A stretch of DNA of 40,557 nt from Planctomycetota bacterium (lineage in GTDB: Bacteria; Planctomycetota; Phycisphaerae; Sedimentisphaerales; Anaerobacaceae). This document shows positions 1 through 40,557 of the stretch, piece after piece. The stretch covers positions 1-40,557 of the forward strand of contig JACNGQ010000259.1 of the NCBI GenBank assembly GCA_014384025.1, read 5' to 3'. Made by a program: the position numbers and the translations under genes. The notes beneath the pieces were generated by a model. The model was not told where the DNA came from. It searched no databases and was given only the letters and a program-made list of their open reading frames with translations. How positions within the stretch are numbered: position 1 is the stretch's first letter; each line of letters begins with the position of its first letter.

Positions 1-218
1 TTTGTGAGTTTACCCTCGATTGGTGCTCACTTGCTTCCCTGTCGGGGGCCCTCACCGAGCGTGTCCTCGAATGTCGTAATCGGGGATCCAGAATTACCAT
101 TAAGGACAAATTATGAGCATCAATCATCCAACTTTAGCTCACTTTAGGCACTTTAGTTCACTCTTAACTGTTTTACGTTCTACAACTGTAGAGAATGTTC
201 GACAAATCACCCCTTTTT
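1..218. other. Left-edge non-coding stretch
   Basis: No supported gene starts here. The only structure I see is the heptamer ACTTTAG three times at 131-137, 141-147 and 150-156, with a 9-10 bp period. It leads into the AC-rich repeat that follows, and the two may form one repetitive unit. The window edge cuts whatever lies to the left. Confidence 0.5.
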
Positions 219-413
219 ATGCAAAACAAACCCAATTTTGGAAATAGCAAAATGAACATAACTTTAGATATGACAAGCAATTACACGATTTTGGCCGCTT
301 GGAAGGGCCAAAAAACAAAGCCAATTCAAAGCCAATTCAAAGCCAATAAAGCCAAAAACAAAGCCAATTTAAGCCAAAACAAACCCAATCAAACCCAATT
401 CAAACCCAATTTT
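219..413 (+). repeat. AC-rich repeat reading as NKPNF / NKPNQTQFKPN
   Basis: From about 317 to 413 the DNA is built from 9-12 bp units of the form AAAGCCAATTC or AAACCCAATTC, with a first copy of the ACCCAATTT unit at 228-239. One plus-strand frame is open and gives MQNKPNF, then a spacer of about 27 codons, then QSQFK, NKANLSQNKPN and QTQFKPN. That frame continues antisense into the neighbouring LamG gene, so I do not call it a protein gene. From memory, not checked, very similar NKPNF-type short hypothetical proteins recur in planctomycete genomes, which suggests a dispersed repeat rather than a gene. Confidence 0.6.
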
Positions 414-431
414 ACCACCCTAAAGGGTGAT

Positions 432-470
432 GGGGCCTGTACCGATTCGGAACTAATCGGCACAAGCCCC
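432..470. repeat. Imperfect long hairpin
   Basis: Three nested arm pairs are visible: GGGGC 432-436 with GCCCC 466-470, TGT 438-440 with ACA 462-464, and CCGATT 442-447 with AATCGG 455-460. It lies 56 bp beyond the stop of the minus-strand LamG gene and could act as its transcript end. Neither side carries a T-run, so a rho-independent terminator is not shown. Confidence 0.45.
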
Positions 471-498
471 AAAGCTAATGCTTATCCTTATAATACTT

Positions 499-524
499 CC
501 AGGAAAGTACTATTTACTTCCTGG
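499..524 (-). terminator. Stem-loop directly after the LamG gene stop
   Basis: CCAGGAAAGTA (499-509) pairs with TACTTCCTGG (515-524) with one bulged A, and the stop codon of the minus-strand gene sits 1 bp away at 526-528. The position fits a transcript end or a 3-prime stabilising hairpin. The downstream side lacks a clear T-run, so function is inferred from position only. Confidence 0.4.
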
Positions 525-525
525 C

Positions 526-3195
526 TTAATTCCTCGGCCGGTACAGCCGAATGTCATCGAACAGCATCTTACCTGAGCCCCCGGCCGCAGGATTGCTCCT
601 GTTGCCTAAACCAAGAGCGATCCTGTCAACATGAGTCAGGTCTATGCCCTGGTTCGCTAAGGTTTGCAGAGGGATCACCCATTCTGTCCAGGTATCTATT
701 GTTGCTGCATTGGAATCATCATGGTACACCACCGCGCCTGAACCGGCGGTGTTGGAGACCGCCACATATAGCCGTTCTGAAGTGTTGGCTGTGTCGCCGT
801 GGAACCACAGTGACAATTCCCCGACGCCTCCTTCGGTCCAATCGCGAGAAGCGCTCAAAGTCAGCTCTGCCTCTGAATATTTGGCTGTATTTTGTTTATT
901 ATTATCATAGTAGAACGGCATCGACTGGGCGCCGCCATGACGAATATTCTCTTCAGTATAGGAGACGGTCATTTCATCACCTACAGCCGAACCTGTGCCG
1001 TTACCGTTGTAGGCCGGTCCATTATCGTGTGCGACATAGCCGAGGCCATCTTTCCACGTCCACCATATCTGGTTCTCGTAGGCATTGTAGCTCTCGAAAT
1101 CGTCCACGATCAAAAAGTCCGCTGTTGTGAAACTCCAGACCGAGCCCTTCCAGGGGCTGTCCGGATGTGTAGCGTTGACTTCATCAACACGCCAGTAGTA
1201 GGTCGTGTTCCAAACAAGCGGCTCAGGCGAAAACCCGGTCTCAGACTGCCGGCCCTGGTAAACATCTGGCGTGCCGTTGTCTGCGTTGGCAACATCGGCT
1301 GCGTCCGTACCGAAATAAACATCGTGCTCAGAAGCATTGTCGCCGGCCGTCCACAGCAAATCAGGTGTTTGGGTTACATTGACAGCCTGATTCACAGGCT
1401 TGATTAAACCGGCCCGCAACGGCGGTGAAAGAGCCGCTGACGGGATGATTTCCAGTGGGAACGATTCGTGTTCCCAGCTCAGATCGGCCTGAGCGTTTCC
1501 GCTCGTGGCGAAGTATATCATCTTGATCGATGCGAATTCGCCTGCAACCAGATCAATAGTGCTTCCCTGCTCTACGGCACTTTGTGTGCGCCACGCCTTT
1601 GCTATTTCCACGCCATTGATATAGAGAAGCACGCCGTCGTCGGTGGTGGTTCTGAAGGTATATCTGCCGGTCAACGGCACCTCTAATTCGCCCGTCCAGC
1701 GCACGGCAAAGTTGTCCGTATCGATAACGTCAGGCTCTGGTGAGCCATTGCCCCATTGGAAGTCGATGCCGGGGTCAATACGGATTAGTGTGACATTCTG
1801 GAAAGGTGATTCCGGCGGATCCGGTACGCCGCCGCCATAGTTAGCATATTCACCGACGAGACCGCCTCCCGGTCTTGTCGTGGTGAAGCTCCATACGTCA
1901 CCCGTACTCCAGCTGGCACCATCAAACGCATCAACACGCCAGTAATAGGTCGTATTAAGTTCAAGAGTACCCGGGTCGAAAGTAAACTTCCCGCTGGGTG
2001 CGGCCCCGGTGGCATTTTCCACGTCTGCCGGGTCGGTACCGAAGTAAACGCCGAACAGAGCGGCGCCCCATTTGGCCGTCCAGCTCAACTGTGTATTCGT
2101 CTTGACAAACTTCATGGTGTCGGCTGGAATCGGTTTGTATGCTCCGCGAGGAGGAAGGGTAAAGCTCCAGACAACACCTTTCCATGGGCTGTCCTGATTG
2201 TCCGGATTGACCTCATCCACGCGCCAGTAGTAAGTTGTGCCTGGTTGAAGGCCTTCCGGAGCCGGGAAGCCCGGAAAACCGACCACCTGGACGGTGTTCA
2301 TGGTATTACCGATAAAAGTGCCTTCTATACCTTGGTCCACCGAGTCATAATCATTACCGAAGTACAGGTCGTGGGAGACTGCCCATGTTCCGGCCTGCCA
2401 GCTCAGGCTGGACCAGTTTTGCTCAATAGTCACGCCATCGGCGGGATCCGGCCCGGCTGCCAACGGGGCCGGCGGACCTGCCATTACTTCAGCAAGCTCT
2501 GCTTCGGTCATAGCCTTTGTATAGATACGCACGTCATCGATTATTCCGTCAAAGGGCCTGTTCTCTGCTCCGATGGGTTGGTTACCGATGGCGCCCTGGA
2601 CCTCGGGATCGAGAGCGACAGAAGTGCCACCCTTCGCGAGGCTTCCGACTTCTTCTCCATTCTTGTAGATTTTCATGTCGGTGCCGTCCCACCAGATGGC
2701 CCCATGGATCCACTCACCGACTTCAAAGGTGCCGGCTTTTATCTCCGAGGTCTGCTGGCCATCATTGGTCTTTAATCGAAGTCTCAGGAACTTATCGCTG
2801 CCAATGCGGCTGGAACTGAACATCCATATGTGGTCATTGTTATCACCGCCGAACGCCTTGGAAACCATGCGCGGGTCCTGGCCGGGCGTGTCCAGATTGT
2901 TTGCCTTGAACCAGCAGGTGATGGTCATGGCTCCCGAGGGAATATCGAGTCCACCGAGTGACACACGCTCACCGCCCTGGCCGTCAAAGAGCAGGCCGCT
3001 ACCGAATTTGCCTGCGACCCACTCGGGGTCCTGGATGAATACGCCGTCGTTGCCGTTACCGCTCGAATCAGTGGCAATGGTACCCGTGCCGTCGTCGAAT
3101 TTCCACCAGGCCAGGAGGTCCGGATCCTGTGCCTGTGTGCAGACAGCTATCGTGAGAAGTAATATTGAAGCTAACAAAACATGTGTTCGCTGCAT
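526..3195 (-). CDS. Secreted LamG / PA14 multidomain protein
   Basis: An 889-residue exported protein. I start it at ATG 3193-3195, which has AGGAGGA five bases upstream (3201-3207); an in-frame ATG nine codons earlier lacks such a site. Residues 1-22 form a signal peptide ending TQA. Then follow a LamG/concanavalin-like domain (about 24-245, opening LLAWWKFDDGTG and ending FDGIIDDVRIY), two FN3-like modules with YYWRVDEV or YYWRVDAF signatures, a PA14 domain (about 450-590, with TTDDGVLLYINGVEIA), a third FN3-like module, and a C-terminal module from DDFESYN to LFDDIRLY. LamG and PA14 domains usually bind carbohydrate, and no catalytic domain is visible. The C-terminal module recurs in the protein at 17387-18994. 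It is probably an envelope or extracellular glycan-binding protein; the ligand is unknown. It is divergent from the gene at 3600. Confidence 0.85.
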   Translation of the reverse strand: MQRTHVLLASILLLTIAVCTQAQDPDLLAWWKFDDGTGTIATDSSGNGNDGVFIQDPEWVAGKFGSGLLFDGQGGERVSLGGLDIPSGAMTITCWFKANNLDTPGQDPRMVSKAFGGDNNDHIWMFSSSRIGSDKFLRLRLKTNDGQQTSEIKAGTFEVGEWIHGAIWWDGTDMKIYKNGEEVGSLAKGGTSVALDPEVQGAIGNQPIGAENRPFDGIIDDVRIYTKAMTEAELAEVMAGPPAPLAAGPDPADGVTIEQNWSSLSWQAGTWAVSHDLYFGNDYDSVDQGIEGTFIGNTMNTVQVVGFPGFPAPEGLQPGTTYYWRVDEVNPDNQDSPWKGVVWSFTLPPRGAYKPIPADTMKFVKTNTQLSWTAKWGAALFGVYFGTDPADVENATGAAPSGKFTFDPGTLELNTTYYWRVDAFDGASWSTGDVWSFTTTRPGGGLVGEYANYGGGVPDPPESPFQNVTLIRIDPGIDFQWGNGSPEPDVIDTDNFAVRWTGELEVPLTGRYTFRTTTDDGVLLYINGVEIAKAWRTQSAVEQGSTIDLVAGEFASIKMIYFATSGNAQADLSWEHESFPLEIIPSAALSPPLRAGLIKPVNQAVNVTQTPDLLWTAGDNASEHDVYFGTDAADVANADNGTPDVYQGRQSETGFSPEPLVWNTTYYWRVDEVNATHPDSPWKGSVWSFTTADFLIVDDFESYNAYENQIWWTWKDGLGYVAHDNGPAYNGNGTGSAVGDEMTVSYTEENIRHGGAQSMPFYYDNNKQNTAKYSEAELTLSASRDWTEGGVGELSLWFHGDTANTSERLYVAVSNTAGSGAVVYHDDSNAATIDTWTEWVIPLQTLANQGIDLTHVDRIALGLGNRSNPAAGGSGKMLFDDIRLYRPRN

Positions 3196-3599
3196 GATAA
3201 TCCTCCTTATACATGGATACAATATTGCTACGCTTTAGCTGCTTATCAGATCACACCAAAAAGAGTCTCTGGCCTGACTACATTTAATATTGCCCGCTCG
3301 AGATAATTCATTTGTGCTCTTTGAGTTTATCTCCTTCCTTTGAAAGCCTATGATGCCGCTAATTGAAAAGTGGACATCTGAAATAGAGTATTGAAAGCCT
3401 GCTGCTTCGAGATCAAGGGTCCACATACTCTGCAATCCTGCTTATATCAGATTAATCCCCTTCCGTCAATGAGAATCTCTCGGTGAAGGGCCGAAAAGGG
3501 TGTACTTATAAAGGGGAGACGAGTAGAATTGGATTAAGTAGTAAGGATACGACAAATCATCAAGGACACGTATCAGGAATCATTGACAGGAGATTAAGC
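3196..3599. other. Divergent intergenic region
   Basis: About 400 bp separate two divergent starts, so it should hold both promoters, but I cannot assign a convincing -35/-10 pair on either side. The only visible signals are the ribosome binding sites at its two ends (3201-3207 minus strand, 3588-3592 plus strand). Short open frames here lack ribosome binding sites and recognisable sequence. Confidence 0.5.
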
Positions 3600-4736
3600 A
3601 TGGGACCGTGGCAACTCTCGGTGTCGGCTCTTGCCCAGCCAGATAAAATAAATCACTTCCCTTTACGTTGGGTTCGTGGCTCTCGTGCAGTAATGGCCTT
3701 TACTGTGCCCATATTCCTTTCTTCTATCCTTTCAGTGACTACGGCTGCTAATCCTCCTTATCCACCCAGCAATGTTATTAAAAATATAGTCTGGGCTCCG
3801 GTGGACACGATCACTCGCAAGGCGGCCGGCGGTGATAACTGGCCGATTACATGGGCTGATGATGATGCGATATATACCACATGGGGAGATGGTTGGGGTT
3901 TTGAGCCCAAGGTGCCGGACAAGCTGAGTATGGGATTCGCCCGTATTGTCGGAGAGCCCGGAAATTTTACAGGCACGAACATACGGTCTCCGGCTGAGCA
4001 GCTCGGCGGGGGGCGCTCCGGGCGAAAAGGCTGGGGCATTATCTCAGTCGATGGTGTGCTATATCTCTTGATGGGACATGCTGATCGACAAGGTGGTCAG
4101 GCCCAACTGGCTTGGTCCCATGATCATGTTCGAACGTGGACCTTCGCGAACTGGAAGTTCCCGCAATTTGGCCTCATGGGATTTGTTAATTACGGGAAGG
4201 ATTACAAGGGAGCCCGAGACAACTACATATATTCCTACTCGCATGACGGCCCAATGGCCGATACTCCGGCTGACCGCTTTATACTTATGCGTGTACCAAA
4301 GAATCGAATCACCGAACAAGGGTCATGGGAATTCTTTGAACGAATAGACAAAACCGGCCGCGCAGTCTGGACGAGTGACATTAAGCGCCGAGGAGCGGTT
4401 TTCAATCATATCGACGGCTGCCTTCGGTCTGCTATGACTTATAATGCCCCATTGCGTCGCTACCTTTGGTGGCAGCAGATCCCGACACCTAAGGGCAGTA
4501 CCGACCGAGGTGACACACGCTTCGAAGGCGGCTTTGCCGTGTACGATGCGCCGGAACCCTGGGGTCCCTGGTCAACGGCCTTCTACACTGAACTTTGGGA
4601 TGTTGGCCCCGGAGAACACGGCGACTTCCCGGCCAAGTGGATGAGTGAGGACGGACGCGAGATATACCTCGTGTTTTCCGGTGACGATAGCTTTAGCGTC
4701 CGAAAGGCAACGCTCGTTCTTGCACAAAAGGACTAA
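3600..4736 (+). CDS. Secreted propeller-like protein (DUF4185-like)
   Basis: A 378-residue protein if started at ATG 3600, which has AGGAG seven bases upstream (3588-3592); the frame is open 39 codons further upstream without such a site. A polar N-terminus of about 31 residues is followed by a hydrophobic signal segment (MAFTVPIFLSSILSVTTA). The mature part carries repeated aromatic, beta-strand-like motifs: NWPITWADDDAIYTTWGDGWGF, then WGIISVDGVLYLLMGH, LAWSHDHVRTWTF, and near the end FPAKWMSEDGREIYLVFSGDD. These resemble the DUF4185 / five-bladed propeller glycosidase-like proteins common in Bacteroidetes and Planctomycetes. I see no certain catalytic pair, so an enzymatic role is not established. 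A T-rich run follows the stop at 4741-4747. Confidence 0.65.
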   Translation: MGPWQLSVSALAQPDKINHFPLRWVRGSRAVMAFTVPIFLSSILSVTTAANPPYPPSNVIKNIVWAPVDTITRKAAGGDNWPITWADDDAIYTTWGDGWGFEPKVPDKLSMGFARIVGEPGNFTGTNIRSPAEQLGGGRSGRKGWGIISVDGVLYLLMGHADRQGGQAQLAWSHDHVRTWTFANWKFPQFGLMGFVNYGKDYKGARDNYIYSYSHDGPMADTPADRFILMRVPKNRITEQGSWEFFERIDKTGRAVWTSDIKRRGAVFNHIDGCLRSAMTYNAPLRRYLWWQQIPTPKGSTDRGDTRFEGGFAVYDAPEPWGPWSTAFYTELWDVGPGEHGDFPAKWMSEDGREIYLVFSGDDSFSVRKATLVLAQKD

Positions 4737-4864
4737 CGGTTTTTTTAGACAAATGGCTGCAATTTATGATGGTTCTTGTTCCTGGTGGCATGTAGTTATA
4801 TTCTGTGAGAATAAATGTTGAAGGGGAGCTTATGGGCTTTGGGGCGACATGAAAGGAACAGACT

Positions 4865-5878
4865 ATGAAAGCAAGTGTTCTGGAAGGGATTAAATGGTAT
4901 GTAGATAAGGCCGCGAAAGAGAGGGGGGAACCGGGCATTTGTCATTCTTTCATGGCGAGTCTGGCTACAGCTATTAATTACATCGCCGGCGATGTCGATC
5001 CTGTGTGGTTAATGGGGGCAAGCGGCTTTGCTTTTCGGATATTTATGAACAAGAGTTTGTGTCCGAGCGCTATGAGTATGTTCGACTTTTCAGCAGTTCT
5101 GCCGGAAGCAGTTGAACAGATGGGATATCAGTGCAGGTATGTAAGTCGGATGTGGGATGAAAAGGAGTTGGAAAAACACCGGCGGGCCGAAGGGCAAGCT
5201 GCTATCGTGGAGGGGATCGAGCATGGCAGGCCTGCGGTTGTGTGGGATGTTGCGGATTGTGAATGGGGATTGATTGTCGGATATGAGACGAATCGGAAAT
5301 TTTATAATTCAATGACACATGCGGGGCTGCCATCGAAATTGAAGTATAAAAAGCTTGGACAAAATGGGATTGATATTTTGTCGGTGACTATTCCATGTGA
5401 GGGGAATAACCGGGGCCGGGAAGATGTTATACGGAAATCATTGGTGATGGCGGTTGACCATGCTGAGCAGAGGGAGTACATTGATCGGCCTGACTATCAG
5501 AATGGCCTGGCGGGATTTGAAATGTGGGCGGAGGTGATGGATGCCGGGGTAATGCTTGCCGAGGCGGGTAAGCTGACATGTTGTGGCGATGATGCATTGA
5601 TGTTTGCAGAGTATTATGCGGGGTGCTTTTATGGAGCGAGGTGTTATGCACGGGATTATCTGAACATGATTGCCAATAACGATGAGTCTTTGAAAAAAGC
5701 GGCGGCTTGTTATGAGGAGGTGGCATTATGTTTGCGACCGGTATGGGAGAATTTTGCAAAGAGGGAATGGCCTAATGCAGAGATGTTCAAGAAGCTGGGA
5801 CAGTATATACGCGATGCGAAAGAAGCGGAAAAGAAAGGGATCGAGTTTATAAAAATGTATCTTGGCTCTGAGACGTGA
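4865..5878 (+). CDS. BtrH-like protein, possible acyltransferase or cysteine-hydrolase fold
   Basis: A 337-residue cytoplasmic-looking protein with no signal peptide; an AAAGGAA-type ribosome binding site precedes the ATG. The N-terminus has GICHSFMASLATAINYIAG followed by WLMGASGFAFRI. This matches the layout of the butirosin BtrH N-terminal family: a cysteine (here Cys26) before a helix and a short G-x-SG-x-AFR stretch. BtrH transfers an acyl chain from a carrier protein to an aminoglycoside, but related proteins are scattered and mostly uncharacterised. The second half is helical (MWAEVMDAGVMLAEAGK, MFAEYYAGCFYGARCYARDYL), like the C-terminal domain often paired with BtrH-like N-termini. 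No carrier protein or aminoglycoside genes are nearby, so the substrate is unknown. The family call is moderate and the function is not assigned. Confidence 0.6.
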   Translation: MKASVLEGIKWYVDKAAKERGEPGICHSFMASLATAINYIAGDVDPVWLMGASGFAFRIFMNKSLCPSAMSMFDFSAVLPEAVEQMGYQCRYVSRMWDEKELEKHRRAEGQAAIVEGIEHGRPAVVWDVADCEWGLIVGYETNRKFYNSMTHAGLPSKLKYKKLGQNGIDILSVTIPCEGNNRGREDVIRKSLVMAVDHAEQREYIDRPDYQNGLAGFEMWAEVMDAGVMLAEAGKLTCCGDDALMFAEYYAGCFYGARCYARDYLNMIANNDESLKKAAACYEEVALCLRPVWENFAKREWPNAEMFKKLGQYIRDAKEAEKKGIEFIKMYLGSET

Positions 5879-6333
5879 CGATTCAGTTTATAATGAGAGG
5901 TTTCTTGCTAACAGCCGACGGAAATACTTGTAAAAATTCCTGTGCAATATAAGACAATTTGACTCTTTTTAATAGTTGTTGGTATGGCGATTAACTTAGA
6001 TCGTCTTTTTTCGGGGTGGCATGAAAAAGGCCATTGAAAGTGATATTCTTGGTGGGAGCGGGTCGGGAAATTTGGCGACGGGAGTAAGCTAATAGGCAAA
6101 ACTTTCAGCCCATATGAAGTGTAATACAGCCTTGCGGTCGCATACAAAGAGTCTTGCATTTAAGAGGCAATTATGGTAAATACTCACTGAGGACCTATCT
6201 CAAAGCATTTGCGAGGGCAAAATGCAGAATTTAATTATGATTCGTAAAAAAACTGCAAGTTTTCGACTTGTCGTGCGTCTTATTATTGAAACGGAAAATA
6301 GAAATATATAGTTAATATGAGAAAGGAACAGTC
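5879..6333. other. 455-bp intergenic region without a recognisable gene
   Basis: No supported gene is seen. Small hairpins are visible: GCATTTGC with GCAAAATGC around 6207-6228, and CAAG/CTTG near 6257-6272, shortly before the next gene. The promoter of the gene at 6334 must lie here, but I cannot place it. Short open frames lack ribosome binding sites and family resemblance. Confidence 0.45.
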
Positions 6334-8190
6334 ATGGTCAATTCGAGAAGGTTGCGAAATGTCGTTACAGCAGGATTAGCGGTTCTGTTGCTTTGTGGTG
6401 GATTGAGTGCGGGAAGCTCAACCAGGCGCGCCAGTGACGGGCTATTACGGGTAGTGCCGGGCAGGAGCTTGTTCTGCGTGCGTATAAATAGATTCGAGAA
6501 TACCATCGGAGCAGTCAACGACTTTTTGAAGGACGTTGCTCCTCCATCGTTCGATGCCGAGACAGAGGTTTTATCCAAATTAGGCGAGTTTCTGGGGGAC
6601 GAACATCTCAGAGGCGTTAACACGAAAGGAAATTTTGCGATTTTCGGCGTGGTCGTTCAGGGCGAGCAGGGGGGTGGTCATCCAATGGCAAATATGTTTA
6701 TAGGTGCTTTGGTACCGGTGAGAAACTATGACAAATTCATTTCCCGTAATCCCAACTGCAGTGAGCCCGATGCCGAGGGTATCTCGACGATAGCGCTTGA
6801 CGGCCAGACTATGGCACTTGCGACAAATTTTCGCAGATTTGCTATTGTTTGTGCGCCAAATGCCCATCAAAAACTCGGCCGGGTCAAGGAGATGATGGGG
6901 CAGAGACAAAATAGCCTTTTCAGAGTCCTTGACGACGGGGAGAAGGAAATGGCTGCGACCTCACCGGTATGGTTTTATGCAAACGTAAAGCAAAGCTCCA
7001 AATTGGTCCAACCGTTACTTTTCGGCGGGCTCGAACAGATGAAAGCTCAACTGGAGAAGGCGAAAGAGAGCGGCGAAGGGCCGCCGATAGATGCAGCCGG
7101 GATAATTAATTTCTACGGCGGCATATTCAAGATGCTGTTAGAAGGAACCGAGCACATTATGGTCGGACTTTCACCCACTTCCGAGATGTGCAATGTGAAT
7201 GTCAGCGTCAAACCCATGCCGGGGTCGGAGTTTGAAACGATGGTGGGTAAACCCGCAGGCGGGGACTTCGGGAACTTGTTAGGTTATCTCGACGACGGAG
7301 CGATGATGAATATTGCTTCCAAGATCGACAGCAAGAGTTTGAATGCGTCTTATATGAAACTATTCGAACTAATGGGCAAGATGATGGGCGAGGGCGTTCC
7401 TGAGAAAGAGCTTAAAAAGATGAAAAAGCTCACAACTAAAATGATAAATGCCATGGGTGATTCGCTGGCAATGTCGTTTGGTTTCGGTGAAGAGTCTTCA
7501 TTGTTCGAGATAAAGTACATAATCGAAGTAGAGAACAAGAAGGCGTTCGAAAAAGTCCTCGAAAAGGAACTACGGATGATGCAGGAAGGAACGTTTAATA
7601 AGCTGTACAAGGGCTTCGGGATGGAAATGGATTTCAAAGTTGAACGAGATATCGACACTTACCAAGGGGTTGATATTGATGCGGCCAAATTGACGTTTAA
7701 AATGGGCGATGAAGATGCGCCACAAACCCGGATGCTTAAGCAAATATTTGGTGATGGTCTCGATTACCGGCTGGCATTAGTGGACAATTACTGCATATAT
7801 TCGATCGGTGCGGATGCGGACAAGGGAATCCGTGAACTGATAGACCAGGTCAAGTCCGGCGGTCCCAAAGAGATTGGATCAGAGATGAAAGCCGCTTTGG
7901 ATGTGATTCCCAACAGTAAACAGGCCGAAGCCGTCGGCACTTATAATTATGTCCGGATACTCAATCTGTTGCCCAAAATGATATTAGAACCCGACGGAGC
8001 GAGTTTACCGAATCTCAAGGTGCCGACAAAAAGCAATGTTGCTTTTGCCAGTGGATTCGACGACGGCAAAATTACTATGCAGATAGCAATGCCCAAGATG
8101 CATCTTCTTGAAATCAAATCTGCGTTCGAAACCATTATTCCACAGATCAAAAAACAGGAAGAACTGAAGAGACAGAAACGAAAAGAATAA
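6334..8190 (+). CDS. Exported protein of unknown function
   Basis: A 618-residue protein whose ATG is preceded by an AAAGGAA ribosome binding site. Residues 1-27 look like a signal peptide (basic start, then VVTAGLAVLLLCGGLSAG). The mature part begins LLRVVPGRSLFCVRINRFENT. It alternates short strands with long charged helices (LEKAKESGEGPP, KMMGEGVPEKELKKMKKLTTKM) and ends in a lysine-rich tail. The overall style (VVPGRSLFCVRI, IGALVPVRNYDKF, and a middle part with ALDGQTMALATN) resembles large DUF3352-like secreted proteins of Planctomycetes, but I would not assign the family firmly. No catalytic motif, lipobox or transmembrane anchor beyond the signal is seen. It stands alone, with 455 bp upstream and an integrase remnant downstream. 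Confidence 0.6.
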   Translation: MVNSRRLRNVVTAGLAVLLLCGGLSAGSSTRRASDGLLRVVPGRSLFCVRINRFENTIGAVNDFLKDVAPPSFDAETEVLSKLGEFLGDEHLRGVNTKGNFAIFGVVVQGEQGGGHPMANMFIGALVPVRNYDKFISRNPNCSEPDAEGISTIALDGQTMALATNFRRFAIVCAPNAHQKLGRVKEMMGQRQNSLFRVLDDGEKEMAATSPVWFYANVKQSSKLVQPLLFGGLEQMKAQLEKAKESGEGPPIDAAGIINFYGGIFKMLLEGTEHIMVGLSPTSEMCNVNVSVKPMPGSEFETMVGKPAGGDFGNLLGYLDDGAMMNIASKIDSKSLNASYMKLFELMGKMMGEGVPEKELKKMKKLTTKMINAMGDSLAMSFGFGEESSLFEIKYIIEVENKKAFEKVLEKELRMMQEGTFNKLYKGFGMEMDFKVERDIDTYQGVDIDAAKLTFKMGDEDAPQTRMLKQIFGDGLDYRLALVDNYCIYSIGADADKGIRELIDQVKSGGPKEIGSEMKAALDVIPNSKQAEAVGTYNYVRILNLLPKMILEPDGASLPNLKVPTKSNVAFASGFDDGKITMQIAMPKMHLLEIKSAFETIIPQIKKQEELKRQKRKE

Positions 8191-8215
8191 TTACAAACAG
8201 GTCCGCCCAGTATTT

Positions 8216-8526
8216 TTGAGGAAGTGTTCATCTTCTGGTAGCGAGCGTATCTGGCATTTTGTGCGGGGGAGGCTGTGCAGACGTTTGCTTTGCGAAAAGT
8301 ACAGGCCGCTATGTTTTTTTAGCCGGTGCAGATGGAAGAAGATGCGTCAGAAACTTGGATTAGATGATTTCAAATTTCATGATTTACGAAAGACCTTTGG
8401 TTTTTTACTTGCTCAGAACAGTGTATCCACAGTTGTAAGACAGAAGTTTTTGAACACTCTTGCCCTGATCTAACAAATAAAGTGAATACGAATGTTGATC
8501 CTGCCTTGCGCCATCCGGTAGATTAG
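8216..8526 (+). pseudogene. Frameshifted tyrosine recombinase/integrase C-terminal remnant
   Basis: Three plus-strand frames together give the C-terminal half of a phage-type integrase. The frame of 8304-8337 reads GRYVFLAGADG, like the loop before the last catalytic box. The frame of about 8330-8450 reads KLGLDDFKFHDLRKTF, with the H-x-L-R catalytic motif, then LLAQNSVSTVVRQKF. From 8452 a shifted frame reads EHSCPDLTNKVNTNVDPALRH up to TAG 8524-8526. The catalytic tyrosine expected after NKV is replaced by asparagine (usual pattern NKVYTNVD). Two frameshifts, loss of the tyrosine and absence of an N-terminal half make it a decayed gene. It marks an old mobile-element insertion; I see no att sites. 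Confidence 0.75.
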
Positions 8527-8548
8527 ATTGCGGCTGGTGATTGGTTTT

Positions 8549-8567
8549 AATACGGTATTGCCGTATT
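8549..8567. repeat. Perfect inverted repeat
   Basis: AATACGG (8549-8555) and CCGTATT (8561-8567) form a 7-bp stem with a 5-nt loop. It lies between the integrase remnant and the stop of the minus-strand gene ending at 8646. It could be a relic of the mobile element or a transcript-end hairpin. No T-run follows it on either strand. Confidence 0.4.
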
Positions 8568-8645
8568 GTAATGCTGCTCCACTCGTATATTAAGAATACG
8601 ATGTTTTTATGTTTATCATAAAACGCAGATAGCTATGATTCTGTT

Positions 8646-10391
8646 CTATCTCTGCCAGTCCACTACTATGTTATCAACCAGTGTTCGACGGCTATCATGC
8701 GTTATCTTACCGTTCAGCGGAGTAATGACAATCACCGCGGCCGAGTTGGCGGCAAGGGTAAGTGTCGCTGCATCATGCACATTGCGTTTGACGAACTGGT
8801 GGGTTACAGCATTGTAAAGATCAGAAGCTTTGGAGCCAAGTTGCATCTCAAAGGTCCTGGCGGTTAAGTGTGGGTTGAAGAACAAGGATGTCGGATAGGC
8901 GGGCGCATGATACCAATCTGTGGCCAGACAGTTCCAACGCAGAATACCGGGGACATTTGTTAGTGACACGATACCGCCGAGGAAACCAACGTGGTTGCCC
9001 ATATAAAGCGATAGATTATGAGATGTCCTGGAGAACCACTTTTTCTTTTCGCTCAGATACTCTTTGGGCTCGACCTTCGGCACTCCCCAGCCAAGACGTA
9101 TCGGGTCTCCGGTCGCGTAGGGTCGGAAGGTGCGCCGGTCGCTCCATTCCCAAGGTGTAAGAGCTTCATAAAACAGCAAGCACCTGGGGTCCCACCGGTC
9201 CTTCCAGTCTTTGTGATCCTGGTGTTCCCAGTCCAGTCCATAGCCTTGCAGCAGCCTCGCCGAAACAGCGGCATGCAGTGCATAGCGGCCGACGTCCCTG
9301 GCATAGCGAGGGTCATAGCGTACTATCGGTACCAGCCAGGCCGGCGCTTGAAGTGTGCCCATAGAAAATGCATGAAATCCTTCTTCTTTATCGCCCCAAT
9401 AGGCCCCATCAAGTCCATCGCAGGTGATGCCGCCGAACTGTGTACCGGCGGTAATCTTCCATGGCATGCGTTTTGAATCCCCCTCGCCGAACCACGCAGT
9501 CAACACCCGATCCATATTGAGAGAACATCCATATTCGGCATTAAGCCGGGCTGCTGTTAATGGGCCCATTACATGCGTCACTTCATAACGGCCCGGATGA
9601 TCAATGTGCCACAGCATCGCGGACCGCGCACAGTCCAGCATCTCGCGGTTACCGGTCAGCGCGGTTCCTATTAGCAGGGCCCATGCTACCGTAGGAGAGT
9701 GGCCCAGTCGGTTCATCGGCTCTGGCCGGCCGGCAGCTTTGCCGGTATCGAAGTTGAAGCCGAGAACATCGAAATCCGCCTGATCCGGACAGCCCATACC
9801 TTTGGCCAGGCGAAGAAATGCCTGGGCTGTTGTACGCGCCTGCGAGGCGAATTCGGGATCGTCGGGGTACTGGCTTATGAGCATCAGACCCTGTGCAGCC
9901 GCCCAATAACCGTATATGCCGGAGTGAATAACAGGCTGGCCCCGATGGCCCGGACTGAGTCGGTATATGCCATAATTCGGGTCATACCAGTTTTTGGCGG
10001 CCTGAACGTAGTTGAAGCCATAGAGATTGGCGGGATTCAGTCCAACGAGTTTCGCACCAATGACTGGTGCCAGACATGTAAAGGCCTCATCGTTCGGCTT
10101 GTGCCCAACGAACGAAGGAATCTTGAACTGATTTGAGCTTGCGTCCACCACGACCAGGGGATTGCCATCCAGCCTGGTTGCAGGATCGAGGAGCAACTCA
10201 TAGTACTGCTTGGCCACTTGCGGCCAGTCGCGAACCACCATCGGCTCCGGCAATCGCGGCATCCGCTGGACGCGTGGGATGACGAATTGTTCTTGGCCAA
10301 CCGCGATTGTGACTGCAAGGTTCAGTGCAATCAGGATTACCAGCCAAGCAGCCGGTCTGAATATCATCAAGCGTGCGGATTTATTTGGCAT
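8646..10391 (-). CDS. Exported protein, possible (alpha/alpha) toroid glycosidase-like
   Basis: A 581-residue protein. Residues about 9-32 form a hydrophobic signal segment (MIFRPAAWLVILIALNLAVTIA). The body has the W- and G-rich helical repeats typical of (alpha/alpha) barrel enzymes acting on polysaccharides: IYGYWAAAQGLMLISQYPDD, LGHSPTVAWALLIGTALTG, and TCDGLDGAYWGDKEEGF. The C-terminal part is beta-rich (AATLTLAANSAAVIVITPLNG). This suggests a glycoside hydrolase or polysaccharide lyase-like fold, but I cannot name a family or catalytic residues. No good ribosome binding site precedes the ATG (only GAG), so the start is tentative. It follows the DUF4832 gene at 151 bp on the same strand and may share its transcript. 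Confidence 0.55.
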   Translation of the reverse strand: MPNKSARLMIFRPAAWLVILIALNLAVTIAVGQEQFVIPRVQRMPRLPEPMVVRDWPQVAKQYYELLLDPATRLDGNPLVVVDASSNQFKIPSFVGHKPNDEAFTCLAPVIGAKLVGLNPANLYGFNYVQAAKNWYDPNYGIYRLSPGHRGQPVIHSGIYGYWAAAQGLMLISQYPDDPEFASQARTTAQAFLRLAKGMGCPDQADFDVLGFNFDTGKAAGRPEPMNRLGHSPTVAWALLIGTALTGNREMLDCARSAMLWHIDHPGRYEVTHVMGPLTAARLNAEYGCSLNMDRVLTAWFGEGDSKRMPWKITAGTQFGGITCDGLDGAYWGDKEEGFHAFSMGTLQAPAWLVPIVRYDPRYARDVGRYALHAAVSARLLQGYGLDWEHQDHKDWKDRWDPRCLLFYEALTPWEWSDRRTFRPYATGDPIRLGWGVPKVEPKEYLSEKKKWFSRTSHNLSLYMGNHVGFLGGIVSLTNVPGILRWNCLATDWYHAPAYPTSLFFNPHLTARTFEMQLGSKASDLYNAVTHQFVKRNVHDAATLTLAANSAAVIVITPLNGKITHDSRRTLVDNIVVDWQR

Positions 10392-10542
10392 GATTGACTC
10401 TCAAATTCGCGTAATTTTTTCAATATAGACAACAAAACTTATAAGTCCAGCGGATTAACTTTAGTATCTCCTTGTCAAATTAGGCTTTTTGACTATAATA
10501 TCCGAAGAAATATTGTACCAGGTTTCATTGAGCCGGATTTCC

Positions 10543-12051
10543 CTAATCCTCTGGTGCTGAAATCTTCGTTGATGCAATCGTATAGAAATTCTGGCCGTCG
10601 AGAAGTTCAGGATCCAAAGCCAGAAACACATCCTGTTCTTCTTCTTTTGAATAGAGCTTGATTTTCAGCGTATATACTCCTGGCTGCAACCCCGGCGGAA
10701 TGCGGAGGGTGTAGCTCTCGTGGTATATGGTTCCAGGCGGATCGGATAGCCATTTTTGACAGCCGGCCTTGAAGTCAAAATCCGAAGTATCCGGACCGGC
10801 AAGGCGAATCTTCAAAACATACGGATGGTAAGCGGGAGCGACACCTCGATTTTCCCAAACCATTTGTATGGTATTTGTATTTCCAGCTCGTAAGAAATCA
10901 GGTATATCAACTTGATGCAGGAAAAACCAGTAACCGCAGCGATTTAGCAATTCTTTTGTAAGTTCAGGATTATCTGTAAGCCATTCATTTGCGTCACCAT
11001 GATAACCGATATATGTAGCATGTAATAAATCCAAAGCCCCCTTACAGAAATCCGGTCCATCTTTTCCCTTGGCATATTTAGACAGAGATGATCCTTCTTT
11101 TACTTTCCAATTACCATCACTTTTTACGGCACTATAGTGTTGCAGTTCAAAAACAGTAGGTGTTTTGAGATAAGCGTCTTTGAAAAACTCAGGACTGCGT
11201 ACCGTATAAGTATCCGCATATCCTCTCACGTACCCGTTTACCAGGGGGCTGTCATCACGATACGAGATTCCCTGCTTCAGGATATACCGATGCATCTTTT
11301 GTCGATCCTGTAAATCTCCGATACAATATACAAAGTCATCCGAGATTACGATCTGTGTCTTCCGGAAGTACTTGCAGTACAAATCCACATGGACTTTCCG
11401 TTGGTTGTAGTCGTATTCTATCTGGCTGCCCGATGATGTATGTCCCTCTCCCCAGTCTCCGATACTTCCGACATCCACATAACGAAGCCAGGGCTTCCCA
11501 TCATAACGCCCGGCAAAAGCGCGCATAAAGTTTTCGTGTTTCTTAAGGAACACAGGATCATTAAATAATGGCTCCCACGGCCCATCCGGCCCGACTTTCT
11601 TCCCCCTGCGATAATAGTCCCCCTTGGCCCCGGCTTCCATCACCCATTTGGGCGTTGCATATTGTTGTTCAATCCGGTCCGTGCTTGTCTCCTTACAACT
11701 GATTCGGAACGATATTTTCAGTCCTTTTTTAGTCCACTTGTCGATAATCGAGTCAATGATGTTCCAATTGAACTGCCCCTCCTTTGGTTCAAGGTATGCC
11801 CATGCAAGCCGTATGTAAATATGGTCCATCCCCGGAAAATCAAGAAGATGCGAATCCTCTCGAATGATGTATTTATTGATGTGGTTGTCGGGATAATGGT
11901 GATACCAACCTTTGTGGGGATTCTCCAAAGCAATCCGGTCGTTCCATTTGGTTGTCATATCAATCTCTCTGCACCATGCGGAACTCAAAGAACATTGACC
12001 TGCAATGACGATTCCAAGTAAGGTAACCTGAATGATATTAAATGTTTTCAT
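10543..12051 (-). CDS. Exported DUF4832 / GH-A-like barrel protein
   Basis: A 502-residue protein with a signal peptide at 1-24. The next 300 residues look like a (beta/alpha)8 barrel of the glycoside hydrolase A type: NPHKGWYHHYPD near 44-55, then YIRLAWAYLEPKEGQFNW (about 79-96), KISFRISCKE, and YVDVGSIGDWGEGH, where Glu202 could be a barrel carboxylate. From about residue 330 (LLHATYIGYHGD, then LLNRCGYWFFLHQVDIPDFL) it matches the DUF4832 layout, ending in an immunoglobulin-like domain (TNTIQMVWENRGVAPAYHPY). DUF4832 proteins are seen near carbohydrate-utilisation genes, with activity mostly unproven. The ribosome binding site GAGGAG sits only about 4 bases from the ATG. The upstream neighbour, an oxidoreductase, is 79 bp away. 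Confidence 0.75.
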   Translation of the reverse strand: MKTFNIIQVTLLGIVIAGQCSLSSAWCREIDMTTKWNDRIALENPHKGWYHHYPDNHINKYIIREDSHLLDFPGMDHIYIRLAWAYLEPKEGQFNWNIIDSIIDKWTKKGLKISFRISCKETSTDRIEQQYATPKWVMEAGAKGDYYRRGKKVGPDGPWEPLFNDPVFLKKHENFMRAFAGRYDGKPWLRYVDVGSIGDWGEGHTSSGSQIEYDYNQRKVHVDLYCKYFRKTQIVISDDFVYCIGDLQDRQKMHRYILKQGISYRDDSPLVNGYVRGYADTYTVRSPEFFKDAYLKTPTVFELQHYSAVKSDGNWKVKEGSSLSKYAKGKDGPDFCKGALDLLHATYIGYHGDANEWLTDNPELTKELLNRCGYWFFLHQVDIPDFLRAGNTNTIQMVWENRGVAPAYHPYVLKIRLAGPDTSDFDFKAGCQKWLSDPPGTIYHESYTLRIPPGLQPGVYTLKIKLYSKEEEQDVFLALDPELLDGQNFYTIASTKISAPED

Positions 12052-12130
12052 AGACTCCTCATGTCACTATTTGAAACGATGGCTCACTGAATTTATATTA
12101 CAATGAAATAGATTAAACGTAAAACTTCAT

Positions 12131-13417
12131 TTAACCACGATATGGATGCTCCCATGGCCTGCGATACCGACGTTGCAGCAGCTTCGCAGCTTTGGGATTA
12201 CCGACTATTTTCTGAGATTCCCGATCCCAGGCAATTTTGGTCTCCATTTCATAGGCAATCATGGCTAATTTAACCGTGGCAGTAGAATAATGTCCCTCTT
12301 CCGTCGTGCAAATGGGCTGTCTGCGTTTGTGCACAGCTTCGAGGAAATCAGCCATATGGGCCGGTCCCATATCACTTCCAATCTCATTCACAATAGGTTG
12401 CTTGTCCTTGCCCTTAGGAATGATAATCCATGTTCTGTCGGTTGCAAAGACAGTCCCTTTCTCACCATAAAAGAAAATCCCGTTTTGAACTTCGGGCCTA
12501 TACTCTTGTGCTCCCCAAATGCGATGCCGCCAGATAACCGGACATGTATCGAAGTCAAAATGGACCGTCAGTATATCAGGCGTAGTGATCTTGCCTTTGA
12601 AATAGTAAAGCCCGCCTGAAGCCTGAACTGCTTGCGGCATGGTCTCTCCTAAGACCCAGCGAGTTGCGTCAATCAGGTGGATGCCCCAGTCAACTAAGTG
12701 GCCATGTCCATATTCTTTCTCCAGCCTCCATGCAAAATGACCTATCTGCGGGCAATATGGCAATTTGGGAGCAGGCCCGCACCATAACTCCCAGTCAAGG
12801 CTTGCCGGCGGTTCCTGAGGCGTAGTGTCCCGTATTCCGGCTGTGTAGTGAATTTGCGCCTCGGCCTGAATGATTCGCCCGATATTGCCTTCCTGAATAT
12901 ACTGCCGCGCTTGCCGGATTGCTGTGCTCTGCCTGCGTTGAAAGCCAATTTGCACTATCCGCCCGCTCTTTTCCGCCGCCTTAACCATTGCCTGCCCTTC
13001 ACGTATATCATAGGCTAAAGGCTTCTCGCAATATACATCGAGCCCCTTCTCCACTGCATCAATAAACATAAGAGCATGCCAGTGAGGCGGCGTAGCTATA
13101 ATCACAGCCTCTAATCCTTGAGTATTGAGAAGCTCCTTGTAGTATTTGAATGTCTTCGGACGAGAGCCTTGGGTTTGCTCAATCTTATCCTCGCTGCTTT
13201 TTAGGTGCTCGCTGTCAATATCACAAATCGCAATGACCTCTACGCCACCAACCTTAAACGCAGCCCTCACATCTGCCATACCATAATTACCACAGCCGAT
13301 TAAGCCTACTTTTAACTTGGGTTTTCCAGTCTCCGAACCCCCATAGAGCATAGTCGTCATTCCCACAGTACCGGCCACCGTCGCTCCAATAAATTTCCGT
13401 CGATTCATCTTTTCCAT
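12131..13417 (-). CDS. Tat-exported Gfo/Idh/MocA family oxidoreductase
   Basis: A 428-residue protein when started at ATG 13415-13417; 12 further in-frame codons lie upstream but have no ribosome binding site, and GAAGGG sits 10 bases before my choice. It opens with a twin-arginine signal (NRRKFIGATVAGTVGM), then a Rossmann NAD(P)-binding motif (LKVGLIGCGNYGMADV). The YCEKPLAYD segment is the EKP signature of the family. Members use NAD(P) to oxidise or reduce sugars and sugar-derived substrates. Tat export fits prefolded cofactor binding. It is followed at 79 bp by the DUF4832 gene. The substrate is unknown. Confidence 0.88.
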   Translation of the reverse strand: MEKMNRRKFIGATVAGTVGMTTMLYGGSETGKPKLKVGLIGCGNYGMADVRAAFKVGGVEVIAICDIDSEHLKSSEDKIEQTQGSRPKTFKYYKELLNTQGLEAVIIATPPHWHALMFIDAVEKGLDVYCEKPLAYDIREGQAMVKAAEKSGRIVQIGFQRRQSTAIRQARQYIQEGNIGRIIQAEAQIHYTAGIRDTTPQEPPASLDWELWCGPAPKLPYCPQIGHFAWRLEKEYGHGHLVDWGIHLIDATRWVLGETMPQAVQASGGLYYFKGKITTPDILTVHFDFDTCPVIWRHRIWGAQEYRPEVQNGIFFYGEKGTVFATDRTWIIIPKGKDKQPIVNEIGSDMGPAHMADFLEAVHKRRQPICTTEEGHYSTATVKLAMIAYEMETKIAWDRESQKIVGNPKAAKLLQRRYRRPWEHPYRG

Positions 13418-13730
13418 GGTAAAATGTCCCTTCTGCCTCGGCAGGCAATGCAAACAAAAACATGTGATATTGCTTTACAACAGAAACACAATCAATTTCA
13501 GACAAAATGATCGATTATTCCACATACAGAGGAATACGACTTAAGATCAATGATACCTCCTAAAGCAAGTTTGTCAATCACGGAACTCTTAAACACCGAG
13601 CTGCTTGCCATTAGCTAAGAAACCGGTGGCCGTACCAGGTGTTGCTCAATTCATCTGATCGCACGAGCCGGCTTGATGTCACTACACTCCAACAGAGCAA
13701 AATATCCGCTAAGATGGAAAAGGTATAAGA
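13418..13730. other. Intergenic region between two oxidoreductase genes
   Basis: About 313 bp on the minus-strand path. A strong AGGAGG (plus coordinates 13554-13560) is present on the minus strand, but the only following codons are an ATT-started 17-codon frame, so I do not call a gene. A weak minus-strand TTGATT with 17-bp spacing to CAATAT lies near 13463-13491 and could serve the downstream oxidoreductase. Its -10 match is poor. Confidence 0.4.
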
Positions 13731-15140
13731 TCAGATTTCCCATCCCTTGCGAAAATGGCCGTGGATAAACGGCTCCACCTGGGGTGCATTGGTTGCCTTC
13801 ATGTTAGGCCCGTCCCAGTGGAGTGTGGTGCCGGTTCGCAAGGCGACTACCCCGAGCAGGGCAATCTCAGTCAGGAGAGCGCCGTAATCGAAATTTGAGC
13901 TGGCCGGTGGGCCACCTTTGCACGCGTTGATCCAATCGCGACGATGTCCCAGAGAGCGAGGAATCGTCGCCCGAGGCTGCTCGTAATCCCGCATCTTTTT
14001 CTCGGGGATGATCCGCGGAGATCCACTCCACGTGCCTGACAGAATGGCCCCCTGATCCCCGATAAGCAGTGATCCACCCTCACGGGGGAGACTCCGTTTG
14101 AGTTCAAGGCAATCTGGTCGCGGCGGTCGTATCCCACCATCATACCAAAAGAGATCAACCGGTGGCTGAGTGCCGCGTGCCGGGAATTTGTAGTGACACA
14201 TAGAGGCTAAAGGAGTCGTCTCCTTGCTGAGTTGCGTTGAACTGGACTCGACGAAAGTGGGATGCTCTAAATTTAGAGCCCATACAGCAGTATCCAGCGT
14301 GTGACATCCGAAATTGCCGAGCCTGCCGCCGCCGAAATCCCACCAGTAGTGCCAGAGCAGGGGCGTGTACGCTGGATGGTACGGCCGCTCTTTGGCAGGC
14401 CCCAGCCAGAGATCCCAGTTCAAACCCTCCGGCACAGGTGGTGTCTCCTTGGGGCGTTCGGTAAACGTCGGTATGCGATTCTCGCCGGCCCATGCGTACA
14501 CTTTGCTTATCTTTCCAATAGCTCCGTCACGAACCCATTCCACGGCTCGCCGAATGTCATCCGAGGAATGGCCCTGATTGCCTAATTGCGTGGCAACCTT
14601 GGCCTGGCGCGCCGCTTCGGCAATCCTGCGGGCCTCGTACACAGAATACGTAAGAGGTTTCTCGCAGTATACTCCTTTTCCCGCCCGAATCGCCGCCATG
14701 CTGGCCACAGCATGCACATGGTTCGGTGTGGCCACTACAACGGCATCGATATCTTTGTCGGATCTCTCCAGCATCAAGCGAAAGTCAACATACACTTTAC
14801 AGCCGTGATATCCCTCAGATCCAGTTTGGCGATAGTAGTCATCGATCGCCTTCATCGCGGGTTCGCGACCGCCATTGTGCCGGTAATAAAGATTGCTGTT
14901 GTCCCAGAACTTTGCCACATCACAGATCGCTGTGATCTTCACATCATTGTGTGTCAGTAGTGCCTTGATATTGGTGATTCCCTGACCCCCTGTACCAATG
15001 ATTGCGACATTCAATTGGTCACTCGGCGATATATGCCCGGGTCCACCCAGGACATGTCTCGGAACAATACTGGCTGCAGCCAGCGTTGTCGATTTAGCGA
15101 TGAACTGCCGACGGCTAAGATTTCGTTCTTTACGCATCAT
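13731..15140 (-). CDS. Tat-exported Gfo/Idh/MocA family oxidoreductase
   Basis: A 469-residue protein whose ATG has AAGGA at good spacing upstream. The N-terminus carries a twin-arginine signal (LSRRQFIAKSTTLAAASIV), then a Rossmann motif (LNVAIIGTGGQGITN). The segment VVVATPNHVHAVASM precedes the YCEKPLTYS signature. The C-terminal domain contains LWHYWWDFGGGRLGNFGCH, a pattern common in planctomycete members of this family. It is expected to act on a sugar or sugar acid with a nicotinamide cofactor in the periplasm. It is a paralogue of the gene at 12131 but clearly diverged, so the two probably act on different substrates. It lies 54 bp downstream of the C69 peptidase gene and probably shares its transcript. 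Confidence 0.9.
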   Translation of the reverse strand: MMRKERNLSRRQFIAKSTTLAAASIVPRHVLGGPGHISPSDQLNVAIIGTGGQGITNIKALLTHNDVKITAICDVAKFWDNSNLYYRHNGGREPAMKAIDDYYRQTGSEGYHGCKVYVDFRLMLERSDKDIDAVVVATPNHVHAVASMAAIRAGKGVYCEKPLTYSVYEARRIAEAARQAKVATQLGNQGHSSDDIRRAVEWVRDGAIGKISKVYAWAGENRIPTFTERPKETPPVPEGLNWDLWLGPAKERPYHPAYTPLLWHYWWDFGGGRLGNFGCHTLDTAVWALNLEHPTFVESSSTQLSKETTPLASMCHYKFPARGTQPPVDLFWYDGGIRPPRPDCLELKRSLPREGGSLLIGDQGAILSGTWSGSPRIIPEKKMRDYEQPRATIPRSLGHRRDWINACKGGPPASSNFDYGALLTEIALLGVVALRTGTTLHWDGPNMKATNAPQVEPFIHGHFRKGWEI

Positions 15141-15194
15141 TTGAATTCCTTATTAAATGCCGGGTGAGAGTTTTCCAACATAGCCTCAAACCAT

Positions 15195-16913
15195 TCAATT
15201 ATCTGGTACTGCTGGGATGATGGGTGCACTGATGGCAGGTAGTTTTGGCGGTGCCACCTCTGAGTGATCCACTAAGTACATAAACATCAGATAATCAACC
15301 AGTTCCTTATAGGCATATCCAACTTGCGTCAGGCAATGCTCCGTATAGGTATTTAAGAAACGTTGGACACCCCCGGTACCATCTTTCCTTAGGACCTCTG
15401 CGGCTGTTCTTTCCACGTGCGTCTGTATCTTGAAAAATGCTGTTTCAGCAGGTCTAAAAACGTGTTGAATATCCTTCATGGCGTCTTGATATCTCAGGTT
15501 GTTAGCCAGACTGAACACCAACCGAAAGTTCCACGGTACCTGGTTGGTGTTTATCCTTGTATAGTCCGGGGCCTGGTCCCACGCATCCGGTAGATCGGTT
15601 ACTCCGGCATAGATGGGAACAAAGCAGCTCGTGTAGGCAGGCCCGTAAGCAAACCACAGGCAGTTCCCAAACGTATCCGGCAGCCAATCTCTGAGCTGTG
15701 CGACAAAAACATATCCACTGGTAGGAGTACAAAGGGCACGCTCTGGCTTGATGCCCAACAGGTCAAATAATTCAGTTGGTCCCCAGGGACGCGCCAAAGA
15801 GCTCTTTTTACCTTGGGGATTAAACGCCGGATACTCTGTAAGATCAAACTTCGTTCCCTCATAGCCGTCTCGCATCACAGCAAAGAGTCTTTGGACGGTG
15901 AGCGGCCGATCCGGTTTTACAGAAAATGGATAGCGATCAACCAAGGGATCGCCTGTGACTTGAAGACTCAGTGATGGTGCAGCCAAGCTTAAGGCCCGCC
16001 ATTCGCGCAAAGAGTTATAGCTGCTGCCCGGATCACCATAAACGTCATGCCATACGAAGGGATCGCTTCTTTTCCAGATTCCGAGTTCTTCTGCCAGAGA
16101 GTGGATGTTGGGAGATGTCATGAACATATCGGGATTTTTCAAATCGACCTTGCCAATACGGCTGCGATTGGCACTACAGCCAATCTCCCCGTCTGGTATG
16201 CGCTGGGCACACCAGACACCACCCGGTTTACCACTGTTAGCCGTCCATGCTTGGCCCGGACCAAAGATTTCCATGAGCCAGACTTCTTTGTCGTCTGCTA
16301 TCGGCAGAGCCACCCCGGCGTTGGGAGCACGGTAGTACTGAAATCCGTACTGCTCTATCATGGCGCCGATTATTCTAATGGCTTCACGTGCGGTTCGGGC
16401 ACGCATCAGACCGTTGGCTATCAACGAGGTCGTCCAGTGATTGCTGTTGGGACCGACGACTCCACGCGTACACGCCAGGCCGGAGCGCATGGGCAGAAAT
16501 TCTATTGCGATGCTGAGGCCGTGTTCGTTCATGCCGCCTGTGGTCATATTCTCGACATTACCAGCCAGAATGATGCTGCGGTATGTTTCCGTTACCGGCA
16601 GATAGCCCACAAGATCATAGCCCTTGCGCAGATTAGACAAGTACTCTTCATGCGTCCTGGGTCTGGGGAGATTCCAGTACATTGGGAGCTTGGTGCCTTG
16701 AGGGTATTGCTGAGCAGGCATTACATAAATCAAGCCCATGATGTCGCCGTCACACGAGCTGCTCATTAGAACCGAACCATCGTAAGTCGCCTTTTTGCCG
16801 ACCAGGATAGTCGAGCATGCTAAGGCCTCCCGATGCGTCCAGACAAGCGATCCTATAAGCCCAATCAAGACGATGAATCTCCTGTATCTGTTATTGATAT
16901 CGATAACATTCAT
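15195..16913 (-). CDS. Exported C69-family peptidase
   Basis: A 572-residue protein with AAAGGAG seven bases before the ATG (16921-16927). The signal peptide is 1-32, and predicted cleavage after Ala32 exposes Cys33 in ACSTILVGKKATYDGSVL. This is the N-terminal nucleophile arrangement of family C69 (dipeptidase A/U34 type, Ntn-hydrolase fold). Further family segments are TTGGMNEHGLSIAIEF, EAIRIIGAMIEQYGF and KEVWLMEIFGPGQAW. Such enzymes cleave short peptides, and an exported form could handle peptides from envelope material. It heads the minus-strand group of five genes. The specificity is unknown. Confidence 0.85.
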   Translation of the reverse strand: MNVIDINNRYRRFIVLIGLIGSLVWTHREALACSTILVGKKATYDGSVLMSSSCDGDIMGLIYVMPAQQYPQGTKLPMYWNLPRPRTHEEYLSNLRKGYDLVGYLPVTETYRSIILAGNVENMTTGGMNEHGLSIAIEFLPMRSGLACTRGVVGPNSNHWTTSLIANGLMRARTAREAIRIIGAMIEQYGFQYYRAPNAGVALPIADDKEVWLMEIFGPGQAWTANSGKPGGVWCAQRIPDGEIGCSANRSRIGKVDLKNPDMFMTSPNIHSLAEELGIWKRSDPFVWHDVYGDPGSSYNSLREWRALSLAAPSLSLQVTGDPLVDRYPFSVKPDRPLTVQRLFAVMRDGYEGTKFDLTEYPAFNPQGKKSSLARPWGPTELFDLLGIKPERALCTPTSGYVFVAQLRDWLPDTFGNCLWFAYGPAYTSCFVPIYAGVTDLPDAWDQAPDYTRINTNQVPWNFRLVFSLANNLRYQDAMKDIQHVFRPAETAFFKIQTHVERTAAEVLRKDGTGGVQRFLNTYTEHCLTQVGYAYKELVDYLMFMYLVDHSEVAPPKLPAISAPIIPAVPDN

Positions 16914-17386
16914 AACTGTGCTCCTTTAGTACTTCAAGGGGTAAGCCTCATCACTGCTATGCTGTCCTAAGCTGCCTAACTTACACCACGATGTTAGCAA
17001 TAGCTCCGTAAATGTCAAGACGAAGCTCCCGCCGGCATACCTGCCAACAAGCAAATATTTTAAAGATTAGATCGGATTAAGCAGCCGATGCTTTGATTTT
17101 AATAAGAATGCGCAGATTTAGCGCGCAGGTATTCAATAACCTATTCATCGTGCCAAAAGGTTTGTTTGTGAGAGATGCGCAATGAGTGAGATTTTGAACA
17201 GCGGTTTGGCCTAAATTCTCCTTGAAGCGAAATAGCTAATATGGTATAAATAATATAAGGTGTAATATGTGAATTATTGACTTTTAGAACTACAGAATAC
17301 GTATCGTTATTACTGAAAAAAATATTTTTAACTTAGGGTACAGAGTATTCTGTTCTGATGTCAGAGATTTTCGGAGGAGTAAAGTT
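16914..17386. other. Divergent intergenic region
   Basis: A 473-bp AT-rich region between the C69 peptidase start and the plus-strand secreted protein. It must carry both promoters. A TTGACT at 17277-17282 is present, but I see no good -10 at the right spacing. Only the two ribosome binding sites are clear (16921-16927 minus, GGAGGAG ending about 17380 plus). No gene, RNA or repeat is recognised. Confidence 0.4.
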
Positions 17387-18994
17387 ATGTCTGGAAGAAT
17401 GGTAAGATTGTTAACAGCTTATGTACTATTGGGATTAATTCTATTAGCAGGTAACACAACGCAGGCCAACTGGTCGGAAACTTTCGACGGTGATGAACCC
17501 GACCTGGCAACCTGGCAATTTTATCCTTTTCCGGACGTGACCAAAACGTTCACAAATACCATTAAGGTAGATCCCAACGGCAACAAATACTTAAGCATAG
17601 ATGAGACAAGCTCGTCTGCTGCCGGCGGCTCGCAATTTGGCGTAGGCATTGGCTCCGAGGAAGTATTCACAGATGTCCGTGTCGGGGCAGAAGTAAATGT
17701 CACCGGTGGATTGCGGAATTACCATGGTCTGGCGGCAAGGGTGACATACTTCATTGATCCCGACGGCTCACTGACCGGCGCGGCCCCCGGTATAGTTGCC
17801 AGTACATATTTGATGCTTATTCACTGGCAGGATGGTCCGGCTAACTTCAGATTTGAGGTTTTCAAGACAGTCAACAATCTCACCGACATTATGAAGACCT
17901 ATCATGAGGAGCCGGTGCCGGGCATTGGCCATGCCCGGAGCTACTATGCTGAGCTGGATGTGGTTGGTTCAGACCCGGTCTATATCACGGGCAGTCTATA
18001 CGAATATAAGGGTGGCCCCTTGATAGCGAGAACTCCAACACTTATTGACACGAACGGCAACGATCCCTGGGAGAATGAGGGACACCATGACGCAATCTAC
18101 CCGAGCGGGGTGAGCGTTGTCTTTGGCATGAATCAAAATTCCGTGCCGGCCGGATACCATGCCAGTTATGACAGCGTTTCGTCCGTCTCAGACGGTCCGG
18201 CGGCGGTTAATCCCAGCCCCGCTGATGGTGCGGCGGCTGTGTCTATTGATGCCGACTTTAGCTGGGTTGAGGCGAAATTTGCGACTTCGCGTGATTTGTG
18301 GTTCGGTAAAAAGGGAGCTATGGAAAAGATTGAGCAGTCGCCGGAAGGCGCTTCCTTTGACCCCGGGACATTTGAATTCGGCCAAACTTACGAATGGCGG
18401 GTTGATCAAATCGGTGCATCAGGCCCTGTCACAGGCCGCACCTGGACATTTACCGCTGCTGATTGCATGATAGCTGAGGACTTTGATGCTTATACAGACG
18501 ATGCCGATCTTATGGCTGCATGGGTTGACAACATTTCCGATTGGGATTACGTCTTTCTTGCGACGGATGCCGGGGGCAACAACTCTATCCGATTTGAATT
18601 GCAAAATCAGTTTGAACCCTACTTTACTGAGGCCACACGAACGTTTGAAAGTCCTCACGATTGGACGGCTCATGGTATAGAGGCCTTATCGTTGTCTTTT
18701 GTCGGTGAAAAAGAAAATAACGAGCATCTGATGTATTTAATACTGGAAGATGCCGCTGGCCAAAGCTTGAAGGTTGAGCATCCGTTCACCTATGCGTGCC
18801 AGTCTGATACGTGGCGCCAGTGGACTTTTGCTCTTGGCCAGTTCAGTGATGCCGGCGTTGACTTGAGTTCTGTCAAAAAGTGTACTATTGGCTTCGGAGA
18901 CGGAACAAGTTCAGGTCAGGCCGGTGATGACAGGGATCTTGTATTTATTGATGAGATTAACCTGTGTCCGGCCGGTTCCTATGATTTTAACTAA
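17387..18994 (+). CDS. Secreted beta-sandwich protein with FN3-like and shared C-terminal module
   Basis: A 535-residue protein with a strong GGAGGAG ribosome binding site. Residues 1-27 are a signal peptide ending TTQA. Residues 28-260 (NWSETFDGDEPDLATWQFYP) look like a concanavalin-like domain. Residues about 270-365 form an FN3-like module (NPSPADGAAAVSIDADFSW, TYEWRVDQIG). The C-terminal part (MIAEDFDAYTDDADLMAAW to FIDEINLCPAGSYDF) corresponds to the DDFESY...FDDIRLY module of the LamG protein at 526-3195. No catalytic residues are evident, so it is probably a glycan- or surface-binding protein. The stop codon falls where planctomycete proteins often continue into a dockerin-like module, and the frame after the stop still reads GDRTVDIEDT (see 18995-19090). 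Confidence 0.8.
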   Translation: MSGRMVRLLTAYVLLGLILLAGNTTQANWSETFDGDEPDLATWQFYPFPDVTKTFTNTIKVDPNGNKYLSIDETSSSAAGGSQFGVGIGSEEVFTDVRVGAEVNVTGGLRNYHGLAARVTYFIDPDGSLTGAAPGIVASTYLMLIHWQDGPANFRFEVFKTVNNLTDIMKTYHEEPVPGIGHARSYYAELDVVGSDPVYITGSLYEYKGGPLIARTPTLIDTNGNDPWENEGHHDAIYPSGVSVVFGMNQNSVPAGYHASYDSVSSVSDGPAAVNPSPADGAAAVSIDADFSWVEAKFATSRDLWFGKKGAMEKIEQSPEGASFDPGTFEFGQTYEWRVDQIGASGPVTGRTWTFTAADCMIAEDFDAYTDDADLMAAWVDNISDWDYVFLATDAGGNNSIRFELQNQFEPYFTEATRTFESPHDWTAHGIEALSLSFVGEKENNEHLMYLILEDAAGQSLKVEHPFTYACQSDTWRQWTFALGQFSDAGVDLSSVKKCTIGFGDGTSSGQAGDDRDLVFIDEINLCPAGSYDFN

Positions 18995-19090
18995 GTCGAT
19001 TTGCATGGCTATATAAAAGGTGATCGCACCGTTGATATCGAAGACACGAAGCCCCCGACAGAAAAGCAAGTGAGCGTTAAGCGGGGGTAA
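18995..19090 (+). pseudogene. Possible dockerin-like tail cut off by an in-frame stop
   Basis: Read in the same frame beyond TAA 18992-18994, the DNA gives VDLHGYIKGDRTVDIEDTKPP, with a further 10 codons to TAA 19088-19090. The GD-x-x-VDIED pattern resembles the calcium-loop segment of dockerin-like modules at the C-termini of planctomycete secreted proteins. Only one loop is visible and it is imperfect, so this is suggestive rather than shown. It may be a truncated domain, a sequencing change or chance. Confidence 0.35.
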
Positions 19091-19116
19091 ATTCCGGAGT
19101 GATTAAAATTAATGCG

Positions 19117-19138
19117 AACCGCAGAAAGAAATGCGGTT
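19117..19138 (-). terminator. Candidate terminator hairpin between convergent genes
   Basis: AACCGCA (19117-19123) pairs with TGCGGTT (19132-19138) around an 8-nt loop. It lies 67 bp past the stop of the minus-strand prepilin-like gene, and the minus-strand sequence beyond it is moderately T-rich (ATTAATTTTAAT). A second pairing, CCCCCG with CGGGGG, lies just upstream on the plus strand near 19055-19087. Both are plausible transcript ends; neither is canonical. Confidence 0.4.
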
Positions 19139-19205
19139 ATCAATAATGGTTCTGTAACCTCTGTCGAACAGGACGGCGATTAAGAAGTCGGATTTCCAGT
19201 ATCGG

Positions 19206-20051
19206 TTAGTAACCCACTCTGCCCCAGATTGCCTCCTGCATCTTCCGGACATCAGCGATGCCCTGCTCGGTAGTAGGGGTATAGTTATACTGCAGGGTCG
19301 CCATCTTTCCTGCTCTTATCGTTTCTGGTGCTCTGTACTTCCAGTATGCGCTGTGGCCGTCAGCGAAAGAGACGTTCGTGCCGTCCCCATGTCGGACAAA
19401 CGGTGGGTCCCACCATCTTGGCGCAGTGTAGTGAATCGCATAGCTATCCGGACTGATCTGGCCTTCATCAAGAAAAACGAGTCTATAGGCAGGAGCGGGG
19501 ACGACGATTTCCGACCTCTTCTTGACCATCAAGACCGTCTTGCCCACTCTCACTCCCCGGTTACCTTCATACGTTCCAGCCGCATCGAAACAGCCGTTCA
19601 TCCCATAGCCCGTGGAGTATGTGCGCATCTCACCACGAATACCTGTCGGGCAGCGGTACACCTTTTCGGCTGCGCAGTACGGAAAAAGGGCTCCGGCTTG
19701 GATGGCCTGCTTTTGTATGTTAATCGGTCGTTGCTCTCCCTGGCCGAAACCAGAGGCGCAGTCGTTGCCTACCCAATATTGCTCGCCCTTGTGAGGACCT
19801 GATGTTGGCACGGGGGCGGCGGGGTCGGCCGAAGGAGCCCAATAGGCTTCGCCGTTGACAATCATGTCGTCGTTTCCATCGGCATACATCGACCAGGCAA
19901 GTGTCAGTGTCTTTAGATGATTAAGGCAAACGGCACGTCTGCCCTGTTCTCTGGCCCGATTCAGCGCGGGCATGAGGATGGCCATCAGTACTGCAATGAT
20001 GGCGATTACCACCAGAAGCTCTATTAGTGTGAAACCTTTTTGCTTGTGCAT
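19206..20051 (-). CDS. Prepilin-like protein with H-x9-DG C-terminus
   Basis: A 281-residue protein with GGAGAAGGAGAA upstream of the ATG. The N-terminus [21 protein letters not shown] is a class III (type IV pilin/pseudopilin) signal: cleavage by prepilin peptidase after Gly, methylation of the following Phe, and glutamate at position +5. The C-terminal part has [12 protein letters not shown], exactly the H-x9-DG pattern of the large planctomycete pseudopilin-like family. Between them lie an N-terminal helix and a compact domain with several cysteines. Planctomycetes carry dozens of such genes; their role (surface filaments, type II secretion or other) is mostly untested. Degenerate copies of the same C-terminal pattern occur twice inside the giant protein at 20411-26380. 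Confidence 0.88.
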
Positions 20052-20143
20052 GATAGTTCTCCTTCTCCTTATAAAGAAGGTTCTTACAAACCAACAACTT
20101 ATCCCAGATATGATGGTTCTCGTTGGTATGCTGATCTGCTGTA

Positions 20144-20173
20144 ATTATAACACACTCGGTCGTAGTAAAGCAA
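20144..20173 (-). promoter_or_regulatory. Promoter of the prepilin-like gene
   Basis: Reading the minus strand: TTGCTT (20168-20173), an 18-bp spacer, then TATAAT (20144-20149), with TG in the extended -10 position (TGTTATAAT). The -10 is a perfect match. Transcription would start near 20137, leaving a leader of about 85 nt before the ATG at 20051. Confidence 0.6.
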
Positions 20174-20233
20174 GCTTACAAATATAAAAGCCCCCACGGT
20201 ATGGAGGGGATTGGGAAATTAGAATGAAAAAAA

Positions 20234-20285
20234 GGGCCGAAAGTTGGATGAAAGGGAGTAAGCCAACTCGGCCCATATTTTTTTA
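20234..20285 (-). terminator. Strong terminator behind the giant M56 gene
   Basis: GGGCCGAAAGTTGG (20234-20247) pairs with CCAACTCGGCCC (20263-20274) around a 15-nt loop, with two bulged bases. Each side ends in a homopolymer: A-run then GGGCC on the left, and ATATTTTTTTAT on the right. It could therefore terminate in both directions. Its main use is likely the end of the minus-strand BlaI/M56 operon, whose stop is at 20411. Confidence 0.65.
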
Positions 20286-20410
20286 TCGTCCTTTCTATAA
20301 TAATATACGATTGGCAATAAGTGCAGGTTCTACTATGTAAAGGACATTATTAGAATTAGTGACATAGACTAACATATCATCATATATAAACCTGATGCAT
20401 GCAGCTAATT

Positions 20411-23400
20411 TTAATTATTTGGGCTTGCCGGGGTGTTTATCTTTTTATCGAGCTGCTCTGCGAGGCGTTTTATTTGCTCTTCGGAAACCTCCCGGCCGGG
20501 ACGGACTTTGGCGGCCTTTTGCTGTGGATTTATAACTGGTTTGAGCATTATCAATAGCATTTTTTGGCTCTTGGCTTTGTCCTTACTGCTAAAAGCAGCT
20601 CCAATGAGTGGCAGGTCCTTCAATCCCGGCGTTCCTGGTTTTTTTATTACAGGCTCGATTATTTTAAGGCCGCCGATGAGTATTGTTTTGCCTTTGGGAA
20701 TTGTATAGAGCATTTTTTCGCTGATTACATCGATTATTGGTTTGTAGGTTGGGTATTTCTCCTTGTATTTACCTTCTATGATGCCTGTGAGCTGACGAAT
20801 CTCTAATTTTAGATCCAGGTTAACGTTTCTATTATCGTCAGTCAGCTTCGGTGTGATCCAAATATGGGTACCTATTTTTTCCTTATCTCTTTTGGGCTGC
20901 GGCTCTTTGGAAGGACTATTAGGTTCGTTATAACTTTTGATATATCGGTATTCTTCGAGGATACCTGTATCCGCCGTTGTACCTGCACGAGTGTGTACCC
21001 GCGGTGCAACGATCGCTTTTGAATCATCATGAGCCTGAACGGCTCTGAGAAGAAACCTGACGTGGATGTCGTCAATGATAAGGCCGTATGGTTGACCGTT
21101 CGGCCCTGCGGGATACTTTTCGGCAAGAAGTCCCGTCCAGCCATTTAAGAAGTCCTCGGAATTTGGGTCGAGGCCAACGTATTTTAAATAATCCTCGCTT
21201 ACTGACAGGAATACGGTCTTGATGTAGATGGAAACCTGATTTCCAAGCGATTCACGCTTCACATTCAATAGTTTGTCTATTTCTTGATGAACCTCATAAG
21301 TCTGCATCACGGCAAGTTTCCTTGGTGACTGTATCGGATAAGCCATTATGGTTCCCTCTCCAGTATCACTAATGTCAGCCCAGCTATCCGGCTCAATGGT
21401 CTCCTGAATAAGCTGCACAAGACTCTGCGCCTGCATGTAGCCGCCCTGGCCGTCCATCATGCCGCCCATACTGCCCATCATACCGCCGCCCATGCCGCCA
21501 TCCATGCCGCCGCCCATCGTGCCACCACCCATGCCGCCCATCTTCATGCTCCGACTTCCTGACATCCTGTAATTGGCCGACTCGGAAACAAGGTCGGAGA
21601 TATCATAAACACGGTGAACCATTTTGGGTGGGAGCATATCAACCGTTTCAATCATGATTTCGGATCCGCTGATGCCGAGTTTTTTCAGCTTTTCAACCTT
21701 TTCAAAGCTCAAATGACAGTCGTTATAAAGAACAATAGTTCCCTTTCCTTCTTTTAGCAGTGTCTTGTCATATGCTAAGGGAATATCAGGACGGTCTACT
21801 GTCGACTTTCCGGATCCTAAATACTCTACATTTCGCTTAATCCAGGTGAAGTCTTTCCATTGATGAAATTCTGTAGTTCTAAACAGCGAATCCGGATATT
21901 TGTCGTCGTGTTGCTTGGCGTACATGAGCAGCGATTTGCCCAGGCTGGAAAGTTTCATAGCGGATTCTACGCGTGGCGAAACTTCAGGACTAATTCTAAT
22001 TTCGAGACCTGCTGAGGCAACCAGATAGTACTGCGGTGTTTTTTTCCATACATAAGGAGTACCGGCCAGGACGATGTCAAGCGCCGTTTCAACAGAGACG
22101 TCTTTTAACGTGCAGGATATAAGACCTTTGACGGTTTCATCGGGGATAATTGTAACGTTCGCCGCTGTGGCGATACTCTGAAGAGCTTCGAGGAGGGGAC
22201 AATCAATCAAAGTTTTACTAATAAGTTTTACTTTCGGAGCCAGAGGTAAGTTTGGTTCCGTTGCTTTAAGAGCTTGCTGCTGCTTAATAAGTTCAACCAG
22301 TTGTTTTTGTACCTGCTCCAAAGGTGTCATCGATTCTTCAGACTCATCGAGAAGTGCGGTGATTCTCTCCTTGTTTTCTTTATCGGTTTCTTCCTTCATC
22401 AAGTCGTCAAATGTTTTACCGACCTCTTCTTCCCAGTCTCTCAGGGCTTTTTTCAAGGCACGTAGTAATGAAGCTTTTATTTGGACTTCAGGATGTGACT
22501 GTGTATATTTTTGGCGAAGCTCCGTAAGGTCATTTTCAACTTTAAGTATCCTTTCATTAAGAAATTTAACCTTTATATCATTATTAATGTATTGCTGACG
22601 TAATATTACTATTTCATGTTGTTTGATTGCAGGCTTTGTCTTGTCTTGCTCTCTTAGGGAAGGTTGATTAGCGTCAGCGGTAGTCTTAACTAAGACGAAT
22701 GGTTTATAAACAGATTGCGACATTTTGGGAGGAAGCACATCCTTCGTTCCTATGAGTATTACTCCTTCGTCCACAATATAGGTCAGCTTTGGCAGTCCGG
22801 TAGAAGAGACACTGGTTAAGAGAATCTCCAGGGCTTTGCGAAGCTTAACGTGCGGTAGTGGGTCCATTCCAGCCGGTGTGGCTTCTTCGACCTCGGCATT
22901 ATCGAGTAAATCCTTCCAGATTGGTTGTATTTGTAAAGGCGGCTCTACGGAATTCTCCAATATTTCTATCACTTCACCAAAGGACATTTGCGGGGCCAGT
23001 TCCGAAAGGTCAACAATCATCTCAAGTTGCTCATGGACAGCTTTGTCCATCGGGTCCAGTCCCATTGTGGATTTGTCGATATCAAGCTTTTTTATCCACT
23101 GGCCGATTTGGTTTATATTTTCAGGTGAGGCCTTTGCAATAATCCATTTTCGTGTCGGTTCGGGGATAAGCAGGATCGGCCCGTTGCTCGACTCAATAAC
23201 AGAAGCGGTATCGGGCTTAATAACAGAGGTGGTATCGTGCCGGCCATTTATGAGCTTCTTCAAAATCTCGACAATCTCGACCGGGTCACCATAATGGATT
23301 TCAAAAATCTCTGTAATGGTTTCGTCGGCTTTTGTTTTGTTCTGCTCGTTGTCTTTTGGTCTTTCTGTCCTGCTCTTTGCTATTGCCGGCGGAGTAATCA

Positions 23401-26380
23401 CGTTAGTGGTTGTAGTGGGCGGCTCGGCTACTATCAGGTTCTCTGTCTTAGCCGGCTTGTCTTCTTCGGAAGAGTCGATTGTAGAAGCTTTGATCAGGAT
23501 AAGCAGGTCTTTTTGTTCGGTCCTGTCGTCCTGTGAGTCAGCTATTTTATGCCCCCCAAAGAGCAGTGTGTCGCCATCTTTTGCTACATAACGGGTGCTT
23601 TGAGCGCGACGTTGTACTGTCGGAGGCTTATATGGAGCTTTTCCTTCAAACTTACGTTCTTCGGAATCGAGGAAATTGGTAACCACTGATTCGAACTGCA
23701 TATCAATGTATTTCTTTGGTGTCAGCTTGGGCCAGAGCGATAATTCTATGCCTTCTTCTACTTTTTCGAGTTTTGGCTGTGGTTTCTCTGAAGGGCTGTT
23801 TGGCTCGGTATAACCTACAATGTAATAGGTTTCATTATTCATAACTGCGATATCTGCCCTTTTACCTTCCAGACAGGTTACTTGTGGTGTGGCAATCACT
23901 TTGGAATCTTTGTGTGCCATGACAGCTTTGAGGAGTAAGCTGACATCGCGATCAGAATGTATGAAACTTATTTTATTAGAGCCATCCACGGCCGCGAGCA
24001 GTTCAGATTTAAGTTTCAACAATTCCTTCGCTTCGTCCGGGGAATCTGCGTTATGGTTGATATTTTCAATGAAATCCTTGTTAACTGCCAGGAACCATGC
24101 TTCTATCAGGAATTCGGCTCTTTTGAGATTGAGCTGTTCAAAATCACTTCTCTGGCGAAAACGCACTGAGGAATCGAGAAACAGAACATTTGTTCCATCA
24201 GCTTTTTCAAGCAGTGTTTTATCGTAAGCTATGGGTATGTATGTGGCATTACGCTGTGCAGTTTTTCCCTTGTCAAAATATTCGACATTGTCACGAAACC
24301 AGTCAAAATCCCGTTCGTCAAGTAAATAAGGTTTTAATTCCTGAATGCTCTCGGGCAGATTATCATCGTGGTCATCGGCATACATAGCCACGGCGACGCC
24401 CAACCTTTTTAACTTGTCAGCCAATTGTACTTTTTCAATCTCGATCAGAATATGAGCTGGTGGCGGTGAATTGTTGGGTGGGGTGATTATGGTCGGAGTT
24501 ATAATTAACAGCAGTTCTTTTGCCTGCTTTTCGTTGTTATTTATATTTTCTCTAGGTGCGGGGTGATTTTCTACGAAACCGCCGATTATCACGCTTTCAC
24601 CCGGGCTGACACACACCTTGGAAGAAAGTTGTCTTGAGGATACTGGCCCGGGTTCTTCATATAAAGGTATGTCTTGTGAACCGAGGTCTGCTTCGACATC
24701 CAGAATTATGTGGCCATCTGCATGAATGTGAGGTGTAATTTCAATCAAGTCAACTACATCCACATATCCATTTTTATTTAATCGGATTATATAACCATCA
24801 GGCGCTGATTTGATTACTTGCTGTAGTGGTACATGTTGAGTCGATTTCACTGTTGCTGTTTTACCGTTGAGGGTTTCGATCGTCGGATTCATCAGGATTT
24901 TTATATAGCCTTTTGAGTTCAGCATTTTAACGAGAGCATTGAACTGCTTCTCTGTTACTCGCTTATTCCTGTCGGATTCATCCTTGACTGCGGCCGTGCC
25001 TTGGGCGGCTTTTCTCAATATTACATTAACCTTTGTGTTACGGAAACTTACTTTGCCGCCCAGAATTTTCTCGGCCTCTTTGAGTGTTTCGGCGTCAATA
25101 TTTGAATCAGGAGGAACTTCGACGACGAAGAAATTAGCCTTGATATGTGCTTTATCCTCATCAGGAGGTGCGGGACTTTTTGCCAGTATAGGGACGGGTG
25201 GAATGTTCTCGGCAGGAGATTCTTCAGACGGCGCAGTTGCGATTTGTATATCATCCTCAACCGAAACTTCAGTTTTTGTTTCAATCAGCGTGGAATCGGA
25301 TTTATTGGTCAGGGCGAGGGTTGTTGGTATGGCAAGCGCGATTATGAGGAGAATGGCGGTTGCTGCTGGTACCCAGCTTAGGCCGGTGTTGTCGGTTGAA
25401 TCCTTGCCGAGGAGGCGGCATATACGTCTGAACAGGTTGCCTCCGGTTGCTGCTACGGCTAATCTGTTGCTGGCGGCGCGGATTTCTTCCATTGAGGCCA
25501 GAGCTCCTGCGTAAGAGAGGCGGTCGCCGGATATGCTTACGGCCATATCGTCGCAGCAGTTTTCTCTTTCGGCGCGAATCTTATGTGAGATCCACCATAC
25601 AGCCGGGTGGTAAAAGCCGAGTATCTCGACGACGGTTTGCAGGATATTGATAAGATAATCGAATCTCTTAATATGAGCCAGCTCGTGGGCTATGATGGCC
25701 TCTAATTGTTCGGAACTCAGGCCGGTAAGGGCGCTGGCGGGCAGTAGAATGACGGGCTTTAGCCAGCCGACGACGGTAGGTATCTGGACCAGGGCGGACT
25801 CCATAAGCTGTACTGTTTGTTTGACCTTTAGCTTTTGGGTCAATACTTTTAGCTTATTGAGCAGTGTGGAATCTACCTGTCTGACCATTCTTCGTTTGAG
25901 ACGCTGCAACTGAGTCCAGCCGCCCAGGTGCCAGATGGAAAGGCCGAATACACCTATGAGCCATCCTGAGACTATGTAAGGCAAAGCCGGTTCGAGGGTA
26001 TTGACCGCACGCTCCTTGAATGGGATTGCAGGAACCACAGTGACACTTTCGGGCTGGTAAGGTTTTGCTACTACGATAGTTTCTGGTGCAGGCATTTCTT
26101 CTATCGGCAGTACTGTCGGTGCGGTTGCCGGGGCGAAGTGCGCAGCAACCAATGGCTGAGAAACAGGGACCAACTTAAAGGTTATAACAGGCAGCAGAAC
26201 TATCAGCGCCAAAGCCAGACAGGCAATTATATAACGCAGGTTAGCTGTGGATTTTCGCAATAATCTGAGCAGGATTGTCAGGATTAAAGCAACCGCTGCG
26301 GCCTGCCAGATAAAATTAAGCAGCGTCCAGCCGAGCCTTTGTACAATTTCCTGAGAAAGGATATCTTGTAAAATCAACAT
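20411..26380 (-). CDS. Giant M56 (BlaR1-like) peptidase fused to secretin-like modules
   Basis: A 1989-residue protein. GGAGGG before the ATG lies inside the end of the upstream blaI gene, a 2-bp intergenic join. Residues 1-300 form an M56 integral-membrane zinc peptidase with several hydrophobic segments and HELAH (His232, Glu233, His236). A last membrane helix is at about 337-357. The rest should be extracytoplasmic: a secretin-like module (410-635, ending ELLLIITPTIITP), a pseudopilin-like module (652-745), a second secretin-like module (752-966), a NolW-like segment (1020-1105), STN-like parts (1105-1215 and 1385-1460), a coiled coil (1255-1380), another pseudopilin-like module (1475-1570), a Gly/Met-rich linker (1610-1650), and a third secretin-like module (1715-1952). 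BlaR1 proteins sense an external signal and trigger BlaI cleavage. Here the sensor part is replaced, so its signal is unknown. Confidence 0.85.
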   Translation of the reverse strand: MLILQDILSQEIVQRLGWTLLNFIWQAAAVALILTILLRLLRKSTANLRYIIACLALALIVLLPVITFKLVPVSQPLVAAHFAPATAPTVLPIEEMPAPETIVVAKPYQPESVTVVPAIPFKERAVNTLEPALPYIVSGWLIGVFGLSIWHLGGWTQLQRLKRRMVRQVDSTLLNKLKVLTQKLKVKQTVQLMESALVQIPTVVGWLKPVILLPASALTGLSSEQLEAIIAHELAHIKRFDYLINILQTVVEILGFYHPAVWWISHKIRAERENCCDDMAVSISGDRLSYAGALASMEEIRAASNRLAVAATGGNLFRRICRLLGKDSTDNTGLSWVPAATAILLIIALAIPTTLALTNKSDSTLIETKTEVSVEDDIQIATAPSEESPAENIPPVPILAKSPAPPDEDKAHIKANFFVVEVPPDSNIDAETLKEAEKILGGKVSFRNTKVNVILRKAAQGTAAVKDESDRNKRVTEKQFNALVKMLNSKGYIKILMNPTIETLNGKTATVKSTQHVPLQQVIKSAPDGYIIRLNKNGYVDVVDLIEITPHIHADGHIILDVEADLGSQDIPLYEEPGPVSSRQLSSKVCVSPGESVIIGGFVENHPAPRENINNNEKQAKELLLIITPTIITPPNNSPPPAHILIEIEKVQLADKLKRLGVAVAMYADDHDDNLPESIQELKPYLLDERDFDWFRDNVEYFDKGKTAQRNATYIPIAYDKTLLEKADGTNVLFLDSSVRFRQRSDFEQLNLKRAEFLIEAWFLAVNKDFIENINHNADSPDEAKELLKLKSELLAAVDGSNKISFIHSDRDVSLLLKAVMAHKDSKVIATPQVTCLEGKRADIAVMNNETYYIVGYTEPNSPSEKPQPKLEKVEEGIELSLWPKLTPKKYIDMQFESVVTNFLDSEERKFEGKAPYKPPTVQRRAQSTRYVAKDGDTLLFGGHKIADSQDDRTEQKDLLILIKASTIDSSEEDKPAKTENLIVAEPPTTTTNVITPPAIAKSRTERPKDNEQNKTKADETITEIFEIHYGDPVEIVEILKKLINGRHDTTSVIKPDTASVIESSNGPILLIPEPTRKWIIAKASPENINQIGQWIKKLDIDKSTMGLDPMDKAVHEQLEMIVDLSELAPQMSFGEVIEILENSVEPPLQIQPIWKDLLDNAEVEEATPAGMDPLPHVKLRKALEILLTSVSSTGLPKLTYIVDEGVILIGTKDVLPPKMSQSVYKPFVLVKTTADANQPSLREQDKTKPAIKQHEIVILRQQYINNDIKVKFLNERILKVENDLTELRQKYTQSHPEVQIKASLLRALKKALRDWEEEVGKTFDDLMKEETDKENKERITALLDESEESMTPLEQVQKQLVELIKQQQALKATEPNLPLAPKVKLISKTLIDCPLLEALQSIATAANVTIIPDETVKGLISCTLKDVSVETALDIVLAGTPYVWKKTPQYYLVASAGLEIRISPEVSPRVESAMKLSSLGKSLLMYAKQHDDKYPDSLFRTTEFHQWKDFTWIKRNVEYLGSGKSTVDRPDIPLAYDKTLLKEGKGTIVLYNDCHLSFEKVEKLKKLGISGSEIMIETVDMLPPKMVHRVYDISDLVSESANYRMSGSRSMKMGGMGGGTMGGGMDGGMGGGMMGSMGGMMDGQGGYMQAQSLVQLIQETIEPDSWADISDTGEGTIMAYPIQSPRKLAVMQTYEVHQEIDKLLNVKRESLGNQVSIYIKTVFLSVSEDYLKYVGLDPNSEDFLNGWTGLLAEKYPAGPNGQPYGLIIDDIHVRFLLRAVQAHDDSKAIVAPRVHTRAGTTADTGILEEYRYIKSYNEPNSPSKEPQPKRDKEKIGTHIWITPKLTDDNRNVNLDLKLEIRQLTGIIEGKYKEKYPTYKPIIDVISEKMLYTIPKGKTILIGGLKIIEPVIKKPGTPGLKDLPLIGAAFSSKDKAKSQKMLLIMLKPVINPQQKAAKVRPGREVSEEQIKRLAEQLDKKINTPASPNN

Positions 26381-26382
26381 GA

Positions 26383-26766
26383 TTATTCCCTCCGGAATTC
26401 ATCCAGCATTTTTCTTATTCCTGCAAGCTCTTTCTTAGATACCTTTTTGGCCGAAAGTGCCCGCATGACGAGTTTTTCCGCCGAGCCTGAGAAGGCTCTT
26501 TCGAGCAGGTCGCCTACCAACTGCTTTTGAGTTTTTTCCTCTGTAATCGCCGGCTTATAGATGTGCTTGAACTGAGACTCATCTCTGCGCAGAAGTCCTT
26601 TTTCTGTCATTATCTGCATAAGCTTGAGAGTGGTGGTGTAGCCGGTATCCTCATCCTTGTTCATTGCCTCGTTGACCTGGCGAACCGTGCTTGGCCCGTT
26701 ATCCCATAATATTCTTAGGATTGTTACCTCTCTGTCGGTGGGTCGTGAATGTTTTTGTCTTGCCAT
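26383..26766 (-). CDS. BlaI/MecI-family transcriptional repressor
   Basis: A 127-residue winged-helix repressor of the Pfam Penicillinase_R family. AAAGGAG precedes the ATG. The N-terminal half (TDREVTILRILWDNGPSTVRQV, then TGYTTTLKLMQIMTEKGLLRR) is the DNA-binding domain, and the C-terminal half (LVGDLLERAFSGSAEKLVMRAL) forms the dimerisation helices. In the classic system the M56 partner triggers proteolysis near an Asn-Phe site; here the equivalent stretch contains AFSGS. It is the first gene of a two-gene operon with the giant M56 protein, and its own promoter carries two inverted repeats, so it should be autoregulated. Confidence 0.93.
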   Translation of the reverse strand: MARQKHSRPTDREVTILRILWDNGPSTVRQVNEAMNKDEDTGYTTTLKLMQIMTEKGLLRRDESQFKHIYKPAITEEKTQKQLVGDLLERAFSGSAEKLVMRALSAKKVSKKELAGIRKMLDEFRRE

Positions 26767-26805
26767 ATTATTGCTCCTTTAAATCCATTATTATCCTCTA
26801 TCGGT

Positions 26806-26849
26806 ATAATGTACGAAAAAATTCGTAGATGTCAACGAAAAAATTCGTA
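26806..26849 (-). promoter_or_regulatory. Promoter and double operator of the first BlaI operon
   Basis: On the minus strand TTGACA (26830-26835) is followed by TACATT (spacer 16) or CATTAT (spacer 18). The dyad TACGAAAAAATTCGTA (26812-26827) fills the spacer and touches the -10. A second copy starting AACGAA (26834-26849) covers the -35 from upstream. The copies are 22 bp apart, two helical turns. BlaI-family dimers bind such dyads, so these are the likely autoregulatory sites. Confidence 0.7.
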
Positions 26850-26867
26850 GATTTGAAAAAAAATTTG

Positions 26868-26907
26868 CAAATCTCCATTTATTATGGTGAAAACGCATAA
26901 AAAAAAA
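26868..26907 (-). promoter_or_regulatory. Upstream element shared by both BlaI promoters, copy 1
   Basis: The plus strand reads CAAATC (26868-26873) and GTGAAAACGCATAAAA (26887-26902). The copy upstream of the second BlaI gene reads CAAATC and GTGAAAATGCATAAAA. Distances from the -35 box differ by only 1 bp between copies (38 against 37, and 57 against 56). It partly overlaps the T-run of the terminator of the neighbouring M56-ankyrin gene. The role is unknown: it may be an activator site, UP-like element or remnant of duplication. Confidence 0.5.
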
Positions 26908-26935
26908 GGCCTCTACGCGAATTATACATAGAGGC
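26898..26935 (-). terminator. Rho-independent terminator of the M56-ankyrin operon
   Basis: On the minus strand GCCTCTA (from 26935) pairs with TAGAGGC (to 26909) around a 13-nt loop and is followed by a run of nine T after CC. It lies about 130 bp past the stop at 27064. It also separates this operon from the BlaI promoter immediately downstream. Confidence 0.75.
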
Positions 26936-27006
26936 TAAGAAAACGAACGGCTGACAAAGTTAACAAAATCGAAAGAGCGCCAAACCAACCTATCGCTACT
27001 TTCTGG

Positions 27007-27044
27007 ATCCCTGCTTTCGCAGGGATGACAGTATGAATCTGTCA
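27007..27044. repeat. Two adjacent perfect hairpins, REP-like
   Basis: ATCCCTGC (27007-27014) and GCAGGGAT (27019-27026) form a perfect 8-bp stem with loop TTTC. TGACAG (27026-27031) and CTGTCA (27039-27044) form a second stem sharing one base with the first. They lie 20 bp past the M56-ankyrin stop. The GGATCCCTGC-TTTC-GCAGGGATGAC pattern resembles short palindromic elements dispersed in many bacterial genomes. Confidence 0.5.
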
Positions 27045-27063
27045 GTTTTAGTAAGCGAAGCGA

Positions 27064-29652
27064 TTAGTTCTTCCTTGCTCCGTGCTTGCGCAGCAGTTCG
27101 AAGATTTCGGAATTCACTGGAGCCTCAGACAGAGGTGTGTTACCTTTTTTGTCTGTCGCGTTGACATTGGCGCCCGCGGCGATCAGTAGTCTCGCCGTCT
27201 TGTAGCGTCCTTTGTCGACTGCTTCGTGAAGAGGCGTGCGGTCGCGTGAGGGTGATTTCGCATTGACGTCTGCCCCCAGGGCAAGGAGCTTTTCGACGAT
27301 CTCTGCGCTTCTATTGTCCTTCACGCTTCCTTTGGCACCGGCGGCTAAATGAAGCGGTGTACCATTTTTGTACACCGCGTTTACATCCGCGCCGTTAGCG
27401 ATGAATAGGTCAAAAATGGCAATGTGACCACCTCTGGCTGCCGCGTGGAGTGCAGTTCCACACATCAATTTGTCTTCCGGTTGCAGGTTGACCTTAGCGC
27501 CGCTGGCAAGGAGTAATCTGACTATTTTTTCATGGCCATTCACCGCCGCATCTCCCAGCGGGTGCGTGCCGTTTTTCGCCGTGACGTTGACGACAGCCCC
27601 GTTGGCAATGAGCAGTTTGACAATTTCCTCATGGTCGGCCCCTGCGGCGATTTTTAGTGGGGTGTTGCCACTGTCAGGTTTGGCGTCGACTTCCACACCT
27701 TTGGCGATAAGCTGCTTTACGATCTCTGTGAAGCCGGCCTTGCTCGCCTGGTGCAGAAGCGTGCGCCCGTCATTTGCCTTAGCGGTAACGTTTGCCCCCT
27801 GGCTCAAGAGATATGCGAACACTTTCTTCTGCCCAGCGGATAATGCCCAGTAGGAGGGAGTCCAACCGAATTCATCCTTCGTATTTACATCCATGCCGCT
27901 CTCGACAAGCTGTGTGACCTTGGCCAGATCCCCTTCGAGCACAGCATTGTGGAAAGCGGGGATCTTAACTCTGGCCCCAATGAACTGCTTAGCCACGTCT
28001 GCGTTCGTTCCCTGGAGTGCATGGTGAAGAGGTGTCCGGCCGCTGTCGTCCTTGTAGTTGACATTAGCGCCAGCATCAATGAAGGCTTTGACGATGCCTT
28101 TGTGACCCTGCCAGACGGCCTCGAAAAAGGCATTGTACTCATCTTTTTCATTGATGCGTCTATTGACGTCGGCGCCGGCCGCAATAAGCATCCTGACAGC
28201 TTCTTCATCATCGATCCAGATCGCATAGTAGAGCGGCGTATACCCGTAGTTATCCCCGACATCGACTTTGGCTCCGTTTTCCAGCAGCACTTTCACTACC
28301 TGTGCATGGCCTGCGCAGGCGGCATCGAGTAGCGGTGTCCATGAATGATCCGCCATTTTCGCATTAACATCTGCCCCGTGAGCGATGAGCAATATAGCTA
28401 TCTCCTTATGACCACCCGAGGCGGCATGGAACAGTGGTGTCTGACCGGGGGCCTGTGGAGCATATCCTCTTTTGTCCTTCGCATTGACATCTGCTCCCTT
28501 TGCGATCAGCAATTTTACTTGCTCAATATCACCATCAGCCACAGCTTGGTGGAGTGACTTAGTGGGTTTGGCTTCGTGTTCGGTTGTAGTTTCTTGTTTT
28601 GCAGGCCGAGTTTGCGCACAGGCTACCACCATAGTAAGACATACCGCCACAATAGTAACTGTCAGGGCCCATACTGCTCCGGTTCTGGGATTGGGGCAGT
28701 TATTTTTCAGGATGCGCTGCACCCTGCCGGCCAGTCCTTTTTTGCTGCTGACCACTGCGGGTACAAACGCCATCTGTCCGCCGGGTGTCAAATCGAGTAG
28801 TGACTCGGCATAGTCCGTGCAGGGCTGGCCGGTAGCTACTACCCAGTCGTCACAGGCCTGCTCGCTTAAGCTTATCAGACGGGATTTTGCCCACCATAAA
28901 AGCGGATGCCAGGGCATGATGCACACGAGAAGCTCGGCTGATAATCCGCTGATATGGTCACGGCGTTTGTAGTGCGCTAATTCATGGCAAAGTACACCGG
29001 CCCAGTCAATTCTATTTTCAGATAATCCGGCTGCACTCGGCAGAAGCAGGATTGGTCTGCGCTTCCAGCACCATATCACAGGGCTTTGGACGCCCCGACT
29101 GCTGTAAAAGCTCACATCTTTATTAATTCGGAGTTTTGCCTTTGCCAGATGTACTGCTTGTTCAATCCTATTGCAGTCCAGAGGCATCGCCCGGCCAAGC
29201 AGGCGAACGCCTAAAATAAATGTCACAGCTAACCGGAATGCCAAAATCAAACTTGCTGCGAGCCAGCCGTATAACACGAATGAACGTAGGGGTAATTTTG
29301 TGCTTTCTGGAGTAGTTATTACAGATGTTAAATCCTTTTCAACAGTACCGGGCTTATGCTCAATATTTTCTATGGAAGTGATTCCAGTAGCTTCGTATAT
29401 AATTTGGTCTTCCGGCTGCGATTGAATTGCAATCGGTTCTGCTTCAAACATCCCCAGTTCATAGTGCTTTACCAATATGCTGATGACCGGTACAGCTACA
29501 GCCGCAATAATCGCCAAAAGCAGTACCTGATGTGCCCTTGCCGAGCGATGTCTTAGGATGAAGCTGCCGAGAAGGCCGGCCGCAATAAAAATCGTGCTCT
29601 GCCATAAACAGCTCCACAAGAACAATTCCGCTGAGAATAGCTCGCTTATCAT
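27064..29652 (-). CDS. M56 (BlaR1-like) peptidase fused to ankyrin repeats
   Basis: An 862-residue protein. Residues 1-300 are an M56 membrane peptidase: hydrophobic segments at about 10-60 and 125-150, HELAH (His223, Glu224, His227), then WHPLLWWAKSRL and SEQACDDWVV. A last membrane helix is at 326-345. From 366 to the end about 15 ankyrin repeats follow, each of the GxTPLHxAA...GHxEIVKLLIAxGADVNAK type; repeats 6 and 7 are shortened. By BlaR1 topology the ankyrin part should lie outside the cytoplasm, as the sensor. The start overlaps the stop of its blaI partner (ATGA), indicating translational coupling. The ligand is unknown; ankyrin repeats normally bind proteins. Confidence 0.9.
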   Translation of the reverse strand: MISELFSAELFLWSCLWQSTIFIAAGLLGSFILRHRSARAHQVLLLAIIAAVAVPVISILVKHYELGMFEAEPIAIQSQPEDQIIYEATGITSIENIEHKPGTVEKDLTSVITTPESTKLPLRSFVLYGWLAASLILAFRLAVTFILGVRLLGRAMPLDCNRIEQAVHLAKAKLRINKDVSFYSSRGVQSPVIWCWKRRPILLLPSAAGLSENRIDWAGVLCHELAHYKRRDHISGLSAELLVCIMPWHPLLWWAKSRLISLSEQACDDWVVATGQPCTDYAESLLDLTPGGQMAFVPAVVSSKKGLAGRVQRILKNNCPNPRTGAVWALTVTIVAVCLTMVVACAQTRPAKQETTTEHEAKPTKSLHQAVADGDIEQVKLLIAKGADVNAKDKRGYAPQAPGQTPLFHAASGGHKEIAILLIAHGADVNAKMADHSWTPLLDAACAGHAQVVKVLLENGAKVDVGDNYGYTPLYYAIWIDDEEAVRMLIAAGADVNRRINEKDEYNAFFEAVWQGHKGIVKAFIDAGANVNYKDDSGRTPLHHALQGTNADVAKQFIGARVKIPAFHNAVLEGDLAKVTQLVESGMDVNTKDEFGWTPSYWALSAGQKKVFAYLLSQGANVTAKANDGRTLLHQASKAGFTEIVKQLIAKGVEVDAKPDSGNTPLKIAAGADHEEIVKLLIANGAVVNVTAKNGTHPLGDAAVNGHEKIVRLLLASGAKVNLQPEDKLMCGTALHAAARGGHIAIFDLFIANGADVNAVYKNGTPLHLAAGAKGSVKDNRSAEIVEKLLALGADVNAKSPSRDRTPLHEAVDKGRYKTARLLIAAGANVNATDKKGNTPLSEAPVNSEIFELLRKHGARKN

Positions 29653-30041
29653 TTTTTTGTCTCCTTTCTTTTTTCGTCAATCATATTGCGAAGCTCCCGA
29701 AGCTCATTATCGCTGAGCCTGCTCTGTCGCATCAGATGCTGAAACATCAAAAGGGCGTTACCGTCGAACATTCGTTCCATAAACTTTCGCACCGAGCTTG
29801 CGCCGGCTTCTTCGCGAGTTCGGGTGGGTATATAAACGTATGTTTTGCCTTCATTACGGTGCCGGAGCCAGCCGGCTTTTTCAAGCTTCTGCAAAGCGGT
29901 CAGGACCGTCGTATAGGCGAGTTTTTTCTTGAGGGCAAGCTGTTTGCGAACCTGGTGGACACTTGCCTCGCCAAGCTCCCAGACCACCTCAATTACCGCA
30001 CGCTGAAGCTTGCCTAAATCGTCAAGTAACTTACTGCTCAT
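29649..30041 (-). CDS. BlaI/MecI-family transcriptional repressor
   Basis: A 130-residue repressor when started at ATG 30039-30041 (MSSKLLDDLGKLQRAVIEVVWEL), with GGAGG eight bases upstream. The frame is open 27 codons further upstream, but those codons run through the promoter and operator. The winged helix covers about 10-75 (ASVHQVRKQL, LAYTTVLTALQKLEKAGWLRH). The C-terminal dimerisation helices include VRKFMERMFDGNALLMFQHL. Its last codons overlap the M56-ankyrin start. It is only distantly similar to the repressor at 26383, and the operator sequences of the two also differ, so the two circuits are probably insulated from each other. Confidence 0.92.
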   Translation of the reverse strand: MSSKLLDDLGKLQRAVIEVVWELGEASVHQVRKQLALKKKLAYTTVLTALQKLEKAGWLRHRNEGKTYVYIPTRTREEAGASSVRKFMERMFDGNALLMFQHLMRQSRLSDNELRELRNMIDEKRKETKK

Positions 30042-30082
30042 AATATTAACCTCCATATCTGAAAATTTACCTCGATATACAC

Positions 30083-30126
30083 TACGTTGGCTCAAAGTAC
30101 TATGAACCATAGTATTTGTCAACGTA
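30083..30126 (-). promoter_or_regulatory. Promoter and operator of the second BlaI operon
   Basis: On the minus strand TTGACA (30117-30122), an exactly 17-bp spacer, and TACTTT (30094-30099). The perfect dyad TACTATG-AAC-CATAGTA (30098-30114) lies in the spacer and overlaps the -10. It is flanked by a second inverted pair, TACGTTG (30083-30089) and CAACGTA (30120-30126), which covers the -35. A bound BlaI dimer here would block RNA polymerase. Transcription would start near 30087, giving a leader of about 45 nt. Confidence 0.75.
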
Positions 30127-30153
30127 AAAATAAGAAATTTTTCAAAAATTTCT

Positions 30154-30192
30154 CAAATCCCTGTTTTTAATAGTGAAAATGCATAAAAAAAT
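30154..30192 (-). promoter_or_regulatory. Upstream element shared by both BlaI promoters, copy 2
   Basis: The plus strand reads CAAATC (30154-30159) and GTGAAAATGCATAAAA (30173-30188), matching copy 1 at 26868-26907 apart from C/T in the middle and small differences in the spacer. No terminator hairpin is attached here, so the A-run side of the match is not explained by termination alone. Confidence 0.5.
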
Positions 30193-30520
30193 GAATTGTT
30201 GAGGAAATAAATCAAAAAACTCGACGAAGTAGCGCTTGGTTCAGTTTTTCTGACGTTGTAATTAGAGCTTGCATAATTACTCGATAATTTAGCGTAAGTA
30301 TTTGTTATATGAAGAGAATCATCCTTAACCTGAATAATAATGAGAAAAATCCCCATAATTAGTTTAATTACGGCTTTTTTTACATAGTTTTTTAACCTTG
30401 TTGTAAGGTTATGATTTAACTTGCGGTCATTTCTGGACGATTAATGTGGAGGTAAGTACGCCCAAATCATTTATTTTGGTGAGATATTTTAATATTTGCA
30501 GGTAGAAAAAACGTTACATG
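30193..30520. other. AT-rich intergenic region between divergent genes
   Basis: No supported gene. The inverted repeat AACCTTG / AAGGTT near 30402-30418 and the A/T tracts are the only visible structures. It separates the second BlaI operon from the plus-strand repeat protein. Confidence 0.4.
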
Positions 30521-30529
30521 TGATATAAT
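30521..30529 (+). promoter_or_regulatory. Extended -10 promoter of the six-repeat protein
   Basis: TGATATAAT gives a perfect TATAAT (30524-30529) with the extended TG element. No good -35 lies at 16-18 bp, as is usual for extended -10 promoters. Transcription from about 30536 would leave a leader of about 110 nt. That leader contains an unused AAGGAGGGG at 30575-30583, with no start codon at suitable distance. Confidence 0.5.
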
Positions 30530-30646
30530 CAGTGGCACATAACTATATAGGTTTTTTTCGGACTTAGTGTTCCTAAGGAGGGGTAATATCAGTTTCGTAT
30601 TAATCATGATGCTGGAATTTTAGCAATTTTTTGAAAGGGCAATAGG

Positions 30647-33175
30647 ATGAGAAGGATATTATTTGCATCATTATTAGTTTTCCTCATGAGTGCAGTCGCA
30701 TCTGCAAATGGTCTTTCTGAGGCATTGGACACCGATTTGATTTTCGAAACGGGTGGCGATGCGGATTGGTTTTCGCAGACCATGACGACCTACTTTGATG
30801 GTGACGCGGCCACGAGCGGCGATATCTGGGATGACCAGGTGTCTTGGATGCAAACGACGGTTGACGGCGTGGGAACGTTGAGCTTTTACTGGAGGGTATC
30901 TTCCGAGCTCAATTACGACTATCTGGAATTTTATATCGACGGAGTACGTCAGGACCGCATCAGCGGGTGGATGGACTGGTATCAGATGATTTACACAATC
31001 AACGAACCGGGTTCGCATACGCTGAAATGGCGATACAGAAAGGATAGTTCGACGAGTAATGGAAACGATCTTGGTCGGGTGGATCTTGTGGATTGGTCGG
31101 GCGGGCCCCAGGTTCCCTCTGAATCTTTTTCTGAGGCCCTGGATACGAATTTGAGCTTTACAACTGACGGCGATTTGGGCTGGTTTGTCCAGACTGCAGT
31201 GGCTTACTTTGATGGTGATGCAGTTCAGAGTGGAGATATCTTAGACGCGCAGAGTTCGTTGATACGGACGACAGTCAGTGGGGCGGGAACGGTGAGTTTC
31301 TTCTGGAAGGTATCATCTGAGGTTGGTTATGACTTTCTTGAATTTTTTATTGATGGTGTTCTTCAGGATCAGATAAGCGGGCTGGTGGACTGGCACCAGA
31401 TGATGTACACGGTAACCGATCCCGGTTCGCATATTTTGGAGTGGCGATACGTGAAGGATTATAGCGTAAGTGGAGGAGACGACAGCGGCTGGATCGACCG
31501 AATGGAGTGGCCGGGCACAAGTCAGCCTCCTTCTGATCCGCTTTCCGAGGCTTTGGATACGAGTTTGAGTTTCACAACGGACGGCGATGCCGGCTGGTTT
31601 TCCCAAACCACAATAGCGTTCTTTGATGGTGATGCGGCCCAGAGCGGTGAAATATTGGACGAGCAGGAGTCGTTGATACAGACGACGGTCGACGGGGCAG
31701 GGGCGTTGAGCTTTTACTGGAAGGTATCTTCCGAAGTTGGTTATGATTATCTTGAATTTTACATTGACGGTGTGCTTCAGGAAAGAATCAGCGGTTCAAT
31801 TGACTGGCACCAGATGAGTTATACGATCACCGATTCCGGTTTGCACGTATTGGATTGGCGATATGTCAAGGATAAGGGTGTCAGTTCGGGCAGTGACAGC
31901 GGCTGGATAGATAAGGTACAATGGTCGGGTGGAACTCAGCCACCTGCTGATGGTCCGCTTTCGCAGGCATTGGATACAAGTTTGAGTTTTACAACAGCCG
32001 GCGAGGCCGACTGGTTTGACCAGACTGCTGTAGCTTTCTTTGATGGTGATGCAGCACAGAGCGGAGAAATTCTGGACAACCAGGAATCGTTGATGCAGAC
32101 GACGGTCAGCGGGGCGGGAACGTTGAGCTTTTACTGGAAGGTGTCTTCAGAGGGCGAATATGACTTTTTAGAATTTTATATTGACGGCGTACTTCAGGAC
32201 AGAATAAGCGGATTGGTTGACTGGCACCAGATGACTTATACGATTACCGATTCGAGTTCGCATATTTTGGAGTGGCGATACTTCAAGGATTATAGTGTAA
32301 GTCAAGGAGATGACAGCGGCTGGGTCGACCTTGTGGAATGGTCGGGCTCAAGTCAACCTCCATCCGTCGGCCCGCTTTCCGAGGCTTTGGATACGAGTTT
32401 GATTTTCGCAACGGAGGGCGATGCAGAATGGTTTTCGCAGATCGAAATGAGTTACTTTGGTGGTGATGCAGCCCAGAGCGGAGTTATCTCAGACGAGCAG
32501 AGTTCGTTGATACAGACGACAGTCACCGGGGAAGGAACATTCAGCTTCTACTGGAAGGTGTCATCTGAGGATAATTATGATTTTCTGGATTTTTACCTTG
32601 ACGGTGTGCTTCAGGACAGAATCAGCGGCTTGGAAGACTGGCATCAGATGATATATACGATTACCGAATTGGGTTCACATACTATGGAGTGGCGGTACGT
32701 CAAAGACTGGAGTGAGAGTATGGGAGTTGACGGCGGCTGGGTGGACTTGGTGGAATGGTCGGGCTCAAGTCAACCTCCATCCGGTGGTTCCCTTTCAGAG
32801 GCTCTGGATACAAGTGTGAGTTTAAGCACGGGCGGCAATGTAGACTGGTTTTCCCAGAACTTGATATTTTTTCTCGGTTCGGATGCGGCCCAGAGCGGAG
32901 TTATCTCGCATAATCAAGAGTCATGGATGCAAACTACAGTCAGCGGTGGGGCGATTAGCTTCTACTGGAAGGTATCTTCCGAGGTCGGTTACGACAAACT
33001 GGAGTTTTATATTGACGGCTCATTGCAGGACAGCATCAGCGGCTTGGCGGACTGGCAGCAGGTTTTATACACGCTGCCTTCAGGTACATACGAGTTGAAA
33101 TGGCGATATGTCAAGGATTGGAGTGTAAGCGAAGGAGACGACGCCGGCTGGGTGGATGCCCTGGTTGTAAATTAA
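30647..33175 (+). CDS. Secreted protein of six tandem beta-sandwich-like repeats
   Basis: An 842-residue protein with AAGGG before the ATG. Residues 1-20 are a signal peptide ending ASA. The rest is six repeats of 138-139 residues starting at about 23, 161, 299, 438, 577 and 716. Each opens with SEALDTSLSFTTDGDA, has YFDGDAAQSG, then TTVSGAGTLSFYWKVSSE, YDFLEFYIDGVLQDRISG, DWHQMIYTI, SHILEWRYVKD and a closing GWVDLVEWSG, and PP-rich linkers join them. The repeats look like jelly-roll adhesion or carbohydrate-binding modules. No anchor or sorting motif is seen and the protein ends right after repeat six. It is probably an extracellular adhesin or matrix protein; the ligand is unknown. Confidence 0.85.
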   Translation: MRRILFASLLVFLMSAVASANGLSEALDTDLIFETGGDADWFSQTMTTYFDGDAATSGDIWDDQVSWMQTTVDGVGTLSFYWRVSSELNYDYLEFYIDGVRQDRISGWMDWYQMIYTINEPGSHTLKWRYRKDSSTSNGNDLGRVDLVDWSGGPQVPSESFSEALDTNLSFTTDGDLGWFVQTAVAYFDGDAVQSGDILDAQSSLIRTTVSGAGTVSFFWKVSSEVGYDFLEFFIDGVLQDQISGLVDWHQMMYTVTDPGSHILEWRYVKDYSVSGGDDSGWIDRMEWPGTSQPPSDPLSEALDTSLSFTTDGDAGWFSQTTIAFFDGDAAQSGEILDEQESLIQTTVDGAGALSFYWKVSSEVGYDYLEFYIDGVLQERISGSIDWHQMSYTITDSGLHVLDWRYVKDKGVSSGSDSGWIDKVQWSGGTQPPADGPLSQALDTSLSFTTAGEADWFDQTAVAFFDGDAAQSGEILDNQESLMQTTVSGAGTLSFYWKVSSEGEYDFLEFYIDGVLQDRISGLVDWHQMTYTITDSSSHILEWRYFKDYSVSQGDDSGWVDLVEWSGSSQPPSVGPLSEALDTSLIFATEGDAEWFSQIEMSYFGGDAAQSGVISDEQSSLIQTTVTGEGTFSFYWKVSSEDNYDFLDFYLDGVLQDRISGLEDWHQMIYTITELGSHTMEWRYVKDWSESMGVDGGWVDLVEWSGSSQPPSGGSLSEALDTSVSLSTGGNVDWFSQNLIFFLGSDAAQSGVISHNQESWMQTTVSGGAISFYWKVSSEVGYDKLEFYIDGSLQDSISGLADWQQVLYTLPSGTYELKWRYVKDWSVSEGDDAGWVDALVVN
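30713..33172 (+). repeat. Six tandem coding repeats of about 414 bp
   Basis: Units begin near 30713, 31127, 31541, 31958, 32375 and 32792. They are strongly conserved in protein but vary at many third codon positions (GATGGTGATGC against GACGGCGATGC types), so the array is old rather than freshly expanded. Units 3-5 are the most alike; units 1 and 6 are the most diverged, as expected for an array that grew from its middle. Confidence 0.75.
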
Positions 33176-33229
33176 CATTATTTGGATGGGCTGATAATCA
33201 GTTCATCTTTGAAACCAAGAGAATATAAT

Positions 33230-33266
33230 AGCCCCTGTTTTACTTAAAGGTAAGACAGGGGCTTTT
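33230..33266 (+). terminator. Rho-independent terminator of the six-repeat gene
   Basis: GCCCCTGTTTTAC (from 33231) pairs with GTAAGACAGGGGC (to 33262) around a short loop, followed by TTTT. One G-T pair is in the stem. It lies 55 bp past the stop. The minus-strand side is also T-rich (TATTATATT), so it may serve the convergent sulfur operon too. Confidence 0.85.
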
Positions 33267-33342
33267 CAATTGATTATCGATAAATGATGATTGATTATAT
33301 TCAGATTTCTGCCTGTTCGACTTCGCTGATGAGAGATTGTAT

Positions 33343-33409
33343 TAGTTACGTTTTAATCCGTTCGATAAAGACCACTGCTTCGCAATCGGGGCTCCCTGTG
33401 GGCTATTCG
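33343..33409 (-). repeat. Dispersed 3-prime repeat, copy A
   Basis: The first 51 bp (33343-33393) match 38280-38329 at 48 of 51 positions (two substitutions, one 1-bp gap). The match continues weakly to GCTATTCG at 33402-33409. This copy begins 13 bp beyond the stop of the last gene of the sulfur operon. Both copies have the same orientation relative to the gene they follow. Confidence 0.8.
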
Positions 33410-33421
33410 TATCATGTGTTG

Positions 33422-35419
33422 TTATGGTTTTGGGGCGGGGTTTGTTTCAGCGGGCAGGTCCTTTAAAGCAGCCCACTGGCTCCATCCGGCGTCGTACCAG
33501 AGGACGTTCTTGTATCCGAGAAGTTTATTGAGAATAAAAAAGGTCTGGCTGGCCTGGTGGCCGGTGCGGCAATGAACAATCACGCGTGAATCTTTGTTGG
33601 GAATAATCGAGGCATAGGCCTTTTCCAAATCTGCGGCGGTTTTGAATATTGCAGCTTCGCCGAGCTTTTGAAGGTCCTCAGTGTATGGGCGGTTTATTGC
33701 GCCGGGTATATGGCCGGGGCGAGCCTCATCTGATTTTGTTCCGTTGAAATAGTCAGCTGGCCGTACATCAAGAATTATCGCGGACTTGTTCTGTAGATGC
33801 TGCAGCACGGTCTTATAGTCAATTGTAAATGTATCGGCTGTTTCAGATGATGGGTAATTAGTTTCAGTGACAACAGGAAGGTCGATTGTAACAGGGCGTT
33901 TTTCATCCAGCCATTTTGTGAAGCCGCCGTTAAGAATACCATATTTGGTGTGTCCGAGTCTTTCAAGTGCGACAGTGAAAAGCGTAGCATCGTGAGGCTT
34001 TTCTCCATAGACCAGAACCACAGTATCCGAAAGTAAGATTCCCATAGAAGATGCATGCTTTGCCAGCATATCAACCGGCTGCAGCATGGAGCCGACCCCT
34101 TGTCGATTCATACGAATATTTTCCGCAGACAGAGCAAGTGAGCCTCGTATATGGCGGGTGTTATATTCTGGCTGTGAACGAAGGTCGATGATTTTGAGAT
34201 TAGGTTTATCGAGATTGCTATTCAGCCAGTTCGTATCGAGCAAAACCAGTTGGGGTAAAACAGCAGTTGGTTTGCTCTGGCCGGGCGATGAGAGGAAATA
34301 GGTACGCCAGGCGGCAACTTTAGCGGCCATTGAAGTTGAAAGCGGTTCTCTGCGCAGTGAGGTAGGTGTCAAGCATCTCTGTATGAATCCGTCCAGCCCG
34401 TCTGTGAGGATATAAGCATTTCTAAAACCCATACGAGACAATGAATCACGTGCCTGTGCAGGATGCGTCATACCATTTGAATAGAGTACAATCGTACCTA
34501 CGTTTCGATAGGGGGCAAGCGACTGATGAAGGTCTTTGAGGGGAACATTCAGCGCCCCTCGAAGATGAAACTGAGCGAACTCGCCGTATGGGCGGACATC
34601 GACAAGAGTGAGGTCTTTCTCACCTGACAAGATGCGGTCGGCTAATTCCTCGGGCTCGATGTGGTCCTGTGCCTGGTCAATGCTCTCGAGGAGCGTGGAT
34701 TCTGATGCGGGGTCAATTGTCATTGGTGTGCCGGCAGCCGGAGCAGAGCCGGCGCTAACGGCTACAAATGCGACTGCACCGGTTAATACGGCCAGACTGA
34801 ACGATTTGAGGAAGAGTGTGTTCCAGTATATACCGGTCCGGGAGAGCCTTCGTTCGACGTATTCACAGAGCCAGAACATGAGCACTCCAGTTACACAAAA
34901 TAAAAGTACAAACGCGGAGACGGAGATGCCGAGACTGTCAAAGACAAACAGGACGCCTCTGCCGCCCATTTCATATAGAGGTTTAACCCATCGAAATAAC
35001 TCATTGAATAAGGCACTGCCTGCAACAGCACCGAGTATGAAGACCAGGGCATCGATTTTTCCAGATGTGATTCCGGCGGCGGCAGTGCCGGGACACCAAC
35101 CGCCGATGACAAAGCCGATTCCAAAAATCAATCCTCCGACAATTTGAGGGACGTAGTTTGTTTCAAGCAGATAGACCTGGTCGAGACGAATAAGGCCCAG
35201 GGCCCGTAAAGAGAAAAGGCCGATCATAGCCGTCAAAACTGCTGTAAACATGACTTTGATTACGGTCATATCTTTGAAATAGAAGACCGAAGCAAGCTTC
35301 CGGCTGGAGCCGAAACCGGCGCGTTCGAGGAAGAAACCAAACGCCAGGCCGATTGCGAGAGAGGCGAGAAACGCCCAGGCGGTGTCCAGATTGTTTGAGC
35401 CAAAGAGTGTATTAATCAT
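33422..35419 (-). CDS. YeeE/YedE membrane half fused to three rhodanese domains
   Basis: A 665-residue protein. Residues 1-215 carry about five membrane helices with GGWCPGTA (Cys109), the signature of YeeE/YedE (thiosulfate/sulfur import, TsuA-like). Residues 250-350, 390-510 and 530-660 are three rhodanese domains. Only the third has the catalytic loop with cysteine (HCRTGHQAS, Cys617). The first has YSNGMTH and the second VYGEKPH where the cysteine should be. Rhodaneses transfer sulfane sulfur via a cysteine persulfide, so the third is probably active and the others may be structural or docking domains. The start overlaps the end of the gene upstream by 8 bp, so the membrane parts are translationally coupled. 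The rhodanese part is predicted to be extracytoplasmic. Confidence 0.88.
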   Translation of the reverse strand: MINTLFGSNNLDTAWAFLASLAIGLAFGFFLERAGFGSSRKLASVFYFKDMTVIKVMFTAVLTAMIGLFSLRALGLIRLDQVYLLETNYVPQIVGGLIFGIGFVIGGWCPGTAAAGITSGKIDALVFILGAVAGSALFNELFRWVKPLYEMGGRGVLFVFDSLGISVSAFVLLFCVTGVLMFWLCEYVERRLSRTGIYWNTLFLKSFSLAVLTGAVAFVAVSAGSAPAAGTPMTIDPASESTLLESIDQAQDHIEPEELADRILSGEKDLTLVDVRPYGEFAQFHLRGALNVPLKDLHQSLAPYRNVGTIVLYSNGMTHPAQARDSLSRMGFRNAYILTDGLDGFIQRCLTPTSLRREPLSTSMAAKVAAWRTYFLSSPGQSKPTAVLPQLVLLDTNWLNSNLDKPNLKIIDLRSQPEYNTRHIRGSLALSAENIRMNRQGVGSMLQPVDMLAKHASSMGILLSDTVVLVYGEKPHDATLFTVALERLGHTKYGILNGGFTKWLDEKRPVTIDLPVVTETNYPSSETADTFTIDYKTVLQHLQNKSAIILDVRPADYFNGTKSDEARPGHIPGAINRPYTEDLQKLGEAAIFKTAADLEKAYASIIPNKDSRVIVHCRTGHQASQTFFILNKLLGYKNVLWYDAGWSQWAALKDLPAETNPAPKP

Positions 35420-35930
35420 TCCACTGCCTCCTTACGAACCAGGCAGTCAGGTATCCACCCAGGAACAAAAAGATCATAAAGAGGAAACTTCCGGTGAGCA
35501 GCAAGGCCGAACCTGTAAGGGCCTGGCCGCTCGTACAGCCGTTGGCCATTCGACTGGCAAAACCTACGAGAAGGCCCCCTGCAAATGCCAATATAATCCT
35601 TTTACGAACGGAGCATTTTCGCCCCCGCTCGACTGAAAAGGTGATACGATTGGCCAGGAGAGCGGAGAGCAAAGAGCCCAAGAAAATACCAGCCAGCATA
35701 AAAACCAGATAATACCGCAGTGGTGCATCGCCCCATTTTCCGAAGTACTCGCTTGCGAGAGTATGCGACCTCGCGATGCACAGTTCCATGCAAGCGGCGA
35801 TGCGGGCAATGCCCGCCGAAGCCCCCAGGCCGGCTCCAAGAATTAAAAAAGAAGCAAGCAGAGTCAAGCCCAGACCCACACCGGCCAGATACGGATTCAT
35901 AAATCGATTTGATTTGTCTTGTTTTTCCAT
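35412..35930 (-). CDS. YeeE/YedE half-size sulfur transport protein
   Basis: A 172-residue membrane protein with about four helices. MANGCTSGQALTG (Cys132) is the signature of the other half of YeeE/YedE transporters. Full-length family members have two such halves in one chain of about 330 residues. Here this gene and the N-terminal part of the next gene (GGWCPGTA) together supply both, so the pair probably forms the transporter. The start lies 3 bp after the stop of the MBL-rhodanese gene and the end overlaps the next gene. The cargo is thiosulfate or another sulfane-sulfur compound by family analogy. Confidence 0.88.
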   Translation of the reverse strand: MEKQDKSNRFMNPYLAGVGLGLTLLASFLILGAGLGASAGIARIAACMELCIARSHTLASEYFGKWGDAPLRYYLVFMLAGIFLGSLLSALLANRITFSVERGRKCSVRKRIILAFAGGLLVGFASRMANGCTSGQALTGSALLLTGSFLFMIFLFLGGYLTAWFVRRQWND

Positions 35931-35933
35931 CTC

Positions 35934-37922
35934 TCAGCACCCCGCACTTTTCTTTTTTACCGCAGGTGTTACAGTTGAAGGGACAGGCGGCAAGGTCGGC
36001 GTCTGACCGGGAGCTATTGTTGGAGTTCCCATTGACGGAATGGAAATCGGGGGGCCGAATGAGGATTCCTGCCAGTATGCTTCCAGACCACCGAATAGAA
36101 CTTTGATCTGCCGTTGTGTCTTTTGAGCGAGAATTCCCCCGACAGCCATAGCCAGAGTGCCGTCACGATCGACTATTATCAGAGGGCCGGTGCCGATAAG
36201 ATAAGCGGGATTATTGGTTAGCTCGGCCATATCTACGTTGCGTGAACCCGGCAGGCTGTAGTCGGAAAACATCTGCGGCGGACGAATATCAACGAGTTCG
36301 AAGGTCCCCGGCAAGTCCATCATAAGGCGTTTTAGCTCTGCCTGACATATTCTTTCGGGCAATGGAATCATTTTTTTCGAAGGTGCTTGAGCAAGTCCCA
36401 GGGTTTGTGAACTATATACCGGAAGTCCGGCTTCGATCCATGCTTCACTTCCACCTTCCAGACTTGTAACATTATTAAAATTTTTACGTTCCAGAATTCC
36501 GATAGCCATGCTGGAACGATAAGCGGAATTACACACAGCAACAACCGGCTGTGCCGGGTCCAGCTTTGCAGAAAGTTCTGCAAGGTGATTTAGAGGTAGA
36601 TTCAAAACAGTACCTATTCGCAAACCCATCCATTCATTGGGCAAACGTACATCCAGGATCATTGGACTTTGTCCCGACTGCATCTGCTCATAAAGTGTCT
36701 TAGGGGCAATCAGTGTGTTTTTCAGGACAGGAAGATTGGCTGAATACCATTGTGTTACAGGTACAACCATTGCCTGGTATCCTACTCGATGAAGTCTATG
36801 TACGGCTTCCGCTAAATCCGTTTCTTCGCCGGCAAGCACCAATTGTGAATTCCAGGGTACCATTATGCCCACCCATGTTTCAAAACGTCCCCGGATACCT
36901 ATGTTGACAGAATTAGGTATATGACCCGCGGCAAAATCCTTGCTGTCCCGGATATCTGCAACGTAGTATCTCGAACTATCCGACAGGCTTGCATCTGCAA
37001 CAACAGGTTGCACGGGTTGCTGCCAGTCCACAATAGGAGGCCCATCCCTGTTCATGGCGGCGTTGTATTTAAAGTATTGCGGCGGCTCTTGAAGTTCCGA
37101 CAGGACCGAAGTGATAAATTCGGCGCGATTAGTATGTTGAAGGTATGGGTTTGATGTTCGCTCCTCTCCGATGGTTGAGGAAGGCTGGTCTTTGAGGTGC
37201 GCTCCACAGAGAGAGCCGGCGCCATGAGCGGGAAAGACCTTAACTTCATCTGGCAGCTTCGATACAGTGTTGTTCCATGTATCGAACAGCATACCCGCAA
37301 GGGCCGACGAAGTAGTGCTTTCCACCAGGTCCGGCCGGCCGACTCCGCCGACAAAGAGATAGTCGCCGGTCAAAATCAATTCGGGCGTTTTTTTGCCGAT
37401 GCCATATACTTCGGCGCTGGTGCCGTCGATAACATGTCCGGGAGTGTCGATAAATCTTACTTTTGCCCTCCCGACCTCTATTGTTGTGCCCTCTCCAACA
37501 GGTTCAATCTTATATTTTGCATTGCTTTTGGCACTCTGGTAGATTGGACAATTTACAGCTTTGACCATTTCCATATGCCCTGCCACGAAGTCGGCATGGC
37601 TGTGCGTAAGAAAAATACCCACCACGGACAAAGACCTTTTCTTTATCAAATCCAAATAGAATTCAATATCCCTGCCCGGATCAACGATAAGGGTCTTTGC
37701 GTCACTGACTACCAGATACGAGTAGTGTGACAGGACCGGTAGATTAACTTGAATCAGTTCGAAACCTGGGAAGACGTATGTATCTGTTATCTGGTATTTT
37801 GCCGCATCATACCCGTGGGTTGCGGATTCGGCGTCCTTTATCTGTGCGGCGTGAGTTTGCCGGCAAAGGACGGAGAATACCAATACGACAAGAATTGATG
37901 ATTTTTTGCAGGAACCTCTCAT
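35934..37922 (-). CDS. Exported persulfide-dioxygenase-like MBL protein with three rhodanese domains
   Basis: A 662-residue protein with GGAGG six bases before the ATG. Residues 1-25 form a signal peptide (ending HAA), unusual because ETHE1 and CstB relatives act in the cytoplasm or mitochondrion. Residues 40-290 are the metallo-beta-lactamase domain: LTHSHADFVAGH (His107, His109, Asp111, with Phe at the usual fourth ligand position), PGH (161-163), LTGDYLFVGGVGRPDL (Asp187) and PAHGAG (His233). Rhodanese domains follow at about 305-400 (no cysteine), 405-505 (VCNSAYRSS, Cys464) and 520-620 (Asp585 in place of cysteine). The tail is Pro/Thr-rich and ends KKKSAGC. It is the first gene of the sulfur operon. 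It probably oxidises or transfers persulfide sulfur outside the cytoplasm; the substrate is inferred. Confidence 0.87.
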   Translation of the reverse strand: MRGSCKKSSILVVLVFSVLCRQTHAAQIKDAESATHGYDAAKYQITDTYVFPGFELIQVNLPVLSHYSYLVVSDAKTLIVDPGRDIEFYLDLIKKRSLSVVGIFLTHSHADFVAGHMEMVKAVNCPIYQSAKSNAKYKIEPVGEGTTIEVGRAKVRFIDTPGHVIDGTSAEVYGIGKKTPELILTGDYLFVGGVGRPDLVESTTSSALAGMLFDTWNNTVSKLPDEVKVFPAHGAGSLCGAHLKDQPSSTIGEERTSNPYLQHTNRAEFITSVLSELQEPPQYFKYNAAMNRDGPPIVDWQQPVQPVVADASLSDSSRYYVADIRDSKDFAAGHIPNSVNIGIRGRFETWVGIMVPWNSQLVLAGEETDLAEAVHRLHRVGYQAMVVPVTQWYSANLPVLKNTLIAPKTLYEQMQSGQSPMILDVRLPNEWMGLRIGTVLNLPLNHLAELSAKLDPAQPVVAVCNSAYRSSMAIGILERKNFNNVTSLEGGSEAWIEAGLPVYSSQTLGLAQAPSKKMIPLPERICQAELKRLMMDLPGTFELVDIRPPQMFSDYSLPGSRNVDMAELTNNPAYLIGTGPLIIVDRDGTLAMAVGGILAQKTQRQIKVLFGGLEAYWQESSFGPPISIPSMGTPTIAPGQTPTLPPVPSTVTPAVKKKSAGC

Positions 37923-38279
37923 AAAACACCTCCATTACTGTTCTAAGATACCTATGAAATTATGAAGAACTTTTTTTCTAACAAAGCCAAGAGTGACATT
38001 TTAAGCGTTGTTAAGTCCTATTAATTCAACAAAGATGAAATACCCAAAGCCACCATGCCGGGCATTGCGGCCAATCCGCTGTTCCACTATAAACTACATA
38101 TATTCTTATAGCATGTCAAGACTCAATTTCGCAGATTTTGTCCAAGTTGCAGTTCTTTAATTCTGAATATAAAGAAACATTTTAACAGGGATTTTTACTG
38201 CGTTTTTCGTTTTCGCTATCTTTCTTAGCCAAGGCTACGAAAGAATCCGGCTGCGCAGGGAAAGAAAGGAAGGTTTTAG
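37923..38279. other. Intergenic region upstream of the sulfur operon
   Basis: About 357 bp that must carry the sulfur operon promoter on the minus strand; I cannot fix a convincing -35/-10 pair. No gene or RNA is recognised. The right part runs into repeat copy B. Confidence 0.4.
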
Positions 38280-38346
38280 TAGTTACGTTTTAATCCGTTC
38301 GATATAGACCACTGCTCGCAATCGAGGCTCTATTGCAAGCTACTCG
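38280..38346 (-). repeat. Dispersed 3-prime repeat, copy B
   Basis: This is the second copy of the repeat at 33343-33409. Its weakly matching end (GCTACTCG, 38339-38346) overlaps the TAG stop of the EF-G-like gene (38340-38342). The strongly matching core starts 11 bp past the stop. The parallel 3-prime placement in both copies makes chance unlikely. Confidence 0.8.
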
Positions 38347-40370
38347 GATTCTTTTTTCTTTGCATATTGGGCGACTATTTGCTGCTGGACATTAGGCGGT
38401 ACTATTTCATAATGACTGAGTGTCATAGAGTAACTGCCGCGTCCGCCGGTAACGCTTTTGAGCTGGCCGTTATATTGTGTAACTTCGGCCAACGGCACCT
38501 GTGCTTTAACGACAATATAATTTCCGGGCAGCATATCCTGTCCTATTACTCTGCCGCGTTTGGATGCCATGTCGCCTGCGATATCGCCCATATTCTCAGC
38601 GGGTATAGTAATCTCCATATCCACTATTGGCTCTAGCAGGGCGGCTTTTGCCTTTTGAACAGCGTCGATGAATGCACCCTTGCCCGCGGCGCGAAACGCC
38701 ACTTCCTTCGAATCGACCGGATGGTATTTTCCATCGTAAACCGACACTTTTACATCCTGAAGTGGGAATCCCGCTACGACACCAGACTTCATTACGTCGT
38801 TAACACCCTTGGCAACGGCCGGCTCAAACTGTCCCGGGATTGAACCGCCGAAGATATCCCAGCTATACTGCAAAGACGGCTCGGAATTTCGTTCGGCCGG
38901 CTCGACACGAAGATAGACTTCTCCGAATTGTCCCGCTCCTCCGCTCTGCTTTTTGTGGCGGTAGTGGCCCTCGGCTTTGGCAGTAATCGTCTCACGGTAA
39001 GGAATCTTAGGCTCCTTTGTTGTTACTGTGAGTTTATAGCGGTTTTTCATTTTCTCGAGCATTATCCTCAAGTGCAATTCACCCAGGCCGTTGGCAACAA
39101 GCTCCTTTGTCTGGGTATCTCTGCTAATCTTGAAGCAGGGGTCTTCTTCACATAATTTTTCGAGTGCATTACCGATTTTCTGCTCGTCACCTCTTGTGGC
39201 CGGCTCAAGTGCCAATGAAAACATCGGTTCCGGAACGGCGGGCATTTCGAATTTTCCGGATACTTTGCCATCGTGTATAAGGTCACCGGTTCTCAATTCT
39301 TCCACCTTTGCCAGGGTAATAATGTCACCGGCAACGCCCACATCGATTTCCTTATTTTCGCCGCCCTGAGATTTTAAGATATGACCGGGTCGAATGCTCT
39401 TTTTCTCGTCGTTGCGGAGCAGATGAGTGTCTGCTTTAATTGTGCCGCTGAAGATGCGGATTGTAGAATACTTCATATTCGAGCGAGGGTCGAAGCCTAC
39501 TCGAAAGACCAGTCCGGCCAGCGGGCCGGCGGGATCAGCGGAAAGTTCCGTAGAGCTGTCGCCATCTTTGAGGACGGTGGGCTTCGCCCGGATGGGTGAG
39601 GGAGTATAATTTACAATGATATCGAGAAGCTCTTGTATGCCGGTTCCTTTGCGGGCATCAGTGAACACTATTGGGGTGAGAGTTCCGGCTTTTAAGGCCT
39701 CTACGAATACGGAAGCTATTTTTTCCGGGGGTATTTCTTCTCCTCCGAGATAGCTTTCCATGAGTTCATCGTCGGCTTCTATGACGCTTTCGATCAGGTC
39801 GGTGTGGGCCTGGGCGACGTCCATTAGCGGCGAATCACCTGATTCGTTTTCGATACAGTCGATAACGGATGCTTTATCGGCTCCGGGCAGATTAGCACAG
39901 CGGCATTGCGAGCCGAAGGTGGCCTGAATATTTTTTATAAGTTCAGGTAGGGAAACGTTTTCAGCGTCCATCTTATTTATAACGATGAGGCGGGGAATAT
40001 CGGCTTTTGCGGCTAATTCGGCCATTTTTCGCGTATTTGTTTCTATTCCGGCCGCGGCGCTGATGACGATTATTGCTGTTTCGGCGGCCGGTATTGATTT
40101 TATGGAGGGGCCTATAAAGTCGGGATATCCGGGGGTATCGATGATATTTATCAGCTTGCCGGCGTGCTGGATATTGACTATCGCTGATTGTATGGAATGC
40201 TGGTGTTCTTTTTCCTCATCGTAGTAGTCGCATGTACTTGTTTTATCGTCAACATTTCCGAGCCGGTTGGTTGCCCCAGTTTTGTGTAGCATTGCCTCGG
40301 TGAGGGATGTTTTGCCGCTGCCTCCGTGCCCTAAAATAACGATGTTACGAATGTCGTCGGTATTAGCCAC
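38340..40370 (-). CDS. EF-G-like translational GTPase (FusA2 type)
   Basis: A 676-residue protein starting with GTG (40368-40370), with GGAGG eight bases upstream. The P-loop is GHGGSGKT (14-21), G3 is DTPGYPDF, and G4 is NKMD. The GHGGSGKT sequence, instead of GHVDAGKT, and the shorter length mark the EF-G-like paralogue group (fusA2) rather than canonical EF-G. Domains II-V are complete (RNDEKKSIRPGHI in domain II; FEPAVAKGVNDVMKSGVVAGFPLQDVKVSVYDGKYHPVDSKEVAF spans domain IV). Such paralogues occur in several phyla with incompletely defined roles, and ribosome-related GTPase activity is likely. It ends inside repeat copy B. Confidence 0.92.
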   Translation of the reverse strand: MANTDDIRNIVILGHGGSGKTSLTEAMLHKTGATNRLGNVDDKTSTCDYYDEEKEHQHSIQSAIVNIQHAGKLINIIDTPGYPDFIGPSIKSIPAAETAIIVISAAAGIETNTRKMAELAAKADIPRLIVINKMDAENVSLPELIKNIQATFGSQCRCANLPGADKASVIDCIENESGDSPLMDVAQAHTDLIESVIEADDELMESYLGGEEIPPEKIASVFVEALKAGTLTPIVFTDARKGTGIQELLDIIVNYTPSPIRAKPTVLKDGDSSTELSADPAGPLAGLVFRVGFDPRSNMKYSTIRIFSGTIKADTHLLRNDEKKSIRPGHILKSQGGENKEIDVGVAGDIITLAKVEELRTGDLIHDGKVSGKFEMPAVPEPMFSLALEPATRGDEQKIGNALEKLCEEDPCFKISRDTQTKELVANGLGELHLRIMLEKMKNRYKLTVTTKEPKIPYRETITAKAEGHYRHKKQSGGAGQFGEVYLRVEPAERNSEPSLQYSWDIFGGSIPGQFEPAVAKGVNDVMKSGVVAGFPLQDVKVSVYDGKYHPVDSKEVAFRAAGKGAFIDAVQKAKAALLEPIVDMEITIPAENMGDIAGDMASKRGRVIGQDMLPGNYIVVKAQVPLAEVTQYNGQLKSVTGGRGSYSMTLSHYEIVPPNVQQQIVAQYAKKKESE

Positions 40371-40434
40371 TTTTTAAGCCTCCAAACAGTTTATTTCCGG
40401 GTATTCATTAACAAACTTCTCCAAAACCTTAAAT

Positions 40435-40462
40435 AATATAGTATTTGAGATATAAACGACAA
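40435..40462 (-). promoter_or_regulatory. Candidate promoter of the EF-G-like gene
   Basis: On the minus strand TTGTCG (40457-40462), a 16-bp spacer, then TATATT (40435-40440). Four of six and five of six bases match the consensus. The leader to the GTG would be about 60 nt. Confidence 0.45.
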
Positions 40463-40557
40463 GGATTTTTTTTGGTATTTAATAAATGTAGGGGGGGTGG
40501 GCGAATGGCATGAAGATAAGCCCTAATTTCTTATAGAAAAAAGACTTGAAAAAAGGA
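40463..40557. other. Right-edge non-coding stretch
   Basis: No gene is supported. It contains a run of seven G at 40491-40497 and A/T-rich flanks, and is cut by the window edge. Confidence 0.4.

Follow-up and report, generated by a model that had tools for sequence, protein, structure and literature searches.

A BlaR1-type membrane peptidase with a mosaic of secretin- and pilin-like modules in a planctomycete: a candidate autoregulated sensor of secretion machine parts

In Staphylococcus, penicillin is sensed by a protease of the BlaR1 type. A gene of related type lies in the 40,557-nucleotide stretch of planctomycete DNA analysed here (the window), at 20411-26380 on the minus strand, and encodes a protein of 1989 amino acids in which a peptidase of the M56 family is followed by a series of secretin- and pilin-like modules. 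The question raised by this locus is what a sensor of such composition would respond to. A sequence-only reading had proposed that the protein may read the assembly state of a secretion or pilus machine, or build a channel itself, and pass this to a BlaI repressor.

The mosaic gene, defined by its open reading frame, domains and orthologues, is intact, with an ATG start and 1989 open codons, and begins 2 bp downstream of blaI (26383-26766, minus strand). The orthologous locus in three congeneric genomes also holds such a fusion: G003 (2385 amino acids) and G002 (1213 amino acids) encode it in a single unbroken frame, and G005 in two frames split solely by a scaffold gap (Ns). These orthologues in independent genomes rule out a run-on frame or a misassembly of separate genes, a possibility that the sequence-only reading had raised. 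Close M56 orthologues were present in 14 genomes, including the source genome (G000). A secretin domain exceeded the Pfam cut-off in nine of these (G000, G003, G028, G012, G019, G021, which carries locus L043, G036, G037 and G029), BLAST located secretin segments in three more (G005, G002 and G023, the last with an M56 gene probably divided between contigs C134 and C93), and neither Pfam nor BLAST found a secretin domain or segment in the orthologues of G051 and G011. Distant family members range in size from 943 to more than 3397 amino acids; a 3397-residue M56 fusion fragment of G023 (L174:4082-14275) has an almost complete core secretin at its C-terminal end. Across 392 genomes of the phylum, the combination of M56, pilin and secretin modules was found mainly in the taxonomic family of the source genome, and the secretin domain was absent from all ten M56 proteins of Bacteroidota or related groups that were inspected. 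No paper describing a fusion of M56 with secretin turned up in the literature collection searched.

The N-terminal part of the protein resembles staphylococcal BlaR1/MecR1. The Peptidase_M56 domain (25421-26326, minus strand; residues 19-320) exceeds the Pfam cut-off (PF05569, E 1.5e-34) and matches the BlaR1 structure 8exs (E 6.7e-8). In alignment to BlaR1, the HELAH zinc motif (25673-25687, minus strand; residues 232-236) is followed by the third zinc ligand E273 and by D277 (25550-25564, minus strand), so that the gluzincin pattern H-E-x-x-H...E...D falls at equivalent positions with the spacing of the M56 family; H232, H236, E273 and D277 align with the catalytic residues H201, H205, E242 and D246 of Staphylococcus aureus BlaR1 (PMC9834060). 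Hydropathy peaks at residues 20-38, 50-68 and 339-357, with the third helix below threshold, and the last peak corresponds to a transmembrane helix after the peptidase (25307-25372, minus strand; residues 337-358). These peaks would suit a BlaR1-like arrangement, with helices on both sides of the peptidase and the sensor at the C-terminus; the region after helix 337-358 is predicted to be extracytoplasmic, and by analogy with BlaR1 and from the helix pattern we infer that the zinc protease faces the cytoplasm and the mosaic the periplasm. The protein differs from BlaR1 in its length (1989 against about 585 amino acids) and in its sensor, which consists of secretin and pilin modules instead of a penicillin-binding-protein-like domain: Pfam detected no penicillin-binding-protein or class D beta-lactamase-like domain, and the NCBIfam BlaR1 models fall far below cut-off, including blaR1_generic despite its E of 9.4e-28.

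The expectation that BlaR1 sensors normally resemble penicillin-binding proteins fits the staphylococcal system and is overstated for this phylum, in which M56 partners include ankyrin, LRR, LamG, WD40, SecDF-P1 and CarboxypepD_reg domains. Directly upstream in the window (27064-30122) lies a second BlaI and M56 pair whose M56 protein carries about 13 ankyrin repeats in its predicted extracytoplasmic part. Elsewhere in the same genome are M56 proteins with LamG/CarboxypepD_reg (L025:2169-6725) and with LRR (L026:8641-11865), and a relative encodes one with WD40 repeats (L103:3-4373). The M56 family appears, by its domain content, to have expanded with very varied partners in the source genome and this relative. 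Since the phylum's M56 proteins carry so many unrelated domains, a specific meaning of the secretin modules is not guaranteed. The main rival to a monitoring function is accordingly generic shuffling, in which M56 accepts many extracytoplasmic domains, recombination between homologous secretin genes kept adding pieces after a first secretin module had entered, and the modules have a general binding or spacer role (for a polymer, the cell wall or another ligand) unrelated to secretion. The fusions of M56 to all six of these partner types in the same genome or phylum speak for this explanation, which we regard as a real possibility while doubting it on evidence given below.

Pfam and NCBIfam searches confirmed the architecture that had been read from the sequence, namely an M56 peptidase with three secretin domains and two N-domain-like (STN-like) parts. 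Pfam Secretin (PF00263) matches three stretches (E 1.7e-51), the NCBIfam PilQ, GspD and MshL profiles match repeatedly (1e-45 to 1e-30), and the secretin part matches the GspD structure 6i1y (E 3.1e-22). From the N-terminus, and all on the minus strand, module S1 (24479-25150; residues 411-634; PF00263) precedes the first pilin-like module, which is followed by S2 (23477-24106; residues 759-968; PF00263), these two forming one unit. Next come an N1-like Secretin_N domain, here N1a (23072-23314; residues 1023-1103; PF03958, E 2.8e-7), an N-domain-like segment termed mid (22673-23071; residues 1104-1236) and a coiled-coil-like spacer (22211-22672; residues 1237-1390), whose C-terminal part is common to a C157-type secretin. 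The spacer also weakly resembles polysaccharide chain-length determinants (TIGR03007, YTQSHPE motif). An STN domain (21992-22210; residues 1391-1463; PF07660 at 1411-1455, E 1.7e-5, slightly below the curated cut-off), the second pilin-like module, an inserted piece of core secretin with a Gly/Met-rich loop and an N domain (21215-21634; residues 1583-1722) and S3 (20516-21214; residues 1723-1955; PF00263 at 1781-1950) complete the chain. An AlphaFold model of residues 640-990, the unit of pilin module 1 and S2, reached a mean pLDDT of 81; its first ~104 residues form a long helix and beta-sheet, and the remainder is a secretin domain that matches secretins only. Secretins made up the top 28 structural matches of this model (Z 8-10.7, about 10 for S2), led by PilQ 6w6m (Z 10.7) and GspD 9k8v (Z 10.6). 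The model of residues 1384-1989 was poor (pLDDT 60.7), and only its secretin part was used.

These matches bear on the suggestion that the protein builds a channel. Such a channel would arise if the modules oligomerised with standalone secretins and linked the inner membrane to the outer one, the peptidase serving as a checkpoint; the predicted secretin fold with long beta-hairpins would suit it, as would the LxxLPLIGxAF motif of S3, which is of the LxxIPxxGxxF type. The sequence-only reading's channel option nevertheless fares poorly. The LxxIPxxGxLF motif is missing from S1 (read from sequence) and S2. Standalone secretins of the same taxonomic order have a Gly-rich stretch of ~30-50 residues behind the FLxDIG motif, which is absent from the fused modules, and their loops are longer; because of these features, pore formation is judged unlikely. 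The mosaic protein also begins with an inner-membrane M56 domain and has no signal peptide, so that the combination of signal peptide and complete beta-domain expected of an outer-membrane secretin is absent, and three secretin modules per chain do not suit a ring of single-secretin protomers. We therefore consider a channel very improbable. In overall terms the protein resembles the secretins PilQ and GspD (PF00263) in its three secretin-fold domains and N-domain-like parts, several of which have their closest match among the secretins of their own genome or genus, and differs from them in its N-terminal inner-membrane peptidase and in carrying several incomplete secretin domains per chain.

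The two degenerate pseudopilin C-termini noted earlier proved to be parts of whole modules of ~120 amino acids. Module 1 (24086-24448, minus strand; residues 645-765) was defined by a profile family, by hhalign to H-x9-DG pilins and by AlphaFold, and module 2 (21635-21991, minus strand; residues 1464-1582) by the profile family. A profile grown from these two copies recovered 20 full-length copies from the loci that were fetched. All but one lie inside M56 genes (19 copies), and the twentieth (L044:14633-16690) is in an ORF directly after an M56 ORF; one locus (L172) has four in tandem. The module has an amphipathic N-terminal helix and the C-terminal consensus GTNVLFxDGHVxF. Profile-profile comparison by hhalign related the helix to H-x9-DG pilins (P 4e-6 over 33 columns) and gave no match to GspG-type pilins (P 0.05). 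No relative was found among PDB sequences. The modules thus share the soluble-domain helix and C-terminal motif of the H-x9-DG, or DUF1559-type, planctomycete pilins and differ from these in lacking the prepilin N-terminus (Pfam found no N_methyl motif in the mosaic protein), in being embedded in a larger protein and in occurring in up to four tandem copies. Among the 392 genomes of the phylum, weak matches occurred in 15 others, in frames not M56-like in appearance, and therefore the pilin-like module is wider than the M56-secretin family.

The source genome has 11 other places with secretin domains. The segments of the sensor resemble different standalone secretins of that genome. S1 resembles a C430-type secretin (about 50%), and both mid (62%) and the insert resemble the C437-type core secretin; the STN domain is nearest to the genome's own C157-type secretin (73% identity) and N1a to its GspD-like secretin C441. 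A core secretin of ~1150 amino acids with a Gly/Met-rich loop (L042:4338-7737; also L142, L143 and L154) is encoded beside a tsaB-like gene and is followed by a giant secreted-looking protein of 1374-2938 amino acids, possibly a dedicated secretin-cargo pair that is kept across the taxonomic order. In trees, the fusions of the genus share a single mid clade (95/95) nested among the core secretins of the genus, and the mid segment of the giant G023 fusion groups with G023's own core secretin. A single origin of mid for all fusions was rejected (AU p=0.0016), giving at least two independent captures.

The insert records a further capture. It lies between pilin module 2 and S3, a position at which the G003 and G005 orthologues lack it, and at the DNA level its N-domain part shares 88.0% identity with the genome's own core secretin C437, against 85.1, 82.9 and 80.1% to the core secretins of G005, G001 and G002. 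In the tree it stands beside its own genome's copy (82/86) inside a group that includes G001 (98/98), and grouping the four core secretins together to the exclusion of the insert was rejected (AU p=2e-5). Its placement within the core secretins of the genus is firm on these alignments, and a sister relationship to the copy of its own genome is suggested, not firm. The insert ends in a shared FLxVSExYL sequence, which is consistent with homologous recombination and to that extent favours generic shuffling. Recombination between secretins could give rise to mosaics even where mimicry is not selected for. Regular gene conversion between all modules and the secretins of their own genome was ruled out, as both mid and S1 of the fusions in this genus fall into clades of their own. 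The phylogenies indicate repeated and recent capture of pieces from secretin genes of the same lineage, as is expected if the sensor has to resemble those machines, and this suggests that the pieces serve the cell as bait with which it keeps watch over its secretion machinery. Generic shuffling accounts poorly for the independence of own-lineage captures in separate genera, for the use of at least three different secretins as sources and for the pairing of secretin with pilin modules, which recurs as a unit across many family orthologues. The independent captures argue for a specific purpose without proving it.

Between G000 and G003, dN/dS was about 0.19 for the peptidase, 0.30 for S2, 0.38 for S3 and 0.30 for pilin module 2, and between G000 and G005 the corresponding values were 0.12, 0.20, 0.33 and 0.25; S1 gave about 0.55, a high value that favours generic shuffling. 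The sensor modules evolve faster than the peptidase overall (about 0.2-0.6 versus 0.12-0.19). All module values are below 1, so the modules are maintained as protein by purifying selection, and every one is still in frame, which counts against generic shuffling. Pilin module 1 is nearly identical between G000 and G003 (24086-24448 and L158:4799-5161), with a dS of 0.05 against 0.28-0.79 in its neighbours. A value so far below the flanks points to exchange of this module between lineages, and sensor modules thus appear from these comparisons to be shuffled between congeneric species.

Movement of modules between lineages, together with rapid divergence and the uptake, several times over, of copied host parts into a receptor, would also be expected of a decoy. 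In plant immune receptors, integrated decoys work when an agent binds the bait; by this analogy, the modules could attract phages, predators or toxins that target secretins or pili, and the binding of such an agent would trigger the protease. The predicted regulon described below contains no defence gene and consists of the operon alone, and we consider this explanation quite unlikely. A broader form, in which fresh secretin and pilin copies are renewed by recombination with the real genes and either binding or damage to the machines trips the sensor, is a little less so, and still unlikely.

The output of the system can be predicted from its promoter. The adjacent repressor gene (26383-26766, minus strand; 127 amino acids) is of BlaI/MecI type (PF03965, E 1.4e-25; 1sd4) and stands directly upstream of the M56 gene in the orthologues too. 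Upstream of blaI lies a predicted BlaI operator of two tandem dyads, ACGAA-N4-TTCGT (26813-26848, minus strand), at 26813-26826 and 26835-26848, 22 bp apart, which overlap a TTGACA / TACATTAT-like promoter. This double dyad is kept in the promoters of the orthologues. The proposed BlaR1-type peptidase beside BlaI is supported; an adjacent repressor gene and dyad operators over the promoter, predicted here, are likewise features of BlaR1/BlaI. The tandem site occurs once in the source genome. In 12 related genomes it was found once each in nine and never in three, with 0 hits for the reversed control; two of the three (G019 and G028) show a looser form by eye. The source and the nine relatives with the site span six genera. 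For eight of these nine relatives, the M56 orthologue follows shortly downstream of the site on the same contig, the ninth (G001:C24) being outside the comparison. Four single exact dyads elsewhere in the source genome are all inside ORFs. A wider BlaI regulon was ruled out on these grounds, and since the tandem operator is at its own promoter only, the predicted regulon is the operon itself.

The operon also has a distinct end. A hairpin resembling an intrinsic terminator, GGGCCGA...TCGGCCC with a T run (20226-20274, minus strand; read from sequence), closes it before a pseudopilin gene (19206-20051) that G005 and G002 do not have at the corresponding place; an operon shared with this gene was ruled out by the terminator and the missing conservation. 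The link to secretion genes through BlaI that had been envisaged was thus not upheld: the operator search in the source genome placed no secretion gene under predicted control, which counts against a monitoring function. The system further differs from BlaR1/BlaI in this narrow regulon and in its repressor, in which the cleavage pair N101-F102 of S. aureus BlaI aligns to R-A. With the N-F pair replaced in this way, cleavage of the BlaI of this operon is not implied by its sequence.

We tentatively favour, with a probability of roughly 0.4, an autoregulated inner-membrane sensor of BlaR1/BlaI type that uses secretin and pilin mimics to monitor unassembled or mislocalised machine parts. The extracytoplasmic part would mimic the cell's own secretins and H-x9-DG pilins, and its modules would bind, or co-assemble with, secretin protomers and pilins that are unassembled or mislocalised. 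Occupancy of the modules would alter the state of the protease, which would cleave or release BlaI, and BlaI would then leave the double operator. With its own operon as the sole predicted target, the mosaic protein would be sensor and product at once: induction would raise its level, and it may then sequester the subunits at fault. The earlier proposal that the protein reads the assembly state of a machine is plausible in this form. The proposed analogue is the Psp response: in Yersinia, PspBC form an inner-membrane complex with multimeric mislocalised secretins that senses and detoxifies them with a narrow output (PMC5596341). The monitoring system proposed here has no sequence relation to PspB/PspC and would use protease/BlaI signalling instead of Psp regulators. 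PspA was not detected in the source genome, which together with the 11 other secretin-domain places favours the monitoring reading; a PspC-like domain is present, and this counts against it.

If the monitoring reading is true, a BlaR1-type receptor would have been redirected to a new signal by taking up parts of the machine that it watches, and a form of surveillance over secretin assembly would exist in bacteria that have many secretins and in which PspA is not detected. What the many non-penicillin BlaR1-like proteins sense would then become directly testable, as the modules point to candidate ligands and the unique operator supplies a reporter.
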